This document shows positions 1-64,000 of a stretch of DNA of 64,000 nucleotides, piece by piece. Source of the stretch: Byssothecium circinans (Eukaryota > Ascomycota > Dothideomycetes > Pleosporales > Massarinaceae); the NCBI GenBank assembly GCA_010015675.1, contig ML977006.1:99875-163874 (forward strand), in the 5' to 3' direction. Each line of letters starts with the position of its first letter. The stretch's first letter is position 1. Under the pieces are notes generated by a model. It saw nothing but the letters and a program-made list of their open reading frames with translations, was not told where the DNA came from and did not search any database. Made by a program: the position numbers and the translations under genes.

Positions 1-235
1 TATATAGTTTATTACTAACGTTTAGCTATATATCTATAGTATAAGGTAGGTTTTAGCTACTAATACTTTATAGGTTAATAACTATTTTATTACGTCAGCT
101 AAGGCTATAAAAATTTAATAGCTATTAGATTATATATATATCTATCTAGGTTTAAAATTTCAAAAGAAAATATTAAAGTTTGGCTTTGTTATTAAGATAA
201 TACTCTTTGGTTTTCGCTGCCAAGCAAAAGTGGCC
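1..235. other. AT-rich TpA-dense stretch, probable decayed repeat
   Basis: The first 235 bases are very AT-rich and full of TpA steps, unlike the GC-balanced DNA that starts near 235. There is no open frame of note. This composition is what repeat-induced point mutation leaves behind in ascomycetes, so it is probably the edge of a dead repeat. No family can be named from what is visible. Confidence 0.45.
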
Positions 236-408
236 GTCTCGGTGGTGTGGCGACGTCATTTCAAATTTTAGTGAACGGCGAGGTACCCTCAAGATGTAAA
301 GAATGTATCTATCCAGCTACAACTTCAGGCGTACCCTAGCCACGACCATTCGACCTATCATACGAGATTAATTAACAGGTACAAGTCATTCGATCTCCGC
401 TAGCCGCC

Positions 409-2096
409 TCATTTGCACATGCCGTAATTGTTCTGACTATAGAATCGTTAGTAGCAGTTTAATGGGCCTTGGAACCTGAACTTACCATCCGCTCTTACAG
501 TGGGCATCGGTAGTTCCACAGAACCCTCCGCTAGAACAGCATTGCCCACCAAATGGACCACCTGCACAGGTGAAACCTTTTGAGGCACCGCATGAGCCGT
601 CAAGTGATGGGATATTTGAGGTAATACATCCGCTCGAAAATGATGTTTGACTGCGAGTACGTTATGTTCTGACCATTTTTGCGTTGCATATCTCATGAGG
701 ATTGCTTACCAGCCTTGTGCACAATGACTGACAGTGCTGCCACAGTATCCAATAGAACTACAGCAATTGCCAAATGTACTACCTTGGCACTTCAAACCCG
801 CGCTACCACCACAGGTGCCGTCTGTAGAGATACCGGTTTGCGTTGGTGCCTTCGAAGTTGTTGTGACTGTGGAGTAGGTACCAAAGGTTTGCTGACAGTC
901 TGCACCGCAGTGTGCAGCAGTCGAGCTACAATATCTAGATGAGCTGCAGCAATCACCGAAGCTGGAGCCTTTGCATTTGTATCCCTTCGCTCCACCACAA
1001 GTGCCATCAGGGGACAGGTCCGTCGAAGTACAAGTCCCAAAGTCGCTTTGGCAACCTGATGTACAGTAACCAGCCGTAGATCCTCAGTAGCCGGAGGAGC
1101 TGCAACAATCCCCAAAGCCGGATTCCTTGCACTGATACTTGTTATTACCACCGCATGTCCCGTCTGGAGATAGAGATGGATTGGTGCAGTTGCCGAATGC
1201 GATCTGACACCCGGCGGTACAGTGGCCAGCACTCGAGCCACAGAATCCCGAAGAGCTGCAGCAGTCGCCAAAGGCCGAGCCTTTACAGCTAAATTTGTTG
1301 GTCCCTCCACAGGACCCGTCGGGACTGGTGCTGCCTGGTGTGACGGTCGATGAGGGAAGGGTGGTTGTCGTGGTGCGATCTGGAGAACCCCCTGATGGAG
1401 GGGGAGGGATGATTATTGTGCAATTGCCGTTCTGGCACTTTCCAACTCCACAAAAGTCCTCACCAGTACCGCATTTGCCGGTGATGTCGCAACAAATTCC
1501 CCATTTCCCGCCGCATTCAAGATTGTTGTGTTGAATACCGCACTTGCCATCCATGCTGTACTGATAAGGGAAGCCATTGCAGGCACCCGAGAAGCATGTT
1601 CCAGCCTCACAATCGGTTCTGTGAGAATGTGTCAGTCCAAATGTTCGAGGTGATAACGGGGGGTGTTAGTTTACACTTGATCTCCACAATTCCAAGTCTC
1701 GCCATTACAGCACTGTTTGTCGAGACCAGCGCAAGTTGCATTGCCGTGTGGCAGGCCGCACAAACCGTCGATGGCCAGTGGAGGTTGCTTCCCTGGATAC
1801 ATCTCAGTGCTGATCAATATTCTCATTGTTTGGAGGAATTGCTTACAGCCTTTAACGCAGTATACAGTGTTGGGTTTGATCGTGTCACAATCCTTGTCGA
1901 CGGTTGGGTTCAACTCGAAGAACTTCTCAACAGTAATGAGGTACTTGAGAGCTAGTTCAGTGCAAGTGTAGTAATTCACATCTCCCTGCGTTGTCGTCTC
2001 GTATCTACAAACGATGTCACCAGGTTCGGGTTCGCCATTCACACGGCGTGTGAGGAGTGCGGTTGCGACCGTGACGGTGAAGAGGCGAACAAGCAT
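409..2096 (-). CDS. secreted LysM protein with seven CBM18 chitin-binding modules, interrupted by an in-frame TGA
   Basis: Predicted extracellular chitin-binding protein. Exons 2096-1675, 1618-710, 650-486 and 436-409 close in frame (508 codons). The ATG at 2096 starts a signal peptide of about 21 residues. One LysM domain follows (about residues 26-85, YYTCTELALKY and LNPTVDKDCDTIKPNTVYCV), then seven hevein-type modules, most with a C-G...CCSSSGxCG pattern. Introns 2 and 3 cut the same Cys codon (TG|T) at the end of modules 6 and 7, so module and intron were probably duplicated together. Codon 319 (1084-1086) is TGA at a conserved Cys position of module 4; the frame stays open beyond it. 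If the stop is real, the product is 318 residues with the LysM and three full modules. LysM proteins beside group C chitinases are a known fungal arrangement, usually linked to protecting chitin or masking it. The family call is firm; whether the gene is active is not. Confidence 0.85.
1084..1086 (-). other. in-frame TGA inside CBM18 module 4
   Basis: This TGA falls where the second Cys of the CCSSSGYC motif is expected, by comparison with the neighbouring modules of the same protein. The next three modules follow in the same frame with all introns in phase. It is either a recent nonsense change or a sequencing error. Confidence 0.8.
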
Positions 2097-2780
2097 TGCT
2101 ACAACAGTGAAGCGTCTAAGTGACGGCCTGCTACACGATGCGGCTTTGTCTTGTTGTTATCCTAGACTAACTGCTGGTCTCAAAATGCTTCCCCTGCACG
2201 GAATGCTCCTGCTCGTGCCTCAATCTTACTCTCAGCCGGTGATAGCAACCCTTCGGTATACACCATCGGTTGGATTCCGGTGCTATACCCCTGCCCAATA
2301 AAGCCATATGCAGAATGCATTGATACATCCATGAGTGCCCCGCATGGCACACGTGATATGTCAGCTAGTTTCCTGTTTCGAGCACGGACCAGCCACCTTC
2401 AAGCGAACCATTTATGCGGCCAGAACAATCTTTTCACTCCGAACACAACTACGCCGCACCAAAATCTGCCTCAGTGAATTTCTCCCTGTCCTAATCCAGA
2501 CCGTACTGGTTCGCGCCGTACTGATTCACGCCTCACTAAGGTGGTTCTCGCCGTACAGGTTCGCCCCCATCACGCCGGCTTGATTCACGCCGTGCTTATT
2601 TACTCCTGCACCGCATGTCCAATTTCCTCCCTGACGGAATTTGCGTGTAATCCATCGACACACGCCGTACGGACTTACGCCCTGTTCATTCACTCCTACG
2701 CCGCATGTTCAACCCCGTGCACGAAAATTCTTCCCTGACACTGACAAGTTGACAGAGTTTCGCCCGTAATCACTCGAAAA
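2097..2780. other. divergent intergenic region with degenerate short repeats
   Basis: This gap separates the divergent LysM gene and the 216-residue gene, so both promoters should lie here. The part from about 2495 to 2715 contains loosely repeated motifs: CGCCGTAC variants followed by GATTCACGCC-like words, and two copies of an ACTCCTxCxCCGCATGT-like word about 90 bases apart. No ORF looks coding. Confidence 0.5.
2495..2715. repeat. degenerate interspersed short repeats
   Basis: GCCGTAC-like words recur near 2515, 2550 and 2664, mixed with GATTCACGCC and ACTTACGCC variants. The spacing is irregular, so this is not a clean tandem array. It may be a decayed minisatellite or clustered regulatory words upstream of the 2781 gene. 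Confidence 0.4.
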
Positions 2781-3431
2781 ATGGAACCACCCCGTATGAG
2801 GACCTTGGAGGACCGAATGCGCCAGGATATCTTCTTCCATCTGCGGTGGAACACCTTGGGCCCCTTGGAGGATATTGAAATTGCGGCTGGGCCCCATGGC
2901 CAAGAAAAATTTATCCCTTTCTTCGGCAGTTCCTACGAGAATGAGTCTATTGCTCATCCACCACTCAGCCGCGTTGAGGTGAGCATCGCCGAACTTTGGG
3001 GCAAAAGATCTCGTGATTTTGCTCCCGAAGAGTATCGTTACCAGCCACCACCTGGGCTGATCATCAACAACCATGACGATAGCCCTATTACCGTAGGGCA
3101 ATTCGTCACCGAGGTTCAATCATACTTGACGAAACACATGGACGAGATCAAGAAGGCTAAGAGCGAAATCTACGGGAAACTCGTTGAGCGAGACGGGACC
3201 GTGGTTAGGGATATTACCTACGAGCGCCCTTACCTACCCCCCGACATTAAGATCTTTTTTAGACGAATTTGGGCAAGTGGAAATGGAGACGTTGTTGTGA
3301 TTAGTGTTGTCTTGTATGCCGAGGGAGACCCTGGGCGTTCCGTGGATGAATTTTGGGCGATTCAGCTGCAATATGCTCGCATGGCGGAGCAAAAGCGCCA
3401 GGGCTATCAGGCCACTACGGCTCAGCAATAG
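2781..3431 (+). CDS. hypothetical cytosolic protein, 216 aa, between the LysM and chitinase genes
   Basis: An uninterrupted 216-residue frame with an ATG in clean context. It has no signal peptide and no membrane segment, so it is predicted to stay inside the cell, unlike both flanking genes. The N-terminal part is acidic-aromatic; the middle has an amphipathic stretch near residues 110-135 (VGQFVTEVQSYLTKHMDEIK); the C-terminal third contains a hydrophobic strand (GDVVVISVVLY) that suggests a small alpha/beta fold. I do not recognise the family. Its place between a secreted chitin-binding protein and a secreted nuclease-chitinase makes a partner or self-protection role conceivable, but nothing in the sequence proves this. 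Confidence 0.6.
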   Translation: MEPPRMRTLEDRMRQDIFFHLRWNTLGPLEDIEIAAGPHGQEKFIPFFGSSYENESIAHPPLSRVEVSIAELWGKRSRDFAPEEYRYQPPPGLIINNHDDSPITVGQFVTEVQSYLTKHMDEIKKAKSEIYGKLVERDGTVVRDITYERPYLPPDIKIFFRRIWASGNGDVVVISVVLYAEGDPGRSVDEFWAIQLQYARMAEQKRQGYQATTAQQ

Positions 3432-3697
3432 TCTGGACCAGCCCCATGCACCCTGGATTCTTTCAATGCGGCTTACTATCCGTGTGATTACCATGCGGCA
3501 CGGGACATGTTGGCAATGCTGGATTTGGGTCTGTCTGTTCGGACCGCGGACCACGGTCTGATCTGGATGACTTTATTGCATGTTTCCGTATGGGGTAGAG
3601 ACCGGACCCAGACAGAAACATATATCATGTTGATCGCACCAGTCCCCATGTATCTCAGACGCGTCTGTGGTGTACCTCACTGCCCTCACTACTCACG

Positions 3698-6600
3698 ATG
3701 CAATTTCTTCTCAATATTTTTTTGTTCGCAGGAGCCGCCCAGGCACAGTACAACCAGCGCTGGACATTCAGAAACGTTCAGAATGCTAACGGGGCATGGG
3801 TTTCAAAGGCGCAGTGGCGACCGGACAACGATTTCAGTACTCCATGGGCAGACGTTATTTTCCCATCAGGTACTATCGAGTTAGAGTAAGTCACATGGCA
3901 CGATTTCAAGGTGGACGACTCTGATACCAATTCAGATACAACTGCCACAAGATGCCCGCCATCTGCCAGAATGTTGAAAATTGGCATAACAATGCTGCAT
4001 TGTCGGCTTGGCACACGCAGAGCATGTATGCTGGCTGGTTCACCTATGATCTTAGCGCCTCTATATCAGTATTCGACCGTGGGAATGCCCGCAGGGAACA
4101 AAACTGTCCGGATCGCACATGGAAAGGCACCATCCTACATCCTCGATGTCCCGAAAACAACCAGCCCCGAGTTGTTCCGCCTCTCTATGATATGAATGGG
4201 ATAGGAGTCACGGCATTGGCACCACAGACTGGCACAGAGCTCATCCAAATCATCGCGGATGGAAGGGACAATCCCAATGTGGGTCAGCTTCAACCGTCGG
4301 GCCGTATGCATACTTGCGACGAGTTCCCACCAGCTTCTTGGATTGAAGGTGGCAATGGTATTCCAGGACAAGGCGGCCTTCCGGGGACCACTTATTGTGC
4401 TCCAATGGCATGGAAATGCGATAACGACCACGACGCCCGAGGATCGGAACAGAACTGGCAAGGATTTATACACGGAGCGCTAGGCGCCCATCTCGAAACC
4501 AGGGCAAACGCAGACGGCATGCCGTACAATGAGGACACTCCTGTAGCGTTCAGATTCCATTACGAGAGTCGCCCAAATGATCTTTGGGCTGCACGCATAG
4601 TGACAGACCGCAATGACGGGAACTACGATCAATCTGTAACTCCCGGCGCACCATTCCGCCGCAGCGAAAGAAATACCTTGCGTCCGGATATCAGTTTCAT
4701 ACCCAATGAAAATGGTACCTTAGCTATCGAGCTCTCCAACGGCGAAGTGTTCCGAACCCACGAGCGCAGAGCTATGCGCCACGCAATTGACCGAGTGAAA
4801 GACTTGAACCGAAGGAACAATAAGCCTGCTATCCACGCCAAGTCTGAAGAAAGCCTCTCCACGTTGAGAAGCGAGACCAAATCCCCTGCGTGGTAGGTTC
4901 ATCCGCAATACACTTAGAATGGAGAATTTGACTAACGTCTCTTACATTCAAGGCACATCACGGCCGAAGATGTTGACCCAGCTCTGAGCACATATGGCCT
5001 CCAAACGCAGCAAGATCCTGCTGATGCTATTGGCATCATCGAATGGAGCAAGCAGATCATCCTGGGTCAAATTGAATCGAACAACAGTACGAAAAATGGC
5101 ACTCTAGTTAACCAAACTGCAACACATATCCCCAGGCAACACCCAAGGGCACGACATGTTGACATGCCAGTATCACCTTACCGTCCTGGTCTGCAGAAGC
5201 GCGTAGATGGTCCCATACAGTGTGGTCCTGGCCAACCGTGCTTGGACGAGTCGTGCTGCAGCAAAGACGGCAAGTGTGACTACAAGCAAGCTCACTGCAG
5301 CACAGAGAACTGTCTCTCCAATTGCAACGCCAAAGCGATGTGCGGTATTGACTCAGCTGATGGGAAAACACCCTGTGGGCTCAAATTGTGCTGCTCATAC
5401 TACGGATGGTGCGGCACAGAGGATGTGCATTGCAAAGACCCAGAGCCATTGATCGGGAAGACGTAAGCTTGTTTCCGTTGCAAAAGGCCGTTTCTGAGTC
5501 TGACATGTTGTAGCCCATGCCAGCAAGGATATGGTTCCTGTGAGATTAAATCTTCGCCCTCGTGCGGTAAAGGTTCTGGCACATCCAGAGGGCGTCGAAT
5601 CGGATATTACCAGGGATGGAATACCAGGGAACGCCTCTGCGACAAGGTCTCACCCCGCCAGATCAACACTCGTGGGCTTACCCATCTTCTCTATGCATTT
5701 GCCTTCTTCCATCCCAACTCCTTCGAGATGATGCCAATGAACACCGACGACGTCCATCTTTACGGCGATTTCACTGCACTGAAGCGTAACGGACTCCAAA
5801 CCTGGATAGCAATCGGCGGTGTAAGCAATCTACCACTTTAAAGAGTCCCATTCGCTAAACATAAAAAGTGGTCATTTAACGATCCGGACACTAAGACTTA
5901 CAATGCCTACAGCGATATGGTCTCGACGGAAGCAAATCGCCGTGCCTTCATTCAGTCGCTGATCAAGTTTATGGATACGTATGGCTTTCAGGGTGCGGAC
6001 ATTGATTGGGAATATCCTGCAGAGCCGAAGCGCGGTGGCCGTAAAGAAGACACCGACAACCTTGTACTGCTCATGAAAGAGATGAAGGAACAGTTTGGTG
6101 GACGCTTTGGCAGCAGCTTAACCCTCGCCCCTGATTACTGGTATCTGCGCGGGTTTAAGCCTGCCGCCATGCAAGGTTACGTTGATTGGATGGGCTTTAT
6201 GAGGTAAAGCAGCTAGACCCAAGCTTCAAAAACGTCGCTAATCTTATTTCTAGCTATGATCTCCATGGGCCATGGGACACTGATGTCAAAACGCTGGGCT
6301 CAAAGGTACGACCTCAAACTGACATCACTGAGATCGAGAAGAACTTGAGGCCCCTCTGGTTCGATGGCGTGGATCCAGCGAAAATCGTCATGGGCCTTGC
6401 GTATTACGGGCGAACGTATACCCTCGCAGATTCAAGTTGCGGTAAGATGGGCTGCAGCTTCATCCCGGACATGGGTGGTGCCGCTGGCTTGTGTACTAAC
6501 TTCCCTGGGATTTTATCGAATCTTGAGATCAAGAGAATAATCAAAGATGAAGGTATCACTCCTTACTTCAACGAGACCGCCATGGTTAAGTACTTCACCT

Positions 6601-8345
6601 ACCAAGGGAAAAGCTGGGTCGGTTATGACGATGCTGAAACTTATGCTATGAAGGAAGCTTTTGCAGATTCTTACTGCCTCGGTGGCATTATGATCTGGTC
6701 TATTGACTTTGACGACGCGACCGGTGTAGGCTTGTGAGAGGCGAACAACTTCAAATCACCGGAGTCAGCAACCGTAATCCCCATGGCGCACACAACGGTT
6801 CCACGGGCGCAAACATTCACACTCAATCCGAATGCTGCCACTGACATTCCTCGCCTGCTCAATAGTGGAGATCAGAATCTGCCACAAGGACCGGGAGCCG
6901 ATAAGTGCGAACAATGCAGTTTCTTCCGCCTCATCACTTCGACATGCTGCGGCTTAGGTGGATCAGTCGGAAACCCGATCTTAATCCCTGCAGGTGTGCC
7001 TACCCCAATGGACATTCCATTGCCAGCTGGCTTTAGCCCTCCCCAATCGTTCAAGGACCCTGACGGAAACACTATCCCCGCAAATGAACCACTTCCTAGG
7101 GAGATCATTATACCACAGGGCACCGTTTTTTCTCAACCTTTCGTTATTGGACCGGGGACGTCACTGCGTGAGGGTGAGGGAGACGACCAAAGTTTAAACT
7201 CTTCAAACCTGGTCTGGCTATCTCCGGAAATTTGGAATGATCCAAACCCATCTGCACAATGTTTCTTCCCCTGCACTTTGGTGCTACCTCCTTACACATC
7301 CTTCACCGCTACGGTCGACTATCCACACATTACAGTCACTGAGAGCGACACTATAAAAACGACGCTTACATTCCCACCACTAACGGTTAGCTCCTGGGAT
7401 CCTACAACTATTGTTGTAGGCGGGAAGAAACCCTGTACCGGCACTGGAACAACTTCCTGCACGAGTATTGAAGACAACCACCGAACTTCCATTATCGCAA
7501 TCAGCCGATCTACCACCTGGCCAGAGGTCACATATACTTCGGGTGGTACTCGGCGCACGACCAGGCCTCCGCCGCCGACCACATCAAGCAACCCAGACGA
7601 TGGAGGTTGTTCATTCCCTTTTTGTCCGCCTCCACCGCCTAATATTTCTATTCCTCCCATTACCATTCAATTTGGCCCGCCAAAACCAACAACCACTCCT
7701 TGCGCCTGGCCAACACTCACGTGTACTCCCAAGCCCAAACCGGGACCACCAGGATCTAGTCCGAACCCTCCACCTAATGGCGGCCACATCCTTCCTCCAC
7801 CACCAAACGAGGACGACGAAGAGGAAGAAGAAGATGAGGAAGACAAGCACCAATTTTGTGCTCTGCGACCGACGAACACGAAAACTGTCGGCGTTACTGT
7901 TACCGCCACTAGCATTGAAACGGTTCCCCCGGAGCCAACAACGTCTCAGCCTCCGCCGCCTGCCAAAACACCCGATTTTGGCAAGGATCAGATAAAATGC
8001 TATGACAGCGGACAATGGACGCGGCGTGGGCGCATGATCACTGTTGCGGACCTGATCTGCGACAGCTATCTCAAGGACAGAACCCTCACCGAGAAATGGA
8101 ATCCAGGTGAGGTCAAGAGGTCTTTCGACAGGGTTGACTCCGAAGTTGTGGGGGTGAAGATTGTTGGCTTCGTCGAAGTCAACCCTGGGTCGGGCTGCGA
8201 GTGGAAAGTTGATGTGGGACAGTGCAAGACTGTGTTCAGGAAGATCATCGATGGGTGCGATCGGAATGGAGAGAATAGGAAGCAGGGCGGTCGTGTGGTT
8301 GGGGATTGTTTAACGTGGCGACTAGATCCCAACGCGGATCTGTGA
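3698..8345 (+). CDS. killer-toxin-like group C GH18 chitinase with N-terminal NucA/NucB-like nuclease region; interrupted by TGA
   Basis: Secreted multidomain protein. Exons 3698-3885, 3936-4892, 4953-5462, 5514-5820, 5869-6203 and 6254-8345 join in frame (1463 codons including one internal TGA). A signal peptide (MQFLLNIFLFAGAAQA) is followed by a region resembling NucA/NucB DNases, with CDEFPPASWIEGG at residues 190-202 and EQNWQGF at 234-240. A dibasic LQKR at 462-465 looks like a Kex2 site just before Cys-rich chitin-binding modules (about 467-560). The GH18 domain starts near 580; its motif QGADIDWE (695-702) keeps the acid Glu702 but has Gln at the first Asp position, which as I recall is common in this subgroup. 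The C-terminus has a Pro-rich linker, an acidic run and a Cys-containing end domain. TGA at 6735-6737 (codon 927) stops translation just after the GH18 domain; the frame then continues to 8345. Related chitinases (zymocin alpha/beta) bind cell-wall chitin. A nuclease-delivery role is inference. Confidence 0.8.
6735..6737 (+). other. in-frame TGA at the end of the GH18 domain
   Basis: The TGA lies 23 bases past the conserved WSIDFDDATG segment. The downstream 1.6-kb frame has coding character, including a Cys-bearing C-terminal domain. A very short intron using the overlapping GTGAGA at 6734 cannot be excluded but would be shorter than any other in the window. The base after the stop is G, so the CTA readthrough context known from fungal peroxisomal isoforms is absent. 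Confidence 0.75.
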
Positions 8346-9126
8346 ATTTCCTCGTATACGTATTTAATCTCGCTAGTAGCTTTTCCAAAGATCACGTTAT
8401 GTGTACTCCTGACTTTTGAACTACCTCAATATATTTTCCGCAGCCGACTTGCGACATATTCATAGCATCTTGGGTATTTTTACTAAAATATTTAGATGTT
8501 GGACAAAACGTAGTCTGATGAGAATTCATCGCTAAGTGGATATATGTAGTGTGCCCAGTCCAACATTAGACCCACGGTTTCATCACTGGCATCCTCAGAA
8601 AGTTTGATAGAGAGACCGATCACTGAACCGGCATACATGGCTACATAGTTGTCATCGGAATCGCGATGTAGGAATTGATACGGTTCGTCTCCACACCTAC
8701 AAGGCACCCGGCACAAGTATCGTGATATAAGAGAGCGGATACTTTGATGTGGAACACCATACCTAGGATAGTGTGAGAGAATTGCACCGTTATGGAAGTG
8801 TGGGTAAAAAATAATACGAGAGTGTTAATAGACGGATGCTACTCTTGCGCTTGGGCACCATATGGTACCTAGTCGCATTTCCCCCCACCCGCACGTTGAT
8901 TAGTTGCGTCCCATTGTTGGACAGTGGAGACCCGAGAGCAGCATGAGAAAGTGATGTATTGTGTGTCGAGCTGAGGTGCTCAGGAGAAGCGGCTATTTTG
9001 GAAGGAGCCGACGCTAGGCCAGAAGGGGAGGCTGAACCGTGCGGTACGGTTTCAATAATAGTCAGAGTCTGATTGGTTCGCTAAGGATGGTACTTATGAG
9101 TGAGGCTAAAAATTTTATTTTCTCTA
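8346..9126. other. intergenic region, nothing recognised
   Basis: This holds the 3' flank of the chitinase gene and the left flank of the transposon. A 74-codon minus-strand frame at 8492-8716 (MCRVPCRCGDEPYQF...) has no homologue I recognise and is more likely chance. No RNA gene is visible. Confidence 0.4.
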
Positions 9127-9205
9127 AGCTAGCGTACAGGGTTCCGAGCCACCCGGGGTTTCGAGCCACCCCTCAGAAATCGGCCACCCCTCAGAAAATC
9201 GTGTT
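9127..9205 (+). repeat. left terminal inverted repeat of the transposon
   Basis: These 79 bp are identical, in inverse orientation, to 10832-10910. The repeat itself contains sub-repeats: CGAGCCACCC twice and CCACCCCTCAGAAA twice, likely transposase binding sites as in other pogo-type elements. Confidence 0.95.
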
Positions 9206-9228
9206 CTCTCTCTACCCACCCTACCAAA

Positions 9229-10815
9229 ATGGACAACCGTGAAGCAGCTATACAAGCAGCTATCAGTGATCTTAATTCTGGTGTTTTTTCTAGTCAACGA
9301 GCTGCTGCAAAGGCGTACAATATCCCTCGAGCTACACTCTCTGCGCGTATACGCGGTACGCAGAGTAGCTAAACCAGCCACGTATACCAGCAGCGATTAA
9401 CTCTACAACAAGAGGAGTTTCTTGTACAATGGATCCTCAAAGAAGACGCACGAGCTTTTCCTCCCTCCCACGCGCGTACGCGAGAAATGGCGAATCAAAT
9501 CCTAAGGATGAATGGAGACAACAATCCTGTAGGTAAGCATTAGATATCCCACTTTCTTAAGCGCAACCCACGCGTCGCATCTGTTGTAGGCAGAAGGATA
9601 GAGGCTGCACGGGCTAAGGGAGCAACATAAGAGCAGCTACGCGAGTTTCTTCAGCTCTATGAGAGGCTTCGTACGGAGCTAGGTATATAGGCTGAGGATA
9701 CGTGGAATATAGATAAGACTAAGAAGGCTATAGGGGTATGTGCAAATACAAGAGTCCTTGCAGACAGCTATAAGAGTAAGGCTTATAAGCAGTTACTAGA
9801 GAATCGCGAGTGGGCGTTAATAATCGAGTGCGTATCAGCTACGGGGAAGAAACTACGCTGCGCGGTAATATTTAAGGGCCAGAGCCTACAGACTACTTAG
9901 TTTCCTACGGCAGTTCTAGACTAGCTTTACGTAACCTCATAGAACGGCTGGACATCTAATGTAATAGGGACTAAGTGGCTACAGCGTATATTTCTACCTA
10001 ATACAGCTCCCTCACGTGATTATTAGAGGATGTTAATTTTAGATAGTCACGGCAGCCACATTAGCCTAGAATTCCTATAGCTCTGCAAGCAGAATAGAGT
10101 CTAGCTTCTATTCCTACCTCCTTATTCCTCGCACGTCCTACAGCCTCTAGATCTCTTAGTTTTCTTAGTAGTAAAGAGATTCTATTAACACTAGATTCAA
10201 GAGCTATCCTACCTTAATGACGCAGCACCTATTAAAAAGGAACGCTTTATTATGGCCTACTATACAGCTAGAGAGGCAGCAATTACTAAGAGAGTTATAC
10301 GGGCTGGATGGGCTGCTGCAGGGATCTGTCTATTAAATATCGCCCGGGTAGTCAACTCCTCTTAAGTAGCTTAGAGGCCTGTTACACCACCTCGTCAGAA
10401 TTAACCTTAACCTGCTAAGAGCTATCTCTCTACCCCCCGCGGCCCTCGTGATCTCTTTGTAGCTTAGAGAGAGCTCTATAGGAATGAGAGTATTAGCCGT
10501 AAGACTCACCAGCTCTTCTACAAAGCAGGCAAAGCTATTACACATGCAAACATACGGGCAGCAGAGCTAGAAGCAGAGAATAAAAGACTACATAGTTAAC
10601 TTGAGGCTCTTAAGCCTTAGCAGCCACGGAAGAGAATTCGAATAGACCCAAATTAACGCTTTGCAGATATAGATACAATCATGGTAGCAAAACAGGCAGC
10701 AGATCTTTTAGCGTTACAAAACAACGACAAAGCAGCAGAAAAAGAAGTAGAGAGAGCAGCAACTGAAGCAGCAGCTAAAACTCTTCAATCTATGTGTACA
10801 GAGTGGCAATTGTAA
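9229..10815 (+). pseudogene. transposase pseudogene (pogo/Fot1 type)
   Basis: From ATG 9229 the frame runs 529 codons to TAA 10815 without an insertion or deletion but with about twenty internal stops, all TAA or TAG. Family comparison suggests most sit where Trp, Gln or similar codons are expected (for example before ISHFLKRNPRV and in RDY-stop-RMLILD). CpA to TpA change on either strand turns CAA, CAG and TGG into TAA or TAG, so the pattern fits RIP and not random decay. The gene cannot make an active enzyme. Confidence 0.9.
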
Positions 10816-10831
10816 CTAGGTTGATAGAATA

Positions 10832-10910
10832 AACACGATTTTCTGAGGGGTGGCCGATTTCTGAGGGGTGGCTCGAAACCCCGGGTGGCTCGGAACCCTG
10901 TACGCTAGCT
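10832..10910 (-). repeat. right terminal inverted repeat of the transposon
   Basis: Exact inverted copy of 9127-9205 over 79 bp, followed by the TA target site at 10911-10912. Confidence 0.95.
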
Positions 10911-10912
10911 TA

Positions 10913-11471
10913 TGCTCCGCATAGGTATGCACTGTACATTGGGCCCTTAGCCAGGGTGAGATGCGCACCAATCCCCGAAACATAGGCCAACAAAACTTTG
11001 GTGGTAAATCTACCCCAAATGTAAAGGAGCCAAGTAATGGATGGCCCCAATTAATGTTTGACCGATGGTAGAGAGTGAGTGTCCATGTAGAAGCGTCCGT
11101 GAAGGTGCAGATACGAGAGAAACACTTTATTTTGTGCGCTAATGGTTTTCTTTTGGGTAAAATGCATGCTGCAATGCAGCTGCATGAGCATCACCAACTT
11201 ACCGTCGGCCTCCGAAGTAATCGCAGCACAAAAGATTCCTACAACAAAGCAGTTGCAGCGCCTGTCGTATAGGTTTTGGATCTGACGTGAGAAAGTTGTG
11301 CTCAGCCCACAGGCCAAGCGGAGCTTATACCCCAACCGTGGCGAATATATATCGCCCTTGCGCACTAATCGGGGGCTGCTCCGTCCAGTTCCTAGTGACA
11401 TCCCCCCACAGGCTACCAGTTCATCGCATCGTTGCTGCCGATCTTTCTCAATCTGCTACCTTCCTTGCATC
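10913..11471. other. intergenic region upstream of the rhodopsin-domain gene
   Basis: This is promoter-side DNA of the 11472 gene. ORFs on either strand are short and lack coding features. A CT-rich run precedes the start codon (11440-11470), as is common in filamentous fungal promoters. Confidence 0.4.
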
Positions 11472-12714
11472 ATGGAGCTCTCGCAGCAGTTTGCGCTGAT
11501 GAATGCCACGGCGAAGGCGGCATTCTACCGGGGCCCGGCAATGAAGGCTCCGCCTGGAGAAACGTACAACTTCATCAACCCTCCTAACAAGAATGCCGAA
11601 TCTTATGGGATCGTCATCACTGGTACGGCATTATCCACCATAGCGATCCTTTTGAGACTATACTCCCGGCTCTTCGTTGGGAAGCGCGTTGGCCTGCGAA
11701 TAGAGGACTGTATGTTACCAGCGAAGACCTATTCGAAAACTGCTGACGTTTCCCAGATCTCGCCGTATCCGCATGGGCGATCTTCATTCCCTGGGTCTAC
11801 TACATTTTGAACCTCATTAGCTCAGCCGGTGTCTTCATACACCAATGGAACGTTCGCTACGTAACACTTATGGATTTTCTCTATACCACGGATGCCTGCT
11901 CAATCATCTATGGAGTGGTTATGGGACTTGGAAAAACGGCGATCTTGCTTGACTGGTTGCACATCTTCGTTCCGCATCGCCAGAAAAATCCGATGGCATA
12001 CACCATCTACATAATCATGGGCTTGAATGCGGCGTATTATTTTGCGGGAACTGTCGTGTACATCATCCCTTGCATCCCGAGAAGAAAATTCTGGGACGCG
12101 ACTGTGCCGGGGCATTGCATCAAAGTTCACGCCGCTTCTGTAGCTTCCGGTGGCATCAACTTGGTCAGTGATATAGTCATGTTGGCCATCCCGCAGAAGA
12201 TCATCTGGGGGCTGCATGTGACGAACAGCCGCAAAGCTGGTATATCGGCCCTTTTCAGTATTGGTGTCTTGTGAGTACTGCTTCTGAAGATACGGACACA
12301 TGCTTACCAGAATCTAGTGCTTGTGTATGCGCCATAGCCCGGCTTGTATGCTCCATCAAATTGTTCCTAAACCATGAGGACATTACGTACGTCATGTCAC
12401 CCGTCGGACTTTGGACTTTAGGCGAGATGGCTTCGCTGTTTTTCATCCTTGGTGTTCCTTGCCTGTCGCGTATCTTCAAAGAGGTCAAATGGCTGCAGTC
12501 CGCTGTCACTAGGATCCGTTCTTGGACTGGAAAAGGCACACAAGACAATCCCTCAAGGGGCGGCCTTCCTTCCTGGTATAAGAGAGCACCCACTCGAAGG
12601 AAGCGAAACGACATGTACAGTGACCTTGAGGAGCATACGCTCTCTGAGGTAGCCCATCCAGCAAATACCATAGCACGTGAAACGGTAGTGGAGGTGCATC
12701 ATTCACCAAAATGA
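11472..12714 (+). CDS. rhodopsin-domain integral membrane protein (PTH11/SAT4-like family), 382 aa
   Basis: Exons 11472-11709, 11757-12270 and 12318-12714 (introns of 47 nt each, GTATGT and GTGAGT donors) close in frame to 382 residues. The extracellular N-terminus is followed by seven or so hydrophobic segments, including ESYGIVITGTALSTIAILLR, YLAVSAWAIFIPWVYYILN, YTIYIIMGLNAAYYFAGTVV, GGINLVSDIVMLAIP and YVMSPVGLWTLGEMASLFF. The pattern, with conserved Trp/Pro positions and a basic cytosolic tail (KRAPTRRKRND), matches the large fungal rhodopsin-domain family often annotated SAT4 or PTH11-like. Such proteins are plasma-membrane candidates for surface sensing; the ligand is unknown. It neighbours a dead transposon and a gene-poor region, so it belongs to the accessory part of the window. 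Confidence 0.82.
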
Positions 12715-15527
12715 GGAGGTGATATTCACGAGGCTGGGTATCTTATGGATTGCACACCACTTCCTGTTGTTTAAATCTAGAATTTTGCTGGCTGTGGAAA
12801 AGCAAAAAATTACAATCTCCCTTCCTGGGGTAGCTAAATCCAACCACATTCATCTACAGGACTCCGACCGAAACTCTGATCCACTCCAAAAGCAAATTCA
12901 AAGACGGACCGCATACCATCGTTCAGAGAAATCTACAAGCTATGGGTCGTGCGCACGATCAATCCGCCCCAAAACATTAAAGCCGATGTGCCGGAGCACG
13001 GGAGCACGTATGCGGGCTGAATCCCCTCTCGCCCGAGTCGCCCCCAACAACGTCAGAAGAAAGGACGAGACATCTGCTTGGCCGCGTACGGCCCAATGTT
13101 GAATGCGACTTGGCTGCAGTATACCAATACGAAAGTAGACGTGTTCTATTTATCCGATTTGACTCGCTTCTTTCCTGGGGGGCTGAGCATTGTCAGTTGT
13201 GTAATATGAGGCTTTCGGATGGTGCTACGTCACCGGAGATAAATTGGCCCCTCAAGCCGGGTGGCTAGCAGATAAGCAGCGAGAGGCGTAATCTGTATTG
13301 GTTTCGTTCCGGAGTGGGTGGAGGATGTACGAACAAAGCCGTGACACTCATGCAAGTGGGTCTTGTGGCGTCCAAAACATTGATAATATTTGCCTTCAAA
13401 CGCCCGCCGGGAAAAAATGGAGAGATTAGTGGGGGCTGAGAGGGCTCAGGGAGGTTCCACAGTCGACGGGGAAGTGATTTTTTTAACTCATGCCACCACG
13501 GCCCGCAACGAAAGCTTCGATTGAGAAATTGGGGAAACGAACATAGTTTATCATGGCCTGGCGGCACTAAGGAGTATAATCGGCGGCACAATTTCGCTTT
13601 GCCAACCTGAGAAGATCGCAACTAGCCCATATGCCTCCTATGAAATTAATTGAAATTTTTATGGCATATAAGACGATTATTAAAGCCTGCTAGTGCGGTT
13701 TTGGCGGGTTTGTTTTCCAATGCTACGGTTAAAAGAAATTAACGGCGCGCAAGTGGTTTTTGCGTGATTTTAGCACGGCACCTGTTTTGGTTATTTTTTT
13801 TTTTACTTTTAAAGGTATCGAAACGGATAGAACCTTCACATACTCGGAAAAGATTAATTACACCGTTAGCTAATTTATCTGCCATACCCGTCGCGGAGAA
13901 CACTTTCTAAGGACTCTAACCGGCTTCATATAATATCGTATTATGTTCCATGGCTCTAATGCTATGGACTAAACAAGACCTGTGGAGTGAGCGGAACGGG
14001 GACTGAAGCAACTTCTTGTGCTCTATGCCAAGTGCACTTGGAACTGAGTATAAGGCCGGTATTAGATAATAATAGGATAGTAAAGAGGAAGGGCACCACT
14101 GTGGCTTGTGGAGTTCACTGGTGCTGCATGGAATGAGGCTTTGCGCGACGGCTTGGTTTCAAACCCCCTCCAGTCAGGTAGAGGCATACTTATTCTCAAA
14201 CGCAGTCGTAGCCTCAACCCATCACCTATAGTCCTACCGTTATCGTTGGGTTCCGAAATACGACGGTAGTAACGTTCGCACTTGTCTTACATGCGAGACC
14301 CGCCGCTCGGGATGACAAGTTTCGACCGCCAAACCCTTTCATGAATTCGTATATGCCTAGTTATCGCAGAATATACCGATCCCGAACGTGCTGCTTACGT
14401 TCCACGACTGAGACCCCGCACCACTTCCCGATAACACTCTGAATCGTCATTGGTCATCATCAAGTGCCAAACATTTGTTCATATTCACAGTTACGGCCGA
14501 AAGCAGTCGCCTCTTCTCCTTTTTACGTTGTTCCCATATTATCAAACGTCGTGACCGCTAAACCGGAGTCAATAGCCAAAGTACATACAGATTCAGCATC
14601 ATCCCAAGAGATGCGAGGCCGTATCTAGAGCGTTAAACTCTTCAACTCCTTTGACGTCAGGAATGGGTCACGCGAATCAGAATGCGCAGGGTAAGATGAG
14701 ACCGCTACGACGAAGAGACCATAGAGCTTTCACCTTTCATTTCTGACGCTAGACATCATAATTTCAACCATGTCCTCACTGAGTGCTGCAACCCCTATAA
14801 TTCATTCCTATATTTCCTTGTAGAACCCGCAAAAGTTTGCGCTTTGGAAGCGCCCGTGGGATAGTCTCTCAAACTTGGATCTCCAAGAACGGTACGGCAT
14901 CGGTAACACTGGCAGCTTTCTTCCCCCATCGAGCAGACAACTATATTGGCGCATTTCGCATGTCTGCCGAGCGTCTAGTCTTTCTTCTTGAAAGTAGAAG
15001 AAGCTATATCAAGCCCACAGTTCCTATACTTTCGGTACACTGCATGCGTCGCGGCTTCCCTGTCATGCCCGGAATTGATGTTAGAAAATCCCGCCAGTAC
15101 ATATGGAGGATCATCGTAAGTTAGGTGTTCCCAGTAACTCTGATGCGACCTAGTCGCGCTATAAGCAGCCATTTTTCCTTTAAAAATAACGAGCGAGATC
15201 GAAACACCCATTTTACGACTCTTCGTTATTAAAAAGGTCTTGATTAAGGACATAAGTTTAAAATTATCAAAGATACTTGAGACTCTTAAATACGGGAGGT
15301 AATGTAATTTAATGTTGCGACGTTAATACGTCTCTAAGAGCATACGTCAAGCATATATCAGTGGCAGAAGTGTGGGCAATCATATAAATGGGCAGATATC
15401 AGAGCTCTTCTATCCTGACGACTAACTACGAGGAAGAACTCTTGGCTTACGACTAATGGCACATCTTATATCAATGAGTCATAACCTTTAATCTCCCACT
15501 ACCGTGGTAAGCTTATGATTAACCACG
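12715..15527. other. gene-poor region, no supported gene
   Basis: Nearly 3 kb without a frame that shows family features. The 127-codon plus frame at 12719 and the frames at 14837 (plus) and 14975 (minus) lack recognisable domains and look like chance openings or remnants. Short AT-rich patches and a run of T near 13792-13805 occur. Together with the P450 relic that follows, this looks like decayed DNA. Confidence 0.45.
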
Positions 15528-15840
15528 TCATTTCACTGCAATGGCCAGGCTATTCGTTGGGAACTGCACTCCAGTCTTCCAAAGATTAGCCGGCTTCTTT
15601 CTCTCGTACCTATCCGGCAGCTTCATATCACACTTAGACACTAAAAGCGCCACCATAGTCTTTAATTCAAAATCCACAAGGCCGCGCCCAGGACACGCAT
15701 GTCTCACGCGGCCAAAGCTGAAGAAACCGTTCGTAAGAGACGTAAAGCTCAGGCGATCCGGAACGCCCCCAGCCTCTATCTGTCGCGAGGATCGCCACGC
15801 ACCGAATTCACATACTTGCTTGTAATAATGGGTCGCGATT
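15528..15840 (-). pseudogene. cytochrome P450 C-terminal relic
   Basis: Read on the minus strand, this stretch gives the C-terminal end of a P450: a decayed HYYKQVCEFGAW segment, then FTSLTNGFFSFGRVRHACPG and a tail ending in a stop at 15528. The heme-loop motif FGxGRHxCxG is recognisable, but Val replaces the glycine before RHACPG. Upstream of about 15840 the frame meets TGA and the alignment dissolves; no N-terminal or oxygen-binding helix could be found. It is a fragment of a lost secondary-metabolism or detoxification gene. Confidence 0.65.
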
Positions 15841-16109
15841 CACGGGACCGATGAAGGACGTGGAGACCAATTACTCACGATCCACCAAACAATATTCAAG
15901 CCACTCTATTGGATAGAATCCTTAGCATTCAATCCCCATAGGCTCCTCATCTAGTCCCCATTAAAACACTAGGTGAGAGAAATTTACTGCCCCCGCGCGG
16001 TGCGAATTTTCCTCGCTTAGCCGTCAATGCAGCTAAATTAAGTATCCCCACTGTGCCCACCCACTACATGTACTATATTGACAGCAAAAAACACCATCAA
16101 CTACATCAA
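15841..16109. other. spacer between P450 relic and tRNA gene
   Basis: Degenerate DNA upstream of the P450 fragment and 5' flank of the tRNA. No coding frame is supported. Confidence 0.4.
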
Positions 16110-16240
16110 GCATCGGTGGTTTAGTGGTAAAATTAGCCGTTGCCAGAGAGCAATGTCGGCTAGCCCCGGGTTCGATTGTGAGTTCCTTCAAAATTGATGG
16201 GAGGGATGAGTTACTAATAGTGTATAGCCCGGCCGATGCA
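16110..16240 (+). tRNA. tRNA-Gly(GCC) with a canonical intron and an extra spliceosomal-like insertion in the T arm
   Basis: The acceptor stem GCATCGG (16110-16116) pairs perfectly with CCGATGC (16233-16239), followed by the discriminator A at 16240. The D arm is GTTT-AGTGGTA-AAAT. The anticodon stem AGCCG (16135-16139) pairs with CGGCT (16157-16161); removing GAGAGCAATG (16146-16155) restores the 7-nt loop TTGCCAT with anticodon GCC and the intron after position 37, where nuclear tRNA introns sit. The T stem CCGGG (16166-16170) and loop TTCGATT (16171-16177) are followed not by the 3' strand but by a 50-nt insertion (16178-16227); CCCGG (16228-16232) then completes the stem. A-box and B-box core GGTTCGA are present, and a T8 Pol III terminator lies 18 nt downstream. 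All stems pair perfectly once both insertions are removed, so the body is not decayed. Confidence 0.87.
16178..16227 (+). other. 50-nt T-arm insertion with spliceosomal intron signals
   Basis: The insertion begins GTGAGT and ends TATAG. It contains TTACTAAT, a branch-point-like motif, with its likely A at 16217, ten bases from the 3' end. Its length equals that of ordinary protein-gene introns here (for example 3886-3935 and 6204-6253, both 50 nt). It lies between tRNA positions 60 and 61, not where tRNA splicing endonuclease normally cuts. No target duplication flanks it. Confidence 0.8.
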
Positions 16241-16258
16241 ATACGCATTGTGAATTTC

Positions 16259-16266
16259 TTTTTTTT
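16259..16266 (+). terminator. Pol III T-run terminator of the tRNA gene
   Basis: Eight consecutive T residues, followed by C and six more T residues, 18 bases after the discriminator base. This is a normal Pol III stop signal and supports the tRNA unit ending here. Confidence 0.75.
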
Positions 16267-16575
16267 CTTTTTTACAGCTTCGAGAGATCTTTGGTTTGGT
16301 CCGTAGTCTTTCCAATACTGTCCTCGTTTTGTTCCTTCTCTGGGCGGATGGGCTTACGCAGTTTTTTGCCCCAAACCCCATACATCATGCGAAACGCCCA
16401 TATTCTTCACGAATTATCATCATTATATACGATAAGCTTGCATTCATCTTTCTCGTTGAGTTTGAGAAATCACAGGCCGTGGATATATTTGAGAGCGGTA
16501 CATAACCAAATCAAATATACTATCCTCCTACACAAGAAAAACTTATCTCCACACACCACCCACGTCCAGCCAATC
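16267..16575. other. 3' flank shared by tRNA and GMC genes
   Basis: Pyrimidine-rich spacer between the tRNA terminator and the stop codon of the minus-strand GMC gene. Nothing else is recognised. Confidence 0.4.
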
Positions 16576-18524
16576 TCAAACAGCACATACATCCTTCCCC
16601 GCATCCTCCTTCACCACATCACTCCCCAACTCACTAACCATAAACGTACTCACTACGGGGAAAACCCCTGGCGTCCTCGGGAACGCACTCGCATCCACAA
16701 CCCTCAATGCCCTCACTCCTCTGACCCTAAACCTCCCATCCAACACCGCCATCGGATCGCCCTCTTTCCCAATCGCCGCCGTACTAGTCGGGTGATGCCC
16801 AAAAGTCTGTCCAGTGATCCAGTCCTCATCGCTCTTCCCACAATACCCCTCCGCATCCGGCCCCGTCGGACACGGTGGCTCCTTAGCCTGGACCGTCACA
16901 CCCTTAGCCGCCGCGTAAATTTTGCGCGCCCAGGCAATGGTATCTTTCATAGCGCCCATATCCGTCTCCGCACCCTCGGCGTAGAGATTAAAGTTGATCT
17001 CAGGAGTATCCTGGGGATTTGAAGACAACAGTTTCACAGTACCTTTCTTATTCTGCGGTTTGGCTTTTACCATGCTGATGCCGTAGGTATTCGGGCCGTC
17101 TCCGGGGAGAGCCGTGTTGCTCTGGTTACTGGGCCAGAAGCCGCGGAAGGCGAAGGGGCCTTGCATGAGGAACATGTCTCTTTCGCCGTCGGGGGAGTGT
17201 TTTGTTTTCATCATTATGATGGGTTGCGTGAAGCCAGCTGAGGAGCCTGAGAATTGCCCGATGATGGGCATTTCTTGGTTGTCTTGGAGGTTGGTACCGA
17301 CACCGGGGGAATCGACCAGCACGGGGATGTTGAATTGCGTGAGTTGGGCTTTGGGGCCGATACCGCTCAGCATGAGGAGTTGCGGTGTGTTGAAGGTTCC
17401 GCCCGAGATGATGACTTCTTTGCGTGCGGTAGCGGTTTTGAGGGTCCCCGTGGAGCTGCTTGTGTAGCGGGCGTCAGCTTTGTAGAGGCTTTTTCCTTGG
17501 AGGTATTCGATTCCGGTTGCGCGGGGGGCTTTGCCGCCGCAGGCTGTCTTGTCGAAGAGGACTTTTGTGGCGAGGCTGTTGATGCTGAGAGTAAGGGGGA
17601 ATTTTTGGTTGATTGTGTCTTGGATGTAGTCGCGCGAACTGTAGCGCTGGCCGTTGGCTTTGGTATGTGTGGGCAGGCCCCAGATTCCGGTCGTCCAGTC
17701 GCGCTGTGGGTCGAGGTAGTTCGCGTCCGAACCCATGCGAGCGATAATGTCGGATGTGGTAGTTGAGTATGAGAAGTTCTGCGCAATGGCTTGGACGATA
17801 CCGAGGACGGGTTGGCCGATGGAAGCGGGCTTGTTCATATTGGTTTGGAAGTAGCCGTCGAAACCGTGACCCGGAGTGCCTTTAGGGACGTAATTGTTTT
17901 TCTCGATGCGTTGGAAGATTTTGCGCATGTTCTCAGCACTGCATTTGTTAGTTTATTGGTCCTACAGAAAGTGAGGTTAGGCTGGGGATCTTACTTCCAT
18001 GACGCCTCGCCAGTGAGATTCTGTATGTAATTCCAGTCGCTGTTCGGTGGTAACCATCTGCGTCCACAATCAACACTTACTTTTAAGCTAGCGACCCAAA
18101 AGTCCACTTACGTGCACATAGCGTTGATCATACTCGACCCTCCAACCGTCGCACCCCTTGGATAATATATCCCAAGGAACGTGCTCCCCGCCGGTGGCGT
18201 GCTACTCCCGGCACCCACCCAGTACCTCCCCTGCGACGTCTTCCACACCACATGATTGTTCATCATATTACGTTTCTCGTCTGAATAGTGCTTGACGAAG
18301 AAGTCCCAAGTAATCTGCGGTGGATACTGTCCAGAGCCTTGGGTTGATTGGTCACCCGCCTCGAGGAGAAGAACAGTGTAGTTCGCGCGAGCGAGGTTGG
18401 ACGCCAACGGGCCGCCTCCAGGTCCCGAGCCGACGACAATATAGTCATATGTATCTTGGGAGAAGGCGGGTGCGAGCAGGGAGAAGCTGGCGAGCAGTGC
18501 GAGGGCTTGGGTGAGAAAACCCAT
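16576..18524 (-). CDS. secreted FAD-dependent GMC oxidoreductase, 612 aa
   Basis: Flavoenzyme of the glucose-methanol-choline family, which oxidises alcohols or sugars and reduces oxygen or quinones. Exons 18524-18112, 18057-17995 and 17938-16576 close in frame. The ATG at 18524 is chosen because it starts a clean signal peptide (MGFLTQALALLASFSLLAPA); the longer upstream frame would hide it. The ADP-binding motif VVGSGPGGGPLASNLARA with LLLEAG follows at once. The second GMC signature lies in SGGTFNTPQLLMLSGIGP. The catalytic His is in TFGHHPTSTAAIG (near residues 540-541), and the C-terminal block DASAFPRTPGVFPVVSTF is typical of an ascomycete subgroup. The substrate cannot be told from sequence. 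It is convergent with the tRNA gene and adjacent to the sulfatase on the same strand. Confidence 0.9.
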
Positions 18525-19198
18525 GGCTTCGAAAGTGTTCGCGACGTGTTGTTGGCGCAACGTTCGAAGATGAGGTCGCGAGACGAGGGCATATGTGGGG
18601 AAAGCTGTGGATATAAGTTCATTGCGATTTAAATTAGGATTCTGATGTGTCGAGCTCATCCACAATTGCCGGTTGGGCCACTGATCGTCTTCACCTCTCG
18701 CGTCGCCATTGCATCAACAAACACTTTTTCCATCTCCTCCAAACTCTCTAGATTACTAGGCAAGGTAGAGAAATGAAGGATAGCATCTAGAGTCGTGTTT
18801 CATTGTCACTTGGGCAGCCGCATTTAGGGTGCGAGAGCGTCTATCGAGGCTCATTAGCCGTGCAACAATCGGAATGATGAGTGCGACGAGCAATGCGTGT
18901 GAGCCATTCGACGGAGTAACGCGTCGCAAGAATTTGCAAATTGAGGGCCAAGAAGAAATAGAGACGTCGGTGTGGAAGATGCGACGAGCGTGGAATTTAA
19001 GCAGATGAAAGCAGCAAGGATCAGCGGACGGAAAGTGAGGGGAACTGTTTTGAGTTTGGAAGTATAATCCTAGTATAGTATATTAGTACTGCTAATGGAC
19101 AGCGCAGCCTCAAACCAGTAGGTGAATGGTGATGATAGCTGAGTGCACAATACAAACATGGCCTTCAGCGCACATACCTATGTACGGTTAATAGTCCA
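18525..19198. other. promoter of the GMC gene and 3' flank of the sulfatase gene
   Basis: Minus-strand promoter DNA for the GMC oxidoreductase, then the sulfatase 3' region. AT-rich words occur at 19065-19100. No ORF is supported. Confidence 0.4.
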
Positions 19199-21274
19199 TC
19201 ACACCCAATTCGGCCACATCCCTCCCTCCTCATACACATTTCCCACCAACGGACCCTCACTCCCCAAAATCTGCCCAAGCTCACACTTCGAATACGCCAC
19301 CTTCGGCTGTGCCTCGTAGAACGCATCATACCTCGCATCCAGCGCTTGTTCAAGGCCCGTGACGTCGCCTTGAGGATGCAGCACCGACCAGGGATCTGTG
19401 CAAGTTGATGCTTTGCAGCTCTTCAGCACAAGGAGGAGGGCGTCGAGACGGGTTTGGACTTTGGGTATTGGGTGGTTGAGGATCTGGTTTTGTGTTTGGT
19501 TGGCGGGAGTGCGGGCAAGGTTGTTGAGTTGACCGGGATCGTTCTGTGATGTTCTTAGTACTGGGGAAGTGTGGAATGGCTTTCGACCTGACTTACCAAC
19601 ATATCGTACAACTCATGCTCATTCGTACACCACACCGAGTACATGATATTATACCCCTCTCCACTGATACGTAGAGCTTTGTACGTATTATTTTGCCCTC
19701 TCACTGAACCAATCAAGTCAGCAAATATCCATTTTCCGAGAAAACGCTTCACCGTGCAGCGCTGCGCAAGAAGAAAGAGCCATCTCGCCGCAAAACTCAC
19801 CACCAAACTTTCCCTCCTCGATCCCCACACCCCAAAACTCAACATTAACATGCTCACTCTTGCCGCCATTCTTTAGTTCAGCCTCCCTAATCTTGCTTTC
19901 CGTAACCGGAATCGGCTTTCCGTCGAAATCACTCCTTAGATCAATACCCGCCAGTTCAAACAGCGTGGGCACGATATCCGTATGCGTAGTCACCAGATCC
20001 ACGGTCCTACCTTTCTCGATACCGGGACCCCGGATGTAGAAAGGTACATTGATATCCTCCTCGAAAGCGCACGTTTTCCCAGGTTGAAGTCTATGTTGAC
20101 CGATATGGAATCCGTTGTCAGAAGTGTAAATAATATACGTGTTATCGAGAAGATCGTTGTCGCTCAGGTATGCGATCACGTTATCGACCAACTCATCAAC
20201 GGCTTGGAGCGATTGGATGCGCGTGCGGTAAAAGAGATCGTGGTACTCGATCACTGTATCGTTCAAACGTTCCAGATTGAAAATCCAACTTGCTCCACTT
20301 GGCTATTATCTGTTAGTAACGAGAGCCACAACATCACTTCAAAGTCGTTAAACCTTCACGTACCTCTTCAGGATTGAAGTTGCTGGTCCTCGGCGCTTTG
20401 ATACCAGGAAACAAATCCTTATGCCTAGGCGCCGGATCTGGTGGCGTAAACGAACCCGCCCTCGTCACCGCATGTGGCGCAATCGGCGCAATGCCAACGA
20501 AGAACGGTTTTGAATCTGCGCTCTTAACTGCATCGTCCAGGAATCCGAGCGCCTTTTCATTGATAAGGTCGGTGTTATAATCGTCGGGGAAGCTGGACGG
20601 AGGTGAGGTGTTCCGCTGAAAGGTTGCATTCCAGTACAGATATGTGCCAGGGTCAATTAAAACTACATTAAGTCAGCTGTAATGAGTAAGGATGTGCAAG
20701 GATGGGAAGTGATGCCTTACAATCCGTGCCGTTCCATCCAGCGGGGAATGGATTGTTGTACGTTGTGGTTGAGTGAGCATTCATGAGTTTGCCGGTGTAG
20801 TAGGTATTGTATCCAGCTTCTTGTAGCCATACTGGTAGGTACTTGTCGTTGAGGCCTTGGGAAATGAACTTTGGATATCCGCCTGAAATTGTCAGCATTT
20901 CTCCATCGTTTAATAATCCCACTCCTCTTCAGCATACCATAAGGTGGGCTTACATCCGTCACATTAGTGTTGTGCGCCGCTCTCCCGGTGAGAAGGCTGA
21001 CACGTGACGGGCAACAGATTGCAATCGTGCAGTAGTGTCTTCGATAGAATGTTCCCTGCTCTGCGAGATGCTTTTGCAGCAATGGCATGTAGTCTAGAGA
21101 CGAGAGGTGAAGATCTTGATCATCTGTGATGATAAAAACGAAGTTTGGTTTGCTTGTCGCGTTCGCGTTTTGTCTCACCGTTGCGCTCGAGCTCGAGCTT
21201 GAACGCGCATAGAAACTGGCAATAGTCGCGAGCCATAGCACCGAGAACTTCGTCACAAGACCGGTGGTAAACAT
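19199..21274 (-). CDS. arylsulfatase-type sulfatase, 583 aa
   Basis: Type I sulfatase that hydrolyses sulfate esters after a Cys is converted to formylglycine. Six exons (21274-20938, 20882-20721, 20662-20364, 20302-19801, 19703-19597, 19543-19199) close exactly in frame. The ATG at 21274 begins a hydrophobic leader (TKFSVLWLATIASFYA), so secretion or ER entry is likely. The metal-binding DD pair is in NFVFIITDDQD (residues 51-52). The modification motif CCPSRVSLLTGR places the formylglycine Cys at residue 87 (C-x-P-S-R). YTGKLMN, IAPIAPH, YTSDNGFHIGQH and VNVEFWG are further family blocks. Fungal enzymes of this type often help use sulfate esters and are induced by low sulfur, but no such site was identified here. 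Confidence 0.92.
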
Positions 21275-23646
21275 GTTGAATTGGCTCGAGTACAAAGCGA
21301 AACTGAAACCAAACGGTACGTGGAACTATAAGAAGCGTTAACCAGGTCCTTGGAACACACTTATAGCATGATCGCTAGAGCTTCGGCGAGTTCCATGCGC
21401 AAGCAAAATTGTTGCGATGTCGTAGCCGGGGCATCCACACCGTGCATGGCATAATCACGACTCGCTCTTGCGACATCGAGCTAATGACAAATATGGTGTA
21501 GTGTGCGTTGACTATTCGCGGGATGTGGGAACAAGAAACGACATGGAATCTTAAGAATGGACTCATTAATGACAAACTACAGCCTATATCTCACGACGCT
21601 CTCAGGTTAGATGGTAAAGAAGCGCCGAGGTTAATAGCTTCTAAAGACTGTTCCAGAACAAAAAATCCGAGTGAGGTAGCAGAGATGAAAGGTGTTATCA
21701 TTAGCGCTGTGACATATACGTCAATCATTTTTTGCTACCGGTCACTGGCCAATTAACGTCAGTAACGTCAATTAACGATATTAACTAGTCTGTACCTATT
21801 AGGCTAGGTAGGTACACTGGCTACCCCTTTTTATACTTAAAATAGTAAGGGCAGGCCTTAGCGAGGGTAAATTGTGGCAACCATGGCTGGCATACTGGGT
21901 TAATCAAGATTAATGTAAGCAAAACATTCTCTAACGATGTTACTAACCGTCAGTAACGTTAGTAACGTCAGGTCACATTGATATCTCGCGCCCCTAGTTG
22001 TCATTGGTTAAGCTTATTAAAGCAAGGATCACCATGAACCTAAAAGGAGACGCCCCCGCTTATTTCCACTGTCTCCCTGCATTTGTACCTGACAAGCCGA
22101 ACGGCGTTCCTTTTTTCTTCCAGCACTTCCCAAGGGTCTGTTCGGCGTGGTCCCGGGCGGTCCAATTCACGAAAAAAGAAACCCCCCTGTTTTTGTCGGG
22201 CCTTTCAGAGTATCCCCATTTCGCTCCGAAATACCAATGTCCAAAGGAGCTAAGTAAAAAAAGAGCCAATATACAAAATTGCAAAACCGTACTATAGTAA
22301 ATACCCTATGAACTAGTTTCTTTATTTTTCACCCAACAGGGCGCGGCCCGATATCGTAACTTCTCTACCTATTGGAGCATTCATATACAGTACGGAGTAA
22401 TCATAAGGTATCTGCACAGAGCCATCTAGCAACAGTGCGTATACTGAAGTCTGAAGACAGCGAAGCATACTACTAACTTAGCCCCTGCTAGGTAAACCTT
22501 AAGACCACAGAAACCAGTTTATACGGCTTCGGTACTCTTCGCAAGCGAATCTACCCTTCTCCACTTCTACCTACACTAGGCAAACATAAGCTTTAATTCC
22601 CTTATCCACCCAGCGCCGTCCCTTTTCACAAAAACACAAAAACAGAAACATCGAATCCGGTCCCTTTGAAGTTTAACCAGAACCCGGACCGTCCGGGTGC
22701 AGGGACCAGTCACGTGGACTAGCGAACAGGCCCCAAGTGATAATCTCCCGTACTGTACCGGTACGGCGGTACGCACTGTTCCACACTACTCCACGTACGG
22801 CGAGATGCCCACACTGCTCACGCCTCGAGCCTTTCGTCCACGTGTACTGACAGGGGAACGCTATTCACGCCATCTTCGTATACCGGTACCCCGCGGCACA
22901 ACCCTGACAACTTTAAAATGCAGCAGGAGACAGCGTCGATACCTTCTTCGCTGTACAGTGCATACGTGTTGAAGCCTAATCCACAGATAGAGGATGGGTC
23001 TACTCCGACGACCACTGACCGTGGGTTTAGAACTAGTAGCTACTCGAATATTGGGAGACTAATCGCAGGCCAAGGTACAAAACTTGGGAGGGCCCAGATG
23101 CAGAGGTGCCCATCCGAAGGTATCCGGGAAGTAAGACTAGGATGTAAGGGGTCAAGCTTGCGAAGTATGAGTTGTTGAGGTATTGGCAATGAGATTTCTC
23201 TGATGAGTTGGCGGGGAAGGTACGGACATGCTATAGTTACTTCGAAGGGAAGATTCAATAGATTCAGCGTGGGAACATACACCAACGAGCCATATAACAA
23301 GATTTTGGATTTCGAATTCAAAACTAATTAGGATAGGGGCGGCTGGCTACACCTCCCAGCGGAAAAGAATCCAATGACCGCAGCCACAAACCCCTCAATC
23401 AGACGATAAAAAAATACCACTAAGGAAGGAAACGCACTCAACACATCACTATTCCATCACCCCGTTTCCGTTCCCGTTCCGGTCCCGTCCCTCTCCCTGT
23501 CCCCGTTCCACCCATCAACCCACTCACCTCTACAAATAACCAACCACAACAACTACCCATCAACCTCGCAGCACAAGCCTCCGCAGAATCATCCAAAACC
23601 CGCTTTGAGATAATTATCCCAGTTCTCCGCTCCTCACAAACCACCG
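21275..23646. other. 2.4-kb region without a supported gene
   Basis: The first few hundred bases are the sulfatase promoter. The rest holds short frames without domain features, a patch of direct GTCAGTAACGT repeats (21750-21990) and AT-rich DNA near 22240-22400. From about 23440 a pyrimidine-rich low-complexity tract marks the 3' flank of the next minus-strand gene. Confidence 0.4.
21750..21990. repeat. paired clusters of GTCAGTAACGT direct repeats
   Basis: TAACGTCAGTAACGT occurs at 21754-21768, and TAACCGTCAGTAACGT with a further AGTAACGTCAGG at 21944-21972, about 190 bp apart and in the same orientation. They may bound a small non-autonomous element; no clear target duplication was found. 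Confidence 0.4.
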
Positions 23647-24843
23647 CTAAACAGCCTCCCCATCCGCCCTCTCCATCCCATCACCCCTTCCCGTCCCCGT
23701 TCCCCTCCGACCTCTCCTCCAACTCCACCTACAACCCCATCTCTCCCACCCCCAAAAACACAACTTAACCCCACACAACCCCCCCACCGTCCACGCCCCC
23801 GCCTTCCACGCACCCTCAACATACCACCGCATCTCCTCGGGCCTCCTGGCCATCATGCGCTTTCCCACCACTACCGCCGCAACGCCTGCAGCGATGAGGA
23901 AAATGGTCGAGGGTGGGAGGTAGTGGGATAATTTCTTGCGGCCGATATTGGTATTGGCCACCGCGGAGGCCGAGGAAGAAGGGACAGGTAGTGAAGAAGG
24001 GGAAAGTGCAGTATAAGAGTCCGATCGCGAAGTCTGGAGTAAGCGTTCCCGCTCCATACACCGACAAACTTCCGTCTCGACAACAGAGCGCAGCCGCGAC
24101 TCCTCAGCTGTCCTAGCCCCCAGCCCTCGATCTGGCCGTTCGTTTCCCACGTCCCGCATCGCGCCCCGGACTGCTTTTCTAGCGCGTTGGGTGTCGTGGT
24201 CTTCATCCTCCTTCCCCTTCCCCTTATCCAAAACCCCACCTCCAACACCCTCCTCTTCCATAATCCTCCCAATCTCCTCCCGCACAATCCCCCGTACATC
24301 GTCTTTCGTCAGCACGCGCTCCCTCGCCATGCGCGCCTCGCGCTCGAGGACTACGAGCATGGCTTGTAGGAAATCGGCTTCGACTTCGTAGTTTCCGTTC
24401 TTCAGTGGGGAAGGCGATGATATCGGGTGCTGCGTGGGAGTGGGGTGTAATTGGAAGGTTGGAGGTGCGGTTGGAGTCGTGGAGAGAGGAGCAATGTGCG
24501 GTTTTGGCGTCTGTGGGAGGAGGGGGGTGCGTTCGTTGGGGTGTTTCTTTTCGGGTTTTGCTTTGCTTTTGTTTTTGTGCTTTGGGAGCTTTTTTTCGAG
24601 GTGATCGCTGTCTGAGGATGATGACGAGGATGAGGATGAAGATGAAGATGGAGATGAGGAGTGAGGGGGATGATGCGAGATTGACTGCACCCCCACGTTC
24701 TGCTTCTCCATTTCTTTCTCTTTGCCTTTTCGTGCTAGCGGCGATGTGTCTAGTGCATGCCTCTCCTCCCCATCATCTCCATTAATAGGCGAAAATACGG
24801 TCTCAATGGCCTGCTTGATGCGCTCTGGTGTGTAGGCTTGCAT
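23647..24843 (-). CDS. hypothetical protein with poly-Ser tract and C-terminal membrane segment, 398 aa
   Basis: Single open frame from ATG 24843. The N-terminal part is low-complexity: a run of serines near residues 63-77, a Lys-rich patch, then NERTPLLPQTP, whose acidic-dileucine-like ERTPLLP is often seen in vacuolar or endosomal membrane proteins. A charged helical section follows (DFLQAMLVVLEREARMARER; KDDVRGIVREEIGRIMEEE). A hydrophobic segment (STIFLIAAGVAAVVVGKR, near residue 310) precedes a Trp/Gly-rich region that may form a second membrane-associated hairpin. I do not recognise the family. A membrane anchoring with cytosolic N-terminus is inferred. Confidence 0.65.
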   Translation of the reverse strand: MQAYTPERIKQAIETVFSPINGDDGEERHALDTSPLARKGKEKEMEKQNVGVQSISHHPPHSSSPSSSSSSSSSSSSDSDHLEKKLPKHKNKSKAKPEKKHPNERTPLLPQTPKPHIAPLSTTPTAPPTFQLHPTPTQHPISSPSPLKNGNYEVEADFLQAMLVVLEREARMARERVLTKDDVRGIVREEIGRIMEEEGVGGGVLDKGKGKEDEDHDTQRARKAVRGAMRDVGNERPDRGLGARTAEESRLRSVVETEVCRCMERERLLQTSRSDSYTALSPSSLPVPSSSASAVANTNIGRKKLSHYLPPSTIFLIAAGVAAVVVGKRMMARRPEEMRWYVEGAWKAGAWTVGGLCGVKLCFWGWERWGCRWSWRRGRRGTGTGRGDGMERADGEAV

Positions 24844-25631
24844 GTTTTCCCTGATATGATGAGTAGGATAGTAATATCTTCTTCGCGCTTTATCCGAGCG
24901 TAATCGTAGGGGTTATGCGTAATCGTAGGGATTATGAAATGCTCGAATTTAGGTCCACGGCAGGGTGTAGGCTGTGAAGCAACGTCCTCGCCCGTGTGTG
25001 TGCGAATGTTAGGCTGCGGACGAGTACTAGTAAATAGACGAGGGGAAGAAAGTAAAGATTGTCGCTTACTTGTAGCTCTCAAGGCTTGTATGCGGCTTTT
25101 TATAGATGATGTGATGCGGCAGTCGTTCGTAGTTGCCCGCTTAGCGTTGGCTACGTGTGAAGAAAGCGGCGTTTGCGGGTCGGTACGTGAATGCATGTGG
25201 CAAAACAAACGTATGAATTTCACAGACACCATGCCGATACTCATTATCGACGAAAGACTTTTGAAGGGTATTTTTCAAGAAAGGAAATAATTTTTGTATT
25301 TGTTCCGGGGTATTTGGGCTCTATGCTCAGCTCTCGGCACATGCAGCATCATCACGCAAGATGCCTACCGAGCCACCCCAACTCATGCCGTCCGTCTTCC
25401 AGGACATGAATGGGCCGGCAAATAGCCTCAAGATCGTTTAACTCCCCATCATTCATTCACGTTTTTTCGCGTGCCGTGTGGTTCATCCGACTGCGCGTCC
25501 ATATCGGCTTTTCCGTCCCCATGCAACCCTCCGACGAGCCATCCATGCACCCTCTCAACCGTCTCCTGAAGCATGATCCAGACAACCTTCCACATGACCG
25601 GCGCCTGCACATCCCTGGCTGTATTGTCCAT
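24844..25631. other. intergenic region
   Basis: Promoter side of the 24843 gene and 3' side of the SAP-domain gene. A 118-codon plus frame at 24934-25290 has no recognisable features and is read as chance. Nothing else is visible. Confidence 0.4.
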
Positions 25632-26429
25632 CTAATCCATTCCAGCTAAAATCCCGGCGATGGCGGTCAGGATGCCACCCAAGACGAATAGAAAGAGAAT
25701 GAGTATGAAAGTCACGAAGACAACGGTCTTGGATAGGGGTTGGCCATGGAAGGACGCGCCCGAGGAATCGGCAGTGATCCCAGTCTCATCCTCGCGCTCA
25801 CCGGTCGTCAGAGGAGGGCCGGTGACCCACGTATGATGCGCGGTCTTCTTCGGGGCCGGTGTCATATTGACTACGATCTCTGGTAAAGGGGTCTCTTTGT
25901 TGTCGTTCGCGGCGGTGTTGGCCTTGGTGGGGGGTTCTAACTTTCCGGCGATGAGGGATTTGATGTACTGATCCTGAACTTCCTTGGATAGCTCGCATAG
26001 CAGCGGACTCCCATCGTCCTCATTCTTCGCCTTCCCATCTTCTCCATCTCCACCAGTGTTGTTCTTCCAGGATGCCTTGCCCTTCGGCGGAGCACGCGCA
26101 CCCCTCATCCTCACTCTCAACTTCCTGCCTACCTGCTGTTTCTCGCTCTTGTTCAACTCGAGCTTTGCGCCTGCCTGCACCGCGCCGTTCTGGCCTGAAT
26201 GTGAAGTGGACTGCTGGTACTCATTTGGTCCTCCACTAATTGGGCCTGCGTTCATCGAAGCAGCCTCGACACCGGCTTCCGTCGCCTTCCTCTCTGCTTC
26301 GTTGGCGTGGTCTTGGTTGACGAGGCGGGCGAGCATCTGCGTCTTCGTGCCGCCGGTGGGTAGACCGCGAAGGACGAGAAGGTCTTCGAGCTCCGAGACT
26401 TTCTTCTTGGAGTAGGCGATTTTGGCCAT
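25632..26429 (-). CDS. SAP-domain protein with C-terminal transmembrane anchor, 265 aa
   Basis: The ATG at 26429 starts directly into a SAP motif (residues 8-38: KKVSELEDLLVLRGLPTGGT, KTQMLARL), a short two-helix module that binds AT-rich DNA or RNA. A long polar linker with a basic patch (GRKLRVRMRGARAPPKGK, near 100-117) could serve as a nuclear localisation signal. The C-terminus ends in one strong hydrophobic helix (VVFVTFILILFLFVLGGILTAIAGILAG) with only two residues after it, so the protein should be tail-anchored. DNA-binding module plus tail anchor suggests the inner nuclear membrane or ER surface; this is inference. No introns are needed. Confidence 0.75.
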   Translation of the reverse strand: MAKIAYSKKKVSELEDLLVLRGLPTGGTKTQMLARLVNQDHANEAERKATEAGVEAASMNAGPISGGPNEYQQSTSHSGQNGAVQAGAKLELNKSEKQQVGRKLRVRMRGARAPPKGKASWKNNTGGDGEDGKAKNEDDGSPLLCELSKEVQDQYIKSLIAGKLEPPTKANTAANDNKETPLPEIVVNMTPAPKKTAHHTWVTGPPLTTGEREDETGITADSSGASFHGQPLSKTVVFVTFILILFLFVLGGILTAIAGILAGMD

Positions 26430-26967
26430 TGTGGGCTTGGGCGGCAGGGTATATTCCTGTATGTATGTGAGAATTGAGCGGATACCACAGAATATTCAAT
26501 TGAGGGTGACTCTCATACCTTTTGTGGGGCTGTTGATGTTGTGTTGTCTCGCAGGCGGAGCAAGGAAGTGAGGTAGTGTGGAGGTCGAGGCCGGGACGCT
26601 CGAATTGCTCACGAGCGAGGCACCGCTGCTATGACGTCGAAGTGAAGGTGAAGGTGAGGGGCTATGTATACGAGAACGAGGAGGGAGGAGGAACTACAGA
26701 GATCCTTTTGTTGTGCCCCGAAGTGCCCGACACTCCGGTGGGCCCACTTTTCTCACAGCAGGGAAAGAGCGACTTTCCACACAACCTCACCTTTTAAAGA
26801 AAGAGCGAAATGCGAGGGAACCGAAATTGTCGAACATTGAAACTCGCGATATTATAGAAATGCAATACGCTGGGTATCGACTACATAAAATGTAACATGA
26901 GAACCAACATGATATGAAAAGCAACGTGGAGCGTGAAAGAGAAGCAGATCGTAAACTCATCACAACA
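26430..26967. other. intergenic region between two minus-strand genes
   Basis: Promoter of the SAP-domain gene and 3' flank of the SANT-like gene. GC-balanced, no supported frame. Confidence 0.4.
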
Positions 26968-29542
26968 TCAAGGCAAAACCGGAATACGCTTAATCCAATC
27001 CGGAATCTGCCACCCCTCACCGCGATAGCTATCCAGAAGATCAAAACGCATTGAAGCTGCCTTTGCAGTAATCTCCGGCACCGTGAATCTGCGCAGCGGG
27101 CGCCCGGGGCGGCAGTAGTTCTTGAAAATATGATAAAAGACGTTTGGGCCTATATCACGTTAGCCTTGCAAAAAAAATGATGACGTGAGAGAGAAGCTGC
27201 CTACCAGCATATCTCTCCAATCCCTCAATGAGAGCCGACAATTGCTCGTCCGTCCATTCCGGCTCGATGGTAGAGACGATCCGGCGCGGAGGCGACTCCC
27301 GTCGTTTGAATACAGGAACACGCTCGATTCTGGTTCCATTCGCATCTGTTTCCTCAGCTTGCTCGATTAGCTTATCAAACAATTCGCCATCGTAGCGTAG
27401 ATGGTCGCGAAGATTGCGAAGATGAGGATGCTCGCACTCCATACGCCAGACGTGCAGATCCTGCCAACGCTTCTGTTTCTCTCGTTTGAGAGCTTCCCAT
27501 TCTGCCTTGCGAGCCTCCACCTCAAATCTTTCCTTCCTTCTTCGAGTGAGTTCTTCATGTTCCATCTTGCATTTGGCATCGTCCTTTAGCTGGCTCAGGA
27601 GGGCACGGTAGTCCTCATTGACGACTCGTAAGGGAGCGATGAAATTGGTCTCGACATCTTTTACAAGCCTGTCGCCTTGGTAGCGAGGGGGTATGGGAAC
27701 CTTCCAATCAGCAATAGAATCTTTGAAAGCGAGAATGTCTTGTATGAATGGAGAAATAATGCGCATAGCGGCAAGTGATTCCTCGATAATCCCGTATTGC
27801 TGGGAGAGCCAGTCATACAATACTTCCAAGTACTGGGCTAGATGGCGGAATAGCCAACCATAAGCATCCACCTTGAGCTTCTTGAGAGGCGTTTTACACG
27901 GATCCCCACCGTAGGACTTGAGGAGAGCACGAATATCCTTGGATATGAGAGAGACTTCGTCATGTGTCATCTCAGTCATGGAAATGGTCTTCCGAGCTGC
28001 ATTGCAGGCCTGAGCGAGGTTGAGGCCTTCGGCTGTGCGACATCTGCCTGATCGTGCTTCCGAATCTAGGAATTTAAACACCTTGTTGATGGCATCGGTA
28101 GGCTCTTCAATCTCGTCTTCTTCCTCTTCCTCTTGATCCTGCTGTTCCTCTTCTTCTGGGTCTGCCTCCTCATCAACCGGGCGAGTCTCCACGCCGACTT
28201 GATCATCAGTAATTCCGGCATGGTCGGACCCAGACACGTCTTGCGGATCGTATTCTTCAGCATCTTCAGTCCCTTCCGCCATGCGTTGCGCTTCGCGCTG
28301 TGGTCTTCCACGTCCTTGCTTGGGGCGAACCGCAAGACCAGTGGCGGAGACTTGGGCTGTCGACCGTATCCGTCTAGTGTTCACATCAGGAACGACTGTT
28401 TCTCCGTCAGGGGCTGCCCGCCGACCTCCTGCATTTCTGGAGGAGGTTTTGGGCTTGCTGGCCTGTACGGGCGCAGCAACGGTCCCATCTTCCTCAGGCA
28501 GGTCGGACTCCAAAACGTCGTCACTTTCATTTTCAACTGCCAGCGCAGCTTGATCCTCTGCACTAGGCGGCATAACTATCCCTTTTCCCTTTGCATATGT
28601 CGCTGGGGCTGCCTTCGATGGCTTCGGCCTTTTGCTTTCGATGAGGACTATAGGACCGCTCCTGGCTGGGAATGGTCGCAAAGTCCCACCTCCATTTACG
28701 TGAGGTTCTGTTGAAAGTTGCCGAGACGTAGTGCGGACCCGCCTTCTGGGGGACTTTTGCGCTCGCTGTATTTCGGTCTGCTGATTATCGGCCTTGCGCT
28801 TGGTCTTGTTCGAGCGACTCCCCGCTACATCTGCGAGACCCACCGTTTCGCCTGCTAAACGTCCACTTCGCCTCTTGCTAGGTTCCGCGGGGTCCGCATG
28901 GAGCGACTCTATCGTAGGCGCCGTGGGCGGTGGCGAAGACGTAGGCGGATGGAAGTGTTCTTCGTGAGGTACGAACAACCAACCGTTACCCCCAGCATCG
29001 ATGGGTTGCGGAACCGCGATGCCTGCCGTCCCAGGCGCATTCACCTCTTCCTCTTCTACCTGTGCTTTCTTCCCCTTCTTGACCTTCTTCAGCGGCTTTT
29101 TGTTGACTTTTTGGGTTAACTTGTGGATAGGAGAGCCCTGCGAATCCTTTTCGGGCGATTTCGGGAAGTCGTAAACGTCTTGTCTCGCCAGATCCTGTTT
29201 TGGAGGCGCCAAATCCGCCCTCATGAAGCTCGGCCGTGAGAGGCCTTTCTTTTTCTTCGCCATGTCTTCCTGGCCAGTCCTGGTGCCTTTTGAATGCGCG
29301 TTTGGTTGTGGGGGTGAGGATGCGGCCGCGGCTGCTGTCGGAGTCCTTCTGGCGGCGTTTAATAGGTTTGCGTTGACAACGGCGGACTTGCCGGGTACGC
29401 GCTGGGCTTTGGCGGGCGTCGCAAGCTGAGATTCGGCGTAGAGTTGTTGCGCCGCTGCGTCATTCTCTGAGCCTTCTTCCTCAGATGCTGGTGCCGGTGA
29501 AAGATCGACTACTGTAGTTGCTGTTAGCTCCTTTCCAAGCAA
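26968..29542 (-). CDS. large nuclear protein with C-terminal SANT/Myb-like domain, about 840 aa
   Basis: Exons 29542-27205 and 27149-26968 close in frame (840 codons). The N-terminal half is disordered and basic, with patches such as RRSGRLAGE and RAQKSPRRRVRTTSRQ; an acidic run (EEEEQQDQEEEEEDEIEE) precedes a helical domain (about residues 480-640) and a charged coiled coil rich in Glu, Arg and Lys. The C-terminus starts WTDEQLSALIEGLERYAG and continues across the intron with FYHIFKNYCRP, a SANT/Myb-like fold. Chromatin or DNA binding is likely; the exact family is not recognised. No in-frame ATG occurs upstream of the coding-looking N-terminus: the frame opens after a TAG near 29593, and the first ATG inside is 29263. 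A short 5' exon is therefore probable and the start given is only the edge of a TTG codon. Confidence 0.75.
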
Positions 29543-29776
29543 TTCATCGTTTGCTTTTCCAATACATACGCCTGGTTTTTCGCGCCATATCTATCTCTAC
29601 AATTGTTCTAGTTGTGCGATTGTGGCCGTCGCATGTTGGGATGGCAACTGAGGGTCGGTCGGAATAATTGGGAGGCTGGCGCGACCTACCCACCCAAACG
29701 CGCGGTCACGAGCCGAGCACCTCACAGAAAGGCAAAGCTCATTGCAAACCTCCACGACACTCAACCCCACATCAAC
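29543..29776. promoter_or_regulatory. divergent promoter between the SANT-like and RRD1 genes
   Basis: Only 234 bp separate the two divergent coding regions, so their upstream signals must overlap here. The missing first exon of the SANT-like gene may also lie in this interval. No TATA box is obvious. Confidence 0.45.
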
Positions 29777-31356
29777 ATGACAAACTCGGAATCACGCTCC
29801 TATACCCTAGAGGTCGTCGACCAGCATGCGGATCACGAATTCAAAGTTCCCGTCAAGTGCATCAACGATGGCGATGACGTATCATTTTTCCTCACCAGCA
29901 AGGCCTATACCGACATCATGACCTTCATCTTCCAGCTGAACGGCGCCATGTTTCCTCAGAAGTTAGAGAATGGAGAAAAGAGCAAGGGAGCGGTCAAAGA
30001 GTGGGTGTTGAAAGATGCAGAAGCATCAGCTCCGGATGTTGTTCAGAATCTCGCCAAACTTGTGAAAGCGCTGGGGGATATTGTTGAGGAAGCACCACCC
30101 GACACTGGACCCCGTAGATTTGGGAATGTCAGCTTCAGAAAGTGGTACCAGATTGTGCAGGGACGGGTATCGGACTTGCTGGACAAATTTCTCCCGTCTG
30201 AAGTTCTCTCTCGAGGCTCGGCATCAGAAGTCACGGCGAAGGCAGAGCTGGAAGCCTATCTTATGGGCAGCTTTGGTAGCGCGCAACGGCTCGACTATGG
30301 CACAGGGCACGAGCTCAGCTTTCTTGCCTTTTTGGGAGGACTGTGGAAACTAGGTGCTTTTCCCATCACCGAGGATGGTAGCTCAGAGCGGTTCATTGTG
30401 CTTGGGGTCATCGAGCCGTAAGTCCTCTCTCCTCCTCGTAAACATTTTCCTAACACCACCAGGTACCTTGAGCTCATTCGACGCTTGATACTCACATACA
30501 CACTCGAGCCCGCAGGTTCTCACGGAGTCTGGGGCTTGGACGACCACTCCTTCCTCCCCTACATCTTCGGCTCGGCCCAATTCTCACCAGCAATAAGCAG
30601 ACCCTCTGAAATCGTCACAGAAGGCTCCCTCCCCAATGCGCCGAACCCCGCCGACGTAGCAAAAGCAGGCGCTGTCGAACGGGAACGAGGGCGCAACATG
30701 TACTTCAGCGCGATTGGCTTCATCTACGACGTCAAAAAGGGACCATTCTGGGAGCACAGCCCCATTCTGTTCGACATTTCGGGGGTCAAGGCAGGCTGGG
30801 CTAAGATCAACAAAGTAAGTGAAATTACGGGATGTACCGTGAAATTGTGTTTCTGATATGCTGTGACCAGGGCATGTTGAAGATGTACAACGCCGAAGTC
30901 CTCTCGAAATTCCCCGTCGTGCAACACTTCCCCTTTGGCTCGCTGTTTGTCTGGGAACGGGATCCGACTGCCAAACAGATTCAGGCCAGCGTGCACACCA
31001 CAAGCCAGCCCAAATCGAGCGCTCCAACGTCACGACCGCAACCTCCACTGCGCGATCCCATAGCCGAGTCTGGCATGTCGGCCGTCGGAGGCGGAAGTGG
31101 AATGCCGCCAATGAGCGGCACCGCAGCGCCATGGGCATCATCGCGTGTGCCTTCACGACAACCTGCATCTGTCCCTACGGGTCCTAATCAACCCACGAGG
31201 GCTCCATGGCAGTCTTCAACACCGTTACCACCTCCTGGCGGCGGCACGACTGCTGCGCCTTGGGCGAAGACCAGAGGTGAAGGTGCAGCAGCACCCTCGA
31301 CGACACACGGTGCGGTTCCTAGTACGCAGGCCCCATGGGCGGACAAGAAGTCATGA
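29777..31356 (+). CDS. RRD1: serine/threonine-protein phosphatase 2A activator (PTPA), Rrd1-type, 492 aa
   Basis: Peptidyl-prolyl isomerase of the PTPA family, which helps build active PP2A-type phosphatases. Exons 29777-30417, 30463-30814 and 30871-31356 close in frame. The PTPA domain fills residues 30-345, with [63 protein letters not shown] and [20 protein letters not shown]. The C-terminal 130 residues are a Pro/Ser/Ala-rich tail with repeated APWA(S/K/D) words. A long tail of this kind is what separates filamentous-fungal Rrd1 from the shorter Rrd2, so the symbol follows from that. The ATG at 29777 is chosen over the longer upstream frame because it fits the normal family N-terminus. 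Confidence 0.93.
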
Positions 31357-31982
31357 ACGGTTGCACAACGTAGGCCGTTTCTCGTCATTCACGAAGAGAT
31401 GAACGTTTAGCATGAGCGGAAATTATGAACGAGGCGAAGCAAACGCAAGGCAAGGCGTGATGACTGCCAACGAACTCTCGGGCACCTTGAGACGATGCAT
31501 GCAAACATTGTATCCGTAGATGTCGATGGTAGATTGCTTGAGCGGTTGCGTACCACATACGCACATCTGCTGCATACCAGATGGATGGGGTTGCTTAGGG
31601 ATATCGTAGTACTTGAGGCAGTGCTGTGCTATGCAACCACTCACAAAGGCAGCACGGACGACGAAACACTAATCTCAAACCGTTGCCATCTCTGCGCACA
31701 GGCCGCTATTTTTAGGGCGTGTCATCTGTGGGGTTGTGACGTGATTGGCTCCTTCTGGACCCGTCAACGGTAGCTTCCTTGCCTAGTGGATACGAGCATA
31801 GCTCCCTTGACCTCACTCTCCTTAACATCCTCCCTTTCCGCTGCTTCAGAAGCTGCTGTAAGGTTCAGTGACTTTCGTGTTGTCTCTGTCCAAAGCTTCA
31901 CTCCCGTTGTCTCTGGGATATACGCTCGAATCCGTCGCCAAAGAGCTGTGATCTACGCAGCGCTGCTGCACCCGTTATCATC
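31357..31982. other. intergenic region
   Basis: 3' flank of RRD1 and promoter of the next plus-strand gene. Short frames without features. Confidence 0.4.
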
Positions 31983-33030
31983 ATGCCAGGAGTCCGTGAG
32001 TACTCGACCTTCTACTTGTTCGATATCTTCACCACTTCCCTTCTGAGCTGTCTTGTGCCGTATTTCCCGGAAACCCCACAGCCCCTACTCGTCGAGCTCA
32101 GCACGACCGCCATGCTTCCCCACCTCCACAGCACTCGGCCCCGCCGCTAAAGCCATACCCTTCCCCATATCCTCCCCCACGCTAGGTCTAAACATCTAAC
32201 CCACCCCGCCAGCACTCGATACCGTCGACAAGGTGAAAACCGTCTTCAAGAACATCTTCGGAAACAAGAAGAAGGAAAAGAAAGACGAGACTCACGCAGG
32301 CGCGCCCACCCCGCCGACCAAGACCTCTGAAGCGTCGGCATCGAATACGAAGCCGACCGAGACAAAGCCTGCTGAGCCGGCCCCCGCTACTGCGCCCGCG
32401 CCCGCGAAGACTGATGGGAAGACGGAAGGTGCACCAGCTGTGCCGCCGAAGGAGGGAACGCCTGCGGCTCCGGCCCCGGCACCTCCTGCTAAGGCTGAGG
32501 ATGTGAAGGGCGAGGACAAGAAGGCGGAGGCTGCGGCGCCAACGGAGGTCAAGGCGGCTACACAGAGTAGGTTTATCTCCTTTGTACTCGTACTGGGACA
32601 TTAGGAGTATTCAGAAAAGAGGACGCATTGATGCGTTGAAAGAGCATTCCACCTCTGTCCAGATGCATAGACTAACATCTCTTTAGCGCCCGAACCAGCT
32701 GGAGCCACCGCGCCGGCCCCGCCGACTGCCAGCACGTCGCAAGAGCCCGCGAAAGCGACTCCCGCCGAGCCCAAGCCCGTCGAGGCCAAGGCCACCGAGA
32801 CGCCGACCCCCGCACCGGCCCCCGCCATCCAAGAGCCACCTCCGGAGATTCCGCAAGCAAAGGTCGCTCCAGGCATGAGCGCTACGAGCGGACCCTTGAG
32901 CGATGAGCCCGATTTTGGCGGCGGGGGTAAGGAAGCGCCTGCCCCTGCGCCGGCTGCTGCTCCTAGCGCCCCGGCTGCTACTCCAGCCGCTGAGCCTGCT
33001 AAGGAGGCATCTCCCGCTGAGAAGAAGTAG
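31983..33030 (+). CDS. Pro/Ala/Glu-rich hypothetical protein, 236 aa
   Basis: The model has a 13-nt first exon (31983-31995, coding MPGV), a 217-nt intron (31996-32212) ending in CTAAC...CCGCCAG, then exons 32213-32566 and 32687-33030; it closes in frame. The N-terminal 25 residues (PLDTVDKVKTVFKNIFGNKK) form an amphipathic, basic helix that could contact membranes. The remainder is Ala, Pro, Lys and Glu in low-complexity runs (PAEPAPATAPAPAK; PAPAPAAAPSAPAATPAAEP) and is probably disordered. No signal peptide or catalytic motif is seen. The family is not recognised. The tiny first exon is supported only by splice-site fit and frame. Confidence 0.65.
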
Positions 33031-33504
33031 ATTGGCTTCCTCCTGGCGGTGGGCACCGATAAAGGCCTGATGGCATGCGGCCGGTGGCACGATATTCCAT
33101 CTATCTACGAAGCACAGATGTGTTTGTGTCTATCCCTTTCTTTCCCTTAATTGTATACCCCCCCAATGGCTAGTCTTTGAGCTTTGAGTAGCGGAGAGCA
33201 AGGAGTTGAATTGAAGTTGCTTTTCCATGTCTCTTTGCCTCTTCCATCTAAACGTCGAGTACTGCTTCTGCGAATGTGAATGTGAATGTTCGGCGCGGTG
33301 AAATCTTTCGCCGTGGACTCGACTAGCGCGGGGTACGCTACACGTCACGTCAGCCCCGCCATTGTTAGTGAGCGGCAGCTACATATGTCGATCAACAATA
33401 CATCTGCGCAATTCACCCAGACCTGCTTCGACACCCACGACCCTCGAGAGCACCCGAGAACAGCTCCACGACGCGCAAACGAACAGGCAATCCCAACCGC
33501 TACC
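33031..33504. other. promoter region of HBS1
   Basis: 3' flank of the Pro/Ala-rich gene, then HBS1 promoter and 5' UTR with CpA-rich leader before ATG 33505. An upstream in-frame extension from 33286 is open but begins without family similarity. Confidence 0.4.
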
Positions 33505-36094
33505 ATGCCACCCAAGTCGGGCCACCACCGCGCGAAGAACATCGGTTACGATGACGATGACTTGTATAGCGACGAGGACGAGTACTATGAGGAGGATGGT
33601 GGAGGCGCCGATATGACAGAGGACGACAAGGAGCAGATGGCGGCCGCTACAATACAAGTCAAAGAGGCCCTCGGCGGAAGCTTGAGTGTGACGGACGCGC
33701 AGATACAGGAGGCATTGTGGCACTACTACTACGACGTGGGCAAATCGGTCATATATCTGAAGAGCATGCGTCTCGAATCTCTGCCCACGGATCATGCTAA
33801 TGGCTTTAGACAAATACACACCAAAGGCTCCAACACAGCCAAAAGAGGCACAGAAGCCAGCCTCACGGTTCGACCAAGCGGCGAATGCTGCGGGCGCGGG
33901 AGCTCCTACCGGTAAGCACTCACTATGTCATGTACAGTCATCGACCTGCGCCGCGCTGAGCCAAACGAATACCGACCTACTCTATCCAGGGGCATCCCTC
34001 GCCATCATGCCCAACGAATACATCTCCGCAAAGACGAGGAATTTCTTCTGGGATACACCTTGGGGAGGAGTTGAACAACAGAGACTCGGTATCATTGTGG
34101 AGCCTGTGCGTCCGCGAGGTGGCCTTCTGGGCGGCTCTAAACTTGCGGCTCTGGCGGCGAAACGCAAACAGAAACAGCAGGAACAGGCGCTGAAAGCCGA
34201 CGGAACTAGCGATGCCGATCAAGCTGTGGCACTATTGGACAAGCTCAGCGTGACAAGAGATCAACCTACAACTACGGCCCCTGATATCCCTAAGCCAGCC
34301 GCTCGGTACCAGCGCAAAAGATCGCCGTCTCCGGAACCTCTGAAGCAAGAATCAGAGGAGGAAGAGCTCGCCCCTGAGCCAGTAAAGCCGGCTATCGAGT
34401 TCCCTGACCTACGCGCCAAGCCTTCCATGTTCGCAGAGACGCTGTGCTGCGGGGATGGTGATCAGAAACAACCGCAGATCGAAGGCATTTCCAGCTTTGA
34501 CGTGCCGTACAGTAGGCTGTCGAAATTCAGGGCGAGCAATCCATGGGATGGACCGAGCCCAGACGACGTCGTTCATGAGGCCCAAAAGCGCGGCGCAGGC
34601 CGACATTGATTGTAACAGCCGTGAAATTACCGCTTCTAAGACCAGACAGGACCTCCGAAGGCAAAAACACCGAAGAAAACTAGGGACGAAGCTAGAGATG
34701 AGGGCCTCGCTGAATCTGTGGACAAGCTTACCGTTGATAACACGCCGAAAGTCAAGAGTAAGAACTTGAACGTACCACAAGAATTTGCCAACAGTAGCAT
34801 GAAAAAAGTGTCGAATTTCGTTGTCATTGGTAAGCCTGCCGTCCGTCGGTGAATACGCGGGGACTAATTGCGACGCCTAGGACATGTTGATCATGGAAAG
34901 AGCACGCTCATGGGTCGGTTGCTATATGACATGAAGGTTGTCGATCAACGTTCAGTGGAGAAGCTACGAAAAGAGGCGGAGACCATAGGGAAGTCGTCAT
35001 TCGCACTAGCATGGGTCATGGATCAGACGAGCGAAGAACGGAGTCGCGGAGTGACGGTAGATATCGCCACGAATAATTTCGAAACCACCAATACGCGGTT
35101 TACAATCCTCGACGCCCCCGGTCATCGCGACTTTATACCAAACATGATAGCTGGAGCCTCACAAGCCGATTTCGCCGTGCTAGTGATCGACGCCAGCACG
35201 AACAGCTTCGAATCAGGTCTGAAGGGCCAAACCAAGGAGCATGCGTTGCTGGTACGCAGCATGGGCGTACAGCGTCTCGTCATTGCCGTCAACAAGATGG
35301 ACACTGTTGGGTGGTCAGCACAGCGATTTAACGAGATATCCCAACAAATGACGGCCTTCCTAGTATCCGCCAACTTTTCAGCCAAGCTAATCACCTTCGT
35401 GCCTGTCGCTGGATTGACAGGCGGAAACGTTGCCAAGCGGATCGAAGACCTTGAGGCAGAGTGGTACAAAGGTCCCACGCTCGTCGAAGCCCTCGACTCA
35501 ACAGAGCCACCCGCGCGACTCGTCGACAAATCGCTCCGCCTCACCATTGCCGACGTCTTCCGCGGGGGCATCACCAACCCAGTCTCCGTCTCTGGCCGTA
35601 TCGACGCAGGTAACGTACAGATCGGCGACGTGCTCCTCGCCATGCCCTCCAACGAAAAAGCCGTCGTCAAAGCCATCGAAGTGGAACAAGGCGAGCCCGT
35701 CGATTGGGCAGTTGCCGGCCAGATACCCACCCTGCACCTCCAAGGAATCGACCCCATACACCTCCGCCTCGGCGACATCCTGTGCGATCCCACCAACCCA
35801 ATGCGGCTCATCAAGTCCTTCACCACGAAGATCTTGGCGTTCGAGCACGTTCTTCCCTCTTCCGTGGACGTTTTCAGGGGCAGGCTGTGGGCTGTGGGAC
35901 GGATTACGAAACTCTCTGCCATCTTGAATAAGACAGGGAAAGCGGAGGTTGTGAGGAAGAAACCGAGGATTGTTAAGCCGGGGGAGGTGGCAAGGGTGGT
36001 GGTGGAGTTGGAGAGGGAGTTGCCGCTCGAGAGGGGGGTGAGAGTTGTGTTGAGGGAGGGGGGGAGTACGGTTGCGGCGGGGTTGTTGGAGTGA
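33505..36094 (+). CDS. HBS1: Hbs1, Dom34-associated translational GTPase, about 787 aa
   Basis: Partner of Dom34 in rescue of stalled ribosomes (no-go and non-stop decay), in the eRF3/eEF1A family. Proposed exons: 33505-33763, 33810-33911, 33990-34598, 34650-34829 and 34881-36094. The acidic N-terminus and helical HBS1-N domain (AAATIQVKEALGGSLSV, IQEALWHYYYDVGKSVIYL) are followed by a linker with FDVPYSRLSKF and PWDGPSPDD, then the GTPase: G1 GHVDHGKST, switch region ERSRGVTVDI, G3 DAPGHRDF, G4 NKMD, and two beta-barrel domains. Two junctions lack a GT donor in the correct phase and fit GC donors instead (33764 and 34599); at 34512 a GT exists, but using it would delete the PWDGPSPDD block. 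The first junction could instead use a weak GT at 33770. Function call is firm; exon borders 1 and 3 are less so. Confidence 0.9.
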
Positions 36095-36274
36095 GGGTTT
36101 TGGTGGCGTGGGGGTTGGGATGGGGTCGGATGGTGGTTGTGGGGTTTAGTGCGGACTTGGGCGGTGGTGTGCCTGGGAATCAAACCGACCGATGACTTTT
36201 TAGAGGGAACAATCAATCTAGATGGTGTTTTAAGAGTATTGTGTGCAAAAACGGGACAGGACGGGATGGTGTGT

Positions 36275-36296
36275 GTTGTGTTGTGTTGTGTTGTGA
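36275..36296. repeat. (TTGTG)n microsatellite
   Basis: Four consecutive TTGTG-like pentamers in the HBS1 3' flank. Confidence 0.75.
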
Positions 36297-36638
36297 TGTA
36301 GTTTTTCTTCTTCCTGGCCTCTATGCTACAGTGCGATATAATATATGAGTTATGAGTTATAAGTTATGATTTCCGTGTTATTAAGGGAGTGAAGTCAAAA
36401 TCCGTGGACTTTTTTCTTTTCACAAACAAACCTCGTCGCACTGAGTGTGGGAAGATGTTATGGAGGCCGTTCGTGGTTAGCTGGCGAATATATAGGCACG
36501 TTTATGTCAAGGGAGGCTTGTTCTTGAATCCTCTTTTTTGTTCTCTTTTCTTTTTTGCCTTGTTGCTTTTTGTTTTTTTGTTTTTGTTTTTGTTTCGGTT
36601 TCGAGGATGGAGATAGGGAGGGGGGTTTGACGGTCTGG

Positions 36639-36717
36639 TGGGGTTTTCGATGGGGTTTTCGATGGGGTTTTCGATGGGGTTTTCGATGGGGTTTTGATAG
36701 GGTTTTGATAGGGTTTT
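36639..36717. repeat. 12-bp minisatellite TGGGGTTTTCGA
   Basis: Four tandem 12-bp copies of TGGGGTTTTCGA, followed by shortened 11-bp variants TAGGGTTTTGA. The G-rich TTTT-spaced strand resembles telomere-like or G-quadruplex-prone DNA. Confidence 0.85.
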
Positions 36718-38040
36718 AAGGTGGTTCTAGGCTTAGCTCTAGCTCTAGCCTAGGTCTGCCTTTGCCTTTGCGTCTGCGTTTAAGGGGAAGTATAGGGGGG
36801 TTATAGGGGGATAATAGGTTATAAGAGGCAGTCACCTTTCTCGGGCCTGTAAGGTAGGTCTAGGGAGAGGTTGATAAGAGGGAAGTAGTATAAATATAGT
36901 AGTTACAAATAGAGGGGTATAATAGGTAGGTATGGTAGGTTAGGTAGAGTGATTAGGGAGCTGGGGACTCCTGGGTTGTTTGGATTGAGGGGTGTAGGTG
37001 GATGGGCTAGGCTTGGGGGTATAGGGTGTGGATAGTGTAGATTTTAGAGGAGCGATATAGAAATAGGCATGAAATAGCTCTTTTGTGTATTCTTTGTTGG
37101 GATGTTTGGTCTTGCTTGTAAGCTGCGAGGGACGGCCTTGTTTGTTGTGTTGGACGGTTCAGCCCTGGTTTCAGCGGATCATGTGTGATTAGCGTTGCCG
37201 GGGTTGTTGTATAAGTGTTGGTTAGCTGCGTGTCAATACCTAATGTCTTTTAACACATCATTTCTATTATCCACAGGTTCTAGCTTAATGACATCCCTCG
37301 CAAAGGATACTGTGGAAAGGCGGTAGGCTTACGCCATGGTGTGTTGGACTGGCTAGAGCCTCTTTATCTGGCTGTTGCTTCCGTTTAGCATGTGGGCCAG
37401 AAAATTCCTGTTGGACACTAGACTTTTGTCTAGTTTATGGCGATGGTGGGGACAGTAATTCGAAACTAAAACTACAGTTACCTACTGAAATTTAGGTCTG
37501 CCACGAATGCGGCTCCTTAAACTTATATCATTATGATCTTTGTCTGGTATGCAATCGAGTACTGGATGAAAGCGGTGGATAATCGAGATGCGCAGCTGCT
37601 GGCAATAGAAAACATATTTCTCTTTGCAAGATATGAAAATTAGCGCGAGGATTGGATCCAAAGAAAGTTGAAGCTGGATGAAGAAGGGGTGGCCTTTCAC
37701 AGACAGGGAGGGTGGACTTGCAAGAAAGGAAGACGAGTATGAGGCGAGCGTTTTGTTATACTACAGGAAATATTTGATGCGGTCCTAACAGAAGTCGAAT
37801 ATCAAGGAGAAAATAAAGCCTCAGAATTCTCAATCCTGAGACTACCATACATGAGTCTTACAAATCGTGCCTCCTCCGATGTAATCCCCTCTTATGTACC
37901 ACGTGTCCCGACGAACTATAAATCATCCATAACTGCTCTCTTTGGTTTGCCGTAGAGCTCTCCCCTCGCTTCTCGATCCAAAAATCGTTGTCATGCTCCT
38001 GACCTCCGTCAGCAGACCGCATCAAAGAGAGGTCCGGTCA

Positions 38041-38826
38041 TTACTTTAGCGCTTCCACCGAGTTCTTGAAGAGCCTTTTTACTCTTTGCGCCACTGTCGG
38101 ACCCTGATTTTCCCTGCCAGTGTTCTTCTCCCATGTACTTGTCCACAAGTGTACCCATTTTATCACGTCCACATCCCCAGTCTCTTCAGCCTGAGCGTGG
38201 AAATCCTGAACTTCGTCGCTCTCAAACACCACGCCAAATCGCATGAAAATCTCGATAGCATCAGCCCGCTCCATAATTACCGCCTGCTGCGCCGCTAACA
38301 TAGTGACCGGACCGCCTTTCATGAGCATAGCCTCGATCACGTCGAGATTTTGGTTTCCGCAGAGAGCTGCGTGTACCGCAAAAGTCCACGAGCCACCTGT
38401 GTCCAGACAAGCATCGTGTTCGATGAGGAAATGAAGCAGAGGTGCGATCTTTTCAGGTGGTTGCCTGCATGCCTTTGTAACGAATGTGTTTATGTAGTCG
38501 TCCCATTCGAACTGGACGATGTGATTGTCATAGTTGTATAGTATTTCCAGTATCCCCAAGTCTGGGTGCTCCAGGAGCGAATCGATGACGCCCCCGTAAA
38601 ACGTGACTCTGTCGTAGGTTTCGAGCAGGAAGGAAACAATGTCTCGGTTGCCATTGTTGATTGCTGCTTTGAGCAGGTGGTTGACGGGCGGTGGTCCATC
38701 GGGGGCTGCGATGTATACTGGTTCGGTGCCTTTGGTGATGTTGTTGGCTTTGAAGAGATGCTGCAGGGCTGTGACGTCGCCAGAGGCGCATGCGTTGAGC
38801 ATGTCCTGTTGTTGCTGCGAAGTCAT
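38041..38826 (-). CDS. ankyrin-repeat-like protein, 261 aa
   Basis: Single open frame from ATG 38826. Degenerate ankyrin-type repeats run through it: LNACASGDVTALQHLF at the N-terminus, NHLLKAAINNGNRDIVSFLL, ILEILYNYDNHIVQF, FAVHAALCGNQNLDVIEAML and AAQQAVIMERADAIEIFMRFG. The repeats serve protein-protein contact; the partner is unknown. No signal peptide or membrane segment. The C-terminus is basic (AQRVKRLFKN). Such short ankyrin proteins are abundant and variable in Pezizomycotina. Confidence 0.75.
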   Translation of the reverse strand: MTSQQQQDMLNACASGDVTALQHLFKANNITKGTEPVYIAAPDGPPPVNHLLKAAINNGNRDIVSFLLETYDRVTFYGGVIDSLLEHPDLGILEILYNYDNHIVQFEWDDYINTFVTKACRQPPEKIAPLLHFLIEHDACLDTGGSWTFAVHAALCGNQNLDVIEAMLMKGGPVTMLAAQQAVIMERADAIEIFMRFGVVFESDEVQDFHAQAEETGDVDVIKWVHLWTSTWEKNTGRENQGPTVAQRVKRLFKNSVEALK

Positions 38827-39828
38827 TTTTAGCCAAAGAAAGTCCTTTTAAACCTGAACAGGATGCCGACAGGCAGTAATAGAATTGGATCGGCGACACA
38901 AGGAGAACAAAATTGTATATTAGAACTTCGGCTAGGCAGCAAAGGCTATGTTCGTATACTCGAGGGTGGGTGAGGTGCCGCAAAGCTGGTCATGTCATTT
39001 TAAGCGAAACTTAGCCATTGGATAATCATGCAGCTATTCCAAGCTCCTCTCGCAAGGGCAGGCATTGCGGCGTAGTGGAAGCTCACAGCGCAGTGAACTC
39101 TCCACGGCGGCGTCCAGCTGACAGAAGTACCTGCCTAGTACGGCGTAGTAAAAGATGACATTCTGTACGTAACAAATGGCGCACGCAACGAGACATGCGA
39201 AAAGGTCGGAAGTACTTAATGACAAAATTTTTGAATGCTTGTCTGATCCTGTTTGGCAACAATGCAAATGTTCTTACACCATAAAATCATCGGACGTGGT
39301 GTTGCGTCTCCGCAATCGCATCTAGGGGATCAAATGCTTCCAGGTTCTCATGCTGTGCCATGCGTGTACTTTGCCATCAGCCCATACCCATGCAGAAAGT
39401 TTCTCACAGCATAAAAAATCGGAAATTCAACAATCCTTCTGCTGTAAAGGAAGCCGTGTTTGCTCACAGTGGTTTGGGATTTTCTCAATCACCGATGGCT
39501 CGAGAATCAGAGACTTCCGAAAACAGTGCCAAGCAGGCACATTGCATCCGAACTGCGTACGGCAAATTTGAGTCATGGTTTATTGGCACGGAGTTGGCCG
39601 ACTGCATTTCATTTGGTAAACCTAAGATGAATTGTAGGACCATGCTGTGGAGGCGCCCTGTCTTCCTGTTCAAGTTCTCTACATAAAGGGAGAACATTCT
39701 CTACTCCTAGGGCATTAACTCACAGCTGCTTCTTCTTTACGCCTTCCGAGCGGAATTGGTTCTTTTCAGAATACTTTTATATCTCTTTCCTCATTCCCCT
39801 GTTTCTCCCTCTTATTTCCCTCCGCACA
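38827..39828. other. divergent intergenic region
   Basis: Promoters of the ankyrin-like gene (minus) and the secreted repeat protein (plus). A CT-rich run (39780-39825) leads into the plus start codon. A 108-codon plus frame at 39360 lacks features. Confidence 0.4.
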
Positions 39829-40926
39829 ATGCTTCTTTACTCGGCCAGTTTCGTCTTAGCCATCTTGGTTAGCCAGACTTTGGCTGGATGTAATCCCTCC
39901 AAATCGAAGCCTTGCCCTCCAGGGTCTGATATACCGCTCGCCCCAGTACCCGTCCCAGCACCTGCACCAGCGCCTAGGCCCAATGAGAAATGGCTCGACA
40001 AGTGTCCAAAAGGCATGCCAAAAGCGTGGGCCTGTCTCGACCCAAAGATCAAATTCCCCACCGTCGATTGCATCGTTGCCGACATCAAAACTTGCGGCAC
40101 ACTCGACGCGAATCCAGTCCTCCTATATTCCTTCGGCGCAGCAACTGTCAATGTCCGTACGAAGGTCCGAGACGTATTGAACCCGCGACCCGCCATGTGG
40201 AACAACGTCCTCCCCAATGACTGGCACGTCAAAATGGCCAAAACAGAACGCTTCGCCTTGGTACAGGGAAAGCTTCCCGACCCGGGTGCGGACAAGCGGG
40301 CAGAAGCATTTAGGAATCGCTTTTCGGCGGCTTTGACCCAAGCGGCCAAGGGTGAAGTCATTCTCGTTACTTTGGACCGCAATTCCCAACACGGTGGTTC
40401 AGGGGCATATTCAATACCCCCGCCTGAAAGCACAGAGCCAAACGTTTGGAGGCTTTACGAATTTCCAATGGCACAGAGAAATAAGGACGTGACAAGAGTG
40501 GTTTCTTACGCCCTATCAGACCCAGAGTTGAAGCGAGTGGTTGACTTTGAACGGGGCCAGAAAACTGGTTTGCTGCCGATGCCTCAGTTTCCTGATCCTC
40601 CTCTACCTAAGATGGATGCCTCCCCTAGTCCCTCTACGCCTCGCCCCATCCCATCCAAACCCGCTGCTGGCCCATCTACGCCTACTCCCGACCCTGGGAA
40701 ACCAACTCCTAGCCCATCTAAACCCACTCCTAGTCCGTCAAAGCCGGCTCCTAGTCCTTCCAAACCTACTTCCAGTCCTTCCAAACCAGCTAGTTCTTCC
40801 ACACCCGCACTTGGTCCTTCTAAGCCGAAGACCTCTAAGAAGCCTTCGAAGAGGACCTACATGAAGATCCGAGCAGAGGGAAGACAAGAAGCTGCTAATG
40901 CACGCAAACGATCTCTGTTGTATTGA
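39829..40926 (+). CDS. secreted protein with C-terminal Ser-Pro-Ser-Lys-Pro repeats, 365 aa
   Basis: The ATG at 39829 starts a signal peptide (MLLYSASFVLAILVSQTLA, cut near residue 19). A short Pro/Ala linker leads to a globular region (residues 50-240) with Cys pairs (KCPKGMPKAWAC, VDCIVADIKTC) and a mixed alpha/beta pattern. From about residue 265 a tract of PSPSKPT/PAPSPSKPx pentads to heptads follows, ending in a basic tail (KKPSKRTYMKIRAEGR). The tract is likely O-glycosylated and wall-associated. I do not recognise the globular domain. An effector or wall protein role is inference from secretion and position in an accessory stretch. Confidence 0.75.
   Translation: MLLYSASFVLAILVSQTLAGCNPSKSKPCPPGSDIPLAPVPVPAPAPAPRPNEKWLDKCPKGMPKAWACLDPKIKFPTVDCIVADIKTCGTLDANPVLLYSFGAATVNVRTKVRDVLNPRPAMWNNVLPNDWHVKMAKTERFALVQGKLPDPGADKRAEAFRNRFSAALTQAAKGEVILVTLDRNSQHGGSGAYSIPPPESTEPNVWRLYEFPMAQRNKDVTRVVSYALSDPELKRVVDFERGQKTGLLPMPQFPDPPLPKMDASPSPSTPRPIPSKPAAGPSTPTPDPGKPTPSPSKPTPSPSKPAPSPSKPTSSPSKPASSSTPALGPSKPKTSKKPSKRTYMKIRAEGRQEAANARKRSLLY
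40690..40815 (+). repeat. coding tandem repeat (PSKPTPS units)
   Basis: In-frame 21-24-bp units such as CCTAGTCCTTCCAAACC encode five successive PSPSKP blocks of the secreted protein. Copy number of such tracts often varies between strains. Confidence 0.7.
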
Positions 40927-41987
40927 TCGTCTCTGTTATGGCGACTTCGAGCAATTAACCACCGCTAAGCACAGGGTCTACATCAGGAAGTTTCTTTAGC
41001 CATTTCAATCCCCCTCTACTTGGTCACTATAAGTCGGCGGCCTAGCTCGTCGAAGCCACCACTTTATCGCAAAATTGAATGCATCCGCCCTCGGCCCAAG
41101 ATTATCATGGAAGAGCTGCATCAAGTCCCTATATTTCTTATTGTATTGATTTGTGATTAGCTCTTTATATTTTTCTTCTTATCCTTGCCTTAGCTTTATC
41201 TCCCTTTTTATAACCTAACTTCTTCTCTTCGTTTAAATTTATCTAGTCTTTGCGTTTCAACGTTTTTTCATAGACCGACCAGCCCGAAAAGTCCATCTGG
41301 CTTGTCATTTCTATCACACCAGTTTCATCAAGGTAGACCCTTCTTGTTTACCGTGGAATACTTGCCATGAAGTCTTTCCGCGTTGAAAGCGGCCCATACC
41401 CATGTACGGGACAGAATTTATGTGATATCGTATCGCTGATCAAGGGTCCAAAGTCGAGAGCTAAGGAAGGTAGGTAGGTAAGACAATGGATATCTTAAAG
41501 GGTTTAGACTCAGCGTCTAGTTTAGCGTGGAAGTGGTTGCTTTAACGATTTAATACTGCATAAATGACACGCTGCACGTATTATATATCGCCTTTATAGC
41601 GGGGCTTGCATGGGGCAAAAGGAAATCCCAGCAGCAATTCCGGTGAACATTCGTATTTGCCTTACTGGAGATCAGCCCCCAGCCAGTCAACATAAAGTAT
41701 AAAAACTACCCCGCTTTCTCCGCCTTCATGCTAGACGTCTTCGTCTCCACAACCACTTTAATCGTATGTCTTATTGGAATACCGTCTCACTTCACATGTA
41801 TCAAAAACAAGGAACCGCATAAAAGAGTAGCCGTAACTACACATAGCTCCAGTGTTGCGGTGCCACGAGCCAAACCCGTCAAAGCCTGGAAGCTACTTAA
41901 AGGGAGGTCACCTTTATCCAACGAGCCCATTAAAGTACTAACAGCTGTAGGTGAGGCTCGCAGTATTATTTCTGCTTTATTAATACT
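40927..41987. other. intergenic region
   Basis: 3' flank of the secreted protein and promoter of the 1126-residue protein. TATA-like AAGTATAAAAAC lies at 41695-41706. A plus frame at 41728-42084 overlaps the next gene out of frame and is rejected. Confidence 0.4.
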
Positions 41988-44900
41988 ATGCCAAAGGCAG
42001 AAGAAGGACCATGGTTCTGCACAGAATGCGGAGGCTTCAATCCCGCTTGGGTGGGCTTATGTACAGAATGCGGTCGAGGTTTAAAGCAAGACTACATTGC
42101 GCAACCCATGGTTTTGCAGCCATCAGCTATCGAAGAGGCTTGGTTGGAAGAAGATGAAACTCAAACCGACGTGGATGCAAACGCTGAGCAGGAAAAGAAC
42201 GTGATTGAGGATGGGGAAGAAATCAATCGTAAGGATTTGGACTCTGTGGGCAACACATTTGACATACTGCGTCTTTCGCAGGGCAAAGAAACGAGACTCG
42301 AACAGTCGGCTAGCCAAGATGCGGCTTATACCACCCCTCCAAAGAAAGAGGTGTCTGACTCCGAATCCGACTTTTCGGATAACGAGTCAACGTGGTCTTC
42401 AAATCCATCAACGAGTAGCCAGTCATCATACGGCGACATTCCTGCTGATGTTTCCAAGGAACTGGTAGGGAAGCTGGTAGAGGTGTTGTGGGAAAGCGAT
42501 GGGCTCAGCTCTTTGTATCAAAATGCTTCATCTATGTTCGACCGGGAAGAATTTTCCAAGATTCATGATCGGGTCCTGAAAACATTCTTCCAGGAATTAC
42601 GCAACGAAGTCGAAGAAGCAAATCAGCTTCAAACAGTGAGACTGCTGCGGCAAAGAGACCGTCGAAAACAAGTTACCAGTTTGATATACGTTCTCTCGAC
42701 CCCAGAGAAAGATCCTGAGGAACAAAAGACGCACAAAACGTTTTTCGACCAGAGGACTGACAGAGATGAAGCATTGCGTCAGTTCCTACATTCAAAACGC
42801 ACGCCCACAGCTGTACCTGATCATGAAGACTTCGACAGAGAAAGCAGTAGCAGCAGCGACGACGAAAGCGGAGATAACGTCAATTTGATCCAGTGGGAAG
42901 AACTGAACGCGATTGTTAAATTCCTCACACACGGGGCGTCTTTTAAACAGCTAAGAGTGAATATCCTCTGTTTTCTCCATCCCGGTCGAGAAGTTCAAGC
43001 TGCGATAACCACAGCCAACACTTCAATCCTGTCAAACCTCCTTGATAGTCAGTTCAACAGGGTGGCGGCAGGCGAATATGCCTGGCTCAAGGAACTTGTC
43101 AGCGCTGACTTCACGACAACGGACATCGCCGAACTGCTTCACGCAGATCATTCAGAATCACCTTGGATTTTCTTCGAACCGCAGGTATCGTCGCTATCTC
43201 CGCTCACTGGAACACGGGAGGAACATGCAAGTGGGTGCGTGCATGCCAACTTCAACAATGCAGAGCGCCTAGGGATTGACGTCGGAAACGAGATATTCGA
43301 AACCATTGACGACGATTTATCTGATCAGATTCAAGAGCTTTGTGGTTTGGCTGGAGTTGTGCCAAATTCACGTGACGTGAACGAATGGTATGGCACAGTC
43401 GTGTTCGGAGAAGGGGCCGCCTCGGCCACAGTGTCGTATTCCACTGAAGGTAATCAATGGTGGTTAAAATCGGATCTGGGGCAATCACAAAAGATCCTGG
43501 AAAGGGCCAGAGTGTGTATAAACCGCTTCATAAATGCCTTCGACCGGCTACAATCGGCCGGACTGTGCTGTAGTAGCTTTACCATTGCCGTTCACCGGAA
43601 CCTTTCACCTACAAACGACAAGTACGATCCAGTTGAGCTCCAACACGTGGAAATGTTCAAAGTGGACATATTCGCGAAATGTCTAGAGGTTCTTGCCGTC
43701 GAAGCCGTTGGAGGGAGCTTCGCCGACGATAGTCTTGTCCAAACTCAACAGTCAGCTTTGGAAATCCTCGACATCCTCGGAGACCTAAACCTACGTAGTT
43801 TAGGATCCATTTCTCTTCCCGAAACTCTTCACATCATATCTTTAACTGCCCAATTCCTATCTTTGGGATTTCTTATGTACAACCAAGCTCACGTGGAACC
43901 ATTGCGGCCGTTCTTTCTCGACAGGCCGCTATCCGAGATTACACTTTTGGGTGGCTACGACAATGGATATTCCAGTTTGCGAATAAATGTCAAGCCAATG
44001 AAGCTCACCTGCATTGGAGAAATGCTACGAGCTCCAGTGATGACGTTTTGGGCCGATAATCCAAAGATGACAGCGCTGCATTTCGACAGCAAATCTGGTT
44101 TAGATCTCATCGCTAGCCCGGAAGATTTGCTTGATACCTGGGGTCCAGGCAACTTCATAGGCACGTTCGACGAGCCACGCTTGAAATGTGGGATTCGTCT
44201 ATGTGGCGGAGCAATATACTGCGTGGACGAGGAGAAGACACTGTTTCACTGGAGCAGGGATGTCAAGCCAAGTGATATAAAACCTATCCCACTTGAACTG
44301 AAGACAGTATTGCACATAGGAGCTGTGGTAATCGTCAATCAGAGTTGCCAGATCGACGAGAGAGATTCGTGGAGTCGCTCACGTGCTGCCTTTGAATATC
44401 TGGGTGCACGGGATGACCACTGGAGACACGATGAGAGTCAAATAGGTGGACAGGCAGGCCAATACGTCATATTGCAGTATAATCGCACCTGGCATAAGAT
44501 CCCCGGAAAGTCTCTCAAAAAGCTCATTCTCGAATATGACGCTCGGGCGATTATCAACGTCCTCGATTGCTTGTGGGGACTGCAGGTTAGCTTCTGCACT
44601 GGCATCACGAGACGAGTAACGCTGAGACTGCTTATTGCAGATCTATTACCCGTCTTTGCTAAGAGCTTCTCCGACGATAACTTCCCATGGGACCAATACA
44701 ACGTGCAGTACCAAATCCTAGATGCCTTCCAGACCGATACCGTGCGAGACCGGATGTCTACTCTTCCAACAAACATAGCATCCCACCTATGCACTCTGAT
44801 GCACAGAATCCTATCCACTCTTGAATCGACTGGCATCGATGCAAAAGGAGACCACCTTATGGTGGCATGGCCCCAGGACCGTCCACCCTTCCACTGCCTC

Positions 44901-45368
44901 AAGATCCCCTGCCACAAAAGATCAAGCTCATGGGTCCGTGTCCTAGCCGACTCCATCGATTGCGCAACCTTCGCCTATATCACAACCTCCTGTCTTGAGA
45001 CAAAAAAGATCAAATGCCGCGGACCCTCCTCGCTTTGGCACAACACCACACCGCTCCTCGAAACAGCTATCATCCGGCATAACGAAAACCCAAGCAAGCC
45101 ACTGGGGCTTCTGGAGCACAAACAGACGTACTTCTTCAAAAAGCCGAATGAGCTGCTGCAAGTGACTGTTGAACGACTGGGAACTGCAATGGGGAGCGGC
45201 GAAGTGAGTTTGTATGTGCAACCAAGCTCTATACCAGCTAGAATCAGGCAAAGAGTTCTGAGAATGGAGATGTCAAAAAGAAAGGATGTGAGGATCCGGG
45301 AGAGAAGCCAGACGAAGGATTTAGGTGCTGAGCCGGTTTCTATCCTTACGAAGTGTGAACATACTTGA
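41988..45368 (+). CDS. 1126-aa single-exon protein with N-terminal RanBP2-type zinc ribbon
   Basis: An intronless 3.4-kb frame, unusual in size for this window. Residues 8-29 (GPWFCTECGGFNPAWVGLCT, then ECGRG) form a C-x2-C-x10-C-x2-C zinc ribbon. An acidic low-complexity region (35-150) leads to a large helical and mixed region (150-1126) including NILCFLHPGREVQAAITTAN, LLHADHSESPWIFFEP, GCVHANFNNAERLG and YVILQYNRTWHKIPGKSLKK. Blocks of this kind occur in a large Pezizomycotina-specific family of unknown function that often carries other N-terminal modules; I recall it from related genomes but cannot name a Pfam entry. No signal peptide or membrane span. Nothing shows catalysis. Confidence 0.8.
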   Translation: MPKAEEGPWFCTECGGFNPAWVGLCTECGRGLKQDYIAQPMVLQPSAIEEAWLEEDETQTDVDANAEQEKNVIEDGEEINRKDLDSVGNTFDILRLSQGKETRLEQSASQDAAYTTPPKKEVSDSESDFSDNESTWSSNPSTSSQSSYGDIPADVSKELVGKLVEVLWESDGLSSLYQNASSMFDREEFSKIHDRVLKTFFQELRNEVEEANQLQTVRLLRQRDRRKQVTSLIYVLSTPEKDPEEQKTHKTFFDQRTDRDEALRQFLHSKRTPTAVPDHEDFDRESSSSSDDESGDNVNLIQWEELNAIVKFLTHGASFKQLRVNILCFLHPGREVQAAITTANTSILSNLLDSQFNRVAAGEYAWLKELVSADFTTTDIAELLHADHSESPWIFFEPQVSSLSPLTGTREEHASGCVHANFNNAERLGIDVGNEIFETIDDDLSDQIQELCGLAGVVPNSRDVNEWYGTVVFGEGAASATVSYSTEGNQWWLKSDLGQSQKILERARVCINRFINAFDRLQSAGLCCSSFTIAVHRNLSPTNDKYDPVELQHVEMFKVDIFAKCLEVLAVEAVGGSFADDSLVQTQQSALEILDILGDLNLRSLGSISLPETLHIISLTAQFLSLGFLMYNQAHVEPLRPFFLDRPLSEITLLGGYDNGYSSLRINVKPMKLTCIGEMLRAPVMTFWADNPKMTALHFDSKSGLDLIASPEDLLDTWGPGNFIGTFDEPRLKCGIRLCGGAIYCVDEEKTLFHWSRDVKPSDIKPIPLELKTVLHIGAVVIVNQSCQIDERDSWSRSRAAFEYLGARDDHWRHDESQIGGQAGQYVILQYNRTWHKIPGKSLKKLILEYDARAIINVLDCLWGLQVSFCTGITRRVTLRLLIADLLPVFAKSFSDDNFPWDQYNVQYQILDAFQTDTVRDRMSTLPTNIASHLCTLMHRILSTLESTGIDAKGDHLMVAWPQDRPPFHCLKIPCHKRSSSWVRVLADSIDCATFAYITTSCLETKKIKCRGPSSLWHNTTPLLETAIIRHNENPSKPLGLLEHKQTYFFKKPNELLQVTVERLGTAMGSGEVSLYVQPSSIPARIRQRVLRMEMSKRKDVRIRERSQTKDLGAEPVSILTKCEHT

Positions 45369-47625
45369 GGTGTAGGCCTTCGTAGATTTTGCACAGGAAA
45401 AGTTGTAACGTTTTTTCGCTTTGTTTTGACTTATTTCCTTGATTTGGCATTAGTACTAGTATATCTATTAACATGTTTGGCTCGCTATCTCTGAGGGGGT
45501 TTAGTTTTGAAAGTTTACGTGTGCTGATTCGCTCTACTGGTACCATGGTATGATGCGAAAGGCAACTGCCCATTTTATAACGTCACGTTACCAATGATTA
45601 CCCACTTATGAGAGAGGTCCATACTCCTGTGAAATACATGGGAAGTTTTGAAGGGGTTCTTCAAATCAAATTCCTAGCAAATAACATCCTGGGGAAGCAT
45701 AGTAGTATCATTCCAAATCTTCTTAGTCTTCTTCTTCATGCCCGATGGGACCCTAATGAGGTCCACCATCGCCCTTATTAAATTTCATTGATGGCTGGCC
45801 AAGACGGTCGTTTCCGCCCTGTGTTAATTTGTCCAAATGGGCGAGAACACTCTATCGACATTACTGTTATACATTAAACGGACTATACTTTCTTTCCCTT
45901 GTATCCTAATATAGAAGGGGGGGAGGACCAATACACCTTCTCTTTTAGGGCAGCTATTACATTGCATACCCTCACGCTTGTGTGCTCGGTACGCGTGCTA
46001 TACCTATGGGGAGCTTGTGTAGATGAAGGCTTCGCCCATTCTATAGGAGGTAAATTAGTACCAACCGACCACCAACATCATCGACGGCTTGTCAAACCGC
46101 CTCCTACGGTCAAGAGTTGCGGTATGCTATACCATCAACTATAGCCTTCTATTACGATTTCTGATCCTTGTTTTCAACGATAGTTTTACGGCGGCAAAAC
46201 CCACGAGTGACCGTGGCTATGAAAACACAGCAATAACAATCTTTCTTCTCATGTCAATGCATACGACGGTTTTCAACGACGGTTTGATCAGTGGAATCGA
46301 TCGTTCGAGAAGGAATAGTAGCGTTCGCATGTGAGGAATTACCAGAGCCACCAGTCTTATTTCCCGAGCAGATGAAACCCTATGTAAACCTAGTTACTAA
46401 AAGGTGAGGGCATGATCGTGCCTTAGTCCCCTAAATAGCTCATTCCTTTAGATTGTTATCCATTTACTTATATGTTAGGCGCCATGCCATACCATGGCAG
46501 CTTCTAAAAGCGCAGAACTACCTTTGTATAGGACGTACCATTAGCACTGCCTTATTTGTAGTGCGCAATTTCTAGATAGTATTAAAGATAGGAAGTATAT
46601 TCTTCACTCGAGTAACACGCCCAACAACCACGTACTCATCTGACCTACCCAAAAACGCCCTACAAGGGCCAAGAAAACAATATTTTTTATACTTTAAATA
46701 CCTACACGACCAACTCTCGTCTCAAACACCCCACCCCAAACATCCCCAAAACTGCCCTCCACCGCCTCCCACTCTCCCTCTACCCCCTAATCACTCCAAC
46801 CCCCACCGCCCCCAAAGCCCTTCCCTCCACAACCTCCACAGCATTCATAATCGTGCATCAATATACCAATAATACTGATTCACCTTCTGCACCGAGAACA
46901 GCTTCAATTCGTGCTGTGCGGTACTGGGGAGGTAGTCGCAGTATCTGAATGCGTCTTGGGCGGCGGAGGGGAATGATGAAGGGGTTTGCACTAGGATTCG
47001 GATTTAGGTGGAGGAGGTGGAGGGTGGAGTGGTGGGATAAGGGGAATTGGGGGGAAGGGGAGCGGGAGGTTGATCGTGTGGTTGACGGGGTGCAGCGGGT
47101 CGAGGAGGGTAGATGAAGAAGAGGGAGATGCGGGAGGGGAACTGCGCGGTGATAGTAATAGGGGCGTTGACGACAGGTTTGAAGTCTCGTGGATGTGAGA
47201 CTGGGAGGAGGGGCAGGACGGTTTCGATGTAGTTGCGAGGCGCTGCTTCGGAAGGGGATCGGTAGTCGACGAGGTATGTTTTGAGTGTGCTTGCTGTTAT
47301 CGCTTTCCCTATCGTTGTGGTTAATGTGGTGGACGGGTTGTTTTGGCGGGTTGGTCAGGTTGGACAGTTCGTAGAGAAACGGCCTTTCTATTCATCGTAA
47401 GAGGAGTAACGCGTCCGCTACGATGAGAGTCAGCAGTAAGACATGCACATTAACGCGATATTGCTCATGAACGAAACAAAGTCGTGTTGTTTGCTAAAAG
47501 CTACTATGGTGTCAAAATCCTAAAAGCTGGTCTTTTGCCCACGACAAATATGCCTAAAGACGCCGCCTAGAATGCAGAGCCAAGGCTCGGGGTATCACAT
47601 AAAAAAAACTGTTCAAGTTGCGGAA
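45369..47625. other. 2.3-kb region with at most one weak gene candidate
   Basis: No family is recognised. Most frames are short; AT-rich DNA lies at 45400-46700. A possible minus-strand gene at 46845-47395 is listed separately. Confidence 0.4.
46845..47395 (-). CDS. possible small gene, unrecognised, spliced
   Basis: On the minus strand, coding-looking frames appear that no single ORF captures. One gives TLKTYLVDYRSPSEAAPRNY and TITAQFPSRISLFFIYPP; a second, after a CCTAG acceptor near 47000, gives DAFRYCDYLPSTAQHELKLF and ends with a stop at 46845. A GATAG acceptor precedes the first frame, and ATG 47395 could supply a first exon (MNRKAVSLRTVQ). The donors are not convincing. It may be a real small gene of about 150 residues or a relic. 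Confidence 0.3.
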
Positions 47626-48740
47626 TCAAAACACATCCTGCATATCCACATCTCGCATGCCGATGGCCGCACTCGCTGCGTTCTGCGTCCCTATCCCCGC
47701 ATCTCCTGATCCCGCGTTTTCCCTCGCCGTGATCTCCTCTTCGATGAAGATTCCCATGCCACCAAACGCTTCGACCATCATCTTATTGTAGTAGTCGCGT
47801 GTGTCCCAGCCACCGGCCATATGCCCGGGTTCCTTTGCGAAGTGCGCGAGCCAGTCGCAGTTGTAGTTCTCAGGTATATTGTAGTACTTTGGGGTGATGC
47901 TCCAGCCGTCGAAAGGATCGAAGGGGCTCTCTGGTTTCGGCGCTTCCCGCTTTTTTAGGCCCTTAAATGTGAAGCCTGTGTCCCGCACCCCGCCCATATC
48001 ATCGGATGCGCCGGACGGGTCGGTTGTGTTGGTGGCAGGGTTTCTGCGCTGCGTACCGCCTTTCTTGAGCACGACGTGTGAGGTGTCGGAGAGCGTGGAT
48101 GTATTCGCTTGATCGTCGACGGTGCGGAAGGTCGCGTTGGGGTTGAGCTCGGCTTTCTGCGCGGCCTCCCAGAGTTTCAGTTTGCGCTCGGTTTCGGCGA
48201 CGTTGACGCGTCCGATGAGATCAGCGGCTATGTATTCGACTTGTTCAAGGTAGTCGTTGTAGTCGCGGAGGGTCTCGAAGTCGGATTCCTGCTTGTTCAT
48301 CCTAGGCGAGTCAATTTATATTCCCTCCATGCCTATGAGAATGATTTGACTCACGCCTTGGCTACCCGTCGCCGGATGTCCACCTCCCTCTCAATAGCCA
48401 GATCCTCAAATGTCTGTGTCCTAAATTTGACTTTCCGCAGCGTCTTCTTGCACCCGGCGATGGGGCACGGCGCGGGCCCATGCGAGAAGATGCGGTCGAC
48501 GCAAGACTCGCACATCTTGTGATAGCATTCCGGATTGACTAGAAAGCGCATGTTCGGATTGAGGTAGCGCGATGATTTGCATACAATGCAAATATCTTGG
48601 GTTGAGTCAGCGGAGGGCGCTTGTTGGTCTTGCTGGAGAGAGAGCTTGCGAAGGGAGAAAGAAAGAGGAGTGGACGCACCGCCATCTTCGGCGAGGCGCT
48701 GCTCGCGGGCGCCAGAAGCGCGCGGTGCTGCTTTGGACAT
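47626..48740 (-). CDS. TFB3: TFIIH subunit Tfb3 / CDK-activating kinase assembly factor MAT1, 325 aa
   Basis: RING-finger subunit that joins the Kin28/Ccl1 kinase to core TFIIH for transcription initiation and repair. Exons 48740-48680, 48595-48355 and 48301-47626 close in frame. Intron 1 (84 nt) is placed because the unspliced frame would insert a Ser/Gln-rich stretch just before the RING; its removal gives the expected DGDICIVCKSSRYLNPN start. The C3HC4-type RING covers residues 23-70 (CIVC, CYHKMCESCVDRIF, CPIAGCKKTL). The helical MAT1 segment follows (FEDLAIEREVDIRRRVAKAM, DYNDYLEQVEYIAADLI), then a C-terminal part with GWSITPKYYNIPENYNCDW. It lies head-to-head with the URI-like gene. Confidence 0.93.
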
Positions 48741-49082
48741 GTTGTGTGGTTGCGCGAGCAGTGGCGGGGAGAGGAGAGGACAGGTGCTTGTGGTGTTGAA
48801 GTCGTGGATGATTAGTAATGCGACAGGCGAGCTAGTGCGGCGATGGTATCTGTTGGAAAGACCGCAGTCGCAAGTATTGTGCTTGAGATCGTGAAAAGAT
48901 ATTAAAGTAGTAGACGAAGGCGAAGAAGGTCGAAAATGCCTTGACGTCTTTGAACCATCCCAAACAGCTGTGGATAGCTCGAACACGGATCGGTACTAGC
49001 GCCGCCAAGCCATCGGCCATTTCTCACGCCTCCGCTCTCGAAAATCTTGCCGGACTCCTCCACCTCGCCTTCATACATCGCC
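48741..49082. promoter_or_regulatory. divergent promoter, TFB3 and URI-like gene
   Basis: 342 bp separate the two start codons, so both promoters share this region. Both genes belong to the RNA polymerase II machinery, which fits co-expression. No TATA box was found. Confidence 0.5.
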
Positions 49083-50837
49083 ATGTCGACAGCCGCGCCC
49101 TCCATGGAGAACATTGAACAGCGCCGTCTGCAGCTCGAAGAAAATGTCGCGAAGCTCAACAAGACGCTCCAGCACTGGTCGACATGGGAGGTCGAGTACG
49201 CGATGCTCAAAGAAGAGCTTCAAAAGGCCCCAGGCTCTCCATCGCCGGAAGCCATGCTCGAGATAGGCCGCCAAATTGGAGGCATGCTCGTCAACGAGAA
49301 GGAAGTTCTTGAGCTGCTCGGCAAAGACGTCAATTCAAAACGCACTGCTAACCAAGTGGTTGATATGATTACAAGACGCATTGACTATGTTCAGCAGAAT
49401 AGAACGACAGTCGAGAAACAGCTTGATAGGGCAGAGAAGCAGCTGGAAGGGTTTGTGGTGCTTGCGAATCCGGGCTTGGAGAACGAGGAGGGTTTGCCGA
49501 TGATGGATATCGAGGAAGAGTTGGATGAAGATGGGGATGTGGTTTCGAGTTCGGTCACACAGCCGGGGAAGGCAGCGCCGGAGCTGATTGAAGCGTTGCG
49601 AAAAGCGGGTGTGCACAAAGCTGAACAGAGCAAGCCTGCAAAGAAGCCACCTCTTGCCGCATCATCGACATATGCACCAAAATCGACGCCTTCAATATCA
49701 CATTCCACTCCAGAAACGAGCACTGAACCATCTGCGAAGAAACAGCCTCTTTCCGATGCCACTTCAGAGACCAAACCAAAAACAGCAGAAGGTCCGCGGA
49801 AGAAGTCGGTGGCCTTTGCGGATGATGTACAAGTCAAAACGTTTGAAAAGCCTTCCGGCGTCGACGAAAAGGTCAGGGGCTGGAATTTGAAGCCGGGTTC
49901 GCGTATCTACGAGCTCGGTGGTGATGAGCAGGTAGTCGACAAGCACATTGTGCCTGTAGATGAGAGTGCGGATGAAGCTCAGCTTCGGAGAGACATGATA
50001 CAATTCGGCCTCACCGAAGCTGGAAAAGTTGTCGGCGAGATGGATGTCGATGATCTCGAAGAATTTGACGATGACCCTGACGAGGATGAAGATAGCGAGG
50101 AGGATGAGGACGAGCACGGCCGTAGCACGAGGCCGGTTATCACCGACGAATATCGGCAGCAGATGATGGACCTCGAGAAGAAGCTCAATGCGCGGATGGT
50201 AGAGAATGTTGGGCCTCAGCCAGAAATGCATCCGCTCGCTGAGGTGGCTGATGACGTGCGGTCACTGCGTGTTCGCGAAGATGACGATTTCGACGAGTCC
50301 ATGACGGCGTCCAGACCGGATGAGAACACGAAGAGTGTCCGATTCGCTGATATACCAGAAGACTCAGAGTCGGCTGAGCCCTCGGGGCCGCCACCACCAA
50401 CCATCTCAAATACTATCGTCGAGCGGACAGGACCTGCACCTCAAGCACCTTCTGCTCCCTCGAAACCCGCCAAAGTATCGCGGTTCAAGAGCGCGCGTGC
50501 AAATCTCCCTCAACCTCCACCAATGCTACCCAATCCGCCCATACCCGAACCTCCATCAGTGCCAGCAGGTCCCGTAGGCCGTACACTCGCCGACACCGTA
50601 CTCGAACACACCCCACAGCCCTCCGAGCTCCAGGCCCCAGACGAACTTGACCCTGTCCTCCTTAATCGCCAGATTCATACCGAATATCACAAGCTACGCA
50701 ACAAGATAATCCAGCAACAAGGCGGCTTCAAAGAAAGCGAGGAAGAGAAGGACAATCCGTTGATGGAGGAGCGCAATGGCACGCCGAAGAAAGTAAGTCG
50801 CTTCATGGCTGCGAGGCTAAAAGCGGACGGTTTGTAG
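49083..50837 (+). CDS. BUD27: URI/Bud27-like unconventional prefoldin, 584 aa
   Basis: Single exon. The ATG at 49083 (MSTAAPSMENIEQRRLQLEE) is chosen; the open frame upstream has no ATG. Residues 8-135 form a prefoldin alpha-type coiled-coil pair with a central turn (LQHWSTWEVEYAMLKEEL, then IGGMLVNEKEVLELLGKD, and NRTTVEKQLDRAEKQLEGF). The middle is disordered with KKSVAFADDVQVKTFEK and an acidic run (DDDPDEDEDSEEDEDEHG). The C-terminus has two SRFxxAR motifs (KVSRFKSARAN and KVSRFMAARLK) that recall the DUF3835/URI tail. URI proteins help assemble RNA polymerases via Rpb5. The family call is good; yeast Bud27 orthology is inferred. Confidence 0.8.
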   Translation: MSTAAPSMENIEQRRLQLEENVAKLNKTLQHWSTWEVEYAMLKEELQKAPGSPSPEAMLEIGRQIGGMLVNEKEVLELLGKDVNSKRTANQVVDMITRRIDYVQQNRTTVEKQLDRAEKQLEGFVVLANPGLENEEGLPMMDIEEELDEDGDVVSSSVTQPGKAAPELIEALRKAGVHKAEQSKPAKKPPLAASSTYAPKSTPSISHSTPETSTEPSAKKQPLSDATSETKPKTAEGPRKKSVAFADDVQVKTFEKPSGVDEKVRGWNLKPGSRIYELGGDEQVVDKHIVPVDESADEAQLRRDMIQFGLTEAGKVVGEMDVDDLEEFDDDPDEDEDSEEDEDEHGRSTRPVITDEYRQQMMDLEKKLNARMVENVGPQPEMHPLAEVADDVRSLRVREDDDFDESMTASRPDENTKSVRFADIPEDSESAEPSGPPPPTISNTIVERTGPAPQAPSAPSKPAKVSRFKSARANLPQPPPMLPNPPIPEPPSVPAGPVGRTLADTVLEHTPQPSELQAPDELDPVLLNRQIHTEYHKLRNKIIQQQGGFKESEEEKDNPLMEERNGTPKKVSRFMAARLKADGL

Positions 50838-51405
50838 TTTCTTGATACCCTTGAATACCCATTTGACGCGGTCGGTACTTTCTTGCAGAGTGCATGTTTG
50901 ACAGTGATGTCTTTGCGCCTATTTGGCTGGAACAATTCATGCCCGTGAGAGATACGATGCTGTGTATCAGTCTCACATTACATTCGTTCCTAGATTGAGT
51001 CGGGGCTCTCTGACGTCGCTGGCTGGCTTTTTTTACCAGTGGCGATTGTATTCTGCTCTGTACATTATGATAGTAAATCAACCTTTTCGAAGCTTGAAAT
51101 TTGGATGCCCCAGTGACTTCGTCCCAACAATGATACGTCAAAAGTGTATAATCTGATGGCAGCCGCGATGTGGGGGCGGGGCAGCTTCCCAAATTTCTAG
51201 ATCGGAGAATGGTTCTTCCCGCCGAGCCATGGTTCGAGAGCAGGATCACAACGTCACCACATCACTTCTCCTACATAAAGGAGAGGCCCAGTCGCTCAGG
51301 AATAGCGATATACTCATTTCCTCCCATTGTTATATTCATTCGCTTGCGTCCCATCACAGGCCCAGAGCTAGATTACGCCCGCCCCGAGCCCGGGACCTCC
51401 CAACC
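50838..51405. other. intergenic region
   Basis: 3' flank of the URI-like gene and promoter of CTR86. No supported frame or RNA gene. Confidence 0.4.
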
Positions 51406-54400
51406 ATGGCCGCCGCCGTGGAGGAGAGACGGCCTCCACAGCCCTACCTCATGCGCATACGCCTAGGACTCGCGGCCTATCTCGTGCACTTCAAATATAA
51501 TTACATGAGAGAGGAGACCATGCGCGTGATGGAGCAGAAGAATGTCAAGAGAACGCTGCAAGACAGTCGGCAGAGTTTTGAGATTCGGTACGCCGCCTTT
51601 TCTCCCATAGTCGAGACATGCGACGACTGACTAGACCCATGCAGGGAGGAAATTGGCCTCGCCGACGTCTTTTGGGACGAGCTTGCAGGCGTCCTGAAAG
51701 CCGCCGTCCCCTCGCTCTCACGACGCAGCTTCGCCGCACCCGAAACCGCTACACCCGATTACGAGGACCTATCTGGTCCGCTCATTGCCGCGTGTTCGGC
51801 TAGTCTGCTCACGGATCTGGACAGATTGGATTCGCTGGTGTCCATAGCCCGCAACTTGCTGGCAAACGGGGAGAAGGTGCAGAACCTGGCGGCCACAAAG
51901 TTGTTTGACAAGGATGTGTTTGCCCTGATCAACGTCTGCGTACGCGTGACTGCTCGCGGCTACGATGGCGAGGCGAACACGTCGGATGAGGACAAGTGGC
52001 AGAGCGTTATCAATGCTTGTAAGCCCATCTGCAAGGACAGCATGGTCAATGGCTGACAGCATTGCAGACAAGAAGCTCCTCATCACGTGCTTGCAATTCC
52101 TGAACAATCTAATCGCGCGGAACGAGCAGCGCAAGCTGATGCTCTGGATCGAGCTCTTCGACAGTCACGTTGACAATGAGCTCCCCAACTTTGCCGACAT
52201 GAAGTACAACATGGACGTCTCCCCTCGTCAGGAACGGGACGCGCCACCAAAGGACGACGCACCGGTCGCTCCCCCTTACATCTCTCGTGGACCGGACGCA
52301 TTGAAGATTCCCCAGCAACCCGCCTCTTCTCCCTTTCTCCTCTACATCGGCGAAACGGGCAACCATGTCAAGAAGTGGCTTGCCAAGCACGGCCAGAAGG
52401 CGGGTGCGAACGAGATTGCTGCCGAGTGCCGAAGACGGTGGCAAACCATGGCCGAAGAAGACAAGAATGTAAGCTTACTTTGTTCCGCGCCCCGCATCTA
52501 CTGACAGACGTAGAAATGGAACATGCTCTACGCCGAAGTTGTTGCCAAATATCGCGACGACCTCACAAACACCCACTCAAACAGCCCAAAGAATTTGAGG
52601 GAACAGCACGCGCGGAACGAAGAAAGCGTGCAAGCCCTTGCTGATAGTATCAGCCAACTGCAGGTCGAGGTGGATCGGATGCGATCATCTATTGCCGCGT
52701 CGAACGGCGAAGGTCCCGCACCACCACCCGAAAAGGAGACTGAGCCCGCAAAGCCTGTGCAGGAGCACTCAAAAGCGGATCCGGGTATCAATCGGTCGCC
52801 CCCGGCAGGTGAGGTCGATTTCCGCGTGACTTATCCGCCCTCGTTCGGTGCCGAGATCCTTCAAAACGGCAAGAAGGATCTATTGAAGCGTCTGGAGCCC
52901 GATCCCGATCGTCCAGCAGCACTGACTAGCGATGTAGCCTCTCCCAACTCGCCTCCACCGGAGGATGATGACAACGAGGACGACTACGACGACTCTGGTG
53001 ATGAGGGTCATGGGCTGCTTACTGACGTGCCATTGATTCTGGGGCCTACGGAAATTGAGGTTCTACCAATGATCATCATGGCGGGAATCGTTGAGCCAGC
53101 AGAAGGTCAGCCTGGATACCATTCCGATCCTGCTATCTTCAGCAGCATTCGAAGCATGCACAGCGTCAGATGCCACCTCCTCCTCGCCCAAGACAATGGA
53201 CGAAATCTATTGAGGGAACTCCTCATCTTTGTTGCCGCCTGGGATCTACGGGAGGACGAGCTGTATTTCAAGTTCATGGTCAAGATCATGGAAGCTATTC
53301 TCGCGAACGGTCTGTTGCCATTTGCCTACCACACTTTCCGAGAATCTGAGTAAGTCAATCCTGTCCTCATTCGACTTTAGCTTACAAGCGCAGTAGGTCG
53401 AAGGATATTATCTCTCCGGCTCAAGCCGTCATCATGAAGCTTCTCACCAACATTTTCCGCGCCCGCCAGGCTCGCACGCCTTCGAATCATCTAATCAAGT
53501 CAACGCCCCCCCAAGTTGACCAAGGCGATGCGCACATGGTCAACTTCCTGCTGACTGAGTTCCGACGCCACATCATTCCGCAAACCTGTGCTCTCATATT
53601 CCTACAAGGTCAGATCAGAGCCGGTCATGCGCAGCCGGAAGATTTTCCGCTCAACCTATGGGACATGGAACGTATGTATGAGGGCGTTTACCAGTATCTC
53701 GAATTCTTCGCCATCCTTACCGAGCATGAGACATGGAAGACTATGCTCAGCAACTGGGAAGTAGCTTACGAGCTTGTTACCCTTCTCAAAGAACTCGATG
53801 CTGCGATTCCAAAGGGACAGATTACGGTCCCTCCTTTATCATCCGCTACACGACAGCCTGCACCAGCTCAGCCTGTTGGCACTGAACCAGCTCCGGTCAC
53901 CGTTGAGCGGCCTTATGATACTACTGCCAACCCTACCGCCCCCGAAGGTTACATGCCGTCACCGCGTCCTTTTATCGATGAAGCTCAAGATGAGCCTTCT
54001 GAGTTCGAGTGGCGTAATCTGAAGAAGCTCGCAGTTCTTGTTATGAGTTCGTTGGTCTGGAAGAACCGACAGGTGCAAGATCAGATTCGACCTCTTGGTG
54101 GCATCGAAGCAGTACTCAACTGCTGCTCGTATGATGAGCACAATCCCTACATTCGTGAACACGCGATTATGTGTCTCCGTTTTCTCATGGAAGGGAACAA
54201 GGAGAACCAAGATCGCATCCGCGCCCTCGAACGCTACGAGAAAGAGCGAGCCGCCGGCGCCGATCCCCAATCCGCACCACCAAATCTGCAACAGCCTTCC
54301 CCCGCCACTGCCCCCTCGTCCTCTTCAAAAGCTCCTGTTAGCGTCCGCGTCCCTGAAGAAGTCCTCGACCAGCAAGGATACGAGACGTACATGGACCCTA

Positions 54401-54630
54401 AGGGCCAAGTCTTGCTGAGGAAACGCGAGGTCAAGCCTCCAACCGCTCCAGTGGTCGGCCACACGGCGAAGGGCAAGGCCAAGCTAGAGACTAGGGATCC
54501 TAAGGATTTGGAGCAGTTGGTGCAGCAAGTCATGCGTGAGCTACCTGCCAAAGTGCAGGGCGTGAGGCATGATGCTGAGAAGGCCGCTGCGTTGGCGAAG
54601 CTTGATCGTGAGTTTGACGGGAAGGGATGA
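51406..54630 (+). CDS. CTR86: Ctr86/Ataxin-10 family protein with an HMG-box-like insertion, 1008 aa
   Basis: Exons 51406-51587, 51645-52018, 52068-52468, 52514-53349 and 53397-54630 close exactly in frame. The armadillo-type helical body appears at both ends: LDRLDSLVSIARNLLANGEK and LQFLNNLIARNEQRKLMLW near residues 130-210, and YIREHAIMCLRFLMEGNKEN near 850, the Ataxin-10 signature. Between them, residues 274-336 read as an HMG-box-like helix trio (SPFLLYIGETGNHVKKWLAK, ANEIAAECRRRWQTMAEEDK, KWNMLYAEVVAKYRDDL), split by intron 3. An acidic linker (EDDDNEDDYDDSGDEG) follows. Yeast Ctr86 is essential and poorly understood; Ataxin-10 acts in septum and cilium biology. The HMG-like part would add nucleic-acid binding, if functional. 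Confidence 0.85.
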
Positions 54631-55073
54631 GCTCGGACGACGAGAAGTGCCCTTGCTCTTATCAATATGAAGATACTAATGGGATGTGTGTGTGTCGAGC
54701 AGAAGCATGGAAGCGAGTCGAGCTAGCGTATAAAACACTTTTGGAGTATCAGTCAGCAAGCCGTCCTTTGGCAGACCGTCTCAAGGCAAAGCATGCGAAA
54801 CTGTTCGATTTCAGGCGCTCTGTAGACGATATGCAACGGGAGCTTCGGGCGGAGGAATTTTTTCTGAGGGCTGGGGAACCGAGGCGGCGCGCTCGTATTG
54901 TGGATTGGGATTTTGTTGAGTGGAGAGATACGCTTGCAGAGAGCAGTGAGGGGGTTGCACAGGCAGAGCGAGCTACGGAATGCGGGGAAGGTGGATCTGG
55001 AATTGGAGGAGCTGAGGGATATGGGGAGCCGGTGAGGACGTTGAGGATGAGAGGTGGGGCGGGTACGGTGTAG
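54627..55073 (+). CDS. small ORF overlapping the CTR86 stop by ATGA, 148 aa
   Basis: The ATG at 54627 overlaps the CTR86 TGA (54628-54630) as ATGA, in the +2 frame. The product starts with a Cys-rich segment (CPCSYQYEDTNGMCVCRAEA) and continues with a charged helical region (ELAYKTLLEYQSASRPLADR, DDMQRELRAEEFFLRAGEP) and a Gly-rich end. Composition is coding-like, but no promoter of its own is visible, and reinitiation after a 3-kb frame is rare in fungi. It may be a separate gene with a promoter inside CTR86, or a chance frame in the 3' UTR. Confidence 0.35.
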   Translation: MSSDDEKCPCSYQYEDTNGMCVCRAEAWKRVELAYKTLLEYQSASRPLADRLKAKHAKLFDFRRSVDDMQRELRAEEFFLRAGEPRRRARIVDWDFVEWRDTLAESSEGVAQAERATECGEGGSGIGGAEGYGEPVRTLRMRGGAGTV

Positions 55074-56780
55074 CTTGTCATGGGTTTATGGAGGTTCGTG
55101 GGGCTTGAGGGTTAGGTTTGGGTTTGGGTTGGAGTGATGTGGTGTGGAAAGCGTAGTATTGCGTATTATTGCGAATGGGATCGGGGTTGGGGTTGGGGTT
55201 TAGATTGGAGGTGTGCGTTGTATTGTTAGGTATGAAATAGACGGGGTGGACCGTTCTATCTGTCAGTGCTTCATTCTCATGGTTTTGTGTTTGATGGTTG
55301 GGAGTAAGTCGTTCGTGCTTGACTTTCTGAAAGGTGATTTGCAGTGTATGGTTTAAAAGTCCGGGGACGATTTCAAACTTTTGCGGGGAGTAAGGTGGTA
55401 CATGTTTGACTTTAATGTCGTTGACGTCCTTGCACTAGGGTTGCGTTATGTCACGTTTCTCAATTTACTTTGGACTGCGTAGCTGTGAATTCGATGTTTT
55501 GGACGAGCAGTGAGTGGGTGAGTGAGTAAGCTGCGAGCTGCGTCCTGTGTGTTGTGGTTCTGCGTCGTCCTGTTCAGTATCTAGAGTGTTGAGGTAGTTT
55601 GCAGTGGTTGTACGATATGCGTAACCTTTTTTTGCTTTTGATGTGATGAATAGGTAGGTTGTGGGGCTGAGTTGAGTTGTGGGAGATTTGTTTTTGAGTT
55701 AATGCTTTCTGTTGTGTATGGTATGATATTTTCTTGTCGTTGTAACTGTGTTCGTTGGAGGCTGTTGTTGTGTAGTTCCTGGTTGGGGGCGAACTCGTGT
55801 TGATGCGTTAAAAAAAAAATTTTTTTGAGGTTATAGTTTATGGTGGAATTAGTGGATTTTGGTACAGAGCTGATGGTAGAAAGTGGAATTAAATAGTAGG
55901 TGGGTGGGGGGATGTTTGCTGGGGTCGTGCGGTGTAATGTTATGTGGTGTTGTGTCGATCTTGAGTTAAGGGAGGCTTCATGAAGCTTTCTTAGGTGGAG
56001 AGTGCTGGGGTCGTGTATGACAAGGGCAGATTTGTTCTCGTGTTGGCGGGTTTGGGTGTGGAGATGGTGGCGGAGAGTAATGTGGTAGGTAGGGGAAGTT
56101 TGTGGCTACCTAACCCAAACAAATAGTACAATGATGTTTTCGTTGGGTAGTGTCGCTCTTGAGTCTAAGGTCCGCTTCATTAAGCGTTTTTGCGTTGCGG
56201 AGGGTGGAGGCTTTGCGTGTGAAGCGTGGTTTCTTCCTCTTGGTGGCTTTGGGTGGATGGTATGGAGGTGTTGGCCGGCGATATTTTTTGTCATGTCACG
56301 TTTCCACATGGCACTGGATGTACATATTCCTAACGAGGCAGTGACTGAATTCAATTGTTCACATTACATCAATGGTTCTTTCACGTAAGTACAGCACCTC
56401 CATATACAAGCTCACTCGTGCACAACTCTTCTATCGTTCAGTTTTATATCTATGCATATATGTGACTTGACTCTTAGTGAATCTCTTTTCTTATGACTTA
56501 TAGATTGGAAGGATCGAGGCATGCAAAGTACTTTTGTCACAGTGGCTTTGTTGCAATCACTTTTCGAGTCCTGGGGGAGGATATAAATAAGACATTATTT
56601 TTGCCTTTCTCTTCTTTCTTCCTCTTATATACAAATTTCTCTGCACTATACTGTACGACACGAACGATCTACACGCTATCTTTAAGGCTTCTGGGAAGCC
56701 GTTCGAAATCAACAGCGTAACTCTACCAATCTACACGAACAACCTATATCAACCCCATTACTTTCCCTACCAAACGCACC
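55074..56780. other. 1.7-kb G/T-rich intergenic region
   Basis: Low-complexity GGGTTTGGGTT and GTTGGGGTTGGGGTT words (55113-55205) and T/G-rich DNA to 56100. Frames near 56131 are short and featureless. The promoter of the 56781 gene occupies the end. Confidence 0.5.
56582..56589 (+). promoter_or_regulatory. TATA box (TATAAATA) of the first small Cys/His gene
   Basis: Perfect TATAAATA about 190 bp upstream of ATG 56781, followed by a CT-rich leader. Confidence 0.55.
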
Positions 56781-57011
56781 ATGAATACGGAACACAGCTT
56801 TGCGTACAGCAACGTCGCATTCCGAGCTTGTGGGCATCGTCATCCCAATCCACAACGAGCGGACGGCTTATGGGAAGGTTCGAAGAAGTGTGATTCGCAT
56901 AAAGAAATTATTCATGAATTGATATGGATGACGGGCTACTGTCCTACTTGCATGCGTAATCAACAGATTGCTGCTGCACAGCGGGCGCAGGTGAGGAATG
57001 CGTGGACATAA
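56781..57011 (+). CDS. small Cys/His-rich protein, paralogue 1, 76 aa
   Basis: Short intronless frame with ATG in good context (CACCATGAA). It shows FRACGHRHPNPQRADGLWEG, then KKCDSHKEIIHELIW and GYCPTCMRNQQ: a CGH, a KKC-x2-H, and a terminal C-x2-C, enough to coordinate zinc. The same order recurs in the 77-residue protein at 57727, so the two are paralogues about 0.95 kb apart. No signal peptide. The family is not recognised. A TATA box and CT-rich leader support real expression. Confidence 0.6.
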   Translation: MNTEHSFAYSNVAFRACGHRHPNPQRADGLWEGSKKCDSHKEIIHELIWMTGYCPTCMRNQQIAAAQRAQVRNAWT

Positions 57012-57726
57012 GTGGGATTTTCTCTGGCGATGTTGTACTAGCGGGTTCTTTGGAGGACTGAGGTGGCAGCTCTACTAGGCATACAACTACTTGTTGATAT
57101 GATTCCTGTGGTAGTTGTCTGAATCTGAATCTTGTTGATCTTAACTCTGATGTTGGTTGTGACCTCTTATCAACGGTTAGGCTATATGTCTAGCGACACG
57201 CAACTATTGGAAGTGAACGCGAGCTTGAAGGAGAATAGAGGATGTGGATTTATGTTAGCTTTTGGAGTCAGATGCTAAGCGTATACAGTAGATGACCTGT
57301 AGCTTACACTCCATACGTAGTAGACGTACCATACGCAGAATATATAGCAGACGCAGCATGCGTTTGCATGCACATCTACCATCCAAATCGTTTCCCTACT
57401 AAGTAGGCATATCCGTGAACATTTAATGCTTATGATGCGTTTACTGCATGGTCTTGTTGGTGAAGATACCTCATAATATGTGATAGTCTCAAACAACTGT
57501 TACAAACGCACTACACAACATGGAAACATGAGCGTTGCAGTCCTTACATTCAATTCTGCTCCCCCTAGACGTAAGTATATAAGAGAGCCCTCAGCACCCT
57601 CCCTCGCTTTGTTTCCTATATAACACTTATAACCTTTAACAGCTCCGACAAAACAAACTCTATCATTTCAACCAACGACTATAGCTTACCACACCCAACC
57701 CAAAAACGCAACCTGTACTCTCCACC
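57012..57726. other. spacer between the two small Cys/His genes
   Basis: 715 bp with the promoter of paralogue 2. Frames are short. The leader just before 57727 is CA-rich with TATAACACTTATAACC at 57618-57633. Confidence 0.45.
57576..57583 (+). promoter_or_regulatory. TATA box (TATATAAG) of the second small Cys/His gene
   Basis: TATATAAG about 150 bp upstream of ATG 57727, at a similar distance as in paralogue 1. Confidence 0.55.
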
Positions 57727-57960
57727 ATGTCAGACCCCATCCTATCAGACGTAAACCAGGGATGTTTCGTCTACACGCTCCTACACTCTTGTGGACATGC
57801 TTATAAGCCCTATCCATATCGTCCCGATGGGAAATACCCCGGAAATAAAAAGTGTGGACATCAGGCTCATTGGGGAGGTGGCGCTTCGTGCAACCCTAAA
57901 GTTGTAAAGGGGGTTCAGATAACGGGGATAATGTGCGACGTTTGCCTTGGGTTGGCGTAA
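57727..57960 (+). CDS. small Cys/His-rich protein, paralogue 2, 77 aa
   Basis: Intronless frame starting MSDPILSDVNQGCFVY (ATG in CACCATGTC). It contains LLHSCGHAYKPYPYRPDGKY, NKKCGHQAHW and GIMCDVCLGLA. The CGH...PDG...KKC...C-x2-C skeleton matches the 56781 protein, with a longer middle loop carrying one additional Cys. A zinc-binding mini-domain is the simplest reading. The two share architecture of promoter and leader, so a tandem duplication is likely. Function unknown. Confidence 0.6.
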   Translation: MSDPILSDVNQGCFVYTLLHSCGHAYKPYPYRPDGKYPGNKKCGHQAHWGGGASCNPKVVKGVQITGIMCDVCLGLA

Positions 57961-60467
57961 CTGTACGACGGGCAGCTGTGAGGGATAACTGGACGTTGGT
58001 GGATAGGATGGGCGTGGTATGGAGCGCTGGGGTGGACGACGAGGTTGGAGGGAGTCTTGAGATGAACTTGCTGCTTTGAAGTCTTCTAATTGCTCGAACC
58101 TAGGTACCTCCATTTTGGCTTCACTGGAGGTCGATCTTGTGGCTTGCGCAGTATCAGATATGTGGATGAAGTGGCAACGCTTTGAAATTTGAAATGTGTA
58201 GCCGTTACTTTGTTTACACTGACTGATGGTTTCTGCATAGGCATCTACGCGTGTGGAACGTTGAGCAACGTAAGTGATTTTTGGATCTTCGGTACAGGAA
58301 ATTGGTCCTAGCTGTCTATGTTTCATTGGCCGGTTTACCTTGCCCGTATTTTACGTATCGATATTGCCCGTTCCAACACGCACGCTTGCTCCGTGTGACA
58401 GTAAGAAACACGTAGGTGCCTTGGAGTATATGGACTTTGAGCCCGCGGGAGGATACCAAGAGAAACAATTACCATACGGTACTCCCTGACGCACTCTTCA
58501 GTGCCAACAAGCTGTCTGTCACTCGTATTAGATAATATCCAACCGTGAGTCGCGACCTTCCGTAGATTTTAAAGGACATTGCGGAGGCCGCCTTCTCATA
58601 CTCTCTCAGTAAGAGGTGGTTTCTTGTGGGATGGTGACCTCGGGAACAAGATTATCACGTGACCTATTCCCATGTCCTAACTTATAGGGCTCGTTAGACC
58701 AAGAGCAAGCAGTTTGAATCAATAGAGGCGAAGAAGCGCACGGCGAGGCTGCTGTGCCCTCTATATTGCTATGACGTACGTAATCACCCTCGCTTAACAC
58801 CCTCAAGGTAAATGGATGTAACGTCACGCCACGCATCTGCATCCTCCTAGTGCTCACCGCTCGTCCTTCAGCCTTGCACTACTAGCAGCCTTGCCGTACG
58901 CCTATTCACTATACAGTACTATGCTATGAGGCACCGGGGCAGATGTGACCATCTGGATGCCTGCAAGAGGCCACCTACACCATTGCTCAACCGTCCGAAG
59001 CGGTCTGCGACACGAAACCCGCCCACCGTTTACCATACGGAGCATGCAAAGCCGAGAATTTTTCGCAATTCCCGCAGCATTGCTAATCAACAGCAGTCCT
59101 CCTTCTGCCCTCTATCAGGCACACTCAGATCCACGACGCTGATTGGTCCATACTCCCCGAACGACGGTGAGCATTGCAGCTGGAAAAGGGAATCTCGTCC
59201 CCAAAACGCTCATAGGGCTGAGTATCCATGGCTTAGACCAACCGGCACGCCGATCCGCTATCGTTGTTGAATCCCGGCGTCAGCTTGCAACGTCTTTTTT
59301 TCGTCTCCGTATGCATCTTTGAGTCAGAATATGAGTCGAAACAGACCGTCTGGCATCATTTGGTGGTCAGCTAACGGGTATTGCTCGCCGAATGATGTAG
59401 GCTTATGCAGGGACGGGAGTTAGTTGACGTCGTGAGCTGCGCGGAAGACTCCGGTGCTGTGGGTGTGGGTGAGACATTGTCGATGTTGGGCCGACGACTT
59501 GTACGAGCTGGGACCACCCGGTCCATTCGGCCCCCTCGTATGGAGTCCTTCTCGGAACGGCTGACCTTCTCTCATCGTTCCTCCACTCCACTCATCGAGC
59601 GCCCACCGACAAGATAGTCCCCGCCGATGACATCTGCTGCAATCGAGTCAAGGCCTATAGTAGTGCTCGCCTGGTACGAGGCTCGCAACTTTGTTTTCAG
59701 GAGTTCTGAGCGCCAATTCGGAAACAAATCTCAACACCAAGTAAACCTTTAGCACACGCTGCACCCTCGCTAGCCACAGCAAATGTCGGAAGGATCCTGC
59801 AACAACACATGCATCACGCCAGCATGATGCAGCAAAATATGCAGGAGTGAGTGTACTCTGTAATATGCGCGCTTCATCGAGGGTCGTCAAACAGTCACTC
59901 ACCTCCACGCCGTCTACAAGAAGTCGGTCAGGGTGGTCTGCCCTTTGCGGTTAGATCGTCCACATCGAAGAACCGATCTGAAGGTTCATTGGTCAAGATG
60001 CTTGCCGCGAGTGAATGGTGCTGTTGACCTGCATTTCGATCTCTCGGTGCTGTCGAACGATTCGCCGGCTGTGCGAAATGACCACGATCAATACGCAGCC
60101 GACCGCAGCTGGGATGGATTGATGCCTTGTCTGCCTGTTCCGCCTTTTGATACTCGAGGTTAGCGCCCACGCCTGTCCGTTCTGCTCGCTTCTTCCGGCG
60201 GACTCTGATTCGCCGCATCGACCATCGGCGGGGGCTGGCGGTTCGAGCCCTCGACCGAGGCGTCTGACCGCCCCACTTATTTTTCTCTGGTGTTGCTGAA
60301 AATACACCACCCGAAAGCGCAGAGCTTGTGCCGTCATGGTTGCTGCGGCTGATGGAACCCTCCTTTGATAACGTCGAACCGTTTATAACGAACTCTGAGG
60401 CCACCATGGATGCCATGCAAGCTCTCCCGCTGTCTTTATCCCTGAGCACTCAGGCTACGGACTGACA
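57961..60467. other. 2.5-kb region without a supported gene
   Basis: Several overlapping frames on both strands (for example 57781-58326 minus, 58926-59270 plus, 59928-60449 minus) lack domain features and contradict one another. No tRNA could be folded. The final 100-200 bp are the calpain promoter. Confidence 0.4.
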
Positions 60468-63400
60468 ATGGACTCCCAAATCTCCAATCTTGACATGGTA
60501 AACGTCACCGTACCTCACTCCAAAGCTCCCAGCATGGTGAACGAAGCTTCGCCAGCATCTTCTCGCCTACAATTACGGGTGAAGAAACAACCTCCACAGA
60601 AAAGCATCGATCAGTTCTGGGACAGATTCACCACCAAACATCCAGGAAAGGTGTTTACCATACTCCCGGACAACCTATACGCCAAACGCGCCGCAGCGTA
60701 TGCACCCAAAGGATCTATTCCTGGACAGAACGCCCTACAATCGTATCAAGAAGCCGTCGAATCTTGCAGGAAGAAGGTCGACAAAATTGTCAAAGAAAGC
60801 CGGCGCCTCAACCAAAAGTACCGCGATCCGCACTTCGACATCGAGGCCGATTTCAAGCGATCACAACAATTTCCAGAGATCCCTCCCGACTGTCTCACTG
60901 CGCTAAATGAGAACACAACCGAGTTCAATCCTCTCTCTGTCAAGAGAGTCGAGGTAACACACCACGTTCCTGCTGCAGCGCCGTACATTACGTCAAGTTA
61001 ACACGATCAGGATATCTTTGACGAACCTCAATTCTTCATTGAAGGCGCAACCGCGAACGATGTCCGACAAGGGAACGATGGCGATTGCTGGTTTATGTCA
61101 GCGTTAGCCACTATAAGCAACAAGGAAGGCTTGATACAGACTGTGTGTGTTGCGCGGGACGAACAGGTAGGCGTGTACGGCTTTGTGTTCCACAGAGGTG
61201 AGACTCCGACACAAACATGAGCTAGAAAACGTGCTGACGTTGTACAGATGGCGAATGGATCTCAGAAGTCATCGACGATAAGCTATACCTGATCAAGGAA
61301 GACTTCGATGAAGCCACACTCGGGCGACACCAATGGCTGGAGCTGAACCACCGAAAAAGTCCGGAGGACGAATATCGTACGGTTATGCAGACCGGATCCC
61401 GGGCTCTGTACTTTGCCCAGTGCAGCGATCCAAACGAAACGTGGCTGCCGCTGCTCGAGAAAGCTTATGCGAAGGCGCATGGCGATTATTCCACCATCGA
61501 CGGTGGCTTTGTCGGTGAAGGCATCGAGGATCTTACTGGTGGCGTCACTTCCGAAGTCTTTGCAACAGACATCCTCGACAAGGACAAATTCTGGCGCGAA
61601 GAACTGCTCAATGTCAACAAAACTTTCCTCTTTGGCTGCGGCCAGATGGGCGGTATTTATGGACAGCGCAAGGGCATCCAAGAGAAGCACGCATACTCCA
61701 TCATGGAGGCTCGGGAGATTGACGGGCAGCGCTTGCTTAAGCTCCGCAATCCATGGGGTCGGACCGAATGGACTGGCCGATGGAGCGATGGTTCCGAAGA
61801 GTGGACCCCGGAATGGATGCACAAGCTAAACCATAAGTTTGGCGACGATGGCGTCTTCTGGATTTCATACCGCGATCTTCTCAGGCATTACCAACACTTT
61901 GACAGGACCCGCCTTTTCGGACCGGAGTGGACTGTCTCACAGCAGTGGACTAGCGTCAACGTCCCTTGGACGGTAGACTATTTGGACACCAAGTTCACCA
62001 TTCATCTATCGAAGCCTAGCCCTGTTGTGATCGTACTCAGCCAACTCGACGATCGCTACTTCCAAGGTCTTGAAGGGCAGTATGAGTTCAATCTACAGTT
62101 CCGTCTGCACAAAGACGATGAAGAAGAGTATATTGTTCGCAGCAATACCGCCTACTTCATGAAGCGTTCGGTGTCAACGGAGCTGGATCTCGATGCAGGC
62201 AACTACACAGTCCTTCTCAAGATCAAGGCAACTCGACTTCCCAACCCCACACCTGAAGAAGTCATCCGTGCCAACTGCAACAAGCGACGCGAAAAACTTC
62301 TTGCCATCGGCCTGTCATACGATCTCGCCCATGCCAAGGGTCAGTTCCGTGCACAGGAGAAGGATAAGTTATGTCGTGAGCGTGAGCAGAAGATCGAGCG
62401 CAAGAAGTCTGAGATGAAGAAGTCCCACGAGCGTCGCCAAAAGCTTCTCCGAAAGGCTAAGCTCCGTGAGGAGAAAAAGACCGCAAGGCATGGCAAGCAA
62501 AAAAACAAGGAGATCAGGGAGATCCAAACGAAACTTGAAGATCTCACTGGCTTGGGCATCAACGTCGAAGAAGAGCAGCGTCCATCCGATAATGAGGAAG
62601 CGAAGCCTTTACATCAATCCGTCGCGCGTCATCAGAAAGCTGCCAGTGTTGGCGCTGCTGATATGACTCGTGAGCGATCATCAAGCCCAAGTGGCTCATT
62701 CGGTGGGCGAAGTGGTTACAACAAAGGTAGAGATGGGTATAACGCCGCTCTTCCTGGTGCCCTGCAGGGGCGTGGTGGATGTAAGTATCCCTTCATCATC
62801 ATACTGTGAGGCAATATACTAATCATGCACCCAGATAACCGTGATGCTGGTCAAGGTTCTAGCATGGCTGAAGCTCTTGCCCAAGCCTCAAGCTCCAGTG
62901 GTGGCTTCGGTGGTAGGGGAGGTTACCAGAAGGGACGAGATGGCTACAACGCTGCCGCCGGGGGGTTCGAAGGTAGGGGTGGATATAACGCCGCTGCTGG
63001 AGGCTTCGAAGGCCGTGGCGGATACAACCAGAACAACGCCGCCTTTGAAGGAAGAGGTGGCTACAACGCCGACGCTTACCAAGGCCGAGACGGCTACAAC
63101 GGCCGTGATGGCTACAACGGTCGTGACGGGTACAATGGTCGTGATGGATACAACGAGGGTGGCAGTGGCCAGACCGACTCTCCCATCCCGACCCCAATGA
63201 GTGATGAATTCCGCCCCGGCACCCCATCCCAGAACCCACTCAGCCCTCGCCATCAAGACCGTCGGGGTACTCAGCCTTCGCCCACACCATCTCGCCGCGC
63301 AACTCTCTCGCCTATCCCAGGTGTCAGACCCGGTATCTCCGTCACCCCCGGCCGCGGCCGCGGCACAAGCATCTGCTCTCACCGCGCACGCCAGGGAGCT

Positions 63401-63856
63401 TACTCTCCCTACGACCTCTCGGACGATTCATCCTGGGACTCCGAGCTCGACGGCCCTGATTCGTGCGACTCTGACTTCGCCCCCTCTGAGGCGGCCGATG
63501 CTTCGGACTCTGAAGACGAATTCTGTCGCGATCCTTGGAACGCTATCTGCGTCGTGGGTCTCCGCGTATACTCCAAGGACACGGATGTTACAATCGAGGT
63601 ACATAACGGTGAGGGTGAGAGAAAAAGACATGAAGATGATGCCGGCGATGGAGCGAGTGTGTTGAGCGTCCCGCCGCAGAGAAAAGAGAAAGAGTTGGAT
63701 GTTGATGACAGCGCGGCTGATGCTACGAGTCCTTTGAGGACGAGGGGGAGTCTGGAGAGCGCGTTGCAGGAACGGAGCGAGAGGGCGGAGAAGGTGAAGT
63801 TGGTAGGGGATGCGCCGGCGGGGAAGGAGAGGAACAGGCAGGGGACGCTGTCGTGA
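60468..63856 (+). CDS. calpain-type cysteine protease with C-terminal GRDGYN repeats, 1075 aa
   Basis: Exons 60468-60953, 61011-61197, 61248-62780 and 62835-63856 close in frame. The calpain CysPc domain runs from about 160 to 430. Catalytic residues are all present: Cys188 in RQGNDGDCWFMSALA, His372 in EKHAYSIMEA and Asn392 in LRNPWGRTEW. A C2-like region (PWTVDYLDTKFTIHLSKPSP, about 455-560) follows, then a long charged coiled coil (RREKLLAIG to LEDLTGLGI). The C-terminus has Gly-rich GRGGYN/GRDGYN repeats and an acidic Ser-rich part (DLSDDSSWDSELDGPDSCDS). It has no transmembrane or MIT domain, so it is not PalB. Calcium-regulated cytosolic proteolysis is the family role; the substrate is unknown. 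Confidence 0.9.
62910..63156 (+). repeat. coding repeat tract (GRGGYN/GRDGYN)
   Basis: In-frame repeats: longer AAAGGFEGRGGYN units twice, diverged versions, then four consecutive 18-bp GGCCGTGATGGCTACAAC-like units encoding GRDGYN. The Arg-Gly-Tyr composition resembles RGG/prion-like low-complexity domains. Confidence 0.85.
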
Positions 63857-64000
63857 CCGGACGGTTCTACAGCTGAGAGTGAAGCCGAGGGGTCGTGGGT
63901 CTTGGGCTTTCCTTTTATGGTTACTGGAGTTTTGGGCGCTTCTTTTCTCTCTCTTGTACTCGTCGCTGTGCTGTTGCTCTCGCTTTGAGATCTTCCTTTC
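63857..64000. other. 3' flank of the calpain gene
   Basis: T/C-rich downstream DNA to the window edge. No further feature. Confidence 0.4.

Follow-up and report, generated by a model that had tools for sequence, protein, structure and literature searches.

The 50-nt insert in the T arm of a tRNA-Gly(GCC) gene of Byssothecium circinans is in all likelihood a U2-type spliceosomal intron, carried by a nuclear tRNA gene of Pol III type and removed by the spliceosome. It is one of at least 21 such inserts in 20 tRNA genes, and this fungal cell very probably uses its mRNA-splicing machinery for making tRNAs. The Gly gene lies in a stretch of 64,000 nt (positions 99,875–163,874) of contig ML977006.1 (the window, to which plain coordinates refer) and comprises the following elements.

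16110–16240, forward strand: tRNA-Gly(GCC) gene (locus L015), whose stems pair with both introns removed
16110–16116 and 16233–16239, forward strand: acceptor arms, followed by the discriminator A at 16240
16146–16155, forward strand: canonical 10-nt tRNA intron at 37/38, of the Sen-endonuclease type
16178–16227, forward strand: 50-nt insert, read as a U2-type (GT-AG) intron, following T-loop position 60 and preceding the 3′ T stem (60/61), with GTGAGT ... CTAAT ... TAG
16178–16183, forward strand: 5′ splice site GTGAGT, read from the sequence
16214–16218, forward strand: branch-point motif CTAAT, the branch-type A (16217) lying 10 nt before the last intron base
16225–16227, forward strand: 3′ splice site TAG, the intron ending in TATAG, read from the sequence
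16169–16179, forward strand: B box GGTTCGATT, assigned by the consensus, its last two bases (CC) replaced by the GT of the intron
16259–16266, forward strand: run of eight T, probable Pol III terminator, read from the sequence
16074–16079, forward strand: TATATT about 35 bp upstream of the gene, located by eye

Once the two inserts are taken out, all stems of the gene pair, as the preliminary description had claimed. The acceptor stem GCATCGG/CCGATGC forms 7 of 7 pairs, the anticodon stem is AGCCG/CGGCT with GCC as the anticodon, and the T stem is formed by CCGGG (16166–16170) and CCCGG (16228–16232), with the T loop TTCGATT at 16171–16177. The ordinary intron described after position 37 was found in its place; the 37/38 introns of the other Gly(GCC) copies are located identically and measure 20, 20 and 31 nt. 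The borders proposed for the T-arm insert proved exact to the base, and its reported anatomy, with GTGAGT at the start, a branch-like motif ten bases from the end and a terminal TATAG, was recovered; the branch region reads TTACTAAT and the 3′ part TTACTAATAGTGTATAG. The mature sequence is identical to that of three further Gly(GCC) genes (L023, L024 and L027), all of which lack the 50-nt insert, and neither the mismatched stems nor the substitutions of a pseudogene are present. CAA directly precedes the gene; as judged by eye, the layout of TATATT and CAA is common to many other interrupted genes. In the three insert-free Gly(GCC) genes the TATA-like box is located about 80 bp upstream, some 40 bp farther than in many interrupted genes (by eye), which suggests a longer leader.

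Detection of the gene depends on removal of the insert. Neither ARAGORN nor Rfam at gathering scores found a tRNA in the unspliced window, and ARAGORN called tRNA-Gly(gcc) when the 50 nt were taken out. We further used a structure-only test in which every deletion of 35–90 nt was tried in a gene and ranked by cloverleaf score alone. For the Gly gene three deletions were equally good, one of them being GT-AG; GT-AG deletions make up 0.8% of all those tried. An intron-aware scanner run over 318 tiles of the window matched the Gly locus only, and gave no match on the reversed window. A search of the 50-mer against other introns and tRNA genes had been suggested. Near-identical copies would mark a repeated, introner-like intron; the exact 50-mer recurred in none of the 243 other loci fetched, which cover part of the genome. 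Inserts of similar type occur in at least 19 further tRNA genes.

These genes were gathered from the assembly (48.4 Mb, 109 contigs). Scoring 63 of 1497 first-look candidates with the Rfam tRNA model yielded at least 44 matches (E ≤ 0.001), and when the long matches were read through, like inserts appeared in tRNA-Lys, -Ser, -Arg, -His and -Thr. A search for GGTTCRANYCC with a T run behind it had 90 genome matches, and every new place among them was fetched; for the AGTTC variant of this B-box pattern a selection was made by eye among 100 of 108 matches. Further loci came from four weak Rfam matches, from 70 of the 71 unread places among 100 of 278 matches, and from 20 of 100 places among 151 matches. 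The scanner scores each cloverleaf as it stands and after one or two GT/GC-AG segments have been excised; it sees inserts of this kind only, and those of other kinds fall outside the count. It was applied to 234 of 244 loci, leaving out four repeats and six loci with runs of N, and 3-kb loci were represented by their middle 600 bases. With a minimum score of 24, it recognised 59 distinct tRNA genes, 39 insert-free, 19 with one insert and one (Arg-TCT) with two. The census of these 234 loci thus holds at least 21 GT/GC-AG inserts in at least 20 tRNA genes, and none of the same loci gave a match when reversed. The initial reading, an mRNA-type intron in a tRNA gene, is therefore strongly supported and turns out to be general, since 20 of the 59 recognised genes carry one; such introns may have entered by reverse splicing, as first suggested. 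The insertion sites are as follows.

Gly-GCC, window: 60/61
Lys-CTT, L043 and L064: 52/53
Lys-CTT, L119: 57/58
Lys-TTT, L145: 57/58
Asn-GTT, L061 and L083: 52/53
His-GTG, L047: 52/53
Thr-TGT, L051: 50/51
Leu-CAG, L091: 53/54
Ser-GCT, L019: variable arm
Arg-CCT (L054), Arg-CCG (L098), Val-CAC (L058), Ala-CGC (L063) and Thr-AGT (L146): D loop
Ile-AAT, L084: 25/26, at the D/anticodon junction
Thr-CGT (L044) and Pro-CGG (L068): acceptor stem, 3/4
Arg-TCT, L103: D loop and 26/27 (two inserts)

The sites thus span the acceptor stem, D loop, D/anticodon junction, variable arm, T stem and T loop, and all 21 inserts lie outside 37/38, the canonical place of tRNA introns; 14 of the 20 genes hold a canonical 37/38 intron as well. 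Copies free of a spliceosome-type insert exist for His, Ile-AAT, Thr-AGT and Gly-GCC. Ser-GCT, Thr-TGT, Thr-CGT, Arg-CCT, Arg-CCG, Arg-TCT, Val-CAC, Ala-CGC, Pro-CGG and Leu-CAG were seen in interrupted form only, in the loci gathered without a dedicated search. No iMet, eMet, Phe, Trp or Tyr gene turned up among the loci scanned.

Several tRNA-like loci were kept out of the count. L032 and L052 resemble tRNA genes and score below 24, and L087 was rejected as a probable chance match. L055, L057, L062, L066, L069, L106, L110, L113 and L114 are tRNA-like or B-box matches of uncertain structure. Among these, L057 (G000:C4:183706-184116) and L069 (G000:C18:251966-252376) are two tRNA-like paralogues in which the acceptor, D and T arms pair; their middle of about 65 nt accommodates no ordinary anticodon loop with a 37/38 intron and no GT-AG solution. 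L110 and L114 form 7 of 7 and 6 of 7 acceptor pairs, have their 5′ end and B box 192 and 179 nt apart, and may contain several introns or be dead. L041, L042, L046, L048 and L053 are similar degenerate tRNA-like elements with a GGTGGGATGGCT-type start, scattered over several contigs, and look like a tRNA-derived repeat.

The 21 inserts share the anatomy of spliceosomal introns. They are 48–64 nt long (median 52) and begin with GT in 20 cases and GC in one; position 5 is G in 20 and position 6 is T in 17, and the 3′ end is CAG in 13 and TAG in 8. CTRAY is present in all of them, as CTAAY in 18 and CTGAC in three. All 21 have the branch-type A 9–12 nt upstream of the last base, whereas shuffled interiors gave on average 0.48 such inserts and never more than 4 (5000 trials). 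The introns at 37/38 of the recognised genes served as a control: none of 48 has GT-AG ends in any of three registers, and four of 48 contain CTRAY anywhere. Removal of the inserts yields a complete cloverleaf in 20 of 20 genes by our own scorer and by ARAGORN, which recognises seven of the 20 unspliced. For five of these 20 spliced genes ARAGORN assigns a different amino acid, having placed the 37/38 intron elsewhere.

The structure-only test is most telling for the nine genes cut in or next to a stem and found without recourse to splice signals (the window Gly gene, Lys L043 and L064, His, Thr-TGT, both Asn genes, Ile and Leu). The best deletions contain a GT-AG register in nine of nine, with 1–6 ties each, while GT-AG accounts for 0.2–0.9% of all deletions tried in these genes. 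Inserts in the D loop and variable arm leave 31–67 tied registers, and their exact borders were chosen by the splice signals. For Ser(GCT) and Arg(CCG) the scans give another tied register, and the border was chosen from the paralogue and the splice consensus; in Arg(CCT) an alternative donor, GCACGT, is possible four bases upstream. L044, L119, L145 and L146 were resolved by a scan asking for splice signals, and the Arg-TCT, Pro-CGG and loop-located inserts were read with such signals in mind. Thr-CGT and Pro-CGG were cut at the start suggested by GT-AG and each Arg-TCT intron was tested after removal of the other, so none of these cases is independent. Chance resemblance was rejected on the strength of the structure-only deletions, the shuffles, the 37/38 control and the tiling of the window.

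The similarity in length to mRNA introns of the window, first noted for the Gly insert, held up: its 50 nt compare with 44–57 nt in five mRNA introns placed by homology, in which the branch-type A lies at 9–13 nt. Two of these introns belong to an HBS1-like gene, two to a calpain-like gene and one to an ataxin-10-like gene (PF09759); the HBS1-like pair was read by eye, a greedy spliced alignment having given spurious introns. The tRNA inserts as a whole (48–64 nt) match these five host introns in length and signals. The mRNA-intron motifs (CTAAT twice, CTGAC, TTAAC and CTTAC) are looser, which with n = 5 is a hint only. At 33764–33809 the HBS1-like gene has an apparent 46-nt GC-AG mRNA intron (GCATGC...CTAATGGCTTTAG), the frame fitting the homologue P0002. 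The nearest named match of the HBS1/EF1-alpha-like protein of the window is a Periconia digitata protein with 81% identity, and most other high-ranking named matches belong to Pleosporales, pointing to a host of this order.

The flanking and internal sequences of the interrupted genes point to Pol III. A run of at least four T follows within 40 nt in 17 of the 19 genes other than that of the window; no such run was seen within this distance after L146 or L047. Where an intron lies in the 5′ strand of the T arm, at 52/53 or 53/54, its terminal AG abuts GTTC or TTC and so restores a B box (AGGTTC or AGTTC) spanning the junction. At 57/58 the B box itself is interrupted, and each of the two introns there has GTTCGAATC within it. 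The Thr-TGT intron carries GTTCGATTC, its gene having its own B box intact, and no B-box core was found inside the Gly intron of the window. B-box cores thus occur inside three of 21 introns compared to 0.07 expected, a number never reached in 5000 shuffles. From the pattern of T runs and B boxes we infer that Pol III reads the interrupted genes.

Other Pol III genes appear to be spared. A genome search found no intron in the U6 gene: in G000:C14:277621-278945 (L120–L122) a single U6 gene without intron is accompanied by a partial match in inverted orientation at about 150 bp and by a further weak partial match at about 1.2 kb. No intron was found in the 18 5S genes above 70 bits, each of 120–121 nt (47 of 2330 candidates scored); four weaker 5S matches were also obtained. 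A general invasion of Pol III genes was rejected, U6 and the 18 clear 5S genes being uninterrupted, and the target would be tRNA genes rather than Pol III genes at large.

The distribution of interrupted copies bears on function. A 31-mer from the 5′ half of tRNA-Asn, searched with up to three mismatches, matches the genome twice, both times in interrupted genes. Eukaryotes read the Asn codons with a single anticodon. Therefore, barring divergent or unassembled Asn genes, there would be no Asn-tRNA without insert removal. The corresponding Lys(CTT) 31-mer (up to three mismatches) has three genome matches, all interrupted, at two different T-arm sites, and the sole Lys-TTT gene found, in this case without a dedicated search, is interrupted too. 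The two Asn genes are identical in mature sequence and their inserts match at 36 of 59 aligned columns; likewise L043 and L064 of Lys are identical in mature sequence, with inserts matching at 38 of 54 aligned columns. These diverged inserts retain donor, branch and acceptor. Since all Asn and Lys(CTT) genes found are interrupted, with mostly identical mature parts and diverged introns, removal of the inserts is probably obligatory. The Lys-TTT intron (L145) contains GTGGGTTCGA, ten bases of the T arm of its own gene. This copy is a possible trace of intron birth by local duplication, in a single case.

It had been left open whether the Gly copy is dead; in that reading its insert would only resemble an intron and other tRNAs would supply the cell. 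For the class of interrupted genes this is unlikely, given that both Asn genes and all three Lys(CTT) genes found are interrupted, so that a gene with such an insert need not be dead; L146 may be dead. For the Gly copy itself it retains some ground, and we regard it as improbable. The three insert-free Gly(GCC) genes could make the window copy dispensable, the insert alters two B-box bases with no replacement, and the tRNA-intron review (PMC4090602) presumes most eukaryotic tRNA genes with short D- or T-arm insertions to be pseudogenes. However, the mature sequence bears no substitution, the splice signals are complete and a T run is in place.

The remaining alternatives accept the introns and change either the enzyme or the polymerase. 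Spliceosomes usually act on Pol II transcripts, and the introns look like ordinary mRNA introns, as would be expected if the interrupted genes were read by Pol II in longer transcripts and spliced in the usual way. The T runs, present behind 17 of 19 genes and behind that of the window, the TATA-like and CAA motifs seen by eye before many of them, and the internal B boxes of both 57/58 introns that cut the gene's own argue against this, and we consider it very improbable. Endonuclease introns need neither GT-AG ends nor a branch motif. Cleavage of the inserts by the tRNA splicing endonuclease, in the manner of archaeal and red-algal non-canonical introns, would be consistent with the 37/38 introns of 14 of the 20 genes and with the statement in PMC4090602 that certain eukaryotic endonucleases can recognise non-canonical splice positions. 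However, of 19 testable inserts two show bulge-helix-bulge-like pairing at the borders, compared to 5.9% of slid positions (by a simple pairing count), and GT-AG is absent from all 48 introns at 37/38. This makes the endonuclease a most implausible agent. Removal by the spliceosome remains the preferred reading.

A broader proposal, which we hold to be likely, is that the spliceosome would be an obligatory tRNA processor in this fungus. It would serve all Lys and Asn tRNAs and probably also Ser(AGY) together with several isoacceptors for Arg, Thr, Val, Ala, Pro and Leu, acting on Pol III transcripts, many of which also contain a Sen-type intron; Arg-TCT would need it twice, and the 57/58 introns would carry a replacement B box. 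Under the preferred reading, Pol III would transcribe the gene from the A and B boxes to the T run, the copy within each 57/58 intron that cuts the B box probably serving TFIIIC. The spliceosome would recognise GTRNGT, CTRAY and YAG in the pre-tRNA and take out the insert by two transesterifications, probably early, because complete folding of the tRNA requires that D-loop and T-arm introns be gone. Where a 37/38 intron is present, its removal would fall separately to the Sen endonuclease and ligase, and RNase P, RNase Z and CCA addition would then complete the tRNA.

If this is true, a third route of tRNA maturation exists beside the endonuclease and self-splicing, and protein synthesis depends on the spliceosome at the level of tRNA. 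The rule that nuclear tRNA introns lie at 37/38 and are cut by Sen would fail in this lineage; the exceptions so far, named in PMC4090602, are a red alga and nucleomorphs. Three questions become testable, namely whether the spliceosome can handle Pol III RNA at scale, by what path introns get into structured RNA genes, and how a split internal promoter survives. Furthermore, tRNA finders can miss interrupted genes, as the unspliced ARAGORN calls illustrate, and therefore fungal tRNA censuses may lack essential tRNAs.

Introns of mRNA type occur in fungal U6 snRNA genes. As in the present case, these are spliceosomal introns in a Pol III gene for a non-coding RNA; U6, however, is one gene and part of the spliceosome, whereas here many tRNA genes are interrupted and the fungus's own U6 is intron-free. 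Spliceosomal introns also occur in nuclear rRNA genes of ascomycetes. A title of 1993 in the reference list of PMC11782384 names a messenger RNA intron in the 18S gene of deuteromycetes. The rRNA introns are likewise spliceosomal, found in fungi and in a structural RNA of the translation machinery, but their host is a large RNA made by Pol I, whereas the genes described here are small Pol III genes with internal promoters. The canonical 37/38 introns share their host genes with the inserts in 14 of 20 cases and differ from them in place, in their ends (GT-AG in none of 48) and in the branch motif.

According to a statement in the tRNAscan-SE 2.0 paper (PMC8450103), eukaryotic tRNA genes are limited to one intron. 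Non-canonical eukaryotic tRNA introns are known from nucleomorphs and a red alga (PMC4090602). Archaeal, red-algal and nucleomorph introns resemble the present inserts in occurring in the D and T arms and in numbering several per gene. The corresponding sections of PMC4090602 attribute recognition of the archaeal and red-algal introns to a bulge-helix-bulge cut by the endonuclease and give 3–24 nt for those of the Guillardia nucleomorph; GT-AG ends with a branch motif are not described there for any of the three groups, and the stem 'spliceosom' is absent from the review's main text. A limited literature search, which does not establish priority, found no published report of spliceosomal introns in tRNA genes. 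The kind of intron is known; its tRNA host, and a supply of tRNA that depends on the spliceosome, appear to be new.
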